From the NCBI GenBank assembly GCA_029938085.1, contig JAPYOS010000005.1:62001-126000 (forward strand): a stretch of DNA of 64,000 bases, written 5' to 3'. Made by a program: the position numbers and the translations under genes. Source of the DNA: Oceanospirillaceae bacterium. GTDB taxonomy: Bacteria; Pseudomonadota; Gammaproteobacteria; Pseudomonadales; Balneatricaceae. The notes beneath the pieces are model-generated. The model saw nothing but the letters and a program-made list of their open reading frames with translations. It did not search any database and had not been told where the DNA came from. This document shows positions 1 through 64,000 of the stretch, piece after piece. Every line of letters begins with the position of its first letter. Within the stretch, counting starts at the first letter, position 1.

Positions 1-512
1 GCGCTAGTGAGCTCAATGTCCTGTTCTCCCAACCACACCTCACGCATGGCGTTGTCTATGACTAATTCGCCAAAACTGTGTCTCGCGTTGTCGGTGTTAC
101 GCAATGCGTCCGACGCTGCCGCATCGTTTGAAGTTTTATTCACGCGGCGCAGCATGGCGCTAATTCGAGCCAACAAGAGCCTAGGTTGCACGGGCTTACA
201 GATGTAATCATCTGCACCCACTTCTAAACCAACCACTTGATCTAGCTCATCGGTGCGGGCAGTGAGCATAATAATGGGGCCAGAGTATTCGGGCCGCACC
301 AGGCGACAAATGCCTAACCCATCTTCTCCTGGTAACATCAAGTCGAGGATAACCAAGTCGGGTTGCTCGGCCTTAATACGTCCAACTGCCACTGTGCCAT
401 TGTGTTCCACGCTTACCGTTAGGCCATTGCTGACCAAATACTCTCGGGTAAGCTCTGCTAAGCGTTCGTCATCTTCAACGATCAATACATGTGTAGTTTG
501 ATTAAAATCCAC
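1..512 (-). CDS. OmpR-family response regulator, truncated at the window edge (GTG start at 512..510)
   Basis: Manual reverse translation gives VDFNQTTHVLIVEDDERLAELTREYLVSNGLTVSVEHNGTVAVGRIKAEQPDLVILDLMLPGEDGLGICRLVRPEYSGPIIMLTARTDELDQVVGLEVGADDYICKP: receiver domain with DD, D and K motifs, then start of a winged-helix output domain. Missed by the ORF track because of the GTG start and truncation. Confidence 0.9.
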   Translation of the reverse strand, partial: MDFNQTTHVLIVEDDERLAELTREYLVSNGLTVSVEHNGTVAVGRIKAEQPDLVILDLMLPGEDGLGICRLVRPEYSGPIIMLTARTDELDQVVGLEVGADDYICKPVQPRLLLARISAMLRRVNKTSNDAAASDALRNTDNARHSFGELVIDNAMREVWLGEQDIELTS

Positions 513-554
513 TCGTGAGTCCTTTACTAGCAGCTAAAAAATGCCATTTATCTA

Positions 555-580
555 AGGGCCAACCGCCAGGGCCAACCGCC
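555..580. repeat. Tandem 13-bp duplication (AGGGCCAACCGCC x2)
   Basis: Direct reading: agggccaaccgcc agggccaaccgcc. Confidence 0.9.
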
Positions 581-639
581 CCAACCAACTTACAATCAGA
601 CAGGTTAATTTACCTAATGGTTACATACTATAGTCATTT

Positions 640-680
640 GTAAACAAAAGTAAACAAAAGTAAACAAATGTTAACGTAAT
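640..680. promoter_or_regulatory. 10-bp-phased direct repeats GTAAACAAAA, possible response-regulator site or phased A-tract bend
   Basis: gtaaacaaaa gtaaacaaaa gtaaacaaat gttaacgtaa: three close copies plus one degenerate copy at 10-bp period. Confidence 0.5.
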
Positions 681-831
681 TACTTATTGCCTATAAATTA
701 TTACGTAACAGGAAAAACCGCAGCGATACCTCCTAGCGCATTGAACCCGATGCACATGCGTGATATAAATTAGCTCTTATCTTGGCCTTATTAAAGGCCC
801 CACCTAACCCTCTCTTTTACTGGCCCTTTTA

Positions 832-2187
832 ATGAAACCTTGGTCTCCCAGCAGCTGGCGCGAATTCCCGATATTACAACAACCTAATTACACAGATACA
901 CAAGCAGTAGCACGGGTTGAGCAGCAACTCGGTGGCGTGCCACCTTTGGTTTTTGCCGGTGAAGCAAGAGCCCTAAAACAACAGTTAGCCCAAGTGACTA
1001 ATGGCCAAGCCTTTCTATTACAAGGCGGTGACTGCGCCGAGAGCTTTGCAGAATTTAATGCCACCAATATCCGCGATACGTTTAAAGTCATGTTACAAAT
1101 GGCGGTAGTCCTCACCTTTGCTGGCAGTTGCCCAGTGGTTAAAGTGGGCCGTATGGCGGGCCAATTTGCTAAACCTCGCTCGGCAGACACCGAAACCTTT
1201 GATGGTATTGAGTTGCCTAGCTACCGTGGTGACATTGTTAACAGTACCGATTTTACCAGTGCTGCCCGGGTACCGGATCCTGAGCGTTTAATGCAAGCGT
1301 ACAATCAGTCCGCAGCCACACTCAATTTATTACGCGCCTTTGCTCAAGGTGGTTTTGCCGACCTTAATAAAGTGCATCAGTGGAACCAAGACTTTGTACG
1401 CTCTAGCCCTTTGGGCACACGTTATGAAGACTTGGCCGACCAAATAGATCGCTCGTTGAGCTTTATGAGTGCCTGTGGTCTAAATGCAGAAAATGCGCCC
1501 CAGCTACACAAAACTAGTCTATATACGTCTCACGAAGCCCTGCTCCTTAACTACGAGCAAGCGCTAACGCGTCAAGACAGCCTCACCAATGACTGGTACG
1601 ATTGTTCTGCACATATGTTGTGGATTGGTGACCGTACCCGGCAGGTGGATGGTGCTCACGTTGAATTTTTGCGTGGTGTAAAGAACCCACTCGGGTTTAA
1701 AGCAGGGCCTACCATGAAGGCTGACGACATGTTGCGCCTGATAGATATACTTAACCCTGATAATGAAGCCGGCCGTATTAACATCATTGCCCGCATGGGT
1801 GCCGACAATGTTGAGCAGCACTTGCCCGAGCTCATTAGGGCGGTAGAAAAAGAGGGTCGTAACGTGCTGTGGAGCAGTGACCCTATGCACGGCAACACCA
1901 TTAAGACCCATACCGGTTACAAAACCCGCCAGGTAAAGGATGTGTTACGCGAAGTGAAGAGTTTCTTTGACGTACACGCTGCCGAAGGCACCTATGCCGG
2001 CGGAGTACATTTTGAAATGACCGGCCAGAACGTCACAGAGTGTATGGGCGGTGCCCATGATATTACTGCCGAAGGTCTTGCCGACCGTTACCATACCGCC
2101 TGCGATCCACGCTTGAATGCAGACCAAGCTTTAGAGTTGGCATTTTTGATTGCCGACACCTTGAAACAGGCACGCGTTAATCGTTAA
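832..2187 (+). CDS. 3-deoxy-7-phosphoheptulonate synthase, class II
   Basis: 451 aa; class II features such as [75 protein letters not shown]. Confidence 0.95.
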
Positions 2188-2203
2188 AGCCAGCATTGTG
2201 TAG

Positions 2204-2455
2204 TTAGATGGCCAAACTTATTGAGCCATCTGGCACACAGCAACACACCAATATTTCGCCCTCATCAAGCGGCACCAAACTATCCTGAACCCAGCTTACT
2301 TTGCCTTTAGTAAGCTGCACCTTACAGCGGCCACAATAACCCCCACGACAATTATAGGTAATGGGAATTTGATGCTCTTCCATACTGTCGAGCAAGGAAA
2401 ACTCGTCACCATAAGCAAAGCTTTGTGCTTCGTTAATTGTGACCGTGGCGTTCAT
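2204..2455 (-). CDS. [2Fe-2S] ferredoxin adjacent to nrdB (YfaE-like)
   Basis: 83 aa with CRGGYCGRCK...CCC plant-type ferredoxin cysteines; stop/start abuts nrdB. Confidence 0.85.
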   Translation of the reverse strand: MNATVTINEAQSFAYGDEFSLLDSMEEHQIPITYNCRGGYCGRCKVQLTKGKVSWVQDSLVPLDEGEILVCCCVPDGSISLAI

Positions 2456-3585
2456 TACAGATCAAAATCATCAAAGTCGGCGTCATCCATGTCGCTATCA
2501 ATAGCGCCTACGAGGTAGGAACTGATCTCTGCTTCCTGTGGTGCAACCTGCACGTTATCACTCACCAACCAGGCGTTCATCCATGGCAGTGGGTTGGTAC
2601 GGGTTGCAAACAGCTCATCCAGCCCTAGAGCGCGCATACGCACGTTGGTGATGTAATCTACGTAGTCACTCAAAATCTCTGCATTAAGGCCGATCATGGA
2701 GCCGTCTTTAAACAGGTATTTAGCCCACTCCCGTTCTTGCTCTGCAGCTTCACGGAATATTTCTATCACCTCAGCTTGGCAGTCGGCTGCAATCGCCACC
2801 ATTTCAGGATCATCCTGACCGTTGGCCATAAGATTGAGCATGTGCTGGGTGCCGGCAAGGTGCAAGGCTTCGTCGCGGGCAATGAGCTTAATCACTTTAG
2901 CGTTGCCTTCCATAATGGCGCGTTCGGCAAAGGCAAAGCTACACGCAAAACTAACGTAAAAACGCACCGCTTCTAACACGTTAACAGAAGCAATGGTGAG
3001 GTAAAGTTGGCGCTTTAGTGCGGTCATACTCACCACCACCTCTACACCATTAAGCTGGTGTGTACCTTCACCAAACAGGCTGTACTGGCTGCACATTTCG
3101 ATCAAGGCATCATAATAACGCGTCACCGTTTCGGCACGTTTAACTATCTCTGGGTTATCAACGATGTCGTCAAATAGCACACTTGGATCAGCTACCACGT
3201 TGCGAATAATGTGGGTATAGCTACGACTATGTACGGTTTCGCTAAAGGACCAAGTCTCTAACCAAGTTTCCAATTCGGGTAACGACACCACGGGCAAAAA
3301 GGCCACGTTAGGCGAGCGACCTTGCACACTGTCGAGTAAGGTTTGGTATTTGAGGTTACTCAAAAAGATGTGCCGTTCGTGATCGGCCATCGCCATGAAG
3401 TCCTTTCTATCGGTAGAAAGGTCTACTTCTTCGGGGCGCCAAAAGAACGACAGTTGTTTTTCAATGAGCTTTTCGAAGATAGCATGCTTTTGCTGGTCGT
3501 AGCGCGCAACGTTAACGTTTTGGCCAAAGAACATGGGCTCTTTGAGGGCGTCGTTTTTTACCTTGTTGAAGGTGGAATAAGCCAT
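2455..3585 (-). CDS. nrdB: Class Ia ribonucleotide reductase beta subunit
   Basis: 376 aa; [21 protein letters not shown] motifs; next to nrdA. Confidence 0.96.
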
Positions 3586-3639
3586 GCTATTCTCGTGTCT
3601 AAATTGGGTTAATGCGTATGCTTTAAATTAAGTCGCTGA

Positions 3640-5922
3640 TTACAGCTTGCAGGCGCCGCCATCACAACCATCATCTTGCTCATCACTCGCACCGTCGCGG
3701 GTGTTGTGGTAATAGAGAGTTTTAACGCCGTATTTATACGCGGTTAGCAGGTCTTTTAATAACAGTTTCATCGGCACTTTGTCTTTTTCAAAACGTGCTG
3801 GGTCATAATTAGTATTAGCGGATATCGCCTGATCAACAAACTTTTGCATAACCCCAACAAGCTGTAAGTAACCTTCGTTGTTAGGAATACTCCAAAGCAA
3901 TTCATAGGCATCACGTAGGCGTTTAAACTCGGGCACCACTTGCTTTAAGATACCGTCTTTACTGGCTTTAACACTGACGTAACCCCGTGGCGGTTCAATG
4001 CCATTGGTGCTGTTGGTGATTTGACTGGATGTCTCGCAAGGCATCAGTGCTGTTAACGTACTGTTCCGCAGACCGTGGGCCTTAATTTGTTGACGCAAGG
4101 CGTCCCAATCTAGCAACAAAGCTTGGTCGCAGAATTTATCCACGTCCTTTTTATAGGTGTCGATGGGCATAATGCCTTGGGCATAGAAGGTGTCGCCAAA
4201 AGCAGGGCAAGCACCCTGCTCTGCAGCCAAACGGCTAGACGCTTGGAGCAAATAATACTGCACCGCTTCAAAGGTGCGGTGGGTTAAGGCATTACCTGAA
4301 CCGTCTGAATAGCGAGCTCCATTTTTAGCCAAATAGTAAGCGAAGTTAGTTACGCCTACACCTAAGGTACGGCGCTTCATACTGGCCTCATAGGCCGCTG
4401 GCACTGGGTACTCTTGGTAATCTAGCAAGCTGTCTAGGGCCCGAACAATCAGGTCAGACAGATTTTCCAGCTCGTCTAAGCTGTCTAAGGCGCCCAAGTT
4501 AAAGGCCGACAAAGTACACAAGGCAATCTCGCCACTAGCATCATCGATGCTATTAAGTGGTGCGGTTGGCAAGGCAATTTCTAAACACAAATTACTCTGG
4601 CGGATGGGTGCTTTTTTAGGGTCAAAGGCGCTACGGGTATTACAATGGTCCACGTTTTGCAGATAAATACGCCCCGTCTGTGCCCGTTCTTGTGCAAACT
4701 TACCAAACAAATCCACCGCTTTAACAGTGCGCTTTCGAATGCTGTCATCGGCTTCGTAAATAACGTACAAACGCTCAAACTCATCTTGATCGGCAAAGAA
4801 GGCATCATAAAGACCGGGCACGTCAGACGGGCTAAACAAGGTGATGTTGCCAGCCTTAATCAAGCGGGTGTACATCAAACGGTTAAACTGCACACCATAG
4901 TCCATGTGTCGTGCGCGGTTTTCTTCTACCCCACGGTTGTTCTTCAACACCAACAACGACTCTACTTCTAAATGCCAAATGGGGTAGAACAAGGTGGCTG
5001 CGCCGCCGCGCACACCACCTTGAGAACAGCTTTTAACGGCCGTTTGGAAGTGTTTAATAAACGGAATCATGCCCGTATGGAAGGCTTCGCCACCACGGAT
5101 GGGGCTGCCTAATGCGCGTAAGCGGCCGGCGTTAATACCAATACCCGCGCGCTGACTAACGTACTTAATAATGGCCGACGAGGTGGCGTTGATCGAGTCT
5201 AACGAATCACCACACTCGATTAATACACAGGAGCTAAACTGACGTGTAGGTGTGCGCACACCGGCCATAATAGGTGTGGGTAGCGACAATTTGAACAAAG
5301 AAACGGCGTCGTAAAAACGTTTTACGTAATCCAAGCGTGTATCTTTTGCATAGTTGGAGAACAAACAAGCGCCCACCAACATGTATAAAATCTGTGGGCT
5401 TTCGTGAATTTGGCCAGTCACGCGGTTTTGCACCAAATACTTGCCTTCCATCTGTTTAACAGCAGCATAACTAAAACTCATGTCGCGCTGATGGTCAATG
5501 TACTGGTTAAGCTGTTCAAACTCAGCGTCGCTATAGTCTCGTATGAGATCACTGTCGTAGCGCTCTAGGGCCACCATCTGCTTGACGTGTTGACCCAAGT
5601 GAGGGGGTTCGAAGCAACCAAATGCACGCTTGCGCAGGTGGAATATCGCTAAGTGAGCCGCCAGATACTGGTAGTCTGGGGTGTCTTCAGAGATCAAATC
5701 TGCTGCTGACTTGATAATAGTTTCATGAATATCAGCCGTACGAATACCGTCAAAAAACTGGATCGAGGATTTTATTTCTACCTGAGAAACCGACACATTA
5801 TCTAAGCCTTCTGCAGCCCAGTCGATAACCCGGTGGATTTTTTCTAGATCGATTTTTTCTTGTCGGCCGTTACGCTTAGTAACCATCAAATCTTGCATGG
5901 ATTTGTTCATCCTATTGTTCAT
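3640..5922 (-). CDS. nrdA: Class Ia ribonucleotide reductase alpha subunit with N-terminal ATP cone
   Basis: 760 aa; N-terminal VTKRNGRQEKIDLEKIHRVIDWA, ...NLCLEIALPT..., C-terminal CDGGACKL. Confidence 0.97.
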   Translation of the reverse strand: MNNRMNKSMQDLMVTKRNGRQEKIDLEKIHRVIDWAAEGLDNVSVSQVEIKSSIQFFDGIRTADIHETIIKSAADLISEDTPDYQYLAAHLAIFHLRKRAFGCFEPPHLGQHVKQMVALERYDSDLIRDYSDAEFEQLNQYIDHQRDMSFSYAAVKQMEGKYLVQNRVTGQIHESPQILYMLVGACLFSNYAKDTRLDYVKRFYDAVSLFKLSLPTPIMAGVRTPTRQFSSCVLIECGDSLDSINATSSAIIKYVSQRAGIGINAGRLRALGSPIRGGEAFHTGMIPFIKHFQTAVKSCSQGGVRGGAATLFYPIWHLEVESLLVLKNNRGVEENRARHMDYGVQFNRLMYTRLIKAGNITLFSPSDVPGLYDAFFADQDEFERLYVIYEADDSIRKRTVKAVDLFGKFAQERAQTGRIYLQNVDHCNTRSAFDPKKAPIRQSNLCLEIALPTAPLNSIDDASGEIALCTLSAFNLGALDSLDELENLSDLIVRALDSLLDYQEYPVPAAYEASMKRRTLGVGVTNFAYYLAKNGARYSDGSGNALTHRTFEAVQYYLLQASSRLAAEQGACPAFGDTFYAQGIMPIDTYKKDVDKFCDQALLLDWDALRQQIKAHGLRNSTLTALMPCETSSQITNSTNGIEPPRGYVSVKASKDGILKQVVPEFKRLRDAYELLWSIPNNEGYLQLVGVMQKFVDQAISANTNYDPARFEKDKVPMKLLLKDLLTAYKYGVKTLYYHNTRDGASDEQDDGCDGGACKL

Positions 5923-6025
5923 TTATCTCACATCACCATTGGGTTTTGACTTTACACACAACGGTTTTTGGTATATTGCAGGGCCTAATTAGCCCAAATA
6001 AAAATAGGGACCACAAACCTCAAAA

Positions 6026-6073
6026 TCACTATATATTGTGCCTAACTGCAAAATACGACACCAAATATAGACA
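6026..6073. promoter_or_regulatory. Putative tandem NrdR boxes upstream of nrdA
   Basis: Box 1 tcactatatattgtgc (6026-6041), box 2 acaccaaatatagaca (6058-6073), start-to-start 32 bp; compared with the NrdR-box consensus acaCwAtATaTwgtgt. Confidence 0.75.
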
Positions 6074-6260
6074 TCAGCACTACAAAAAGCAAGCCATTTA
6101 CAGGCCAAATTGATGCTGCTTGGGCATTGACAATGCGTCAGCCCACAGCTGCTGCGGCATTGCCGAAAATTATCAATTGTAGTCTTTTTGTAACTCACAT
6201 TTTGACACCGAGGTTATTAACAATGGGATTGAATTTCACAGGCTGTTACAATGGTTTTAA

Positions 6261-7136
<876 letters not shown>

Positions 7137-7143
7137 GGCTTTA

Positions 7144-7743
7144 TTATTGGCTACCTTTTAACACAAAATCCACCGCAGTAAGCGTGTCTTCATGTTGGTG
7201 GTGCCAGGCTTCGGTGCGTTGCCAATGTGGCACCCAATCGGCACAAGGTTGTGGCCTATCTAACAGTCGCTGCGTGCGCAGCTTTAGCGGCGCATCAACA
7301 AATACCGATATATCTACTAAATCCCGCACTGCGCGGCTAAACGCATAGACACCATCGATAATCATCACGCCTTGAGGCTGCAACACAGTGCTGGCCTCAT
7401 CAGCGCCATCTAACCAGTGATGAGGTTGATAGCTAACACTTGCACCTTGTAGCAACGGTTGTAACAAGGTTTGCCGATAGGTGGCCAAATCAAAATAAGC
7501 ACTTTGTGCTGCCGCGCCATTGAGCTGAGCATGCTGTGATTGAGACAAAGGTTGATAAAAATCATCAAGCTTGAGCAGTTGGGCAGGCGCCCATAGCTGC
7601 ACCTGCAGCGCTAAGGTTTGGCATAAGGTGGTTTTGCCGGCACCACCACAACCGTCTACGGCAATCACCAATAACTGGCCATCGCGATAACGCCTGCGGG
7701 CTAATTCTGCAATACGTTGAATTTGTTCAAACCACATTTCCAC
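7144..7743 (-). CDS. Uridine kinase-like P-loop NTPase
   Basis: 199 aa; Walker A GCGGAGKTT, KLDDFYQP. Confidence 0.75.
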   Translation of the reverse strand: MEMWFEQIQRIAELARRRYRDGQLLVIAVDGCGGAGKTTLCQTLALQVQLWAPAQLLKLDDFYQPLSQSQHAQLNGAAAQSAYFDLATYRQTLLQPLLQGASVSYQPHHWLDGADEASTVLQPQGVMIIDGVYAFSRAVRDLVDISVFVDAPLKLRTQRLLDRPQPCADWVPHWQRTEAWHHQHEDTLTAVDFVLKGSQ

Positions 7744-7956
7744 TCCTAGAAAACTATTGGCAGGATGCTAGCATTCTAGAAGCACAGAGACTAATACAGA
7801 TACCCGATATACACAAGCACAAGCACAACAACAGCAACTACTAATTTATCTATAACACCTGTGCCTTTCGCCTTTTCTTGTTTTGCTTGTATTTAGCCCT
7901 GAGTTTACCTAGTATCAACAGGCTTATATTTCACTCCAGACACACCGAATTCACCT

Positions 7957-8736
7957 ATGCTGATTGTCCTCTCTCCTGCCAAAACATTAGATTTTGAAAC
8001 GCCTGTCACCACTCAGTTGGCCAGCCACAGTGATTACTTAACAGAATCCCAAGGACTGATTGACCTACTTGCGCCCATGGCAAGCCACGAAATAGCCCAG
8101 CTTATGGGCCTTAGCGACAAACTATCAGCACTCAATACCGCTCGTTTTGGCAGTTGGCAAACACCTTTCACCCCCAACAACGCTAAACCTGCAGTGATGG
8201 CATTTAAAGGCGACGTCTATACAGGGTTAGAAGCCGACACCCTGACATACGAACAGCTGCAGTTTAGCCAACAGCACCTACGCATACTGTCTGGTCTATA
8301 TGGCTTATTACGGCCTATGGATTTGATTCAGGCGTACCGCCTAGAAATGGGCACTAAGCTGCCCAACCCTGCGGGTAAAGACTTATACGCCTATTGGGGC
8401 AACAAACTTACTGATGGACTCAACCAGCTGCTAGCACAACAAACTAACCCCGTACTGGTCAACCTAGCGTCAAACGAATACTTTAAAGCGGTGAAAGCCA
8501 AACAACTCAGCGGCAAACTCATTACCCCGGTGTTTAAAGATTACAAAAATGGCAACTACAAAATCATTAGTTTTTTTGCTAAAAAAGCCCGTGGAATGAT
8601 GACCAAATACATCATTGAAAATCAAATTACAGAGGTGGAGCGCATAAAAGACTTTGCCACAGCGGGCTACTATTACAGCGAACAACAAAGCGATGAAAAA
8701 CAGTGGGTATTTTTAAGAGATCAGCCCGCTATCTAA
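7957..8736 (+). CDS. yaaA: YaaA-family peroxide stress protein
   Basis: 259 aa; MLIVLSPAKTLDFETP, FKGDVYTGL, ILSGLYGLLRPMD. Confidence 0.93.
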   Translation: MLIVLSPAKTLDFETPVTTQLASHSDYLTESQGLIDLLAPMASHEIAQLMGLSDKLSALNTARFGSWQTPFTPNNAKPAVMAFKGDVYTGLEADTLTYEQLQFSQQHLRILSGLYGLLRPMDLIQAYRLEMGTKLPNPAGKDLYAYWGNKLTDGLNQLLAQQTNPVLVNLASNEYFKAVKAKQLSGKLITPVFKDYKNGNYKIISFFAKKARGMMTKYIIENQITEVERIKDFATAGYYYSEQQSDEKQWVFLRDQPAI

Positions 8737-9161
8737 GCCACTAAGCACCATAACACACCATAGCGGGCAGATTTTCCCAGCAGAATGAGCCCTAAGCTAC
8801 GCACCTTGGACCAACCCAAGTAACCCGCCGCCAAACAAAAACCATCGCCAATCAACGGTACCCAGCTTAACAACAACAGCCAGGGGCCATGGCGATGTAA
8901 CTGATCAACGGCCTTGGTCGATAATGAAAAAAAACGTAACCAAGGCCATTTAGGCACATCTTTAACATGCCAACGCGCTAGTAAGCCACCCATTGCAAAG
9001 GTGATCAAAGCGCCGAGCGTATTGCCGGCACTGGCAATCATCCATAACCACACGCCTTGTTCTGGCTCAGCTACCAACAAACCCACAAATAGAATTTCCG
9101 AGCCCCCCGGCAACAAGGTTGCTGCTAGAGCACTGTATAAAAACAATCCCAACCAGGTCAT
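8733..9161 (-). CDS. DedA/YqaA-like small membrane protein
   Basis: 142 aa, several hydrophobic segments; AATLLPGGSEILFVGLL, LSWVPLIGDGFCLAAGYLGW. Confidence 0.75.
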   Translation of the reverse strand: MTWLGLFLYSALAATLLPGGSEILFVGLLVAEPEQGVWLWMIASAGNTLGALITFAMGGLLARWHVKDVPKWPWLRFFSLSTKAVDQLHRHGPWLLLLSWVPLIGDGFCLAAGYLGWSKVRSLGLILLGKSARYGVLWCLVA

Positions 9162-9164
9162 ATT

Positions 9165-10619
9165 TTAACTCATGGGATAAATTGACTCTGCATACATATG
9201 CAGCTCTTCAAGAATAGCAATACTCTGTGAGTCGGTGGTACTTTGACCTAAGGCATTGAGTTCGTTGGCAAAAACATCGAAGGTGCGCGCGCCAGACGCC
9301 GTTGCATCCAGTAAACGTTCGGACCTAAATGCTTCCCACGCTTGCATTTCGTCGGTGGTTAACTGGTCGGGGTAGTTGCGGGCCTTGAGGCGGAACAACA
9401 TGGCTTCTAGGCGACTATCTTTAAAACTAAACTCGGCATCATTCCAAGTTTCAGGATTTTGCTGGTGTACTTTTTGCATTAGCTTGCGGTCGTGATCACT
9501 AAAAAATCCACCACCATACAAACCCGCATCTGGGTCTACTGGGGGGAATTCCGGTCGATTGCCAAACGCTTCTAGCAAGGCTTGTCGTAAACTATCATCC
9601 TCTTGCAAGTAATTCAGGTGTGCTTGGCAGCGGCTCTTGTCGATACCAAACTGCTGGGCCTGCTCATCGCCCAAGGTTTGTAATGGCGCCACTACAGGGC
9701 AGCGATTGACATGAATTTCTTTGACTGCTGGTCTCACCGCATCTGCAGGCAACTGGTCTTTACGGCTAAACATGAGCTCTTGCAATTGCTCCACCGAATA
9801 GCCCTGCCACTGACGCGGATCTTGACGTAAGTCAAACACCAACACCCCGTTGTTATTGCTAGGGTGTTTGGCAAATGCGCCCACCAGCGACAAGTAACCT
9901 TGCTTACGGCCATACATACCTGATACATGTAATATTGGTTTGCGCATCTGTAAGTCTAGCTGACCCCACACTTGGGCTTTATGCTTCAGCTGAAACACGT
10001 AATTAAACAATCTCGGCTGCGCCTTTTTAACCACCCGCGCCAATTCAATGGTGGCCCGTACGTCGGCCAAGGCGTCATGGGCATTGGTATGTTCAATGCC
10101 ATTGGCCGGCGCCAGTTGGTCTAACTTTAGCACCAACTCATCATTTTCATTACGCGGCCAATTAATGCCTTCTGGGCGAATGGCGGAGGCTGTGCGGACT
10201 AAATCAATCAAGTCCCAGCGGCTATTGCCACCCTGCCATTCCCGGGCATAGGCGTCAAACAAGTTGCGATATAAACCAAAGCGAGTGAATTCGTCGTCAA
10301 AGCGAAGGCTGTTGTAACCCAAACTGCAGGTTCCCGGCTGACTCATTTCGGCGTTAATACGTGCCATGAATTCAACTTCGGGCAAGCCTTCTTCGAGGGC
10401 TTTTTGGGGCGTAACACCCGTCACCAGGCAGGCTGCCGCAGAAGGCAGGTAATCGTCTGCTGGGCGACAATACCACATCATGGGTTCGCCAATGGGATTA
10501 AACTCTAGGTCGGTACGAATGGCGGCAAACTGTGAGGGACGATCCCAACGTGGATCCAGACCAAAGGTTTCATAATCATGCCAAAGCAAGGTTTGAGTTT
10601 GGTCGGGTTGATAGGCCAC
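9165..10619 (-). CDS. sbcB: Exodeoxyribonuclease I
   Basis: 484 aa; LLWHDYETFGLDPRWDRPSQFAAIRTD, NAHDALADV. Confidence 0.95.
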   Translation of the reverse strand: MAYQPDQTQTLLWHDYETFGLDPRWDRPSQFAAIRTDLEFNPIGEPMMWYCRPADDYLPSAAACLVTGVTPQKALEEGLPEVEFMARINAEMSQPGTCSLGYNSLRFDDEFTRFGLYRNLFDAYAREWQGGNSRWDLIDLVRTASAIRPEGINWPRNENDELVLKLDQLAPANGIEHTNAHDALADVRATIELARVVKKAQPRLFNYVFQLKHKAQVWGQLDLQMRKPILHVSGMYGRKQGYLSLVGAFAKHPSNNNGVLVFDLRQDPRQWQGYSVEQLQELMFSRKDQLPADAVRPAVKEIHVNRCPVVAPLQTLGDEQAQQFGIDKSRCQAHLNYLQEDDSLRQALLEAFGNRPEFPPVDPDAGLYGGGFFSDHDRKLMQKVHQQNPETWNDAEFSFKDSRLEAMLFRLKARNYPDQLTTDEMQAWEAFRSERLLDATASGARTFDVFANELNALGQSTTDSQSIAILEELHMYAESIYPMS

Positions 10620-10653
10620 ACTGGGCTCCTTAGTTAAAACACCAGCAAATCAA

Positions 10654-11775
10654 CTACCGGTGATAGGTTTGTTCTACAAAAGGCATTTTACACACTCTGC
10701 AAGGCAATTGCTTGCCTCGAACTAAGGCAAAAACTTGGGCATCTACAACAGCGTGTTCGCTGTCCACATAACCCATGGCTAAAGGAGCACCAAGGCTCGG
10801 TCCAAATCCGCCGGAGGTGACTGTACCAATCACACTGCCATCGGCCAGCACTAACGACGCACCTTCTCTGACGGGCGCCTTGCCTTCTGGCAACAAACCC
10901 ACACGACGCTGTGCCGGCCCATTAGCAATTTCGGCCAAAACGATATCTGCGCCTGGGAACCCCGCTGCACGATCACCACCGGCACGGCGGCTCTTTTGCA
11001 TGCCCCAAACCAGATTAGCCGAAACCGGTGTAGTGTCGGTGTTGAGGTCGTGACCATAGAGGCATAAACCGGCTTCCAAGCGCAATGAATCACGCGCGCC
11101 TAAACCAATCCACTCAACTTCATCAAACGCTAACAAGGCAGATGCCAATGCCTCTGCACGGTCATTAGCCACGGAAATTTCGAAGCCGTCTTCACCGGTA
11201 TAACCTGCTCGGCCAATAAAACAAGGGTGACCTAAAATAGCCACGGGGCGCGCATCCATAAAGCGCATATCCATAACCTCTGGAGCTAGTCTGGCCAGCA
11301 CTTCTGCCGCTTTGGGCCCCTGTAAAGCGAGCAAGGCACGGTCGTCCAATACGTCTAGCTTAATATCATCGCCAAAATGAGACTGCATATGGGCAATGTC
11401 TTGCGCCTTACACGCAGCATTCACTATCACAAAAAAATGATCTCCAGCATTAGTGACCATCAAATCGTCCAAAATGCCACCCTTGTCGTTAGTAAAGAAA
11501 CCATACCGCTGACGGCCAGCGGCTAAGTTGAGGTAGTCTGCCGGAATCAGGCTTTCTAAAGCCAGTGCTACGGCTTCCATAGAAGGCCCTGTAATACTCA
11601 CCTGACCCATATGAGACACGTCGAACAGACCGGCAGCGGCGCGACAATGTAAATGCTCCTGCTTAACGCCCATGGCATACTGCACAGGCATATCGAACCC
11701 AGCGAAAGGAACCATCTTGGCTCCCGCTTCTAGGTGCATGGAATAAAAAGGGGTAGTTAACAAGGTTTCAGACAT
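10654..11775 (-). CDS. gcvT: Glycine cleavage system aminomethyltransferase (T protein); start taken at [14 protein letters not shown]
   Basis: [59 protein letters not shown]. Confidence 0.95.
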
Positions 11776-11840
11776 GGGGCTGCTCGCTGCTATAGTTATC
11801 AAAACACTAGATAGTGTAAACAGCGGCAATTATAAGCAGG

Positions 11841-11854
11841 TTTCCTATAGGAAA
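11841..11854. promoter_or_regulatory. Perfect palindrome TTTCCTATAGGAAA upstream of gcvT
   Basis: Direct reading; a related site TTTCCTATTGGCTA lies at 12672-12685 (11/14 identical). Confidence 0.6.
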
Positions 11855-11931
11855 CAAATTTTCTTTCAATAAACCTCGCTGAACGTCGAATAAAGCCCAT
11901 TGGCGGGCAAATTCCATCTCACTCAGCGGCG

Positions 11932-12555
11932 CTATCGAGCCACTATCCACAATACCAGAGCATCTTCTTCACTTAAGCTCACCAACGCGTGGCCCATATT
12001 GGCATCGTAGTACATGCTATCGCCCGCCACCATAGGCACTGGTTCGTAAAACTCGGTGTACAAGGCTAATTCGCCTTCTAATACCAGCAAAAACTCTTCG
12101 CCCTCGTGCCGCACCCAGTCGCAAAAATCATCAAAGCTTCGGGCCCTAACACGAGTTTTAAAGGGCACCATTTTTTTGCGTGCCAAATCAGTTGATAGCA
12201 ATTCGTGTTCATAGGTACTGGTAGGATGGGGTGTACCCTCGCCCGCCTTAGTCAGCACCCGTCGCCCTGAAGCCATCGCCCTACGGGGCTTTGCGAAGAG
12301 TTGCGGTATATCTATTTGCAAACCATTAGCCAACTTCTGCACTGCCGTAAAGGTAGGTGAGATTTGTTCATTCTCTATTTTCGACAAGGTTGACCTGGCT
12401 AGACCTGTTTTTTGGCTCGCCTCCTCCAGCGTCAAACTCAAACTCTGACGAATTTCCCGTAAACGCTTACCTAACTGTAGCGGCTCTACGTTAGTTTGTA
12501 AGCCAGAACCCGATTCAATTTTCAATTCAGGCATATCAGGTTGTTCTTTGGACAT
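11932..12555 (-). CDS. XRE-family regulator with C-terminal cupin domain; start taken at MSKEQPDMPELK
   Basis: LGKRLREIRQSLSLTLEEASQKTGLARSTLSKIENEQISPTFTAVQKLA helix-turn-helix; HEGEEFLLVLEGELALY...DSMYYDANMGHALVS cupin. Confidence 0.9.
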   Translation of the reverse strand: MSKEQPDMPELKIESGSGLQTNVEPLQLGKRLREIRQSLSLTLEEASQKTGLARSTLSKIENEQISPTFTAVQKLANGLQIDIPQLFAKPRRAMASGRRVLTKAGEGTPHPTSTYEHELLSTDLARKKMVPFKTRVRARSFDDFCDWVRHEGEEFLLVLEGELALYTEFYEPVPMVAGDSMYYDANMGHALVSLSEEDALVLWIVAR

Positions 12556-12671
12556 GAGTATCTCGTTAACGATGTAGGTTGAACAGTCTAAAGCTATGCT
12601 ACCACGAGCAACATAGGGCGTCATGCAATTAACAAGAGACAAGGCATTGCAATAAACTTTGGGAGATAATA

Positions 12672-12685
12672 TTTCCTATTGGCTA
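12672..12685. promoter_or_regulatory. Related operator-like site TTTCCTATTGGCTA between the regulator and gcvH
   Basis: 11/14 match to the 11841-11854 palindrome. Confidence 0.45.
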
Positions 12686-12793
12686 ATTTGTTGATTGAAA
12701 TGAACCAAAATGATATCCTAGCCGCCAGTCAAGATCAGAATGTTCTTAGATGTTCTTCTACTTCATTATTAACCACTACAGGAACCCCCAACC

Positions 12794-13186
12794 ATGAGCA
12801 ATATTCCTGCTGAATTGTATTACACCGAATCTCACGAATGGCTTGCAGACAATGCGGATGGCACTGTCACCGTGGGCATCACCCACCACGCCCAAGAGCT
12901 ACTTGGCGATGTAGTATTTATTGAAGCTGCCGACATTGGCCGTCAACTCGACGCTGGTGAAGAATACACCGTGATTGAATCGGTAAAAGCGGCATCAGAT
13001 TCCTATGCGCCTGTAGCTGGTGAGATTATCTCCTTTAACGAAGCCTTAGAAGATGCACCAGAAACCGTCAACGAAGATCCGTACGTTGAGGGCTGGGTAA
13101 TGAAGCTCAAATTGGCACAAGACGCTGACCTAAGTGGACTACTTAATGCTCAAGCATATTCCGATTTAGTCGCCAGCGAAGACTAA
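12794..13186 (+). CDS. gcvH: Glycine cleavage system H protein
   Basis: 130 aa; YYTESHEWL, lipoyl-lysine motif [19 protein letters not shown]. Confidence 0.97.
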
Positions 13187-13204
13187 GCGCCTGACTCCTA
13201 TTAC

Positions 13205-13231
13205 ACAAAGCCCGTCTTGTACGGGCTTTGT
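13205..13231 (+). terminator. Intercistronic hairpin between gcvH and gcvP (terminator, attenuator or stabiliser)
   Basis: ACAAAGCCCGT cttgt ACGGGCTTTGT: perfect 11-bp stem, no strong T-tract. Confidence 0.6.
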
Positions 13232-13263
13232 CCGTTATTCATCGCTCCAAGTGAGGATACCCA

Positions 13264-16155
13264 ATGTCCGTAAACACCCCCATTGTAGATTTGTTACAAA
13301 CCAACGATTTTATTAAGCGCCACATAGGCCCTAGCTCGACCGACAATTCGGCCATGCTGAGCCATCTAAACGTGGCGAGTATCGACGAATTATTGGATCA
13401 AACGGTGCCTGACAGCATCCGCCTAGACCAACCACTTAATTTGCCACAGTCACAGTCGGAAGTAGACACGCTAGCTCAACTTAAAGCCATGGCTAGCCAA
13501 AACACTGTTAATGTGTCTTGTATCGGTATGGGCTACAGCAACACCTTGGTGCCCAATGTTATTTTACGTAATGTAATGGAAAACCCTGCCTGGTATACGG
13601 CCTACACGCCTTACCAACCAGAAATTGCGCAAGGCCGTTTAGAAGCGCTACTCAATTATCAGCAAATGGTTATGGACCTAACAGGTATGGAATTAGCCAA
13701 CGCCTCGTTGCTCGATGAAGCCACCGCAGGGGCCGAAGCCATGGCACTCTGCAAGCGCGCAAATAAAAAGAAGAGCGTGACCTTCTTTGTCGATGAAAAT
13801 ACGCATCCACAAAACCTTTCGGTGATGCGTACTCGTGCCGAATACTTCGGCTTTGACATTGTTACCGGCAATCCAGCTACGGACTTAAGTCAGCACGACG
13901 TGTTTGGCGTTATGGTGCAATACCCCGGCAGTAACGGCGACATTTGCGACCTAAAAAGCATTATCGATGCCGCTCATGAGCAAAAGGCACTGGTGGCAGT
14001 AGGCGCAGACATTATGAGCTTAGTGTTATTAAAATCCCCGGGCGAACTGGGTGCCGACGTCGTATTTGGTTCGAGCCAGCGCTTTGGTGTGCCGCTCGGT
14101 TTTGGCGGTCCCCATGCCGCCTTCTTTGCCAGCAAAGACAAATACAAGCGCTCTATTCCTGGGCGTATTATCGGTGTGTCCGTCGATACTAAAGGCAAAC
14201 CCGCACTACGTATGGCCATGCAAACGCGCGAGCAACATATCCGTCGCGAAAAGGCCAACTCAAACATTTGTACGGCCCAGGCCCTATTGGCCAACATGTC
14301 ATCCTTTTACGCCGTGTATCACGGCCCTGCTGGCCTACGCACCATCGCCAGCCGTATCCAGCGCTTAACCGCCATTTTGGCCGCGCAGCTAGACACCTTA
14401 GGTTTCCCCGCGAGCAACCAACGTTTCTTTGATACCCTGACCCTGATCACTAACGGCCAACAACAAGCTATTTATCAACGCGCCCTTGATGCGGGTTTCA
14501 ACCTGCGTAAAGTAGGTGATGACGAGCTTGGCATCAGCCTTGATGAAACCACTCAAGTCGGCCATGTACAAAGCCTACTCAACATTTTTGCTGGTGCCCA
14601 GGTCGACTTTGACCTCACCGCAACCGACCAGCTGTGCAACAGCATTAATATGGGTATGGCGCCAGACTTGTTGCGCCAAGACGCTATTCTAGAACACCCC
14701 GTATTTAACAGTCACCATAGCGAAACTGACATGTTGCGCTATTTGAAAAAGCTGGAAAACAAAGACTTCTCCTTGGTGCACGGTATGATCCCTCTGGGTT
14801 CGTGCACCATGAAACTCAATGCCACCGCACAAATGGCAGCCGTTACTTGGCCAGAATTTGCCCACATGCATCCATTTGCTCCAGTTGAGCAAACCCAAGG
14901 CTACATGGCATTAATTCGCTCCTTAGAAGCGCAACTGGTAGAGATCACTGGTTACGATCGCGTCTCCATGCAGCCCAACTCTGGTGCTCAAGGTGAGTAC
15001 GCCGGTTTAATTGCGATCCGCAAATACCAAGCCAGTCTCGGCCAAGGTCATCGTAATATTTGTATCATCCCTAGCTCATCCCACGGCACCAACCCTGCCA
15101 GTGCCGCTATGGTGGACATGAAAGTGGTGGTAGTCGGGTGTGATGACTTAGGTAACGTCGACGTTGAAGAGTTACGTGCTAAAGCAGAACAACATGCCGA
15201 TCAGTTATCTTGTTTAATGATTACCTACCCATCAACCCATGGTGTATACGAAGAAAGCATTGTTGAAATCTGCGAAATCATTCACACCAATGGCGGCCAA
15301 GTCTATATGGACGGCGCCAACATGAACGCTCAGGTAGGCATCAGCAAACCAGGCCTTATTGGTTCAGACGTATCTCACCTTAACCTACACAAAACCTTTG
15401 CTATTCCACATGGCGGCGGCGGCCCGGGTATGGGGCCTATTGGTGTAAAATCCCACCTTGCACCTTTCTTACCTAACCATCCGGTAGTGCCTGTACACGG
15501 CGACGACAATGGTAACGACGCGGTGTCGGCAGCGCCCTATGGTAGTGGTTCTATTCTACCTATCTCATGGGCCTATATTAATTTGTTAGGTTATGAAGGC
15601 TTGCAACAATCCACCGCCCAGGCCATTGTTAACGCTAACTATATGGCCTCCCGCCTAAGTGAGCACTTCCCTATTTTGTATCAAGGCCGCAATGATCGGG
15701 TCGCCCACGAATGTATTATTGATATTCGCCCATTAAAAGAAACCACGGGCATCAGCGAAGAAGACATTGCAAAACGTTTGATGGACTATGGGTTCCATGC
15801 ACCCACCATGTCCTTCCCTGTGGCCGGCACCTTAATGATTGAACCAACTGAATCAGAACCAAAGCGTGAGATTGATCGCTTCTGTGACGCCATGGCCAGC
15901 ATCCGTGGAGAAATTGCCAAGATCGAAGCCGGCGAATGGAGCCCGAAGCACAACCCACTGAAAATGGCCCCTCACACGCAAACAGACTTAGCCAGCCACG
16001 GCTGGAATCGAGGTTATTCTCGTACCGTGGCGGCATTCCCATCAGCAGCCACTCTAGATGCAAAGTTCTGGCCTACGGTTAACCGCATCGATAACGTGTA
16101 CGGCGACCGTAACTTAGTGTGCTCTTGCCCGCCGATGGAAGCCTACGAAGACTAG
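13264..16155 (+). CDS. gcvP: Glycine dehydrogenase (decarboxylating), P protein
   Basis: 963 aa; PLP-lysine region [24 protein letters not shown]. Confidence 0.97.
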
Positions 16156-16169
16156 TAACTAGCTCAACA

Positions 16170-16211
16170 CTTTGTTTTAGTGATGAACTCGTGTGCATCA
16201 CTAAAACAAAG
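16170..16211. repeat. Perfect 16-bp inverted repeat downstream of gcvP
   Basis: CTTTGTTTTAGTGATG aactcgtgtg CATCACTAAAACAAAG. Confidence 0.9.
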
Positions 16212-16240
16212 CCTTCGTAAAGGCTGCATTTTATGGGTTG

Positions 16241-16483
16241 TCAAACTCTCGGCAGATCAACGGCTTCAACATCCTCAGAAGCCAACTTATTGAGGTAGTT
16301 TGATAACATCACTGAGGGCTCAATTTTAAGTGCTGAATACGCCCATCATCAGCGTCTTTATGTTTTTCAACATAACCTTTCTTATGTAACTCTGTAATGC
16401 TTTTGGTATGCCTGCTGGCGAGCCTCACTGCCCAGCAAATTAGCCAACCGCTCTATCAGATTTTGTGTCATTGAGTAATTCAT
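16241..16483 (-). pseudogene. Frameshifted MarR-like regulator remnant
   Basis: Minus-strand pieces in different frames: MNYSMTQNLIERLANLLGSEARQQAYQKHYRVT*, RHTKSITELHKKGYVEKHKDADDGRIQHLKLSPQ*, SVMLSNYLNKLASEDVEAVDLPRV*; the middle piece reads like a MarR winged-helix recognition helix and wing. Confidence 0.6.
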
Positions 16484-16726
16484 CTTGATTTATTACTCAC
16501 CCCCTTGGCCGCATATGTAGCCGATCATAAGCATGCTATTCAAGCGCCAGCGGGCGATTAAGAGCAGCTTTTTTTATGCCTACAACTGTCGCAAACTTAG
16601 CGCTTAAATCTAACCCAGAAGCGGTGTTTTCATTTACTCATTGACCAACGCTATAATTTGCTATAATTTGCGCCTAAATCAGTCAATCACTGCGAAGCCA
16701 ACCATAAGCTGAGAGTTAACCCTACC

Positions 16727-18877
16727 ATGCGCGCACTGAATCAATTTTTGCCCCTGTACCTGAGCTGTACATTATTACTTATGGGCAACGGCTTATTGTT
16801 CATCATTATCCCCATGAGCATGCGCTTGGACGGACAAGATACCGATGCCATTGGTTTGGTTATGTCGCTGTATTTTGTGGGTATGCTGTTAGGTTCTTTG
16901 TACGGCCGCCATTTGATTAGCCGGGTGGGGCACATTCGTATTTTTGCCGCCTGCGCATCTGTTGCCACCATGTGTGCCTTACTCCATAGCATCTGGTCTG
17001 TACCCCTAGTATGGGGCGTGCTGCGGGTACTCATAGGCTTTACCAACGCCACCTTCTTTATGACCATGGAAACTTGGCTTAGCGAAAGCTCGACCAGCGA
17101 AAACCGAGCCACGGTATTTGGCAGTTACCAGTTCGTTACTTATTTTGGTTTAGCGTTAGGCCAACTCATGCTTAATTTTGCCGAGCCTCAAGACCCCATT
17201 CTCTACATCTACGTTGCCATGTTATTTTGCCTGTGTATGATTCCGGTGCTTATGAGTCGTTCCGGCGGCCCGCGTATTAATGAACCCGAAGCGATGCCGC
17301 TAAAGACGCTCTATCGCACTTCGCCACTAGGCGTTGTGGGTATCATGATCTCTGGCATTTGTTTAGGTGCCTTTTACAACATGAGTAGTGTGTATGGCGC
17401 TGACGTGGGTATGGACAAAAGCCAAATAGCCACCTTTATGAGTGCCACCATGGTGGGCGGTTTCTTATTACAGTTCCCCATAGGTAAATTAGCCGACACC
17501 TTTGATCGACGTACAGTGTTAGTCATGACCCTATTGGTGGCCTGTTTAGCGGCCATGATTTTACCCATTATGGCGAATCAAGGCGAGATGCTCATCACTA
17601 TTGTTTGCGCCGTGATTTTAAGCGGTGCGTTAGCCTGCGTTTATCCTATCGCCTTAGCCGATGCGTTTGACCGCCTAAAACCCACAGAGATGGTGGCCGC
17701 CAGTGGCAAACTCATACTCGCCTATGCCGCCGGTGGCGCTATTGGCCCTTACACCGCATCTCTGGTGATGAAGCACGTGGGTGCCGAAGCATTATTTGGT
17801 TATCTCATCGTCGCTAGCTTAGTGTTAGTGGCTTTTGTCATGTATCGCATGAGTATTCGTTCCGCAGTTCCCGACGCCTTACAGGAAGCGTTTGTGGTGC
17901 AGGGTATGACACCTATGGCCACAGAGCTTGATCCCCGCACCGAATACAACAGTCTTGATGAAACCGGCATCGCTGCCGAAACCGTATTGCTTCTGGCCGA
18001 GGAAAACCCAGACGATGTGGTGGAAATTGCCGTAAGCGTGGCACTTAACCAACCCGACGAAGCCGTTAACATTGCCCAAGCCACCGCCTATAACTACCCT
18101 GACTGTGCCGAAGCATTAGCCATTGCCCTAGCGGACGAGTTGCCACACGATAAGCTGGACATCATTACCAGCGTTGCAGGCTCAGCGCCACAATCGGGGG
18201 CTGCTTTGGCACGTTATATGTGTGACTTAATCAAACAACAAAAACTAGAGCCCCAAGCGAGCTTTAAAGCCCTAAGCCGTCTCACCAGTAAATTGTTGGA
18301 CCAAGCGCCATTACAAGCCGCAGAAATTGCCGCTATTGTCAGCCAAGAGATTGCCGACGACATGCCTGAGTTAGTGGCAGAGATTGCCGTGTTAGCTGCG
18401 GAAGCGGCGCCAGATCAACGGGTAGAAGTGGCTGCGGCAATTATTCAAGAAGTACCTGAAGCCAGTGTGGAAGTAGCCGCCGGTGTAGCCGAAACCATCG
18501 CCGCCAGCCCAGACGATGAATTGCATTCCTTTTTGGCCGGTGAAGACGATGAAGATTATGTCGGTGAAGGCGCAGAGTTGGCCATAGCGGTTGCTCTAGA
18601 AGCGCCAGATCAAGCCCTGCTAGAAATTGCCACAGTAGTGGCCGAAGCGCTACCCGAAGACGCCGCTCAAGTAGCGGAATCCATGGCTCAGGCCGACCCA
18701 GAACAAGCCTCAGACATTGTTGACAGCATTAGTGAAGCGGTCCCAGAGATGGCAGATGACGTCATGTACGCGGTCGCCAGTTCGTTACCCGAACAGGCCG
18801 AAGAATTATTGCAGGAAGTACTGCTAGATGCCGAGTCTAACGAGTCGGCCACGCTTGAAGTAGAGCCTCGGCAATAG
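16727..18877 (+). CDS. YcaD-like MFS transporter with a long acidic repeat-containing C-terminal extension
   Basis: 716 aa; transporter part to about residue 375 (LVMSLYFVGMLLGSLYGRHLISRVGHIR...), then about 335 soluble Ala/Glu/Asp/Pro-rich residues in about 15-residue periods. Confidence 0.85.
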   Translation: MRALNQFLPLYLSCTLLLMGNGLLFIIIPMSMRLDGQDTDAIGLVMSLYFVGMLLGSLYGRHLISRVGHIRIFAACASVATMCALLHSIWSVPLVWGVLRVLIGFTNATFFMTMETWLSESSTSENRATVFGSYQFVTYFGLALGQLMLNFAEPQDPILYIYVAMLFCLCMIPVLMSRSGGPRINEPEAMPLKTLYRTSPLGVVGIMISGICLGAFYNMSSVYGADVGMDKSQIATFMSATMVGGFLLQFPIGKLADTFDRRTVLVMTLLVACLAAMILPIMANQGEMLITIVCAVILSGALACVYPIALADAFDRLKPTEMVAASGKLILAYAAGGAIGPYTASLVMKHVGAEALFGYLIVASLVLVAFVMYRMSIRSAVPDALQEAFVVQGMTPMATELDPRTEYNSLDETGIAAETVLLLAEENPDDVVEIAVSVALNQPDEAVNIAQATAYNYPDCAEALAIALADELPHDKLDIITSVAGSAPQSGAALARYMCDLIKQQKLEPQASFKALSRLTSKLLDQAPLQAAEIAAIVSQEIADDMPELVAEIAVLAAEAAPDQRVEVAAAIIQEVPEASVEVAAGVAETIAASPDDELHSFLAGEDDEDYVGEGAELAIAVALEAPDQALLEIATVVAEALPEDAAQVAESMAQADPEQASDIVDSISEAVPEMADDVMYAVASSLPEQAEELLQEVLLDAESNESATLEVEPRQ

Positions 18878-19244
18878 GCCGGTTAGCCTCTGGAATAGTG
18901 AGTTGCGCTAACCTACTGGCATCCACCCACAAAGTAGGCTGGCCTTCTAAGCCCTTTGCAGTGCCGGTAAAACCTTTGACTAGGTAGAAATACAAAGACA
19001 CATGTTTGTCACTATAGTCGTGATGCACGGCCTGCAATAGCTCACAGGCCTGCTCGTCGATATGCAGGCCAACCTCTTCCTTGAGTTCCCGGCTTAAGGC
19101 TTGAAAGTGGTTTTCGCCGGCTTCGATTTTGCCACCAGGAAATTCCCACTTACCACCTTGGTGTTGCCAATCGGCACGCTGCGCCATCAAAATACGATGT
19201 TGACGATCAACCACGATGGCAGCCACTACCTCAACCCGGTTCAT
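18837..19244 (-). CDS. mutT: Nudix hydrolase (MutT-like 8-oxo-dGTP pyrophosphatase)
   Basis: Nudix box GGKIEAGENHFQALSRELKEEVGL; next to argJ-secA. Confidence 0.9.
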   Translation of the reverse strand: MNRVEVVAAIVVDRQHRILMAQRADWQHQGGKWEFPGGKIEAGENHFQALSRELKEEVGLHIDEQACELLQAVHHDYSDKHVSLYFYLVKGFTGTAKGLEGQPTLWVDASRLAQLTIPEANRPIAEALLQAWPTR

Positions 19245-19260
19245 GACCCGAGTACCACCA

Positions 19261-20475
19261 TCAACTGCGGTAATCGGCATTGATTTTAATGTAATCGTAA
19301 GACAGATCGGTGGTCCAAACGATTTCTTTTGCAGTGCCTCTGTTTAGATCCACTGCAATGATAATTTCTTCCTCATCCATGACCCGCTGACCCGCTGCTT
19401 CGGTGTAGCTTTCGGCTCGTCCGCCCTGCTCCACCAACAAGGTGTCACCTAAATGAATGGTTAAGGCATTCACATCTAGATCAGGCACTCCAGAATAGCC
19501 TACGGCAGCTAAAATACGCCCCCAGTTAGCGTCACTAGCAAACATGGCTGTTTTTGTGAGTGGCGAATGAGCAATGGCGTAGGCAACTTGCAAACATTCT
19601 TCTGTATTGCCACCACCGGCCACTTCTACACTAATAAACTTGGTTGCGCCTTCGCCGTCTCGCACTATGGCGTGGGCCAGTTGCTGCATTAACTCAACCA
19701 GTGCAGTGCTGAACTTGCATTTTAACTCGGTATCATCATCGAGTGACAGGTCACTGGCACCGGTGGCCATTAAAATACAGGAATCATTAGTCGACATATC
19801 ACCGTCTACGGTGATTCGGTTAAAGCTATGATTAACGCTTTGCTCCAACAGTTGTTGAATCAGCCCCTGTGAACAGGTTGCGTCGGTGGCCACAAAGGCC
19901 AGCATGGTCGCCATATTAGGGCGAATCATGCCAGATCCTTTGGAGATACCGCTGAGGTTAATGGTCTGGCCTTGGTGCTGAATTTGTACACTGGCACCCT
20001 TAGGACAGGTGTCGGTGGTGAGGATACCCCAAGCTGCATCCTGCCAGCCGTTTAAATCCAGTGCACTTACTGCCTCTGGCAAGTGTTTGATGATTTTTTC
20101 TACTGGTAATTTTTCACCAATAACACCGGTGGAAAAAGGCAGTACTTGGCTGATTGCTAAACCTAATTCTTGTGCCAACGCAGCACACGTAGCCAACGCA
20201 TCGGCGTCGCCTGCTGCTCCGGTACCGGCGTTGGCATTACCTGTATTAACCACCAATGCTAACGGCTGGTCCGCAGCTAAATGGCGGCGACAAAGGTGTA
20301 CCGGCGCCGCGCAAAAAGCATTGGCTGTGAATACACCCGCCATGGTCGTACCCGCTTGGGCCTGGATAACCACTAAATCTTTACGATCTAGTTTCTTAAT
20401 ACCCGCCTGTGCAGTACCTAAACACAGACCTGCGATGGGGTGGTACTGCACTTCAATTGTTGGTCCAACTGCCAT
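19261..20475 (-). CDS. argJ: Glutamate N-acetyltransferase / amino-acid N-acetyltransferase
   Basis: 404 aa; KGSGMIRPNMATMLAFVATDA with ATML self-cleavage motif. Confidence 0.95.
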   Translation of the reverse strand: MAVGPTIEVQYHPIAGLCLGTAQAGIKKLDRKDLVVIQAQAGTTMAGVFTANAFCAAPVHLCRRHLAADQPLALVVNTGNANAGTGAAGDADALATCAALAQELGLAISQVLPFSTGVIGEKLPVEKIIKHLPEAVSALDLNGWQDAAWGILTTDTCPKGASVQIQHQGQTINLSGISKGSGMIRPNMATMLAFVATDATCSQGLIQQLLEQSVNHSFNRITVDGDMSTNDSCILMATGASDLSLDDDTELKCKFSTALVELMQQLAHAIVRDGEGATKFISVEVAGGGNTEECLQVAYAIAHSPLTKTAMFASDANWGRILAAVGYSGVPDLDVNALTIHLGDTLLVEQGGRAESYTEAAGQRVMDEEEIIIAVDLNRGTAKEIVWTTDLSYDYIKINADYRS

Positions 20476-20521
20476 GTTTGTTTCCTTTCTACTTTGGCAC
20501 TTACTACGTAGCTTGTCGTAT

Positions 20522-23239
20522 TCAGCTCAGTTTACCGTGACACTGCTTATATTTTTTCCCCGAGCCACATGGGCAAGGCTCATTACGGCCAACCTTACTC
20601 GACGGCACGGCTGGGTTTTTAGCGGCTGGTTCAGATTTAGCTTGTTCGGCGTCGCTCTGAGCTTGTGCTTGAGCATGCTGGAACTCCATCGCCGCTTGAG
20701 CTTGTTCACGCTTCAGCCGTTCTTCGGCTTCCACTTCTTCTGGCGACCTTACTTGCACGTGACTTAAAATCCGAATCACATCCTCTTTAATAGCAAATAA
20801 TAATTGCTGGAACAGCTCAAAGGATTCGCGTTTATATTCCTGTTTTGGATTCTTTTGTGCGTAGCCGCGTAGGTGAATACCTTGACGCAACATATCCATG
20901 GTCGCCAAGTGTTCTTTCCAGCGGGCATCAATCACTTGTAGCATGACTTGTTTTTCGAAACCGCGGATTGTTTCAGGGCCAACAACATCAGTTTTTGTTT
21001 GGTAGTGCTGGGTTAATTCAGATTGAATCTTCTCCCGCAAACCATCTTCTTCCAGCCGATCATCTGCATCTAGCCAATCCTGCAATGGTAGAGCCATACC
21101 AAACTGTTTTTCTAGTTCGGTTACTAAACCACTAATGTCCCACTGTTCGGCTAAGCTTTGGGGCACAATAAAACCATCGATACAGCTGTCCACCACTTCT
21201 GCACGTACGTTGGTGATAACGTCAGCAATGTCATCAGTAGACATCAACTCGTTGCGCTGATCATACACAACCGTACGCTGGTCATTAGCCACGTCATCAT
21301 ATTCGAGCAGCTGTTTACGCATATCAAAGTTACGGCCTTCCACTTTGCGTTGCGACTTTTCTATCGCATTTGAAACCATCCGGTGTTCAATCGCTTCGCC
21401 GTGTTCCATACCCAACTTTTGCATCAAGCCTTTAATGCGCTCAGGGGCAAAAATCCGTAATAAGTTATCTTCTAGAGACAAGAAAAAGCGTGAGGAACCC
21501 GGATCACCCTGACGGCCTGCACGACCACGCAATTGATTATCGATACGGCGCGATTCATGACGTTCGGTGCCGATAATGTGTAAACCGCCGGCCGCCAAAA
21601 CCGCATCGTGGCGCTGTTGCCAGTCGGCCGTGGCTGCGGTTCTCTCTGCTTCGCTGGCGTCTTCACCCAATGCAGCCAACTCTACTTCAAGCTTGCCACC
21701 TAAACCAATATCGGTACCACGGCCTGCCATATTTGTAGCAATAGTAATGGCGCCTGGTCGGCCGGCCTCGGCGATAATTGTCGCTTCACGTTCGTGTTGT
21801 TTAGCGTTAAGAACATTGTGAGCTATGTCTGCTTTGGTTAGCGCCTGAGACACCATTTCCGACATTTCAATCGATGCGGTACCCACTAACACGGGCCGTT
21901 TTTGCTCCACACAAAACTTAATGTCTTCAATAATGGCGGCGAATTTTTCCTCCATCGTCAAATAAATCAAGTCGTTCATGTCTTTTCGCTGGACGTCAAC
22001 ATTGGTCGGTATAACCAGCACATCAAGGTCATAAATTTGATGCAATTCAAAGGCTTCAGTGTCAGCCGTGCCGGTCATACCCGATAAGGTTTGATACAAA
22101 CGGAAGTAGTTTTGAAAGGTTGTCGAAGCCATGGTCTGGCTTTCTTTTTGAATAGTAATACTTTCTTTAGCTTCGATAGCCTGATGAATGCCTTCCGACC
22201 AACGCCGACCTGGCATGGTACGACCAGTATGTTCGTCAACGATTACAATTTGATCATCCTGTACGATGTAATCAACGTTGCAAGAAAACACCACGTGGGC
22301 CTTAAGTCCTGCATGCACATGATGCAACAAGGTCAGGTTTGATGCTGAGTAAAGGCTGTCGCCTTCGTTGAGCAATTCTGCACCGACCAATAATTCCTCT
22401 ACAAACTGATGGCCCAGTTCGGTTAACTCAATAGATTTATGAGATTCGTCGTAGGTGTAGTGACCACTTGGCTCAACACCTTCTTCTAGGTCTGGCTGAA
22501 TTTCCAAACGAGGGATCAAGGCGTTGATGGTAATATACATTTGAGTATTATCTTCAACCGGCCCAGAAATAATCAGTGGCGTGCGCGCCTCGTCAATAAG
22601 GATCGAGTCAACTTCGTCGACAATAGCAAAATTTAATGGTCGCTGAACTTTATCAGCAGCACTAAACGCCATATTATCGCGCAAATAATCAAAGCCAAAT
22701 TCGTTGTTTGTGCCATAGGTTACGTCGCACTCGTATGCCACTCGTTTAGTGGCACTGTCTTGGCCCGACAATATAATACCTACTGAAAGGCCTAAACCTT
22801 CGTACAACGGCCGCATCCATTGTGCATCACGCTCCGCTAAATAGTCATTCACGGTAACCACGTGTACTCCTTGAGCGGGAATGGCATTAAGGTATACCGT
22901 CAAGGTCGCGACTAAGGTTTTACCTTCACCCGTACGCATTTCTGCTACTTTGCCTTGATGCAATGCCATACCACCAATCATTTGCACATCAAAATGGCGC
23001 AAACCCATAAATCGAATGGACGCTTCACGACACACAGCAAAGGCTTCTGGCAATAACTCATCTAGGGATTCGCCGGCCTCATAACGCTGATGAAACTCAG
23101 TGCGTTTGGCGGCCAATGCGGCGTCGGTCAATGACTGTACGCCGTTTTCTAATGCGTTGACTTTAGTAACAATTTTATTCAATCGCTTAACTTCGCGATC
23201 ATTCTTACTGCCAAAAAGTGATTTTAAAATCTGAACCAT
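20522..23239 (-). CDS. secA: Preprotein translocase ATPase SecA; start taken at [16 protein letters not shown]
   Basis: [35 protein letters not shown]-terminal zinc motif [14 protein letters not shown]. Confidence 0.97.
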
Positions 23240-23351
23240 TGTGATGTCTTTATTATAGGCGCCGGGGCGCTCGTTATGGTGAGTGGTTGGCTTATAAGCC
23301 TCATCTATTACTATGGGGTCTTGGGCCACTTTTCAAGGGCCTAAAACGTAG

Positions 23352-23384
23352 AAAAGCCGGAGTTCCTAAAGAACACCGGCTTTT
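23352..23384. terminator. Strong symmetrical terminator between lpxC and secA
   Basis: AAAAGCCGGaGTTC ctaaa GAACaCCGGCTTTT; A/T tracts on both sides. Confidence 0.9.
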
Positions 23385-23397
23385 AATTTCTATATCC

Positions 23398-24312
23398 TTA
23401 GGCAGCGGCTGCAGAGGGATTCATATAGGCTATGGGTGCATTGGCTTCATCATCAAAAGTCACCACTTCCCAAGCATCTTCTTGGGATAACAGCTCTCGT
23501 AACAACATGTGGTTTAGACCATGACCAGACTTGTGACCCTGAAATTTACCGATTAGGCTACGGCCCAATAAGTACAGGTCCCCCACGGCGTCCAGTACTT
23601 TATGCTTAACAAACTCATCTTGGTAGCGTAAACCGTCTTCGTTAAGCACACGATAATCATCCACCGCAATGGCATTATCCAAACTGCCACCTAAAGCCAA
23701 GTTTTTAGAGCGCAAATACTCAAAATCTTTCATAAAACCAAAGGTGCGGGCTCGGCTCACTTCCTTAACATAAGACGTGCTGGAAAAGTCTAAGCTGGTA
23801 GTGCAGTTTCGGCTTTCAAACAAAGGGTGGTCAAAATCAATAGTAAAACCAACTTGGAACCCGTTGTACGGCTCCAATGAGGCCAACTTGTCATCTTGCG
23901 TGACCGTGATGGTTTTTTTAATACGAATGAATTTTTTGGCTGCGTTTTGTTCTTCCACACCGGCTGACTGCAACAAAAAGATAAACGGCGCGGCACTGCC
24001 ATCCATAATCGGCACTTCTTCACCACTCAACTCAACATAAGCATTATCGATACCTAAGCCGGCAAACGCAGACAGCAGGTGCTCAACCGTACACACACGT
24101 ACGCCGTCCTGCACTAAGTTGGTAGATAAGGTGGTGTCGCCCACATTGGCAGCTGTCGCTGCGATGGAGACTACGGGTTCGAGATCTGTGCGGCAAAATA
24201 CAATGCCCACGTTCGCTGGCGCTGGCTTCAAAGTGAGGTAAACTTTTTTACCCGTATGAATACCAATACCAGTGGCTCTAATAATATTTTTTAATGTACG
24301 CTGTTTGACCAT
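23398..24312 (-). CDS. lpxC: UDP-3-O-acyl-N-acetylglucosamine deacetylase
   Basis: 304 aa; [43 protein letters not shown]. Confidence 0.97.
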
Positions 24313-24427
24313 AATGTCCTAGACCCTGCACTCGGGATAGCCGAGCATTGTAGCACCAAAAATCTGTCTCCAAGGGCATAATTACCCTCCGTACAGGTAT
24401 AACGCGCCAAGGCCTAAGGTTTTATAC

Positions 24428-25603
24428 TTAGTCAGCCTGACGCCGCAGAAATGCTGGTATATCCAAATAGCCAATATCGCCGCCTGCAGATTCAGCTTTA
24501 CCTGAATCGTCCATCTTTGTGTCGCTTAAACCAACATCACCCATTAGCGAATCTTTCACCGTAGGCAACTCCATTTGGTCCAACGACGCACGCCTTGTAC
24601 TATTATTGACCACAGCTTTTACCGTTGGTTCAATTTGCGCTGCATATCCGTGACCTAAACCTGTGGCAACCACGGTCACCTTCAGTTCATCGGCCATTTC
24701 TGGATCGATAACCGTGCCAATCACAACGGTAGCGTTGTCTGATGCAAACTCTTCTATAGTATTACCTACTTCTGAGAATTCGCCCAAATTCATGTCTAAT
24801 CCGGCGGTAATATTTACCAAAATGCCTTTAGCACCTCGTAAATCAACATCTTCGAGCAATGGGCTACGTACGGCGGCCTCGGCTGCTTCGCGTGCGCGCT
24901 CTTCGCCTTTAGCCACGCCAGTGCCCATCATCGCCATGCCCATCTCGGACATCACGGTACGTACGTCGGCAAAGTCAACGTTGATCATACCCGGACGAAT
25001 AATTAAGTCGGCAATACCCTGAACCGCCCCTAAAAGCACGTCATTGGCAGTGCTAAATGCAGTTAACAAACTGCAATTTTTACCCAATACCGGCAATAAT
25101 TTTTCATTAGGAATAGTGATCAGCGAGTCGACATGTTCAGCCAGTTCCTTGAGCCCCTGTTCGGCGATAGCCATACGCTTACGGCCTTCAAATGGAAACG
25201 GCTTAGTGACGACAGCAACCGTCAAAATACCCATCTCACGAGCCACTTCGGCAACGATTGGTGCGGCGCCAGTACCGGTGCCACCACCCATACCCGCAGT
25301 GATAAAGACCATGTCTGCGCCTTGCAGGATATTCTCTATTTGTGCACGATCTTCAATGGCCGCTTCACGCCCCACATTAGGGTCAGCACCCGCGCCCAAA
25401 CCTTTAGTGATTTGAGTGCCAAGCTGTACCACAGATTGTGCTTCCATGCCTTTAAGTGCCTGAGCATCAGTGTTGGCGCAAATAAAATCCACACCATCAA
25501 TCTCACTGGACAGCATGTGGCTAACCGCATTACCACCGCCGCCACCAACACCAATCACTTTAATGACTGCACTTTGCGGCACGTTATCGACTAATTCGTA
25601 CAT
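24428..25603 (-). CDS. ftsZ: Cell division GTPase FtsZ
   Basis: 391 aa; GGGTGTGAAP tubulin signature; C-terminal peptide YLDIPAFLRRQAD. Confidence 0.98.
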   Translation of the reverse strand: MYELVDNVPQSAVIKVIGVGGGGGNAVSHMLSSEIDGVDFICANTDAQALKGMEAQSVVQLGTQITKGLGAGADPNVGREAAIEDRAQIENILQGADMVFITAGMGGGTGTGAAPIVAEVAREMGILTVAVVTKPFPFEGRKRMAIAEQGLKELAEHVDSLITIPNEKLLPVLGKNCSLLTAFSTANDVLLGAVQGIADLIIRPGMINVDFADVRTVMSEMGMAMMGTGVAKGEERAREAAEAAVRSPLLEDVDLRGAKGILVNITAGLDMNLGEFSEVGNTIEEFASDNATVVIGTVIDPEMADELKVTVVATGLGHGYAAQIEPTVKAVVNNSTRRASLDQMELPTVKDSLMGDVGLSDTKMDDSGKAESAGGDIGYLDIPAFLRRQAD

Positions 25604-25703
25604 CGCCTTGCTCCTGCTCTAATTTATTATTCTCCTGGAAGGGAATTCCATCACCCACCAGACCTTACAATACTTACCCGCCAAGACCACACTAGCATCT
25701 TGG

Positions 25704-26945
25704 TTAAAAATTACTCTTAATCCAACGTTTTGCCTGTACCAACCACTGACCACCACCAAAGCTCATAGTGGAGGTTGCCGTAGGTGCCGTTGATGGCCCT
25801 GCCTGCTGTGCGTAATTGAGCAACCCAACACAGGTAGAATAAGTTGGGTTGTCCAACAAACCGCTATGCCCCTGCGCCTTATGAGGCTTAGCCAAACGCA
25901 CCGGCATATGGAATATTTCTTCGGCCAACTCTACCGCGCCTTCCATTTGTGCTGTGCCGCCAGTCAACACCATACCTGCGGCAATCAAATCTTCGTAGCC
26001 GCTGCGCCGCAATTCAGCCTGCACCAAGGTAAACAATTCTTCGTAACGCGGCTCCACCACTTCTGCCAAAGCCTGACGTGATAAATCACGTGCTGGACGA
26101 TCGCCTACGCTGGGCACTTTGATACTTTCCGACAAATCAGTCAGCTGAGCCAGTGCACAGGCATAACGAATTTTAACGTCTTCCGCATGAACTGTAGGTG
26201 TGCGCAAGGCCATAGCAATATCATTGGTGACTTGATCTCCAGCCACAGGAATCACGCTGGTATGACGAATAGCACCGGCAGTAAACACCGCAATATCAAT
26301 GGTGCCACCACCCATATCAACCAAACACACACCTAACTCTTTTTCATCGTCGGTAAGTACCGCATAACTCGATGCCAACGGGTTAAGCACGATATCGTCC
26401 AGAACCAAATCACAACGGGTCACACATTTTTCTATATTTTGGGCCACATTGAGTGCACAAGTGACAATGTGCACCTTGGCTTCAAGGCGTACGCCAGACA
26501 TGCCTAAAGGGTCTTGAATCCCCTCTTGCCCATCGATGACATACTCTTGCGGGAGAATATGTAAAATCTTTTGATCCGATGGAATGGCTACAGCCCGAGC
26601 CGCATCGATGACCCTTTCCAGATCTATGTCGGTCACTTCGCCGGCCTGAATCGCTACAATGCCATGAGAATTCATGCTGTTAATATGGTTGCCACCAATA
26701 CCCACAGTGACTGCGTTTATCTTGCAGTCGGCCATTAGTTCAGCCTCTTCAATAGCGCGCTTAATAGACACTACGGTAGATTCGATATTAGCCACAATTC
26801 CACGCTTTAGACCACGCGATTCCTGTGCACCAATACCAATCACTTGCAACTGTTCGTCAACACCCCATTCTGCGACCATTGCCACGACTTTAGAGGTGCC
26901 TATATCCAAGCCAACGATCATCGGCTTCACTGTTGCTTCTACCAC
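25704..26945 (-). CDS. ftsA: Cell division protein FtsA
   Basis: 413 aa; IVGLDIGTSKV, DMGGGTIDIAVF, C-terminal amphipathic tail WLVQAKRWIKSNF. Confidence 0.97.
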   Translation of the reverse strand: MVEATVKPMIVGLDIGTSKVVAMVAEWGVDEQLQVIGIGAQESRGLKRGIVANIESTVVSIKRAIEEAELMADCKINAVTVGIGGNHINSMNSHGIVAIQAGEVTDIDLERVIDAARAVAIPSDQKILHILPQEYVIDGQEGIQDPLGMSGVRLEAKVHIVTCALNVAQNIEKCVTRCDLVLDDIVLNPLASSYAVLTDDEKELGVCLVDMGGGTIDIAVFTAGAIRHTSVIPVAGDQVTNDIAMALRTPTVHAEDVKIRYACALAQLTDLSESIKVPSVGDRPARDLSRQALAEVVEPRYEELFTLVQAELRRSGYEDLIAAGMVLTGGTAQMEGAVELAEEIFHMPVRLAKPHKAQGHSGLLDNPTYSTCVGLLNYAQQAGPSTAPTATSTMSFGGGQWLVQAKRWIKSNF

Positions 26946-27006
26946 TTAAACTGTTCCTCTATTAAGCCTTATATAAATCGCAAAAAAAGCCATTTATAGA
27001 TTACTA

Positions 27007-27044
27007 AATTATCCCACACTTTAGTATACAAGTGGTGGATAATT
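27007..27044. promoter_or_regulatory. 38-nt imperfect dyad in the ftsQ-ftsA intergenic region
   Basis: AATTATCCCACACTT tagtatac AAGTGGTGGATAATT; arms pair at 13 of 15 positions. Confidence 0.6.
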
Positions 27045-27082
27045 CACATTTTATGGCGCTTTCTAGCAGCCAGTTCGCCACC

Positions 27083-27811
27083 TCAATCCACAACTTTCCA
27101 AGCCACCGAAATACCATGGGGGTAACGGCCATCAATGCGTTCCACAGACCCCGCGACTGCAGCTAGTTGGGTGTGGTAAATCTTCATTAAACGTTGCAAT
27201 CTGGGGATAATTTCTTGCCGCCCAAGCACCAGCACAATGCCATTATCAAGCTGTAACTGAATGGCACCACGGCGCGCTTGTTTGAATTCGACTATACGTA
27301 AGTTTTCTCGCCCAACAAGCCAACTCATTTGCCTAAATAGCTGACTCATATTCCATGCACTGGTGCTAGATCCAGATAAGACAGGCAACTGCTCTGCGGC
27401 CACTATATATTGACTATCTACCGATACTAGATCACCTTGATGATTTAAAAAACCGCCGCCGCCCCAGCGCGCCATCATGATTTGTTTTTCGGCCTCTACC
27501 ATCAACCGATTCGGCCATATACGACTGACCTTTGCATTATGGACCCAAGCGTTAGCTTCCACCTCAGCCTTAATTTGATTAAGGTTAGCTCCAAAAAATG
27601 AATCACTCACATGCTCATCAAGTTGCGCTTGAACCAGTAGTCGCTGAACCACGGGGATATTGGTTTGCAACACAATTTTCTGTAACGGCCGCTGCAACCA
27701 AGGCTGCAACGCTTGCCATAACAGCAACAACGCTGCCACCATCACCACTAGCAACAAAGTCCGTGCACCCCAACCCCAATGGCTATGGCTAGCTTGCTGC
27801 GCAATAGCCAT
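27083..27811 (-). CDS. ftsQ: Cell division protein FtsQ
   Basis: 242 aa; single TM plus POTRA-like and FtsQ regions; position in dcw cluster. Confidence 0.93.
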   Translation of the reverse strand: MAIAQQASHSHWGWGARTLLLVVMVAALLLLWQALQPWLQRPLQKIVLQTNIPVVQRLLVQAQLDEHVSDSFFGANLNQIKAEVEANAWVHNAKVSRIWPNRLMVEAEKQIMMARWGGGGFLNHQGDLVSVDSQYIVAAEQLPVLSGSSTSAWNMSQLFRQMSWLVGRENLRIVEFKQARRGAIQLQLDNGIVLVLGRQEIIPRLQRLMKIYHTQLAAVAGSVERIDGRYPHGISVAWKVVD

Positions 27812-28773
27812 TACCTTGCCAGCGCCAAGTTCAATAGCACCACGGTTAATTGGCCAAAATCGAGGCCCGCGGCCTCAGCTGCCATGGGCACTAAGCTGTG
27901 GCCCGTCATACCTGGGCTGGTATTCACCTCTAACAACCAATTATTGCCATCTTTATCACGCATTACATCGATGCGACCCCAATCTCGACAACCCAATACT
28001 TGGAACGCATAACGGCACTCATCATGCATGGCTCGTTGCTCGGCATCGGTCATGGAGTTGCCAAACATATAACGCGTTTCGTCGGAATAATATTTGGCCT
28101 GCAAGTCATAAAAACTATTGTCGGTTTCTAGGCGAATGGCCGGTAACGCCAAGTCATTGACGATAGGCACTGAGTATTCGTCACCGTCAATAAAAAATTC
28201 TGCCATTACTTCGCGGTCATAACGCGCTGCATCACGATAAGCGCGCTCTAAAGCAGCGGCAGAATCGACAATATTGATACCTAAACTGGAACCTTCGTGT
28301 ACCGGCTTCACCACCAACGGCAAACCCAATCGTTTGGCCACTTCCGCCCAGTTGCTCGAGTCGTTGAGCACTTCGTAAGGCGGCGTTTTAACACCCTGAG
28401 CCAACCACACTAACTTGGTCATCAGCTTATTCATGCCCAAACTTGACGACAACACATCACAGCCTGTGTATGGCACGCCCATAAATTCGAGCACACCCTG
28501 CAAGGTGCCATCTTCGCCACCTCGGCCATGCACAATAATAAAAGCCACGTCCATATGGGCCTGCTGTAACTGGGCCACCTGATCTTGCCCATCAACACCT
28601 AAGTCCAAACCGAAAGCATTAACACCAGCGGCAAGCAAGTGTTCAAGCACTTGCTGACCACTCATCAAAGAAATTTCTCGCTCCGCTGAGGTGCCACCGT
28701 AAATAACAGCAACACAAGCCTTAGGTATGTGCAACAGATCAGCCCATCGAGTCGCCAAATTCATGCTCTTCAT
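27811..28773 (-). CDS. ddlB: D-alanine--D-alanine ligase
   Basis: 320 aa; VIYGGTSAEREISLMSG, VHGRGGEDGTLQG, LLEVNTSPGMTGHS. Confidence 0.96.
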   Translation of the reverse strand: MKSMNLATRWADLLHIPKACVAVIYGGTSAEREISLMSGQQVLEHLLAAGVNAFGLDLGVDGQDQVAQLQQAHMDVAFIIVHGRGGEDGTLQGVLEFMGVPYTGCDVLSSSLGMNKLMTKLVWLAQGVKTPPYEVLNDSSNWAEVAKRLGLPLVVKPVHEGSSLGINIVDSAAALERAYRDAARYDREVMAEFFIDGDEYSVPIVNDLALPAIRLETDNSFYDLQAKYYSDETRYMFGNSMTDAEQRAMHDECRYAFQVLGCRDWGRIDVMRDKDGNNWLLEVNTSPGMTGHSLVPMAAEAAGLDFGQLTVVLLNLALAR

Positions 28774-30210
28774 TTAGCCTTCTCCGTGCTGCATTTTGTC
28801 CAACAAAGCGCGGGATATCTGGCCTATATCGCCAGCACCCTGAGTAAGCAATAAGTCATCGGCCAACAACAAACCGTCGAGCACCGGTGCAATGGCAGCG
28901 CCTCGCTCCACAAAGATCGGGTCGACCTGACCACGAGAGCGAATACTGCGGCACAAACTACGTCCGTCTGCACCCGTAATAGGCTCCTCCCCTGCAGGGT
29001 AAATATCCAGCAAGATGAGTACATCAACGCGCGACAACACTTCGACAAAGTCTTCGTACAAATCCCGCGTACGTGAGTAACGATGGGGCTGGTAAACCAT
29101 GACTAAACGACGGTCGGGCCAACCTGCCCTAATGGCGTCGATAGTTGCCGCTACCTCTCGTGGGTGATGGCCATAATCATCCACCAAGGTGGCACTGCCC
29201 TTTGCTGCAGGGTAATCTCCCAACACTTGAAAACGCCGACCTACACCTGCAAATTCATTCAATCCAGTCACAATATGGGCATCTTCCACATCCAAGTCTG
29301 TGGCAACTGCGATCGCTGCAAGAGCATTTTGCACGTTATGTTTGCCGGGCATATTAAGCGCGATATCCAAATCTTGATGCCCTTGTCTGACCACGGTAAA
29401 CGACGTCACCATGCCTTGCTGCTTTAAATTAATGGCTTTTATATCCGCGTTGTCATCAAAGCCATAGGTCATTAGGGGTCGACTCACCTGTGGCAATATT
29501 TCCCACACCACTGGATCATCTACGCAAACAATGGCTAAGCCGTAGAAGGGTAGGTTATGCAAAAACTCAACAAAGGTTTTTTTCAGGCGGTTAAAGTCAC
29601 CTTCATAGGTGGACATATGGTCCGCATCAATATTGGTGACAATCGATGTGAGCGGCTGCAAATGCAAAAATGACGCGTCACTTTCATCGGCTTCGGCCAC
29701 CAAATAGGTGCTCGCACCTAACTTGGCATTAGTACCCGCACTGGTTAACTTACCACCAATAACGAAGGTTGGATCCAAGCCACCGGCCGCCAAAATGGAG
29801 GCCACTAGTGACGTGGTTGTGGTTTTACCATGGGTACCTGCAACCGCAATGCCGTGGCGATAGCGCATCAATTCGGCCAGCATCTCGGCACGCTGCACCA
29901 CTGGGATGCGGTGCGCTCTTGCGGCCATTAATTCTGGGTTGGTTTCAGTTACGGCAGTAGACACTACAACCACATGAGCGCCACGTACGTTGGACTCTTG
30001 GTGGCCGATAAAAATATTCGCTCCTTGGCCGGCTAACCGCTCGGTAACGGGGCTCAGCTTTAGATCTGAACCACTAATTTGGTACCCTTGGTTGAGCAGC
30101 ACTTCAGCAATTCCACACATGCCAACACCACCAATGCCGACAAAATGGATGCGCTTAATACGGCGCATTTCAGGAATGTTGTACTGATGAGGTGGGGTTA
30201 TTTTAACCAC
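28774..30210 (-). CDS. murC: UDP-N-acetylmuramate--L-alanine ligase (likely GTG start [14 protein letters not shown])
   Basis: [33 protein letters not shown] at 30210..30208 overlaps the murG stop. Confidence 0.95.
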
Positions 30211-31282
30211 GAGCAATCTCCATGCAATGTTGTGCCACTTGCTTTCCAGCGTTAGGCTGAGCACAGGTTAAAGCGGCCTGTGCCATGGTGTTTAATTGGG
30301 CTGTATCAGACTGCAATTGCGCAATCATCTGACTCAAGCTAACAGCCGAAAGTTGCGCTTGTTGCATCACCACCGCCGCCCCCGCCCGTTGTAATATATT
30401 GGCGTTGGCAGTTTGGTGGTCATCTACAGCATGGGGGTAAGGCACTAGTATAGACGCCATGCCTGCACCTGCTAACTCACTTACGGTTAAGGCTCCTGCC
30501 CGGCATATGACCAAGTCTGCCCAAGCATAGGCCTGTGCCATGTCATCAATATAGGCATCTACACGCGCTTCCACTTGAAGGTCATTGTAACCTTGTTGGG
30601 TTGCAGAAACATGTTTAGAGCCTGTTTGATGCCACACCTTTGCTCGGTCAGTCGTTGGCAATAATGCCAGCGCTTGCGGCACTACTTGGTTGAGCGCCAA
30701 CGCCCCTAAACTGCCGCCCACAACCAATATATGCAACCCTTGATGAGAGGTTTTTTCTGCACCGATATCGGACCGTAAGGGGTTGCCCACGGTGGTGGCA
30801 TCGGCGGTAGCGAAGCTGCCCTCAAAGGCCTGTAAGGTACGTGTTGCAATAGGTCGTAGCAAACGATTGGTTAAGCCGGGGATCGCATTTTGCTCATGTA
30901 ACACTAACGGAATACACTTCACCCAACTGGCTAACCCACCAGGTCCTGCAACAAAACCGCCCATACCCAGCACACAGTGGGGCTGGTATTTCCCAAGCAA
31001 TCTAAACGCCTGTACAAACGACTTAACTAATCGCCACGGCGCGGCCAACAAAGACAGCCGGCCCTTGCCACGCAAACCCACAATATCAATACAATGTAAT
31101 GTTAAACCTGCTGCTGGCACCAAACGCGACTCGATGCCGCGGCCGGTGCCTAACCACTCAACCTGCCAGCCTTGTTGTTGCATTATTTCCGCTGTGGCTA
31201 AAGCAGGATACACGTGGCCGCCGGTACCCGCTGCCATGATCAATAATCGCTTACTACCCAGCGTAGTGTTGTTAACGGTCAT
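30203..31282 (-). CDS. murG: Undecaprenyldiphospho-muramoylpentapeptide beta-N-acetylglucosaminyltransferase
   Basis: [32 protein letters not shown]; start taken at MTVNNTTLG. Confidence 0.95.
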
Positions 31283-32540
31283 TAGGCATTCCTTGGGTGT
31301 GATCCAGCTCATCTTCAAACCAATGTTCGGCGTCTTGAGTACCATTATCTTGTCTGGTTGACGCTTGCAGCTGGTCTACACTAGGTGGGTAAGGCTGTGT
31401 TAGTGCAACGGTGTTTTCCAACGAGATACGTAACAATATGCCCAAACTCGCTGCACAAGCCAACATGCTACTGCCGCCATAACTAACAAAGGGTAAAGTT
31501 AACCCTTTCGTGGGTAACAAACCCAAATTCACACCAATGTTGATCATCGCTTGGGTCGCAATCAGCAGAACTAGCCCATAGGCCAAATAAGCTGAATATT
31601 GATGCCCCAAAGCTTCTGCCTTCTGACCAACCTTTAAACCCCTTACAATCAACAGGCCATACAGAGCCACAACCACCAGCGCACCCAGCGCTCCCCACTC
31701 TTCCGCCAATACAGAATACACAAAATCGGTGTGCGCTTCGGGCAAGTAAAACAATTTTTGCATACTCTGTCCCAAACCTTCGCCAAACCAACCACCCCGA
31801 CCAAAGGCAATTTGCGCCTGAGTCAATTGATACCCACTACCAAATGGGTCGCCCCATGGATCTAAGTAAGTCATTAAGCGTTTAACACGATATTCAGCGG
31901 CGAAAATGGTCATGGTACCTAACGCACCCGCAGCCACAACCACTGCGCCGATGTGAAGTTTGCGCATGCCGCCTAAAAAGAACATACCCAAAACAGCGGC
32001 CATCATCACCACTACGGTGCCAAAATCGGGCTCCAATAAAAACAACACAATAAACAAACCAAGGACCACTAAGGATTTAAGAAAACCCGAAAACTGAGTC
32101 CGCACTTCGTCTTGTCGACGCACCAAGTAACCCGCCATAAAGGTGACCACTGCTAACTTGGCAAATTCCGAAGGCTGCAAACTCAATGGGCCAATAGGAA
32201 TCCACCGTGTGCTGCCGTTAACGCTACGGCCTAGACCTGGGATCAACACAGCAATCAACAACAGCACCGCCAATAACAATAACCACGGACTTTGTTTGTG
32301 CCATACATCAACCGGTATCATCAAACAAACCGTTAAGCTGACCACACCTAATACCATAAACAATAATTGGCGTTTGCTTTGATAAAAGGGGTCGTTGAAT
32401 TTAACCGCTACCACATCCATCGAAGCCGAAGTAATCATCACGTAACCGATCAAGGCCAAGGCAATGGCGGGCAACAACAGGGCTAAATCTAAACGGTGGC
32501 CGGTTATATGTTGCCATTGTTGTGCCATAATACTCATCAC
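31272..32540 (-). CDS. ftsW: Lipid II polymerase FtsW (SEDS family)
   Basis: 422 aa polytopic SEDS protein; EFAKLAVVTFMAGYL, FVYSVLAEEWG, FVSYGGSSMLA. Confidence 0.95.
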   Translation of the reverse strand: MMSIMAQQWQHITGHRLDLALLLPAIALALIGYVMITSASMDVVAVKFNDPFYQSKRQLLFMVLGVVSLTVCLMIPVDVWHKQSPWLLLLAVLLLIAVLIPGLGRSVNGSTRWIPIGPLSLQPSEFAKLAVVTFMAGYLVRRQDEVRTQFSGFLKSLVVLGLFIVLFLLEPDFGTVVVMMAAVLGMFFLGGMRKLHIGAVVVAAGALGTMTIFAAEYRVKRLMTYLDPWGDPFGSGYQLTQAQIAFGRGGWFGEGLGQSMQKLFYLPEAHTDFVYSVLAEEWGALGALVVVALYGLLIVRGLKVGQKAEALGHQYSAYLAYGLVLLIATQAMINIGVNLGLLPTKGLTLPFVSYGGSSMLACAASLGILLRISLENTVALTQPYPPSVDQLQASTRQDNGTQDAEHWFEDELDHTQGMPNDR

Positions 32541-33889
32541 AAGGCCTGCACTAATTGGGTAAAGTCATCGCCTCTGGCCTCAAAACCAGAATAAGCATCA
32601 AAACTTGCACACGCCGGCGATAACAATACTAAGTCGCCCGCTATGGCATGGGTCTGTGCCAAAGCTACAGCCTGCGCCATGTCGTCGACTATAAAATTGG
32701 GAACCTGCTGGCCTAGGGTTTCAGCTATCAAACCACCATCTTGTCCCATTAAGATCACTTCACGCGCGCATTGCACTAACGGCGCAACTAAATCAGAAAA
32801 ATCTGCGCCTTTGCCAACACCGCCAGCAATTAAAATAATTTTTCCATCAATGGTGCCTGCCAAGCCATCCAAAGCGGCTACGGTAGCGCCCACATTAGTG
32901 CCTTTTGAATCGTTGACATAACCCACCTGCCCCCGCTCCGCGACTCGTTCACACCGGTGACGCAGCCCGGTAAATAGGCGCAGCGTAGCCAACATTGAGG
33001 CCATTGGAAGATCGACAGCCTGGCCTAATGCCAAGGCAGCTAGCGCATTGGCCACATTATGACGGCCAACCATAGCCATCTCCGCCACCGGTAATAAGGT
33101 CTTCAGACCTTGGCACAACCATGCTTCCCCGTGATGTTGGCGCAACCCAAACTGGCCTACATCAGGGTCGTTTAAACTAAACCGAGTTTGTTTCACCGTA
33201 TCGGCGACCAACGGGTTAGTAAGGGCATCGTCTGCGTTAACCACGGCAGATTTGCAGGCTTGAAATACACGATGTTTGGCCTGATGGTAGGCCATAAGAT
33301 TGGGGTATCGATCCATATGGTCGGGGCTGACGTTTAATACACAAGCCACATCGGCACCCAGAGCCGTGGTCGATTCCAACTGAAAACTGGATAACTCCAT
33401 GACGTACAACTCTACTGCGTCATCAAGTAACGATACGGCGGGGTCACCCAAATTGCCACCCACAGCCACGTTGACGTTAGCCTCTGCTGCCATTTGACCC
33501 ACTAAGCTGGTGACCGTGCTCTTAGCATTGGAACCGGTAATCGCCACTATCGGCACACCGGCCTTACGAGCGACTTGGGCAAACACATCAATGTCGCTAC
33601 GTATTGTGACTCCAGCAGCTATCGCAGCACGTAGGGCAGGCTCTTGGCGGGAAACTCCTGGACTGAGTATGATTTCGCTGGCAGCCACACACAATGCCGC
33701 CTCAAACTCACCTAAATGAATTATTATGTTTGGGCATTGTTGTTGCAGCTGGGTCAAATAAGGCGGCGTCTGCCTCGAGTCGGCCACCTGAAAGCGTTGG
33801 CCCTGCTGCGCTAAGTATTGGGCACAGGCGAAGCCGGTTTTCCCTAAACCAATGATTAGGCTAAATCGGTCGCTGGTTATTAATGACAT
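32537..33889 (-). CDS. murD: UDP-N-acetylmuramoylalanine--D-glutamate ligase
   Basis: 450 aa; VAITGSNAKSTVTSL, VNDSKGTNVGATVAAL. Confidence 0.96.
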   Translation of the reverse strand: MSLITSDRFSLIIGLGKTGFACAQYLAQQGQRFQVADSRQTPPYLTQLQQQCPNIIIHLGEFEAALCVAASEIILSPGVSRQEPALRAAIAAGVTIRSDIDVFAQVARKAGVPIVAITGSNAKSTVTSLVGQMAAEANVNVAVGGNLGDPAVSLLDDAVELYVMELSSFQLESTTALGADVACVLNVSPDHMDRYPNLMAYHQAKHRVFQACKSAVVNADDALTNPLVADTVKQTRFSLNDPDVGQFGLRQHHGEAWLCQGLKTLLPVAEMAMVGRHNVANALAALALGQAVDLPMASMLATLRLFTGLRHRCERVAERGQVGYVNDSKGTNVGATVAALDGLAGTIDGKIILIAGGVGKGADFSDLVAPLVQCAREVILMGQDGGLIAETLGQQVPNFIVDDMAQAVALAQTHAIAGDLVLLSPACASFDAYSGFEARGDDFTQLVQAL

Positions 33890-33915
33890 GGTTGCAGCAT
33901 CTCTTGTACCGTTAC

Positions 33916-34998
33916 TTATCTAAGTTTTAATGTGGCCAGGCCGATCAATACCAACACCACGGTAATGATCCAAAAACGCACAATAATACGCGGTTCGGGC
34001 CAGCCTTTAAGTTCAAAGTGATGGTGGATTGGCGCCATACGAAACACCCGCTTGCCAGTGAGTTTGAAGGATGCCACCTGTACAATCACCGACACGGTTT
34101 CCATGACAAAAACCCCACCCATGATAAACAATACAAATTCTTGCCTAACGATTACAGCCACTACACCTAAGGCAGCACCTAAGGCCAAGGCACCCACATC
34201 GCCCATAAATACTTGTGCAGGGTAGGTGTTAAACCACAAAAACCCCATACCCGCACCAACGATGGCGCCACAAAATACCACCAGCTCACCCGCGCCACTG
34301 ATATAGGGAATATTTAAATAGCCCGAAAACACTGAGTGGCCGGTTAAATAAGCAAATATGGCTAAGGCACCGGCAATCAGCACCGTAGGTAGTATCGCCA
34401 AACCATCCAAACCATCGGTTAAGTTAACCGCATTTGAGGTGCCAACAATGACAAAATAAGTTAACACGATATACAGCAAGCCAATGTTAATGCCTACAGT
34501 TTTAAAGAAGGGCACGATGAGTTCAAGCTCTTGGGGCGACTGAGCGCTGTAATACAAAAACAAAGCAGCGCCTAAGCCACCTACAGATTGCCAAAAATAT
34601 TTCCATCGCGCGATCAAACCACGGGAGTTTTTCTCGACCACTTTGCGGTAATCATCGACCCAACCTACGGCCCCAAATACACCTGTTACAGCAATGGTGA
34701 CCCATATATATCGGTTGGTTAAATCGCCCCACAATAAGGCACTAATCAGAATCGCCACCAGAATCAATGCCCCACCCATGGTTGGCGTACCGGCTTTGGC
34801 AAAATGGCTCTGCGGCCCATCTTCGCGTATTGACTGGCCAATTTGCTTAGCCTTCAAGTGCTCTATCATGTACGGGCCAATCGCCATGGCGATAAAGAGC
34901 GCCGTCAATACGCCCATAATGGCGCGCATCGTAAGGTAATGAAATACGCCAAAGGCGCTATAATACTGGGCTAAATAATCAGCTAACCATAACAACAT
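33916..34998 (-). CDS. mraY: Phospho-N-acetylmuramoyl-pentapeptide-transferase
   Basis: 360 aa polytopic; [28 protein letters not shown]. Confidence 0.97.
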
Positions 34999-35001
34999 AA
35001 G

Positions 35002-36366
35002 TTAGTTACCACCGTTTAATAATTGTTCAACAACCTGCTCCATATGGCTGGATCGAGACCCTTTAACCAAACAGCTCAAGTTAGATTTAGGCAGTTGCGT
35101 AAAGCAACTGGTTAGATTTTCTTTATTTTCACACGCCTTACCAAAACCACGGCTGTGGCTGCGGTAATTTTCTATGGCGTGCTGAGCCAAAGGCCCAAAA
35201 CCATAAAACCATTCGATACCTGCATCAGCCACTTGTTGGCCAATACGTTGGTGCAGTGCCACTTCTTGTTCGCCTAACTCCCCAAGATCTCCGAGCATAA
35301 AACAACGTTCACCTGGCTGTTGCTGCAATACGCTGATGGCGGCTTTGACTGAGCCCGGGTTAGCATTATAGGTATCATCAATAACACAGCGATTATGGCT
35401 CAATTGATGACTCATGAGCCGGCCATGGTAAGGTCTGACTTGTGCCAAGCCCCCTGCAATTTGTGCCAGCGACAAGCCCAAGGCTAATGCAGCAGCGGCG
35501 GCAGCAAGGGCGTTAGCAACATTATGTTGACCTAGCAGGTGTAAATGAATGCGTTGCGACTGCCCCCCCACCTGTAAAACAAACTGACTACCCTTGGCAC
35601 TGAGTTCAATTTGGCTGGCGCTGACACTGGCGTTAGCGTCGGCTAAGCTAAAGCTCCACACTCGCCGATCACCCGCTAATTGCCGCCATTGCTGGAAGTA
35701 GTGATCGTCATAATTCAACACCACTTGACCCGCTTCACCAAGCCCAGAGATAATTTCGCCCTTAGCTGCTGCCACCCCACCAATACCACCAAAACCAGCC
35801 AAATGAGCTTCTTGTGCATTGTTGAGGATGGCCACATGGGCTTGGGCCATGCGGCTGGTGTAAGCTATTTCGCCAAGGTGATTAGCGCCCAGTTCAAGCA
35901 CTCGATAGTCCACATTGTCGTGCATTGCCCACAAACTAAGCGGCACACCAATATCATTATTGAGGTTGCCCTGGGTCACTTCTACCTGCCCTGCCTGTGC
36001 CAACACCTGCTGCAGCATTTCCTTAACCGTGGTTTTACCACTACTACCGGTGACTGCAACAAATTGGCCATCCAAAGACTGGCGTTTAACACTTGCCAAC
36101 TGGGCTAAGGCGATACGTGTATCGGGCACCACCCACTGAGGCAAGTCGGTATCAATTTCCGTACTCACCAAGGCGGCACAAGCCCCCTGACTTTGCGCTT
36201 GAGCAATAAATTCGTGGCCGTCGAAGTTGGGGCCAATTAAGGCAACAAAAAGATCACCCGCTCGTAAACTTCGAGTATCGGTAGACACACGGCTAAACTG
36301 AGCGTCTCCCGTCAAACGACTTGTTGCAACCTGCTTGCTCAGCTTAGACAAGCTAAAAGAAGTCAT
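35002..36366 (-). CDS. murF: UDP-N-acetylmuramoyl-tripeptide--D-alanyl-D-alanine ligase
   Basis: 454 aa; VTGSSGKTTVKEML, DDTYNANPGSVKAAI. Confidence 0.96.
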   Translation of the reverse strand: MTSFSLSKLSKQVATSRLTGDAQFSRVSTDTRSLRAGDLFVALIGPNFDGHEFIAQAQSQGACAALVSTEIDTDLPQWVVPDTRIALAQLASVKRQSLDGQFVAVTGSSGKTTVKEMLQQVLAQAGQVEVTQGNLNNDIGVPLSLWAMHDNVDYRVLELGANHLGEIAYTSRMAQAHVAILNNAQEAHLAGFGGIGGVAAAKGEIISGLGEAGQVVLNYDDHYFQQWRQLAGDRRVWSFSLADANASVSASQIELSAKGSQFVLQVGGQSQRIHLHLLGQHNVANALAAAAAALALGLSLAQIAGGLAQVRPYHGRLMSHQLSHNRCVIDDTYNANPGSVKAAISVLQQQPGERCFMLGDLGELGEQEVALHQRIGQQVADAGIEWFYGFGPLAQHAIENYRSHSRGFGKACENKENLTSCFTQLPKSNLSCLVKGSRSSHMEQVVEQLLNGGN

Positions 36367-37883
36367 GAGCCAGCTCCCCGATTAACCGCTTTGAGCACTT
36401 GTTCATGATCACTAAAGTGATGTTTATGACCTTGTATATGTTGATAAGTTTCATGGCCTTTGCCAGCAATTAATACCAAATCATCCACCTCTGCCTGTGC
36501 CATAGCTAAGGCAATCGCTTGGCCTCGGTCAGCTTCTACAACCACTTTGTCCATACGTTTAAAACCACTACAGATATGCGCTAAAATTTGCGTATTGGCC
36601 TCTGTGCGTGGGTTATCATCAGTAACGATCACATGATCCGCCCAGCGTTCAGCGATAGCGGCCATCTTCGGTCGTTTAGACACGTCGCGATCACCGCCAC
36701 AACCAAAAACCACCCATAATTTACCACTAGGCAGGTGTTCCTTAGCTGCCATCAACGCTTGCTCTAAGGCGTCTGGCGTATGCGCGTAGTCCACAATAGC
36801 TCGGGCGACATTGGTGTTGCGGGCCTTGCTGTCAATCAATTGCATGCGGCCACACACCGTAGTTAATCTATTCAATGCACTTAGCGCCGACCCTAGCTCT
36901 ATTTTATGTAACAACAGCACAGCTAAAGTGGCTAACAAATTACTCAGGTTAAAACGGCCGATTAAACCGACCGTTAATGCGCCAGTTCCCACAGGCGTTG
37001 AAATTGTGGCTTCGATGCCCTTACTGTGCTGCACTAACGATAAAACACCTAAGTCAACGTACTCCACATCGCTCACTTGGGCACTGTAGGTATAGGTGGT
37101 AACCGAGGGGGCTACTTCATTGACTAAACCGCGACCAAAATCATCATCAAAATTGATTACCACATGACGTAAACTGGGCCAGTTAAATAACCTTGCCTTG
37201 GCTAACCCGTAGGCTTTCATGCTGCCGTGATAATCTAGGTGGTCTTGGGTTAAATTAGTAAACACCGCGGTTTCAAAACGGCAGCCATTGAGGCGGCCTT
37301 GATCTAAACCATGGGACGACACTTCAATGGCGCACGCATTTGCCCCGGCGTCGGCCATAGCGCCTAAATGGTTTTGCATAGTGACCGCATCAGGCGTGGT
37401 GTTAGGGCCTTGCTGCATGGCTTGTAATAAACCGTAGCCTAGGGTACCCATTACCCCGCAAGTTAACCCCAAATGGGCAATAGATTCGGCAATAAAGTGA
37501 CTACAACTGGTTTTCCCATTGGTACCAGTAATGCCTATTAAGGCCATCTTCTGGCTCGGAAAATCATTCACCTTAGCGGCGATAATACCCTGGCTTGAAG
37601 CCAGGTTCGGTAACCCAATAATGGGCACAGTGAGGTCAGAAGAGTCCAGTAACAACGCCTGTGCGTCATCAATAGCTACCGCCACGGCTCCATTTGCCTG
37701 CGCTTGCTCTATATAGCTGCGCTGCCGCTTTGGCTCCCCTAAACAAGTAATAAACAGGTCGCCCTGTTGCACCTGTCGGCTATCTGATGACACGCCATGC
37801 ACACAAACGTCGGCCCATTGTTGGGCTAGCCCTGGCAGGGGCATCAGTTCATGTAAGCGTTTGGTATCCACATCCAACCTCAC
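36363..37883 (-). CDS. murE: UDP-N-acetylmuramoyl-L-alanyl-D-glutamate--2,6-diaminopimelate ligase
   Basis: 506 aa; GITGTNGKTSCSHF, DNPRTE Dap-specificity motif. Confidence 0.96.
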   Translation of the reverse strand: MRLDVDTKRLHELMPLPGLAQQWADVCVHGVSSDSRQVQQGDLFITCLGEPKRQRSYIEQAQANGAVAVAIDDAQALLLDSSDLTVPIIGLPNLASSQGIIAAKVNDFPSQKMALIGITGTNGKTSCSHFIAESIAHLGLTCGVMGTLGYGLLQAMQQGPNTTPDAVTMQNHLGAMADAGANACAIEVSSHGLDQGRLNGCRFETAVFTNLTQDHLDYHGSMKAYGLAKARLFNWPSLRHVVINFDDDFGRGLVNEVAPSVTTYTYSAQVSDVEYVDLGVLSLVQHSKGIEATISTPVGTGALTVGLIGRFNLSNLLATLAVLLLHKIELGSALSALNRLTTVCGRMQLIDSKARNTNVARAIVDYAHTPDALEQALMAAKEHLPSGKLWVVFGCGGDRDVSKRPKMAAIAERWADHVIVTDDNPRTEANTQILAHICSGFKRMDKVVVEADRGQAIALAMAQAEVDDLVLIAGKGHETYQHIQGHKHHFSDHEQVLKAVNRGAGS

Positions 37884-37885
37884 TG

Positions 37886-39562
37886 TTAACCTTGTAATGG
37901 CATCAGTTTATCTGGTGCCACATTTAGTAGGCGTAAACTTTCCGCCATAATACGAGAAAACACCGGTGCGGCTACTTCGCCGCCGTAATATTGTTCACCC
38001 TTGGGGTCATCCACAATCACCACACACACTAAGCGCGGCTTGGATGCAGGTGCCATGCCCGCAAACACAGCGGCGTAGCGATCATCGTCGTATCCGCCTT
38101 GCTTAGAGATACGGTGTACGGTACCGGTTTTGCCCGCCACTCGGTACGAAGGCACTTGAGCACGAGTGCCTGTACCGCCCGGTTGAGTCACCGTTTCCAA
38201 CATGGCGATCACTTGCTTGGCTACCCGCTCTGGCATCACCCGCTCGGCTTCCAATACAGTCTCTTGCTTTAGCATTGATATGGGCCGCTTTAAGCCATAG
38301 CTGGCAAACACGCTGTAAGCCTGAGCCAATTGCAACGGTGTCACAGCAATGCCATAGCCGTAAGACATGGTGGCTAGATTAATCGGGTTCCATTTGGCAT
38401 AGCTAGGTAGGATACCGGCACTTTCGCCCGGAAACCCCGTACCCGTCGACTGGCCCAAACCAAAACTATAAAAGGTGTCTCTGATGCTATTTTCGGGCAG
38501 CGACAAGGCCAGCTTAGTTACCCCAACGTTACTCGACTTAGTAATGATGCCGGTAATATCCAAAACCCCATAATTTCGATGATCACGAATGGTTTTGCGC
38601 TTCACTTTGATAAAACCTGGACTGGTATCCACTTGTGAATCAGGATCGTATTGACCACTCATGAGCGCGGCTGCAATGGTGACCGGCTTCATGGTGGAAC
38701 CCGGCTCAAACACATCGGTCATGGCACGATTACGCAAACTATCAATGCTCATCACGGCACGGTTATTCGGGTTGTAGGCAGGCTGATTAACCATGGCCAA
38801 TATTTCACCCGTGGCCACATCCAGCACTACAGCCGAACCCGACGCAGCATGGTGCTGCTGCACCACCGCTTTGAGTTCTCGATAAGCGACATATTGCATA
38901 CGCATATCAATACTCAATACCAAATCTTTACCCGGTTGCCCGGCGGCCAACAGCTTGAGGTCTTTTACGGTACGGCCGGTGCGGTCTTTCTGCACCATTT
39001 TTGCACCCGACGTACCCTGCAACCAAGACTCATAACCAAGCTCTAGGCCTTCTTGACCTTGATCATCCACATTATTAAACCCCACCAAATGGGTGGCTAC
39101 TTCTGCGCTTGGATAATAGCGATGGAATTCGCGTCGACCATGAACACCTAACCAACCATGATCTAACAGAGCGTCTGCTTCAGATGGATTTACATGGCGT
39201 TTGAGGTACATAAATTCTTTATTTTCAAGACGCTCTAAACGTCCTAGAAAATCCTCTTCAGGCAAATCTAAGGCCGTGGCAACTTGTTTGGCTTGGTCTA
39301 AATTTTGGCCTAACACTTGTGGGTTGGCCCACAAACTGACTACGGGCGCGCTTACCGCGAGCGGTTCGCCTCGACGATCTAAAATCATGCCTCGGTGGGC
39401 CGGTATGGGCACTTCGCGCACCATACGTGCATCACCTTGACGCAATAAAAAGGAGCGCTCGGTGATATTAAGATGCACTAGCCGCCATACCACACCAGCG
39501 GCGGCAACTAATAAAAATAGCCACACAATACGCATACGCCACGGGTATTGCGTGCTACTCAC
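37886..39562 (-). CDS. ftsI: Division-specific transpeptidase FtsI (PBP3)
   Basis: 558 aa; EPGSTMKPVT, KSSNVG, AGKTGTVHR. Confidence 0.97.
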   Translation of the reverse strand: MSSTQYPWRMRIVWLFLLVAAAGVVWRLVHLNITERSFLLRQGDARMVREVPIPAHRGMILDRRGEPLAVSAPVVSLWANPQVLGQNLDQAKQVATALDLPEEDFLGRLERLENKEFMYLKRHVNPSEADALLDHGWLGVHGRREFHRYYPSAEVATHLVGFNNVDDQGQEGLELGYESWLQGTSGAKMVQKDRTGRTVKDLKLLAAGQPGKDLVLSIDMRMQYVAYRELKAVVQQHHAASGSAVVLDVATGEILAMVNQPAYNPNNRAVMSIDSLRNRAMTDVFEPGSTMKPVTIAAALMSGQYDPDSQVDTSPGFIKVKRKTIRDHRNYGVLDITGIITKSSNVGVTKLALSLPENSIRDTFYSFGLGQSTGTGFPGESAGILPSYAKWNPINLATMSYGYGIAVTPLQLAQAYSVFASYGLKRPISMLKQETVLEAERVMPERVAKQVIAMLETVTQPGGTGTRAQVPSYRVAGKTGTVHRISKQGGYDDDRYAAVFAGMAPASKPRLVCVVIVDDPKGEQYYGGEVAAPVFSRIMAESLRLLNVAPDKLMPLQG

Positions 39563-39888
39563 GGACGGCCTACCAAAATAATTTTTTGCGCCGCCGGCAC
39601 GGACATTTGTAACTGTTCAACCACCGTGGCTTCAACACGGCTATGAGAACCCCAGGAACTTTGCTCTAACAGCAACTGACCCCATTCCACTTGCATGTCG
39701 TTACGGTCCTTTTCCAGTTGATGCAAGTGGTTGATGTAACCACGCGCCTGAAAGGAGCCGTACACCACGGCTTGTGCCGTGATCACTAACATAGTCAAAA
39801 GCAAAAACCCCAACATCATCGCATACCGTTCAGCTTGTAGACTGGCACGCTTAAACCAAAGGTTAAAGTTTTGACTTAGGTCCTTCAT
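39559..39888 (-). CDS. ftsL: Cell division protein FtsL
   Basis: 109 aa single TM plus coiled coil between rsmH and ftsI. Confidence 0.88.
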
Positions 39889-40823
39889 ATAATCTTCTCT
39901 GCCACACGCATCACGGCACTACGAGAACGCGGATTAACATCGATTTCTTGAGGACTGGGTTTACGGGCTTTACCCACCAGCTTAAGCCTGCGCTTAAGCT
40001 GGTCTTGAGTCACCGGTAAGCCATGAGGTATATGGGAGTCACCCTTAACATGTTCACGCATAAAACGTTTGACGATACGGTCTTCTAGGGAATGGAAACT
40101 AATCACCACCAAACGACCACCCGGCGCTAACGCCTCCAATGCCGCATCAAGACCAACTTCTAAATCGCGCAGTTCTTGGTTGATATGTATACGTATGCCC
40201 TGAAATGCTCGAGTGGCAGGATTCTTGCCTTTCTCCCATTTAGGATTCGCTGCCGCGATGATACTCGCAAGCTGTTTGGTGGTGGTGATGGGGTTAACTT
40301 GGCGTTGTTCTACAATGGCACGAGCCATGCGGCGGGAAAAACGCTCTTCGCCAAAATGATAGAGCACATCGGCAATCTCTTCTGCTTCGGCTCGCGCCAA
40401 CCACTGAGCAGCTGATTCTCCCGCATCTGGGTTCATGCGCATGTCTAATGGGCCGTCGTTCTGAAAACTAAAGCCTCGGCTTGCGTCATCTATTTGGGGA
40501 GATGACATACCGAGATCAAGCAAAATACCAGACACACCGCCAAACACACCGCGTTCTTGCGCCACTTGGTCTAAATTGGCAAAGGAGGTTTGCGCAATAG
40601 CCAGCCGCTCATCAGCGGCCATCATGGTATTGGCTTGCGCGATGGCTAAGGGGTCCTTGTCAAATGCCTGCAACCGACCTTGTGGGCCAAGATGGCTTAA
40701 AATCAAGCCACTATGGCCACCACGGCCAAAGGTGCCGTCCATGTATAGCCCGTTAGGCTCATGTACCAAAAGCTCAACCGCTTCGTCTAAAAGGACCGAC
40801 TTGTGTTTAAATTCTTCTACCAT
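39885..40823 (-). CDS. rsmH: 16S rRNA m4C1402 methyltransferase
   Basis: [43 protein letters not shown]; start moved to 40823. Confidence 0.96.
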
Positions 40824-40855
40824 TTGGGTTCCATAAGCGCCGCTTGGCGCACTCC

Positions 40856-41332
40856 TTAGAGGGACAGCTGATGCAACAGTTCCGGTAGTTCTTCGGAGCT
40901 GCTGCTGGCCTGTAAATAGGTTTCGCGGCGAGCACTCCAAATAGACTCGCTCCACAGTTCAATTTTTTTACCCTGACCCAACAGGATGGCTTTTTTATCT
41001 AGCTGCGCATATTCACGTAATAACGCGGGCAGCAAAATACGGCCATTGGTATCAAGTTCCAAATCGGTAGCATGACCAATCAGCAAACGCTGTATACGCC
41101 GGGCGGCAGGATTAAAACTAGGCAGTTGTTCCAACTTAGCCTGAATAAGATTCCATTGTGCTAACGGATAAATCATCAAACAGGGTTCTTCGGTATCAAT
41201 AGTGACGACTAACTGAGGGTTGGCTTGATGTTCTGTTTCGGCAGCAAAAATGTCTCGGAAACGCACTGGCATAGCCATGCGACCCTTAACATCAATACTA
41301 ATTGTTGCTGCACCACGAAACATCTTCGCCAC
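40856..41332 (-). CDS. mraZ: Transcriptional regulator MraZ
   Basis: 158 aa; [40 protein letters not shown]. Confidence 0.96.
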
Positions 41333-41372
41333 CTAGAATACGCACAAAATCACCAAAAAATGGGAATAAGCA

Positions 41373-41402
41373 CCACATTTACCCACTTTTATCCACCTTA
41401 CA
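41373..41402 (-). promoter_or_regulatory. Putative MraZ operator: three TGG-containing repeats at 10-bp spacing
   Basis: Minus strand ...GTGGATAAAAGTGGGTAAATGTGGTG...; plus-strand CCAC at 41373, 41383 and 41393. Confidence 0.7.
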
Positions 41403-41467
41403 AGTGTAGGTAGATGTTGGCCATAATGCAAGTTAAAAGAAGGCATGGATTAAAGCGCGCTAAAACA

Positions 41468-42127
41468 CTACTCAAGCAGGTTTTGTAAGACTCGGCTGGG
41501 CACCAATATATGTTTCTGCACCAGCGCCTGCGAGCTGGTGACATCACGAGCAAGAACCGCGGCGACTAATTGCTCATGCTCCATTTGATTGACATCAAAT
41601 GCGGCGTGGCCGGCATTGTGCTGCAACCACAAGTTGCGATAACGAGAGGCTTTTTCGTACAAGTGCAAACGCACCCTTAATAACTCTTCAGACCCACAAC
41701 CCATAACAATGGCATGGTGAAACTGCTGATGCAACTGCTCCCACGCCTGCAGGTCGCCGTTGCCTTGCAACAATGCAGCATTAGACTGTAAACGATAGGC
41801 TGCCGCCACAATACCCGCCTCCCATGCATCATCTCCACGTTCAATCGCCAAACCCACACACAACGATTCAATGCGCGCTCTAGTGTCGTAAATATCGAGG
41901 AGTTCTGCTTGCGACACAGGGCACACACGATAACCACGCTGATCCTGTACTTGTACCAACTGCATCACCACCAACTGCGAAAGGGCTTCGCGCAAGGGGT
42001 TAACGCCCACTTGATAACGCTCCTTGAGCTGGCTCATTTTGAGCTTTTGCCCAGCCTCAAAATAACCCGCCAGCACGTCTTGCTTAAGGTGGTGTAATAC
42101 TTTGGCGGCGGAATTTTCTTGCGGCAT
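41468..42127 (-). CDS. GntR-family (FCD) transcriptional regulator
   Basis: 219 aa; GQKLKMSQLKERYQVGVNPLREALSQLVVMQLVQVQDQRGYRV winged helix; FCD-like C-terminus. Confidence 0.85.
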   Translation of the reverse strand: MPQENSAAKVLHHLKQDVLAGYFEAGQKLKMSQLKERYQVGVNPLREALSQLVVMQLVQVQDQRGYRVCPVSQAELLDIYDTRARIESLCVGLAIERGDDAWEAGIVAAAYRLQSNAALLQGNGDLQAWEQLHQQFHHAIVMGCGSEELLRVRLHLYEKASRYRNLWLQHNAGHAAFDVNQMEHEQLVAAVLARDVTSSQALVQKHILVPSRVLQNLLE

Positions 42128-42186
42128 GGATAGGTTTCTACACTTTTTTAATAATGTCGATATTTTAGTACCGATCGACTATAACT

Positions 42187-42870
42187 TCAATCCAGCGTTA
42201 ATTGATAGCCTTGTTCTTTTAGCCACTGCTTAGCATCTAGGTAACTGGGAAACACTCTCTTAACCTGCGCCCAAAACTCAGGTCCGTGATGCATGTATAA
42301 CAAATGGCAAAGTTCGTGCACCACCACACTATCCACTACCGCGCTAGGGGCCATCATTAGCTTCCAATTAAATTGCACCTCACCTTGATTATTACAACTA
42401 CCCCACCGTGCGCGGTAAGTTTTAATTTGAATAGCTGTAGGCCAAGCACCTACCAAAGGCGCAAAGTGTGCCGCTCGTTTGTTAAAATCAACTTCGGCTT
42501 GCTGCTTGTACCAACGCTCCAAGGCATTGCGTACCCAGCCAGGCTTAGCCTGAGGCACGGTTACAATAAGGTGCTGTGAGTCAACCACGCAGGCCTTAAA
42601 AGCGCCAGACCTGACGTCTAACCGCAACTCGCCATCCAAATAGGCGAACCGTTCCCCGCTCACGTACTGACGCACAGGTAACGGTTCTCGCTCAGACTGG
42701 GATACCAGCTTAGCGTTTACCCACTCCTGCTTAGCGGCCAACATCAAACGCAACTCGGCCTTAGAAATAGACTCAGGTGCCAATACAAACACCTTACCAT
42801 CGACCACCCGAAATCCTACACTACGTTTGCGCTGTGTCCGTGTCACTGACGCACTAAAACCATCCATAAC
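42187..42870 (-). CDS. YgjP/WLM-like M48-related metallopeptidase
   Basis: YRARWGSCNNQGEVQFNWKLMMAP, VVVHELCHLLYMHHGPEFW (HELCH); start taken at MDGFSAS. Confidence 0.85.
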   Translation of the reverse strand, partial: VMDGFSASVTRTQRKRSVGFRVVDGKVFVLAPESISKAELRLMLAAKQEWVNAKLVSQSEREPLPVRQYVSGERFAYLDGELRLDVRSGAFKACVVDSQHLIVTVPQAKPGWVRNALERWYKQQAEVDFNKRAAHFAPLVGAWPTAIQIKTYRARWGSCNNQGEVQFNWKLMMAPSAVVDSVVVHELCHLLYMHHGPEFWAQVKRVFPSYLDAKQWLKEQGYQLTLD

Positions 42871-43007
42871 AATGATTTCAGTCAATTGATCGACCGTGCA
42901 GACTGAGGGCATTTGATGAACATAGACATTGATGCATGATTAGCCATTATAAAAGAAAGAGTATGAACCGGACACTTTTGGTGCACAAGCTAGTGGCTAC
43001 GACTAGC

Positions 43008-43080
43008 GTCTTTCCGGCGCAGGCCGGTATCTCAGGCAACCGCTGCAGATCCTGAATCAAGTTCAGGATGACTAAGCTTG
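43008..43080. repeat. REP/MITE-like intergenic palindromic element
   Basis: CCGGCgcagGCCGG followed by gATCCTGAA tcaag TTCAGGATgac, two successive hairpins in an intergenic gap. Confidence 0.55.
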
Positions 43081-43171
43081 GATAACCGAGAAGGTGTGCG
43101 TGCCATTGGCAAAGCCAATACGAGCAGCGACAGAGTCACAAAAACACGATTTTTTTGACTCAAAAAAAGGA

Positions 43172-43540
43172 GAGAAAGCCCGCACCATAAGCCGGGTTCT
43201 GTCGTGGACAGTCATTCATCTAGGACCTGCGTCGCCACAGGCCTCTTGCGACCTACCCGAACCCAGTGCGGGCCGCACCTATTGGGTTCCTATTTGGTCT
43301 TGCTCCAAGTGGGGTTTACCATGCCGTAACGTGTTGCCACGTACGCGGTGCGCTCTTACCACACCCTTTCACCCTTACCGCCCGATAAATCGGGGTTGGC
43401 GGTCTACTCTCTGCTGCACTGGCCGTCGGCTCACGCCGCCCAGGAGTTACCTGGCACCTTGCCCTATGGAGCCCGGACTTTCCTCCCCTAATTTCACACC
43501 GAAATGGAAACTAGCAGCGACTGTCTGGCGGACTTTCTCG
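43172..43540 (-). ncRNA. rnpB: RNase P RNA (class A)
   Basis: Minus strand contains GGGGAGGAAAGTCCGGGCTCCATAGGGCA and CCTAGATGAATGACTGTCCACGACAGAACCCGGCTTAT; P1 arms GAGAAAGTCCGC / GCGGGCTTTCTC pair; U-tract follows. Confidence 0.95.
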
Positions 43541-43579
43541 CGCGCAGGATACCGAGGTTAAGGTGATTAAGCAACTGTC

Positions 43580-44425
43580 TTATGCTTTGCCTTGCAACTG
43601 CAAGGCGCGGTCATACAAGGCTTTCTTTTTGTGGCCACTAAGGCTTGCTGCAATAGCAGCGGCTTTTTTAATCGGCAACTCAGCCAGGAGCAAGGTCAGC
43701 ATACGTTCTTCTTCAGCGCCAATCTCGTCCAACTCCTGTGGTTCGGCGCCCGCAATCAACACAACAAATTCGCCTTTTTGTTGATTATGGTCGGCTAACA
43801 ACCAAGCTTGCACGTCCAATGCGGTGCCACCGTATACGGTTTCAAAGGTTTTGGTGAGTTCACGCGCCAACACCAACTGCCGTTCGGCACCCATCACACT
43901 AACGATATCCGCCACCGTCGCAACAATACGGTGTGGCGATTCATACAACACTTGCGTATGACCCACGTCGCGTAGTAACGCTAACTGCTGTTTTCTACCA
44001 CTACTCTTAGCCGGTAAAAAGCCGTAAAAACTAAACCGATCGGTGGCCAAACCCGATACCGATAAGCCAGCAATCAAGGCGCACGGGCCCACTACAGGCA
44101 CCACTTGAAAGCCCGCCTCTCTAACTGCACATACCAAGTGATAGCCCGGGTCAGAGATGAGCGGCGTGCCAGCATCTGAAATAAGCGCAATGGCATTACC
44201 ATCAGCTAATTTTTGTACCAACATTTGTGCTTTGTGACGTTCGTTATGGTCATGCAGGGCAAGCATCGGGGTAGTGATTGCAAAGTGCTGCATCAAACGG
44301 GCACTATGGCGCGTGTCTTCGGCGGCGATTAAATCGACGTTCTGCAAGGTTTTGACGGCCCTAGGCGACATATCATCAAGGTTACCGATGGGAGTTGATA
44401 CCACATAAAGCACTGCTACTGTCAT
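43580..44425 (-). CDS. rsmI: 16S rRNA 2'-O-methyltransferase RsmI
   Basis: 281 aa; LYVVSTPIGNLDDMSPRAV, SDAGTPLISDPGYHLV. Confidence 0.96.
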   Translation of the reverse strand: MTVAVLYVVSTPIGNLDDMSPRAVKTLQNVDLIAAEDTRHSARLMQHFAITTPMLALHDHNERHKAQMLVQKLADGNAIALISDAGTPLISDPGYHLVCAVREAGFQVVPVVGPCALIAGLSVSGLATDRFSFYGFLPAKSSGRKQQLALLRDVGHTQVLYESPHRIVATVADIVSVMGAERQLVLARELTKTFETVYGGTALDVQAWLLADHNQQKGEFVVLIAGAEPQELDEIGAEEERMLTLLLAELPIKKAAAIAASLSGHKKKALYDRALQLQGKA

Positions 44426-44577
44426 ACCTTTAAAACCTTGATTGTCTGTTTAAAACTTATTTGACCGAGCATTTATGCTAGGCTTAAGACAAACGTCCCA
44501 CTAAGGGCGTCTGCAAGGGACTATTGTAACCCAAAGCAGCTCAGATAAATCGAAATGACCCCCACTAAGATTGTTGT

Positions 44578-46686
44578 ATGACCAAACACCGCCCCTACAT
44601 ATTTCGCACTATAAGCATCGCCTTGGGCTTGTCCTTGCTCAGTGCCTGCCAACATCAAAACATTCAGCCGGCAGGCACTAAAAACGCCCCAAAAGAGGCT
44701 ATAGTCATTGACCTTGACCTCACTCAATCATCAAAGACCATTACCGTCGCCAAGGCCCAAATTCAAAGCAACACCACCGCCATAGCCACAGTCGCTCCAG
44801 CGACCATTGATGAACACTTAGAAATATTACTGAGCCCCGAACCACTTACTCCCACGCCAGTAACTACAGATCCTGCGGCAACAATATCTGCAAACGTTAT
44901 TGAGTTGCAGGATGACGGTCTCTTGTTACCCGCCGAGCTTAACCAGGGCATACAACAGATTTACCACAGCCCTGTTGCTAAACGACAAGCCTTACTGTTG
45001 AGCATGGCACAAGAACTATTGTCCACTGACTATGCTCAAGCCAGTGCTAGGTTACTCAACCAAATAGAGTTAGATTTATTAGACCCCGCCTTACTCGGTG
45101 GCTACCTTGACACGCAAGCCGCCGCAGCGCTCAAACTTGACGACAGCTTCGGCGCCATTGTGTGGTTACATCAAGCGCAACTGCTTAGCCCAACCACAGA
45201 CCCTCTAATTTTGCAGCAACGCCTAACCTTAAAAGCCAGAGCCTATGAACAAAATGGCTTAGCCTTAGGGGCAGCGAAAGCGCTAATTCAACTTAGCCAA
45301 CTTAACCACAGTGATGACGGCAAGCAATACAATGAGCGTATTTGGAGCGCCCTCACCCAACTCAGTTCAAACCAGCTAAAGCAACAACTGACCCAATCAG
45401 CCACCGATAGCATTGCTATTGCTTGGTACGAACTGGCTCTAGTGCCGTTACAGCATCATGACTTAGACCGCCAACTGCGGGCGCTAGAGCAATGGCTACA
45501 ATTCTGGCCCGACCATCCTGCCGCCATAAAACCACCAGGGTCATTGGCCAACTTAGCCAATTTGAGCGCCCAACAACCCAAGAAAGTCGCTTTGGCGTTG
45601 CCTTTACAGGGCCGCTTAGGCAAGATTGGCCAAGCCGTTGTTGATGGCTTTATGGCCGCACGATTCCAAGCTGCTGCAGAACAAGCGACAGTGCCAGACG
45701 TAAAAGTCTACGATACCGCAACCATGCAAAGCCTTGATCAACTCTACGCTATGGCGCAAACAGACCAAATTGAACTAATTATTGGCCCACTCGATAAAAA
45801 CAAAGTGGTTCAATTACACCGACAAAGTAGCCTAAGCACACCCACACTAGCCCTTAACTATGTCCCGTTAGAGACTACTTTAATCGCCGTTGATGGCGAC
45901 TTAACCCAGCCTCAAACCAATCTTGTTCAATTCGGCTTTGCGGTTGAAGATGAAGCCGAACAATTGGCCCGCCGTGGCTTGAGTGAAGGCCATCAGCGAG
46001 TCGTCGTTTTGCATCAAAATCAGCCTTGGGCTATACGAGCTGCGCAGTACTTTAGCCAAACATGGACTCGCCTGGGCGGTGATATTGCATCTCAGGTAAG
46101 CTTCACTGGCGCTGGAGACCATAGCGACGCCATTACCAAAGCCCTGCTTATTGACCAAAGCCACAGCCGGGCCAAGAGCCTTAAAAGTATTTTAGCTGGC
46201 ACCGGCAATCGAGTTAAGTTTGAGCCGCGCAGGCGCCAGGATGTGGATGCTATAGTGCTGTTTGCGCTACCCGCTGATGGCCGCCAAGTGGTGCCCACTC
46301 TAGCCTTTCATTATGCCGCCAACCTGCCGGTGTATGCCAGCCACCATATCTATCAAGGCCCAACTACCAGCAACCGCGACCGCGACCTAGAAAAGGTCAT
46401 TTTTACTGAATTACCATGGCTGCTGGACAAACCCAGCATCCAACAAAAAATTAGCGCAAAATGGCCAGAGCGCATGCGCTACACACGTTTGTTTGCACTG
46501 GGTGTTGACGCCTACCGTTTGTTCCCACGCCTAGAGCAGCTTCGTGCCTACACCGATAGCCGAGTACATGGCGTCACCGGGCAATTACAAATCAACCGCC
46601 AAGGTCGTATCGTTTTTCAAAATTCTTGGGCCCAATTTATCAAAGGTAAAGTCGTACCAGCACCGCGCTACCTAGAGCAGCCATGA
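44578..46686 (+). CDS. lpoA: Outer-membrane lipoprotein activator of PBP1A, LpoA-like
   Basis: 702 aa; lipobox LSAC; C-terminal periplasmic-binding-like domain; between rsmI and yraN. Confidence 0.88.
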   Translation: MTKHRPYIFRTISIALGLSLLSACQHQNIQPAGTKNAPKEAIVIDLDLTQSSKTITVAKAQIQSNTTAIATVAPATIDEHLEILLSPEPLTPTPVTTDPAATISANVIELQDDGLLLPAELNQGIQQIYHSPVAKRQALLLSMAQELLSTDYAQASARLLNQIELDLLDPALLGGYLDTQAAAALKLDDSFGAIVWLHQAQLLSPTTDPLILQQRLTLKARAYEQNGLALGAAKALIQLSQLNHSDDGKQYNERIWSALTQLSSNQLKQQLTQSATDSIAIAWYELALVPLQHHDLDRQLRALEQWLQFWPDHPAAIKPPGSLANLANLSAQQPKKVALALPLQGRLGKIGQAVVDGFMAARFQAAAEQATVPDVKVYDTATMQSLDQLYAMAQTDQIELIIGPLDKNKVVQLHRQSSLSTPTLALNYVPLETTLIAVDGDLTQPQTNLVQFGFAVEDEAEQLARRGLSEGHQRVVVLHQNQPWAIRAAQYFSQTWTRLGGDIASQVSFTGAGDHSDAITKALLIDQSHSRAKSLKSILAGTGNRVKFEPRRRQDVDAIVLFALPADGRQVVPTLAFHYAANLPVYASHHIYQGPTTSNRDRDLEKVIFTELPWLLDKPSIQQKISAKWPERMRYTRLFALGVDAYRLFPRLEQLRAYTDSRVHGVTGQLQINRQGRIVFQNSWAQFIKGKVVPAPRYLEQP

Positions 46687-47069
46687 ACCATACGCAAACT
46701 GGCGCCTGGGCCGAAGACCTGGCATGGCAACACATGCACCAACGTGGTTGGAATTTGGTGGCACGTAATTTTTTTTGCAAAGGCGGAGAACTCGATATTG
46801 TCGCCTATAAGCAGGGTATATTGGCATTTGTTGAGGTTAAATATCGCCGCAGCCAGGCCATGGGGGGTGCTATCGCCAGTCTAAGCACGCGTAAACAGCG
46901 CCACCTAATCCACAGCGCCAATGTATTTTTACAACGCTATCCACGCTTGAGCCAACTTGATTGTCGATTTGATTTAATCGCCATTAGCGGACCAGCCCCA
47001 AGCGACCATGGCTCACCTAAGCAAGTTCAGATACAATGGTTGGATAACGCTTTTATCACCCTGGGTTAA
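46683..47069 (+). CDS. yraN: YraN/UPF0102 family endonuclease-like protein
   Basis: 128 aa; GAWAEDLAWQHMHQRGWNLVARNFFCKGGELDIVA. Confidence 0.92.
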   Translation: MNHTQTGAWAEDLAWQHMHQRGWNLVARNFFCKGGELDIVAYKQGILAFVEVKYRRSQAMGGAIASLSTRKQRHLIHSANVFLQRYPRLSQLDCRFDLIAISGPAPSDHGSPKQVQIQWLDNAFITLG

Positions 47070-47109
47070 GCCTTACGGCTGCAACCCGCACCTAGGAACT
47101 AACAAATTA

Positions 47110-47700
47110 ATGGAACTGCAAGAAAGGGTTATTAACCAATTCCATGAACACATGGGCTGTGCGGCTTATAGCGCTGAGCACCTGCCTCAAGATATTGCTA
47201 TTGCCGCACAAATGCTGCACCAGTGCTTTATTCAGGAAGGTAAATTGCTGGTTTGCGGTAACGGTGCCAATGCAGCTAACGGCCACCATATGTGTGCTGC
47301 AATGCTGAGTCGCTTAGAACAAGAACGACCCAGCCTACCCGCGTTTAACTTAACGGCCGACAGCACCAGCATCAGCGCCATAACGCGGGACTCCAGCTTT
47401 CAGGATGTGTTTGCAAAACAGATCACAGCCCTGGGCCAAGCAGGTGATATCCTTATCGTACTGTCAGAACAAGGCAATTGCGGCAACCTGGTACAGGCCA
47501 TACAAGCCGCCCATGACCGTGATTTGCAGGTGATCTCTATTACTGGCCAAAGTGGGGGTGATATGGCGGCCCTGCTTGACCCTGATGACGTGGCTATTCG
47601 TATACCTAGCGACCACAACCTCAACATTATTCAACTACAATTAGTCACCATTCACTGCTTATGTGATTTAATTGATTTTCAACTTTTTGGGAGCAACTAA
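47110..47700 (+). CDS. diaA: SIS-domain DnaA initiator-associating protein (GmhA/DiaA family)
   Basis: MELQERVINQFHEH..., LLVCGNGANAANGHHM SIS domain; yraN-diaA-dolP order. Confidence 0.88.
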   Translation: MELQERVINQFHEHMGCAAYSAEHLPQDIAIAAQMLHQCFIQEGKLLVCGNGANAANGHHMCAAMLSRLEQERPSLPAFNLTADSTSISAITRDSSFQDVFAKQITALGQAGDILIVLSEQGNCGNLVQAIQAAHDRDLQVISITGQSGGDMAALLDPDDVAIRIPSDHNLNIIQLQLVTIHCLCDLIDFQLFGSN

Positions 47701-47703
47701 TAA

Positions 47704-48273
47704 ATGCTAACACACAGTCTTAAACTCATTACCTTAAGCGCCTGCCTAGTATGGGCCAGCGCATGTACGCCAGTGCTAAGCAACAAACCCGTGAGTGATA
47801 ATAAAGGTTCGCGCTCGTTGGGCACCCTTTATAATGACCAACTCATCGAAACCACCATCGTCGATGCCATATTACGGGCTACTCCACTGTTAGAAACGGC
47901 TCATGTTGCCGCCATTAGTGTTAATGGCATCGTCTTATTGATTGGCCAGGTGCCTAGCGAAGACACCAAAATCATTGCCGGCGCCAAAGCACGCAAGGTG
48001 AGCAATGTACGCAAGGTTCACAACGAGCTATTGGTGAGCGGGCCATCTTCTTATGTGGTGCGTACCAACGACACCCTGATCACCACCAAAGTGAAAACTC
48101 GTATGGTGGGTGCAACAGGTTTCCCCGCTACTCGCATTAAAGTAGTCACAGAAAATGGTGTGGTTTACTTGATGGGTTTAGTCACTCAAGCCGAAGGGGA
48201 CTGGGCCGTAAGAGTCGCTTCCAATGCCAGTGGCATTCAGCGTATTGTTAAAGTATTTGAATATATCGACTAG
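47704..48273 (+). CDS. dolP: Dual-BON-domain outer-membrane lipoprotein DolP/YraP
   Basis: 189 aa; lipobox ASAC; two BON-like modules (VNGIVLLIGQVPSE, ENGVVYLMGLVTQAEG). Confidence 0.9.
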   Translation: MLTHSLKLITLSACLVWASACTPVLSNKPVSDNKGSRSLGTLYNDQLIETTIVDAILRATPLLETAHVAAISVNGIVLLIGQVPSEDTKIIAGAKARKVSNVRKVHNELLVSGPSSYVVRTNDTLITTKVKTRMVGATGFPATRIKVVTENGVVYLMGLVTQAEGDWAVRVASNASGIQRIVKVFEYID

Positions 48274-48288
48274 CAAAAACTAGCCAAT

Positions 48289-48316
48289 AAAAAAGGGCCT
48301 AACGGCCCTTTTTTTT
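48289..48316. terminator. Bidirectional terminator between dolP and sspB
   Basis: AAAAAAGGGCC taac GGCCCTTTTTTTT. Confidence 0.93.
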
Positions 48317-48342
48317 GTTTCCAGCGCAACACTCAATACTGC

Positions 48343-48777
48343 TTACTTAACCACTTTAAGCGTTGGCCGCTTGGCCCGAGCGCTAATCGACGACACCGTG
48401 GCTGGCTCTGAAGGCTTATCTGGTGCTGGAGGTATTGGTGCAGGACTGTCTGGGTCGGGTATGCCTGGCTCAAAACCAAAACCCATACCCTCACCACTTT
48501 CCTTAGCGTAAATAGCCATCACCGCTAAGATAGGCACATACACGTGCATCGGCACACCGCCAAAGCGGGCATTAAACTCCACCGCGTCATCACCAAGGCT
48601 CAAGCTTTGTACTGCGCTAGGCGCGATATTGAGTACAATTTGGCCATCAGAAATAAATCGCTCCGGCACCATCACGCCACATATGGTGGCATCCACCACC
48701 ATATGTGGCGTCGAGTTATTGTCTAATATCCACTCATGCAAAGCACGTAGTAGATACGCGCGACTTGGAGTCATCAT
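48343..48777 (-). CDS. sspB: ClpXP adaptor SspB
   Basis: 144 aa; DGQIVLNIAPSAVQSLSLGDDAVEFNARFGG; C-terminal ClpX-binding-like RPTLKVVK. Confidence 0.95.
   Translation of the reverse strand: MMTPSRAYLLRALHEWILDNNSTPHMVVDATICGVMVPERFISDGQIVLNIAPSAVQSLSLGDDAVEFNARFGGVPMHVYVPILAVMAIYAKESGEGMGFGFEPGIPDPDSPAPIPPAPDKPSEPATVSSISARAKRPTLKVVK
48674..48711 (-). repeat. Perfect 16-bp inverted repeat inside the sspB coding sequence
   Basis: ACGCCACATATGGTGG catcca CCACCATATGTGGCGT. Confidence 0.95.
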
Positions 48778-48790
48778 GTGACCATCTCAA

Positions 48791-49420
48791 TTACATACGA
48801 ATTTCGTGTTCAATCTCAGACAAGCTTTCCTGAAACCCTTCGCGAGCGAAGATTCGTTCCATATATTCTAACATCGGTGCAGCTTGCTCTTCAGGTAGGT
48901 CAATACCTAACTGCGGCAAACGCCACAAAATAGGTGCAATACAGCAATCAACCAAGGTGAAATCTTCACTCATGAAAAAGTCTTTTTCAGTGAAGATCGG
49001 CGCAGTTGAGATGAGACTTTCTCGCAATTCTTTTTGCGCAGCAACAATCTCACTTTCGTCTTCAGAGGTCATGATAACGTCAGCAAGACGACACCAATCA
49101 CGCTCTATACGATACATATACAAACGGCTCTCAGCACGTGCAACCGGGTATACAGGCAACAGCGGCGGATGCGGAAAACGTTCGTCTAGATACTCCATCA
49201 TCACGTTGGCTTCATAAAGCACCAACTCACGGTCCACCAAGGTTGGTAAGCTGTTATAAGGGTTGAGATCAGCCAGGTCCTCTGGCTTATGCTCTGCATC
49301 AACATCAATAATGTCAACGGTAACACCTTTTTCTGCCAATACAATACGCACTCGGTGGCTATAATGATTTGCTGAATCAGAAAAAAACGTCATGGAAGAG
49401 CGTTTAGCGACTACACCCAT
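48791..49420 (-). CDS. sspA: Stringent starvation protein A (GST-fold)
   Basis: [31 protein letters not shown]; adjacent to sspB and petABC. Confidence 0.95.
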
Positions 49421-49471
49421 GTAGATATACCTCAATAATAAAACGATAGCGCTATGCGCCGAAAACGAATA

Positions 49472-49514
49472 CGCGACCTGCCGTGTTTATTATTAATAAA
49501 CAACAGCGGTCGCG
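49472..49514. promoter_or_regulatory. 43-nt nested dyad upstream of sspA
   Basis: CGCGACC tgccg TGTTTATTA t TAATAAACA acagc GGTCGCG. Confidence 0.7.
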
Positions 49515-49557
49515 CTTAAATGGACTAAGACGGGGTAATTATACCCCACGTTTGGTG

Positions 49558-50343
49558 TTAGTGGACGTCGCGCCAGAATTCCTTCTTCAGGAAGTAGAAC
49601 ACTACAGTCATCAACAAACAAAACAAAATAGCCCACATACCAATACGCTGACTATCTGACTTGTATGGCTTTGCCATATAAGACATGAAGTTAGTCAAGT
49701 CATAAACCGTGGCATCAAATTGTGCTTGATTCATGCTGCCAGTGCCTTCAGCAACGGTCAGCACTTCACAACTCTCTACCGTCAGGGCTTTACCCGTAAG
49801 GCTATCGATAACGGCTGTACCGTGATCATCATGCTTAGGCACTTGAGCACAAGACTTAGATTGCACACCCTGTAGCTCTAACAGTACGTTAGGCATACCT
49901 ACACTTGGGAATACAACGTTGTTAACACCATAAGGACGGCTGTCATCTACATAGAAACTGCGCAAGTAGGTGTATACCCAATCCGCACCACGTAGATTCA
50001 CTTCATTAGTTAAATCAGGCGGCGGTGCGCCAAACCAATCAGCAGCAAGCTTTGAATCCATAGCGTTGGTCATTTGCTCACCTACTTTTTGATCACTAAA
50101 GATCAAATGCTCAGCTACTAGCGCAGCCGGCATGTGCAAATCTTCTGCGGCACGAATGTAACGCTGGTACTGTGCGGTATGGCAACCTAAGCAATAGTTC
50201 ACATAAGTTTTCATACCACGTTGTAATGACGCCTTATCAGCCGCATCAGTTTGTATATGATCCAGTGCAACCTTAGGACCAGCGCTGGCTAGAGCAAACG
50301 CGGGCATAATCAACATTAAACTTAATAAGATTAATTTTTTCAT
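49558..50343 (-). CDS. petC: Cytochrome bc1 complex cytochrome c1
   Basis: Signal peptide MKKLILLSLMLIMPAFALA, haem motif CLGCH, C-terminal TM; start moved to 50343. Confidence 0.94.
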   Translation of the reverse strand: MKKLILLSLMLIMPAFALASAGPKVALDHIQTDAADKASLQRGMKTYVNYCLGCHTAQYQRYIRAAEDLHMPAALVAEHLIFSDQKVGEQMTNAMDSKLAADWFGAPPPDLTNEVNLRGADWVYTYLRSFYVDDSRPYGVNNVVFPSVGMPNVLLELQGVQSKSCAQVPKHDDHGTAVIDSLTGKALTVESCEVLTVAEGTGSMNQAQFDATVYDLTNFMSYMAKPYKSDSQRIGMWAILFCLLMTVVFYFLKKEFWRDVH

Positions 50344-50345
50344 GA

Positions 50346-51608
50346 CTAGACCACCCTTGATGGAACAGGTTTGGTTGCTTCCATACGCGTATAGAACGGC
50401 ATTAGAAGGAAGTAAGCAAAGTACAAGGCGGTACATAACTGAGCCACCTGAGTACGACCTTCCGTAGCAGCAACCGTACCTAAGTAACCCAAGATAACAA
50501 AACTCACGACAAAAATGGCCAACCAAACTCGACTCATCCAACCTTTGTAACGCATCGACTTCACCGGACTACGGTCTAACCAAGGCATGACAAATAAGAT
50601 GGCGATAGCGGCACCCATGGTAATTACACCCAAGAACTTAGCATCCAAACCAAATAACGGGAAGGTAATGGCACGCAACATCGAATAATAAGGCGTGAAG
50701 TACCACACTGGCGCAATATGCTCAGGAGTCTTAAGCGAGTTCGCCGGTTCATAGTTAGGTTTTTCAATAAAGTAACCACCGCCTTCTGGGAAGAAGAAAA
50801 TCACTAAACAGAACACGGTTAAGAATACACCCACCGCAACTAAATCTTTAATGACATGGTAGGGCCAGAAAGCCACACCATCAACAGGCACACCATTTTC
50901 ATCTTTATTTTGGTCAATTTCGATGCCATCTGGGTTACTAGACCCAACGTCATGCAACGCCAAAATGTGTAATACAACCAACGCCAAAATAACAATGGGT
51001 AAAGCGATTACGTGTAAAGAGAAGAAGCGGTTGAGAGTAATACCCGAGATCAAAAAGTCACCTCGAACCCACTGCACAAGATCTTCGCCTACCACTGGAA
51101 TTGCACCAGCTAAGGATAAGATAACCTGCGCACCCCAATAGGACATTTGGCCCCAAGGAAGCAAGTAACCAAAGAAACCTTCGGCCATCAAGGCCAGGTA
51201 AATCGCCATACCAAACAGCCAAATCAACTCGCGAGGCTTTTGGTAAGAGCCATACATCAAGCCCCTAAACATGTGTAAATAAACCACAATAAAGAAGGCT
51301 GAAGCGCCTGATGAGTGCATGTAGCGGATAATCCAGCCCATCTCCACATCACGCATAATGTATTCAACAGAAGCAAACGCTCCCTCTGCAGAAGGTTCGT
51401 ACGACATAGTTAGCCAGACACCCGTAAGGATTTGGTTAACTAGCACTAATAAAGAAAGCACACCAAATACGTACCAAACGTTGAAGTTTTTGGCGGCATA
51501 GTATTTAGACATGTGGTCTTGCCACATTTGCGTCAGTGGAAAACGATCATCAATCCAACGAATGATGCCGCTGTCTGCCTTGGGGCGATTAGGATTACCG
51601 ACAGCCAT
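50346..51608 (-). CDS. petB: Cytochrome bc1 complex cytochrome b
   Basis: 420 aa polytopic; GYLLPWGQMSYWGAQVI, TPEHIAPVWYFTPYYSMLRA (PEHIAPVWYF near the Qo-site motif). Confidence 0.96.
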   Translation of the reverse strand: MAVGNPNRPKADSGIIRWIDDRFPLTQMWQDHMSKYYAAKNFNVWYVFGVLSLLVLVNQILTGVWLTMSYEPSAEGAFASVEYIMRDVEMGWIIRYMHSSGASAFFIVVYLHMFRGLMYGSYQKPRELIWLFGMAIYLALMAEGFFGYLLPWGQMSYWGAQVILSLAGAIPVVGEDLVQWVRGDFLISGITLNRFFSLHVIALPIVILALVVLHILALHDVGSSNPDGIEIDQNKDENGVPVDGVAFWPYHVIKDLVAVGVFLTVFCLVIFFFPEGGGYFIEKPNYEPANSLKTPEHIAPVWYFTPYYSMLRAITFPLFGLDAKFLGVITMGAAIAILFVMPWLDRSPVKSMRYKGWMSRVWLAIFVVSFVILGYLGTVAATEGRTQVAQLCTALYFAYFLLMPFYTRMEATKPVPSRVV

Positions 51609-52204
51609 TACGCATTTCCTCCGTCTTCGCCAATTCGAATGACTAAGTCACTCTCGTAAAAATGAGGCGGGATTTCTAAGTTAATCGGGGCGGGCTTACT
51701 CTTATAAACACGACCAGACAAATCGAATGTGGAACCATGACAAGGGCAGTAGAATCCGCCTTTCCAATCGGCACCAAGGTCAGCAGGCGCAATCTCAGGA
51801 CGATAAGTAGGTGAACAACCTAAGTGAGTACAAATACCCACCATCACCATCACTTCATCGCGTAAAGAGCGTGCCGAGGTGCTAGGAATATAAGCAGGCT
51901 GCTTAGACTTAGCTGAACTTGGGTCGGCCAAACTGTCGTTAAGGGACTCCAAGTTGGCTAACGCTTCTGCGCTGCGGCGTACAATCCATACAGGCTTGCC
52001 GCGCCACTCAACAATCATTTGTTGACCAGGTTCTAACTTACTGATGTCCGCCTTGACCGGTGCACCAGCAGCTCTGGCTCGTGCACTCGGGTTCCAGGAG
52101 GCTACAAAAGGGACTGCAGCGCCCACACCACCAACAGCACCCACAACTACGGATGTGCCGACTAGCATGCGACGACGAGTCTTATTCACGCCATCATTAC
52201 TCAT
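51608..52204 (-). CDS. petA: Rieske iron-sulfur subunit
   Basis: 198 aa; CTHLGC and CPCHGS motifs; Tat-like RRRMLVG. Confidence 0.96.
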   Translation of the reverse strand: MSNDGVNKTRRRMLVGTSVVVGAVGGVGAAVPFVASWNPSARARAAGAPVKADISKLEPGQQMIVEWRGKPVWIVRRSAEALANLESLNDSLADPSSAKSKQPAYIPSTSARSLRDEVMVMVGICTHLGCSPTYRPEIAPADLGADWKGGFYCPCHGSTFDLSGRVYKSKPAPINLEIPPHFYESDLVIRIGEDGGNA

Positions 52205-52327
52205 TCAATTGATCTCCAGCTAAGCTGTAAAATTATTGTCAGCAATAGTAAAGGAATGGCCCTAAATTGACAAGGTTAAAGGCTTAATCGAGGGCCACAA
52301 ACGCCATTTGCTTTATGAATACCCAAT

Positions 52328-52357
52328 AAAAAACCCAGCACGATGGCTGGGTTTTTT
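52328..52357. terminator. Terminator after rpsI
   Basis: AAAAAACCCAGC acgatg GCTGGGTTTTTT, 12-bp stem. Confidence 0.93.
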
Positions 52358-52387
52358 TTATAGCGCGCCAAAAAGGGCGCAGCAAGC

Positions 52388-52780
52388 TTAACGCTTAGAG
52401 AACTGAGGACGCTTACGTGCTTTACGTAGGCCAACCTTCTTACGCTCAACTTCACGCGCGTCACGGGTAACAAAACCAGCAGCACGAAGACTAGGACGCA
52501 AGGTTTCGTCAAAGTTCATCAATGCACGGGTAATGCCGTGGCGAATCGCGCCAGCTTGACCAAAACCACCACCGCCTTCTACGGTAATGTTAAGGTCGAA
52601 CTTTTCAACTGTTTCTGTCAACTCTAGTGGTTGGCGAACAATCATACGGGCTGTTTCACGACCAAAGTAAACTTCCAATGTACGGCTGTTTACAGTGATA
52701 GCGCCAGTGCCAGGAGTCATGAACACACGAGCGGTAGAGGTCTTACGACGACCAGTACCATAATATTGAGTAGCTGCCAT
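52388..52780 (-). CDS. rpsI: 30S ribosomal protein S9
   Basis: 130 aa; [17 protein letters not shown]-terminal [11 protein letters not shown]. Confidence 0.98.
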
Positions 52781-52790
52781 GATCGTCTCC

Positions 52791-53219
52791 TTACAGGGTC
52801 AATGTTTGTGGTTGTTGCGCTTGATGCGGATGCTCAGTACCAGCATACACTTTAAGCTTGGAGTACATAGCACGGCCCAAAGGACCTTTTGGCAACATAC
52901 CTTTAACAGCGAATTCAATGGTGCGCTCTGGAGCGTGCTCAACCATTTTTTCGAAAGACATAGAACGTAAACCACCTGGGTAACCAGTGTGACGGTAGTA
53001 CATCTTGTCTTTTGCTTTGTTGCCAGTTACGCGAACTTTTTCGGCGTTAACAACAACAATGTAGTCACCAGTGTCCACGTGCGGAGTGAATTCTGGCTTA
53101 TGTTTGCCGCGTAGACGACGAGCGATTTCAGTAGACATACGACCTAAAGTTAGGCCCTCTGCATCAACAACGTACCAGTCGCGGGTAACGTCAGCAGGTT
53201 TAGTACTTACGGTTTTCAT
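52791..53219 (-). CDS. rplM: 50S ribosomal protein L13
   Basis: 142 aa; [27 protein letters not shown]. Confidence 0.98.
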
Positions 53220-53237
53220 GTGAATAACCTATTTAAT

Positions 53238-53316
53238 GGCCCTATTAACTGGGCCTACCTATAATTATTGGGTTATTGCGTAACACGTGGTAATTCACCA
53301 CTCTGTCACCAATAAC
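53238..53316 (-). promoter_or_regulatory. Structured rplM leader (candidate autoregulatory 5' UTR)
   Basis: Minus-strand RNA GTTATTG-GTGACA-ga-GTGGT-gaatt-ACCAC-g-TGTTAC-g-CAATAAC (53316-53272), then GGCCC agttaata GGGCC (53255-53238) just before the start codon. Confidence 0.55.
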
Positions 53317-53437
53317 GTGACTAGCAGCCTGAGCCCAAAACAACCAAAGCCAATTAAGGCTCAAGCCAACACAGAAACTGCGAGGGCGAATTATACAGGA
53401 TAAAATGCCAACTTGTTAAGCCTTTATGTAAAAGTTT

Positions 53438-54556
53438 TTAGCTGGCCACGTGAGCGCGCGCTAAATACTCGTGTGACTGCATCTCTTGCAAGCGACTTAA
53501 GGTGCGCTGAAACACAAAATCCAGCTGGCCACCGGCATACAGGTCCAACAAAGACACCTGCGCCGATAGTATCATTTTAACGTTGGCGTCATAACACACG
53601 TCTACTAAATTGACGAAGCGCCTGGCCTGGTCGCTGGTATGGCGATCTAGGCGAGGCACCCGACTCACAATCAAGGCGTGATACTCACTGGCAATTTCCA
53701 AATAATCATTTTGCGAGCGAGGCAATACACACAGCTGCTCGAACGTCATCCACACAATATCATCACACTGCCTCACATAATCAAACGAACGACTATTGAT
53801 CGTCAGCTTGCCCGCGTCCTTTATATGCCCTTGCTCTGGCGCCAAAGCTTCAAAGCTTGCGCTTAAGCTGGCATCCGCCGTGTCATCTAAGGGCCAATGG
53901 TACAGCTCGGCCTGCTCTAAGGTGCGCAGTCGGTAATCTACACCACCGTCCACATTGACCACAGTGGTGTGCTGCTCCAGCAGCGCAATGGCCGGCAAAA
54001 AACGCTGGCGCTGCAATCCATTTTCATACAAATTACGCAGTTCAATATTAGAGGTGGCCACCAGCACTACCCCAAGATCAAACAAAGTGCCCAACAAACC
54101 TGCCAAAATCATGGCATCGGTGATGTCGGTAACAAAAAACTCATCAAAACAAATCACTTGCGCGTCAGCCGCCAACTCCTGAGCCACCTTAAGTAATGGG
54201 TTTTTTATGCCTTTATGTACCACCAAACGTTCATGCACATGACGCATAAAGCGGTGAAAGTGAGTCCGATGTTTATTTTCAAACGGCAAACAATCATAAA
54301 ACACGTCCATCAAATAGGTTTTGCCACGGCCCACGCCACCCCAAAAATACAGACCTTGCGGCGCTTTCTTCACGGCTGACGACTTGCCCAGCAAGCCCCC
54401 AAATTTACGCCGCAAACGAGGCCGTTTTTGCTCTTGCAGCTGGCACAAATCCAAATACAGGCGCTGCAGGTGATTAATGGCCGCCACTTGGGCTTCGTCA
54501 GGCAAGAAATGCGCTTGTTTTTGATGTTGCTGGTATTTTTCTAAAGGAGAGGTCAT
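53438..54556 (-). CDS. zapE: Cell division AFG1-like ATPase ZapE
   Basis: 372 aa; LYFWGGVGRGKTYLMD, ICFDEFFVTDITDAMIL. Confidence 0.95.
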   Translation of the reverse strand: MTSPLEKYQQHQKQAHFLPDEAQVAAINHLQRLYLDLCQLQEQKRPRLRRKFGGLLGKSSAVKKAPQGLYFWGGVGRGKTYLMDVFYDCLPFENKHRTHFHRFMRHVHERLVVHKGIKNPLLKVAQELAADAQVICFDEFFVTDITDAMILAGLLGTLFDLGVVLVATSNIELRNLYENGLQRQRFLPAIALLEQHTTVVNVDGGVDYRLRTLEQAELYHWPLDDTADASLSASFEALAPEQGHIKDAGKLTINSRSFDYVRQCDDIVWMTFEQLCVLPRSQNDYLEIASEYHALIVSRVPRLDRHTSDQARRFVNLVDVCYDANVKMILSAQVSLLDLYAGGQLDFVFQRTLSRLQEMQSHEYLARAHVAS

Positions 54557-54637
54557 AAACTGTTAACGTGCATGATGAACTAATGGAATATTTACATTAC
54601 AATACTAGCTTCTGAGACACTTTATGAAAAGGAGCTA

Positions 54638-55135
54638 TTGGTGGATTTACTCAGCAACGATTGGTTTTTTTGGCTAATACTATTATTACTCGGTTTAGGC
54701 ATCGGTTTTTTGCTGGGCCGCAACAACAATAGCGACCTTAAGCGCCAAACTCAGCTCAGCGAACAACTACAAGCTGCGCACACAGAAATGGCTGAATACA
54801 AAGAGCAAGTGAACCTGCACTTTGCCGACACTGCCGCTGCCGTTAATCAGCTCACCGACAGCTATCGCAATGTGCACCAACAACTCGCCAAAGGTGCGCA
54901 AAGTCTATGTGATGACCCAGACATGGCCAGCAGCCTCGAAACCATTGCTAGCCCGAGTGAGACCGCCATCGAACACCAAGCAGAACCTGCCGCCGTCATT
55001 CGTCCACCCATGGATTACGCGCCTAGCACCGACAAAACCGAACACGGCACCCTAGATGAGCGTTACGGGCTTAAAAACAAACCGGAAAATCCACAGCCAC
55101 CTGCCTACGATATCCCTGTATCACCAAGCCAATAA
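54638..55135 (+). CDS. YhcB/ZapG-like inner membrane DUF1043 protein (TTG or GTG start)
   Basis: 165 aa; N-terminal TM followed by coiled coil (LSEQLQAAHTEMAEYKEQVNLHFADTAAAVNQLTDSYRNVHQQLAKGAQ); SD-like aaaggagc upstream. Confidence 0.85.
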   Translation: MVDLLSNDWFFWLILLLLGLGIGFLLGRNNNSDLKRQTQLSEQLQAAHTEMAEYKEQVNLHFADTAAAVNQLTDSYRNVHQQLAKGAQSLCDDPDMASSLETIASPSETAIEHQAEPAAVIRPPMDYAPSTDKTEHGTLDERYGLKNKPENPQPPAYDIPVSPSQ

Positions 55136-55136
55136 C

Positions 55137-55898
55137 TTATGCTGGGCTATCGATATCCACAAACTCACAGGTAATGTCTAGCGCTTGCTGCAAATGTGCC
55201 GCCAGCGCTTTAGCCCCATAACGTTCTGTAGCATGATGGCCGGCAGCAAAATAGTGGATGCCATTTTCACGCGCGATATGCACCGTAGACTCCGATATTT
55301 CGCCCGACACATACGCATCTAAACCCAACTCAACCGCTTGCTCAATCATGCCTTGAGCACCACCCGTACACCATCCGATACGTTTAATCACAGTACCAGA
55401 GGCATCAATATGGAGCGCCTCTCGACCCAGCACGTGGGACAATTGTTGCTGTATCTGCTGCCCGCTACACGCCTGCTGTAATGTCGCACACAGACCCAAT
55501 CCGGTAACACCACTAGACTGCATATGTGCGTCAGACTGCCACCCCATGAGCTGACCCAACTGCGCATTGTTACCTAATTGCTCATGGCAATCTAATGGCA
55601 GGTGATAGGCAATCAGGTTAATATCATGGGCCAACAGCGCTTTAATACGGTTTTTCTTAATACCCACCAATGGGCTAGATTCATTGCGCCAAAAATAGCC
55701 ATGATGCACCAGCAAAGCATCAGCATTGCGCTCGATGGCCGCATCAATCAGTGCTTGGCTGGCGGTGACTCCCGCAACCAAATGGCTCACTGTGCCTGTA
55801 CCTTCTACCTGAAGACCGTTGGGTGCATAGTCTTTAAATTGCCCAGGCGCAAGCAGGCCATCCAAATAGTCCAACAAGTCGGCTGTATGTATTGCCAT
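55137..55898 (-). CDS. Nif3-like dinuclear metal centre hexameric protein
   Basis: 253 aa; YAPNGLQVEG, ALLVHHGYFW, AGHHATERYGAKAL. Confidence 0.92.
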   Translation of the reverse strand: MAIHTADLLDYLDGLLAPGQFKDYAPNGLQVEGTGTVSHLVAGVTASQALIDAAIERNADALLVHHGYFWRNESSPLVGIKKNRIKALLAHDINLIAYHLPLDCHEQLGNNAQLGQLMGWQSDAHMQSSGVTGLGLCATLQQACSGQQIQQQLSHVLGREALHIDASGTVIKRIGWCTGGAQGMIEQAVELGLDAYVSGEISESTVHIARENGIHYFAAGHHATERYGAKALAAHLQQALDITCEFVDIDSPA

Positions 55899-55987
55899 GC
55901 ATTATTACTCTGCGTATTTTTGCCTTTATTTGGCCTTAAGTTTACACTATACACCCCAGCAAAAGGCAACCAACCGACCTTAATTCC

Positions 55988-57169
55988 ATGGCTCTATCGT
56001 TGATCAAATATTTATCCCGTTTTGCCCTAGCCGGCGGACTAGTCGCCATCGTACTAATCTTCGCGGCACCCCAATGGTTGAGCCAAAAAACCGGCATACC
56101 GCTGTGGTCTCAAACAACCACTGCCCATAATGCATCAGCAACACATAGCTACGCCGACATGCTTGAAGCCACCATGCCATCGGTGGTTAGCATCTACAGT
56201 CAAACCTATACCCCCGCAGCATCCTCAGCGTTATTTCAAGACCCTCATTACGCCAACCTACTTGAAGGCCAACTGCTGGCCAATAATATTGATAAAATAG
56301 GCCTTGGCTCAGGGGTTATTGTGAGCCCGGATGGCTACATCCTTACCAACCACCATATTATTGCTCAAGCCAGCCGCATCCAAGTAAAACTTAGCGATGG
56401 CCGTAGCACAGCGGCAACTGTAGTAGGCACAGATGCCGCCACCGACCTAGCCGTGATCAAAATTGACCTTGAGCAACTCGTCGCCGCCACCGCGGCCATT
56501 GACACCACAGCGCGTATAGGCGACTTAGTATTTGCCATTGGCAACCCCCATGGTTTGGGGCAGTCCGTATCTATGGGTTTGATCAGCGGCACTGGGCGCA
56601 ATCGTTTAGGGCTAAATACCTTTGAAAACTTCATTCAAACCGACGCCGCCATCAACACTGGCAATTCTGGCGGCGCGCTGGTCAATAGCAAAGGCGAGTT
56701 AGTGGCCATTAACAGCGCCCATTTCTACAGCAGCCAAACGAGCCTGCGTAGCCAAGGCTTAGGCCTCGCCATACCCATTAGCATTGCAGCTAACGTATTA
56801 AACAATATCGTTGCCCACGGCCAAGTAGTAAGGGGCTGGCTAGGCATCGACTTTGAGGCGAAAGCGCTATACGACCTTGCCTCCCAAGCCGCCCATGAAT
56901 TCTCTCCAAACCTGACCAAACAAGGTATTTTGCTCACCGGCATATACGCCAACAGTCCAGCCCACCAGGCTGGCTTGCAACCCGGTGACCGCATCACCCA
57001 CTTTGACAGCCGCTTAATCACTGACTGGAACCAATCGCTGGATTACGTCACTAATTTAGCGCCCGGATCAACTCTGAGCATCACCTATATCCCAGCCGCA
57101 GCCACCATACCAACGCCTGCAGCAATACAAACCACTGCCACCTTGGGCACGCGCCCAAGCGCACAATAA
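55988..57169 (+). CDS. degS: Site-1 periplasmic serine protease DegS/AlgW
   Basis: 393 aa; N-terminal TM; HHII, DLAVIKID, NTGNSGGALVN; one C-terminal PDZ. Confidence 0.93.
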   Translation: MALSLIKYLSRFALAGGLVAIVLIFAAPQWLSQKTGIPLWSQTTTAHNASATHSYADMLEATMPSVVSIYSQTYTPAASSALFQDPHYANLLEGQLLANNIDKIGLGSGVIVSPDGYILTNHHIIAQASRIQVKLSDGRSTAATVVGTDAATDLAVIKIDLEQLVAATAAIDTTARIGDLVFAIGNPHGLGQSVSMGLISGTGRNRLGLNTFENFIQTDAAINTGNSGGALVNSKGELVAINSAHFYSSQTSLRSQGLGLAIPISIAANVLNNIVAHGQVVRGWLGIDFEAKALYDLASQAAHEFSPNLTKQGILLTGIYANSPAHQAGLQPGDRITHFDSRLITDWNQSLDYVTNLAPGSTLSITYIPAAATIPTPAAIQTTATLGTRPSAQ

Positions 57170-57204
57170 CAACCACTGCCTTATGACTAAGCACCCTTAA
57201 AACC

Positions 57205-57948
57205 ATGACCCAAAAAGACCCCAACCAACAACGCGACACTATCTTTGCCGCTCCTCTACAGTCACCCGCACCGTTTGAGTTTAATGCTCAAGTCGCAGAC
57301 GTGTTTGATAACATGATCCAACGCTCGGTACCTGGTTACCATTTTTTATTGGATGTTATCGGTTTGCTCGCCGCCCGTTATGGAGAGAGTCAAAGCAATT
57401 GTTACGACCTAGGCTGTTCGCTTGGCACCATGACCCTACGCTTACGCCAAAACCTACCGGCAGGAGCGCACGTGATTGGGGTGGATAACTCGGCCGCCAT
57501 GGTAAGCCGCTGCCAACACAATATGGCCCGTGACCACAGCCAAGCCAGTTACGAAATTGTGCAGCAAGACCTACAAGACACCCCCATAGAAAACGCCTCG
57601 ATGGTGATTCTTAACTTTACCCTACAGTTTATTGCCGACCAAGAACGGCCGAGTATCTTAGCCAATATTGCCGCTGGCATGCGCCCTGGCGGCGTGTTGT
57701 TGTTGGCCGAAAAAGTCTGTTTTGACGATCCAGCAGAACAACAACTACAAGTGGATTTGTATCACGATTTTAAACGCTATCAGGGTTATAGCGATTTAGA
57801 AATTGCCCAAAAGCGCGCTGCCTTAGAAAATGTGTTAATCCCTAATACCTTGGAACAACATCGGCAACGTTTGCTGGATGCTGGCTTTAGCCGTGTAGAA
57901 ACATGTATGCAATGTTTTAATTTTTGCGCCTTACTGGCCTTCAAATAA
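57205..57948 (+). CDS. cmoA: Carboxy-S-adenosyl-L-methionine synthase
   Basis: 247 aa; FEFNAQVADVFDNMIQRSVPGY, YDLGCSLGTMTL; next to cmoB. Confidence 0.95.
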   Translation: MTQKDPNQQRDTIFAAPLQSPAPFEFNAQVADVFDNMIQRSVPGYHFLLDVIGLLAARYGESQSNCYDLGCSLGTMTLRLRQNLPAGAHVIGVDNSAAMVSRCQHNMARDHSQASYEIVQQDLQDTPIENASMVILNFTLQFIADQERPSILANIAAGMRPGGVLLLAEKVCFDDPAEQQLQVDLYHDFKRYQGYSDLEIAQKRAALENVLIPNTLEQHRQRLLDAGFSRVETCMQCFNFCALLAFK

Positions 57949-57971
57949 CCTCACTTAGAAGAAATATCACT

Positions 57972-58949
57972 ATGGGCATTGATTTAGAAGCCTTTTTTGA
58001 ACACACCCAACACACCAAATTGGCCGATTTTCACCCGCAACTACGCATCGCTTTGGAGCAATTTTACCAACAAAAGAAACACGGCCGGACCCCCGAATGG
58101 GATGCCGCGCTAAATGCCATGCCGCAACTGAGTGACCCACAATACAGCTTTACCAGCAACAGCGTTACGGTCAACAAACCCGCCAGCCTAGTCATTGACA
58201 CACAAGCCTACACCGAGCACCTAAAGGCATTTATGCCGTGGCGCAAAGGACCCTGGAATTTACTCGGCGTAGACATTGACACTGAGTGGCACTCGGATTG
58301 GAAGTGGCAACGCATAGCCCCCCACATTAGCCCCTTAGAAGGGCGCAAAGTGTTGGACATTGGCACCGGCAACGGCTACTTTTTATATCGCATGCTGGGA
58401 GCTGGTGCCAGCCTTGCTCTTGGCATTGACCCCACGCGCATATTCCTTTACCAATTTCACGCCGCACAAAGGCTATTACCGGCCAACGGTGCTCACCTAC
58501 TGCCGTTGCGAAGCGAGCACTTACCTGCATTTGGTTGTTTTGACACGGTATTCTGCTTAGGTGTGTTATATCACCGAAGATCCCCCATCGACCACATTCA
58601 GGAGCTATTGTCCTACTTGCGGCCAGGCGGTGAGTTAGTCTTAGAAACCTTAGTGGTAGCCGGCGCTGCTGATACCATTTTAGTGCCCGAAGGCCGCTAC
58701 GCAAAAATGTCCAATGTGTGGTTTTTACCCAGCACTGGGGCCCTAGAAGTAATGTTACGTAAGCTGGGCCTAAAAAACGTGCGCACCGTGGACGTTAACC
58801 AAACCAGCACCGACGAGCAAAGAGCCACCGAATGGATGACGTTTCACTCTTTAGCTGACTTTTTAGACCCCAACGACCCTAATTTGTCAGCCGAAGGCCA
58901 CCCAGCGCCGTTGCGCGCCACCTTGGTGGCGACCAAACCAAGCGTTTAA
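57972..58949 (+). CDS. cmoB: tRNA U34 carboxymethyltransferase
   Basis: MPWRKGPWNLLGVDIDTEWHSDWKWQRI, VLDIGTGNGYFLYRML; start moved to 57972. Confidence 0.95.
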   Translation: MGIDLEAFFEHTQHTKLADFHPQLRIALEQFYQQKKHGRTPEWDAALNAMPQLSDPQYSFTSNSVTVNKPASLVIDTQAYTEHLKAFMPWRKGPWNLLGVDIDTEWHSDWKWQRIAPHISPLEGRKVLDIGTGNGYFLYRMLGAGASLALGIDPTRIFLYQFHAAQRLLPANGAHLLPLRSEHLPAFGCFDTVFCLGVLYHRRSPIDHIQELLSYLRPGGELVLETLVVAGAADTILVPEGRYAKMSNVWFLPSTGALEVMLRKLGLKNVRTVDVNQTSTDEQRATEWMTFHSLADFLDPNDPNLSAEGHPAPLRATLVATKPSV

Positions 58950-58957
58950 GTGGGTTA

Positions 58958-60271
58958 TTAGTCTTGATCTAAGATGCGATATTCGGCAGAACGGGCGTGG
59001 GCTGTTAGGCTTTCGCCGCGGGCCAGCACCGAAGCCACCTTACCCATTTCACTCGCACCCTCAGGCGAAAACATAATCAACGACGAGCGTTTTTGAAAGT
59101 CGTACACACCTAGGGGCGAAGAAAATCGTGCAGTACCCGAAGTGGGCAACACATGGTTAGGTCCGGCGCAATAATCACCTAAGGCCTCAGCCGTGTGACG
59201 GCCCATAAAAATGGCACCGGCATGGCGAATGTGGGGCAGCATGGCTTCAGGATCTTCGACCGATAATTCCAAATGTTCTGGGGCAATACGATTGGCTAGA
59301 TCAATGGCTTCTTGCATATCCTTAACGTGAATTAAGGCCCCGCGCTGTTCGATGGAAGTTTTGATAATGCTACTGCGCTCCATGGTAGGCAGTAGTGCTT
59401 TAAAGCTGGCCTCAACCTGATCAAGATAGGCTTTATCTGGGCACAATAATATCGACTGCGCCTGCTCGTCGTGCTCGGCTTGCGAGAACAAATCCATCGC
59501 CACCCAATCGGGGTCGGTTTGGCCATCACAGATCACTAAAATCTCCGATGGACCTGCAATCATATCAATGCCACAGGTACCAAATACGGCCCGTTTAGCG
59601 GTCGCCACATAAACATTACCGGGGCCCACAATCTTGTCTACTTTAGGCACCATTTGTGTGCCATGGGCCAAGGCCGCAATCGCTTGGGCACCGCCAATAG
59701 CAAACACCCGATCGACACCGGCGATGGCAGCGGCAGCCAAAACCAAGGGATTAACGTGGCCATTAGGCAATGGCACCGTCATAATGATTTCTTTAACACC
59801 GGCCACCTTGGCAGGAATTGCATTCATTAGCACCGATGACGGGTAACTGGCCTTACCGCCGGGCACATAAATACCCACCCGATCCATGGCTGTCACTTGC
59901 TGGCCAAGTAAGGTGCCATCGGCCTCGACGTAGCGCCATGATTCTTGCTTTTGGTGTTCATGATAAACGCGAATACGCTGTGTGGCTCGCTCCAAGGCTT
60001 GCCGCTCTTCGTCACTAATCGCAGCCAAGGCTTGATCCAGCTTATGCTGTGGAATCTCTAATTCAGCGGTGGTTTTAAACGGCGTGCGGTCCAGCTGATT
60101 AGTGAACTGCAGTAAAGCCGTGTCGCCTTGTGCTTTAACCCGTTCGATGATGTCGGCCACGGTTTTTTGAACCCGCTGATCCGACACACTTTCCCACGCC
60201 AATAACTGGCTTAATTTGGCCGAAAAGTTGACCTGTTGGGTATCTAGGCGGTTAACGTTAAGCCACTGCAT
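58958..60271 (-). CDS. hisD: Histidinol dehydrogenase
   Basis: [56 protein letters not shown]. Confidence 0.97.
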
Positions 60272-60272
60272 G

Positions 60273-60917
60273 TTAAGAATCCTGGGCTGCGTTAACAGCC
60301 TTGGCAAGCTGTTCAATTAAGGGACCAATACGGCCATGTTTAAGCTTCATCGACGCTTCGCCCACCACTAATCGGCTGCTAATCACAGCAATTTCGTTAA
60401 GCGGTTCCAGGCCATTGGCCCGCAGTGTATTACCGGTATCGACAATATCCACAATTTGATCGGCCAATCCAAGGATAGGGGCCAACTCCATGGCACCGTA
60501 TAGCTTGATGATGTCCACTTGCTGACCTTGCTCAGCAAAATAACGCTTAGTAATATTGACAAACTTAGACGCTACCCGCAGGCGTTTACCGGCAGGCGCT
60601 GCGCCTACTGGGGCACAGGTCATTAAACGACATCTGGAAATCTGTAAATCCAACGGTTCATACAAACCTGAACCGCCGTGTTCCAACAACACGTCTTTAC
60701 CTGCCACACCCATATCGGCAGCACCGTAAGACACGTAAGTAGGCACATCCGTTGCACGGATGACTAGAAACCGCACCCCAGGCTGGGTGGTTTCAAATAC
60801 CAATTTACGACTGGTATAGATGTCTTCCAAGGGTTCAATACCGGCACTGGCAAACAACGGCAAGGTTTCTTTTAGAATGCGGCCTTTAGACAATGCAATG
60901 GTCAGACTATTAGGCAT
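60273..60917 (-). CDS. hisG: ATP phosphoribosyltransferase, short form
   Basis: 214 aa; [48 protein letters not shown]. Confidence 0.96.
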
Positions 60918-60935
60918 AGTGTTTTGTTCTCTATG

Positions 60936-62219
<1,284 letters not shown>

Positions 62220-62230
62220 CTAAGCTGGCA

Positions 62231-62488
62231 TTATTGCGCGTTGATACGCTGCCATTGGTCGGGGGTATAAGCCTTAATACCTAAGGCATGAATGCTACCG
62301 TCAGCAATTTGATCGGTTAAACAGCCGTATACCAGTTGTTGTTTTTTCACTGGCGTTAGGCCCGCAAAAAGGTCGCCAATTACCGTCACCTGAAAACTGC
62401 AGCCTTCGCCGCTAGGTATCACTTCAGTGCCGTTTAATTGTTGTTCAATAATGTGTTTTACTTGTGCTGAGTCCACGATCTTCTCCAT
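62231..62488 (-). CDS. ibaG: BolA-family protein IbaG
   Basis: 85 aa; BolA fold; between murA and the mla genes. Confidence 0.9.
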   Translation of the reverse strand: MEKIVDSAQVKHIIEQQLNGTEVIPSGEGCSFQVTVIGDLFAGLTPVKKQQLVYGCLTDQIADGSIHALGIKAYTPDQWQRINAQ

Positions 62489-62518
62489 GGGCTAAATGGG
62501 GCGTAATTGTAGCAAACA

Positions 62519-62548
62519 TGGCACCTATACCGCTAACGTTAGGTGCCA
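62519..62548 (-). terminator. Hairpin between mlaC and ibaG
   Basis: TGGCACCTA taccgctaacgt TAGGTGCCA; no clear U-tract. Confidence 0.5.
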
Positions 62549-62552
62549 GAAT

Positions 62553-63212
62553 CTAGGCAGGATTAAGCCAAAAGGCAATAACATCATCCATATTACCCTT
62601 ATTCTGTGCCATAGCGGCTGCAAACTGTTGCCTAAATGCCAAACCTAAGTTAATACCATCCAATGTAACGTTGGTAACTTTCCAACCCTGCGGGCGTAAT
62701 TTCACAGCATAAGTAATGTTATAGGCTGCGCCATTGGCATACACTTTAACCCACACCTTTTGCCGTCCAGGTTTAGTGCTACTACTCACATTAGGATGAA
62801 CTTCATAATTATTAATTTTAAAGGCCACCACTGCCCGTGAGTAGGTGTTCAATAACGATGTTCGAAAACTAGCATTAAACGCCTCAATTTGCTCGGCGCT
62901 CGCGCGTCGGTAAAACTTGGCCATCACCCCTTTTGCAATACTTTCAAAATCCACCACAGGGTCCAAAATAATGGCCATTTGAGCCAGCAGCGCCTGTTCA
63001 TCCAAACCAACTGGGGTCCCTGTAATTTCGCTTTTTCGTATCGCTTCTTCTCGCTCATGTTTCAGCAACTCTATCATCGCGTGTGTGCTGTCGCTCACCA
63101 CCTCACTTGCAGCGAGCCATTCTGAGTCATTGGCATGCGCTTGCAATGCATAGGCTAAGCCAGACATCACTAACGTCACAGTGACCAAAAATCGTTTAGC
63201 TTGGTTAAACAT
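62553..63212 (-). CDS. mlaC: Phospholipid-binding periplasmic protein MlaC
   Basis: Signal peptide; FYRRASAEQIEAFNASFRTSLLNTYSRAV, QGWKVTNVTLDGINLGLAFRQQF. Confidence 0.93.
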   Translation of the reverse strand: MFNQAKRFLVTVTLVMSGLAYALQAHANDSEWLAASEVVSDSTHAMIELLKHEREEAIRKSEITGTPVGLDEQALLAQMAIILDPVVDFESIAKGVMAKFYRRASAEQIEAFNASFRTSLLNTYSRAVVAFKINNYEVHPNVSSSTKPGRQKVWVKVYANGAAYNITYAVKLRPQGWKVTNVTLDGINLGLAFRQQFAAAMAQNKGNMDDVIAFWLNPA

Positions 63213-63259
63213 GTGATACATCCTTTGTAACTTATTGAATTAAACTGCCATAGTTCTAC

Positions 63260-63721
63260 TTAGTTGCTATCGCCCAAATTGAGCAAAAATTGCCCAATCA
63301 GCTCTTCTAGCACCAACGCCGACTGTGTGTCTTCAATCATATCGCCTGCCACTAACACCTCGTCTTCTGCACCCACAGTGAGGCCAACATACTTCTCGCC
63401 CAATAAGCCGGCGGTCAAAATACTGGCACTGGAATCAATCGATAGATAATTAACCTCACCATTGATTTGCATTTGTACTTTGGCCATTAACGTCTGCGGG
63501 TCAATCACTACGGCAACCACCTCGCCTACGGTGACGCCTGCCAAGGTAACCTGTGCCTTAGGCGCCAAGCCAGCCGCATTTTCAAACAAGGCGGCAATGG
63601 GGTAGCGGTCGGCACTGCGGGTAAGATGGCCACCACTGACTTGCAACGCCAAACTAAGTAAGGCGACTACACCAGCCACCAGCATCAACCCCACACTAAT
63701 TTCTATCCATCTTTTGTGCAT
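63260..63721 (-). CDS. mlaD: MCE-family protein MlaD
   Basis: 153 aa; IEISVGLMLVAGVVALLSLALQVSG; FENAAGLAPKAQVTLAGVTVGEV. Confidence 0.94.
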   Translation of the reverse strand: MHKRWIEISVGLMLVAGVVALLSLALQVSGGHLTRSADRYPIAALFENAAGLAPKAQVTLAGVTVGEVVAVVIDPQTLMAKVQMQINGEVNYLSIDSSASILTAGLLGEKYVGLTVGAEDEVLVAGDMIEDTQSALVLEELIGQFLLNLGDSN

Positions 63722-64000
63722 TACGCGCCTCCAAACATTAGCGCTGTTAAAATAAAATCAAAACCCAAAATCGCTAAGGATGAGTACACCACTGTGCGCG
63801 TCGTTGCAGTGCTAATACCTTGCGAGGTCGGCACACATGAATACCCCTGATACAAAGCAATCCAGCTCACCACAAACGCAAAAACCAAGGCTTTTATCAT
63901 GCCATTGACGACGTCCTCACCAAAATCTACGGCCTGCTGCATGTTGCCCCAGTATGACCCGCTGTACACGCCTAGCCAATCCACCGCCACAATGTAGCCA
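63721..64000 (-). CDS. mlaE: ABC permease MlaE, C-terminal part only (continues past the window edge)
   Basis: Frame stays open to base 64000; [36 protein letters not shown]. Confidence 0.92.

Follow-up and report, generated by a model that had tools for sequence, protein, structure and literature searches.

An MFS transporter with a C-terminal acidic tail of 15-residue repeat units, common in one gammaproteobacterial family

INTRODUCTION

What does a long, acidic and apparently soluble extension do at the end of an MFS transporter? The question is raised by a gene in the stretch of 64,000 nucleotides analysed here (the window; Oceanospirillaceae bacterium, GCA_029938085.1, contig JAPYOS010000005.1, positions 62,001 to 126,000), in which a sequence-only reading had seen a YcaD-like MFS protein running on in the same frame into an acidic domain of degenerate 15-residue repeats. 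Where an MFS transporter carries a fused domain, this usually sits at the C-terminus and possibly has a regulatory role, CBS, CNBD, PAS and UspA domains being examples; cytosolic transporter domains that directly sense substrate or ions are also well known (PMC10710835). As in the CBS, CNBD, PAS and UspA fusions, the soluble domain of the window protein follows the last transmembrane helix and is presumed to be cytosolic, but it differs from them in being a predicted alpha-solenoid built of 15-residue units, for which no matching family was found in Pfam, NCBIfam or PDB.

RESULTS

The gene and its MFS domain

The 716-aa protein is read from one open frame without an internal stop (Table 1). 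The same one-gene fusion recurs in 13 of the 14 other genomes of the genus, the fourteenth copy being cut by a contig end, and this recurrence, together with low dN/dS (see below), rules out an annotation artefact or mis-joined frames. The window's own genome carries a single copy of the tailed gene, no second copy being found there, and also encodes a tail-less MFS paralogue (L116). Over its last 41 bases (18837-18877), the gene overlaps a convergent Nudix-type ORF (18837-19280, minus strand).

Membership of the MFS is clear from a Pfam MFS_1 match at residues 11-327 (1.7e-42; 146 bits, cut-off 33.4). Among NCBIfam models, PRK03633 (YcaD) comes closest, matching residues 12-372 at 6.6e-45, which agrees with the description of this part as YcaD-like. 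The score of 153.8 bits is, however, below the curated cut-off of 361, and the window protein is not a YcaD equivalog; the 382-position model, moreover, has no such tail.

Hydropathy and loop charges taken together fit 12 helices with the N- and C-termini inside; a plain hydropathy scan by itself misses or splits some of the 12. Three loops (residues 60-71, 177-194 and 253-263) contain three Lys/Arg each and the sequence RMSIR follows the last helix, making the loop at 374-378 positive. On the strength of these positive loops, both termini of the MFS domain are placed in the cytosol. Hydropathy in the tail reaches a maximum of only 1.35 (19-residue span, residues 620-638), in a segment that contains Pro and acidic residues. 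The tail therefore has no convincing transmembrane segment, as had been noticed from the letters, and its predicted location is cytosolic. We conclude that the gene encodes an MFS protein with a C-terminal fused domain: a single frame with a soluble tail that is conserved across the genus.

The tail after the MFS part comprises 316 aa from residue 401 and has a net charge of -58, and the repeat region proper covers residues 416-690 (window 17972-18796). The sequence-only reading was right that there is a tail but had it begin at 17866, which is one base out of frame, the in-frame start being 17867. From residue 401, the linker reads LDPRTEY... The LDPR motif is found in 16/16 sequences of the clade formed by the genus and its sister genus and in 52 of the 54 other long-tailed sequences; it also occurs in the tail-less relatives L038 and L040 and is common to many tail-less relatives.

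Table 1. Features of the tailed MFS gene (positions in the window)
Feature	Residues	Position	Strand	Basis
Whole gene: MFS transporter with C-terminal tail of 15-residue, predicted helical repeats	716 aa	16727..18877 (stop included)	+	single open frame
MFS domain	1-400	16727..17926	+	Pfam MFS_1, PRK03633 (below cut-off), hydropathy and loop charges
Linker, starts with LDPR motif	401-415	17927..17971	+	LDPR conservation
Repeat block 1: six contiguous 15-residue units	416-505	17972..18241	+	unit profile; tail-model helices H15-H103, mostly pLDDT near 90
Repeat block 2: two degenerate units	516-545	18272..18361	+	unit profile; tail-model helices H109-126, H128-142
Repeat block 3: three units	550-594	18374..18508	+	unit profile; tail-model helices H147-193
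Low-confidence acidic break (..GEDDEDYVGE)	595-614	18509..18568	+	tail-model residues 197-208 below pLDDT 50
Repeat block 4: five units, one inserted residue (630)	615-690	18569..18796	+	unit profile; tail-model helices H214-H286
C-terminal helix and variable acidic end	691-716	18797..18874	+	tail model H288-310, then low confidence; end poorly conserved

The repeat unit

BLOSUM autocorrelation of the tail gives peaks at lag 15 (z=7.3) and lag 30 (z=6.2), both above the 4.3 that marks the 99.9% null maximum across all lags, and the same autocorrelation shows no lag-15 peak in the MFS part. Lag 15 ranks first in 15/15 tails (that of the window and 14 homologous ones), with one of them, L039, just under the 99.9% level. 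With a 15-column profile trained on the family, 16 units are recovered in the window (score 231), whereas 500 shuffles average 0.65 units and never exceed 4. The training set comprised 590 distinct units taken from 56 tails, the window's own units included, and the autocorrelation is a test independent of it. The 15-residue period read by eye is thus significant, and the eye's count of about 15 units was close to the number recovered.

The unit consensus is A-V-[ED]-[LIV]-A-x-A-[LIV]-A-E-A-x-P-[ED]-Q, with a hydrophobic face at positions 4, 5, 8 and 9 and acidic residues at positions 3, 10 and 14. Per-column similarity is 0.85 for neighbouring units, 0.73 for next-but-one units and 0.83 for random pairs. 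Since neighbours are no less alike than next-but-one units, we take the unit to be one 15-residue helix and not a 30-residue hairpin; a two-helix unit is not supported, as unit similarity gives no sign of alternation. At the DNA level, no self-match was detected in the window tail at E<=1e-4, in agreement with the remark that the repeats are not obvious in the nucleotide sequence, and 'old protein-level repeat' is therefore the right description for the window gene. Having a period of 15, 16 units and one predicted helix per unit, the tail fits the definition of an alpha-solenoid repeat.

Predicted structure and database matches

An AlphaFold2 model of the tail, built from the tail and nine sequences of the genus, is an alpha-solenoid (pLDDT 79.7, pTM 0.64) in which a regular series of mostly 14-residue helices, one per unit, is broken at Pro. 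Confidence is low at tail residues 1-12, 197-208 and 311-316. The tail helices are reproduced in a full-length AlphaFold run, where the MFS part has no confident model (mean pLDDT 52). The model thus predicts an ordered solenoid and not a disordered or single-domain structure, and the old short-helix solenoid suspected earlier is supported by the periodicity, the unit profile, the model and the selection described below.

Repeats of the TPR, HEAT and Armadillo folds consist of 2-3 helices and about 30-50 residues. The tail resembles these folds and designed solenoids in its stacked helices, but it differs in having one helix and 15 residues per unit. A Foldseek search of the tail model against solved structures gave no match at E<=0.001; the top-ranking structures, TPR proteins and designed helical repeats, reached E about 0.01 (best 7e-3) with TM-scores of 0.1-0.4, and there was no fold match among viral structure models. 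No significant match to the tail was found in Pfam, NCBIfam, PHROGs or PDB sequences. In Pfam, the window tail matched nothing better than E 0.15, and a single sub-cut-off TPR_19 hit (E 0.29) among the relatives' tails does not place them with the TPR, HEAT or Armadillo repeats. INTS1_R4, Rho, BarA and RNA polymerase subunit F came up at chance level and are not credible relatives. The MgtE_N domain (PF03448) is also short-helix, acidic, cytosolic and attached to a transporter; the two domains are alike in these respects but show no profile similarity, a comparison for homology being negative (hhalign probability 0.2-0.4%). No annotated domain matches the tail. Literature searches, the scope of which did not take in the fusion survey of Willson et al. 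2019, found no description of the tail. We conclude that the tail repeat is uncatalogued, and that the architecture, an MFS protein with a C-terminal fusion, is of a kind already recognised.

Unit number and motifs

In the 70 long-tailed sequences, tails of 199-598 residues hold 5-23 units, and two nested members have 4 units. All 70 are acidic, with -11 to -21 net charges per 100 residues. Distal blocks are duplicated at the DNA level in three relatives (L027, L028 and L031; 66-85% identity). As such duplicates are present in some relatives and absent from the window, expansion is recent in the former and old in the window's lineage. In another sequence (L113:5242-6042(-), G784, at a contig end), four nearly identical blocks of ~65 residues, each made of units and an acidic linker, show that the tail has expanded in tandem very recently. 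Beyond the window's genus and the sister genus, long-tailed sequences are marked by two motifs: a mid-tail R-[PY]-[AVI]-D in 52/54 and R-[LF]-[YF] in 43/54. Both are absent from all 16 sequences of the window's genus and sister genus.

Selection on the tail

The tail is under strong purifying selection. Its dN/dS is 0.033 (window-L007), 0.020 (window-L008), 0.053 (L004-L006) and 0.043 (L003-L009), and that of the MFS part is 0.012-0.032 wherever it was computable, all values being limited to close pairs, with dS saturated in most others. Comparison of the two parts indicates that the tail is kept as protein, ~2-3x less tightly than the transporter.

Distribution and history

The window's genus consists of uncultured Oceanospirillaceae, ASP10-02a among them. 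The tail profile was detected in 68/117 genomes of the same family and in 16/392 genomes of an even sample of the order, where two (G454, G561) hold a different, secreted protein. Across the class, 2/369 genomes were positive, and one of these (G244) lies outside the order; its protein (L042, 703 aa) has a full MFS plus tail, by transfer or old inheritance. The architecture had been called unusual, which is so across the class, where it is rare, but not in the organism's own family, where it is ordinary, and C-terminal MFS fusions as such are recognised.

A tree of 98 MFS domains, which has long branches, places the 70 long-tailed proteins without exception in a single group, at a fork whose support of 94/83 is just under the starred level. 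The group also includes three sequences with short tails, two of them with four units each (L054, L055) and one (L167) with a 129-residue tail and no units at threshold, as well as two without a tail. One of the latter (L038, G029) is a genuine 422-aa protein that has lost the entire tail, no remnant being found downstream. The other (L114, G797) is a broken copy: at L114:2923-3759(+), tail and linker occupy a 279-aa frame apart from a 458-aa MFS frame, and the locus looks frame-broken or mis-assembled. The long-tail label changes five times on the MFS tree. The clustering of the tailed MFS domains favours one gain followed by rare loss as the likely history.

The search for relatives of the whole architecture, proposed with the original observation, thus found many, but the parallel search for the tail alone gave no convincing stand-alone gene among the genomes searched. 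Three tail-only candidates (G784:C23, G852:C133 and G003:C103) were rejected as lying at contig ends, the G797 candidate is the broken copy above, and a match in G167 (E 5e-4) is an unrelated helical protein. Plasmid carriage of the tailed gene was looked for and not found.

A sister MFS subfamily (L154, L156, L161-L163) that branches, with weak support, beside the long-tailed group has a helical tail of 131-140 aa with Pro-spaced units. These tails differ in having 2-4 profile units and in their weak acidity, with -0.7 to -8.6 net charges per 100 residues. Comparison of the two profiles gave a suggestive match (61.7% probability, P 7.7e-5; 0.2% for MgtE_N), from which a short helical tail may predate the long one, and the tail of 131-140 residues is possibly the ancestral short form.

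A 15-residue period is also seen in a secreted-looking, Ala-rich protein of ~339 aa in two genomes of family f14 of the same order (L056:1246-2262(+), G454; L057, G561). It consists of strict units (..APSQAAAIAAAAAKA..) with z of 9.7, 8.1 and 7.5 at lags 15, 30 and 45, and has Pro-Ser-Gln turns; unlike the tail, it has a signal-peptide-like start, no MFS domain and far more Ala. Pfam gave nothing above chance. Its weak match to the tail profile (2.6e-10) is open to composition bias, so the likeness could be convergent; the protein may belong to a family of its own that uses this repeat.

Gene neighbourhood

Neighbouring genes are partly common to the genus and its sister genus g9, namely gcvP (L094) and Nudix, argJ and secA (L093). 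In other genera, no conserved neighbours were found. An operon partner was accordingly rejected, and genomics supplies no candidate partner gene. Elsewhere in the window, at 43171-43536 (minus strand), lies an ordinary class A RNase P RNA (Rfam RF00010, 327.8 bits).

DISCUSSION

The window gene joins an MFS transporter to an uncatalogued repeat in one frame, and this fusion is conserved, spread throughout its clade and variable in unit number. We propose that it encodes an inner-membrane, YcaD-like transporter, the cytosolic C-terminus of which would be drawn out into an acidic alpha-solenoid of 16 units, each one helix of ~14 residues and most broken by a Pro-Asp/Glu turn. Such a stiff arm, joined to the last transmembrane helix, would present an elongated interaction surface at the cytosolic face of the inner membrane, on which a partner might dock. 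This could be a regulator, an enzyme that uses or supplies the substrate, or further copies of the protein itself. Docking would then couple or localise transport. Since unit number varies under purifying selection, a repeated or elongated binding surface fits better than one fixed active site. We give an even chance to the tail being a cytosolic docking or regulatory arm, where partner binding and an effect on the transporter are what we infer; a role in folding, stability or membrane crowding would look the same.

Ion sensing and self-association are the main rivals to the docking arm. The tail could be an intracellular sensor that gates transport on binding divalent cations or in response to ionic strength, much as the acidic N domain of the Mg2+ channel MgtE (MgtE_N) works, but without shared ancestry. 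MgtE_N is likewise short-helix and acidic. The acidic unit positions together with the charge of -58 would suit such a role, as would the precedent of cytosolic transporter domains that sense a substrate or ion directly (PMC10710835). We nevertheless consider a sensor unlikely: the profile similarity to MgtE_N is absent, the alignments revealed no invariant metal-site pattern, and a range of about 4 to 23 units is hard to reconcile with one fixed gating interface.

Self-association, in which neighbouring solenoids would pack and cluster the transporter in the membrane, seems distinctly unlikely. Near-identical stacked helices with Ala-rich faces could form arrays of variable valency, but the high net negative charge opposes like-with-like packing unless counter-ions bridge it, and the designed helical-repeat assemblies that head the Foldseek matches all fall short of E<=0.001. 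That the tail is a functionless by-product of repeat expansion, tolerated as soluble and acidic, is very unlikely: unit number does vary widely, some blocks are recent DNA duplications and G029 has lost the tail, but dN/dS of 0.02-0.05, retention in over half of the family's genomes (68/117) and the R-[PY]-[AVI]-D motif in mid-tail, near-constant in long-tailed sequences beyond the window's genus and its sister, argue against it.

Beyond the docking arm itself, the tail may found a new alpha-solenoid class with one 14-residue helix per 15-residue unit, arising in one MFS clade of the order, as a variable-length multivalent arm tuned by block duplication; this wider proposal is tentative and on balance doubtful. 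If it is true, duplicated blocks would tune reach or valency and the transporter would gain an evolvable docking platform. The highly regular 15-residue unit is a simple scaffold for protein engineering, and the natural series of no tail, short tail and 5 to 23 units could be used to probe the effect of a soluble arm on a secondary transporter. The finding adds to the domains fused to MFS transporters an uncatalogued helical repeat whose unit number evolves while the transporter stays the same.
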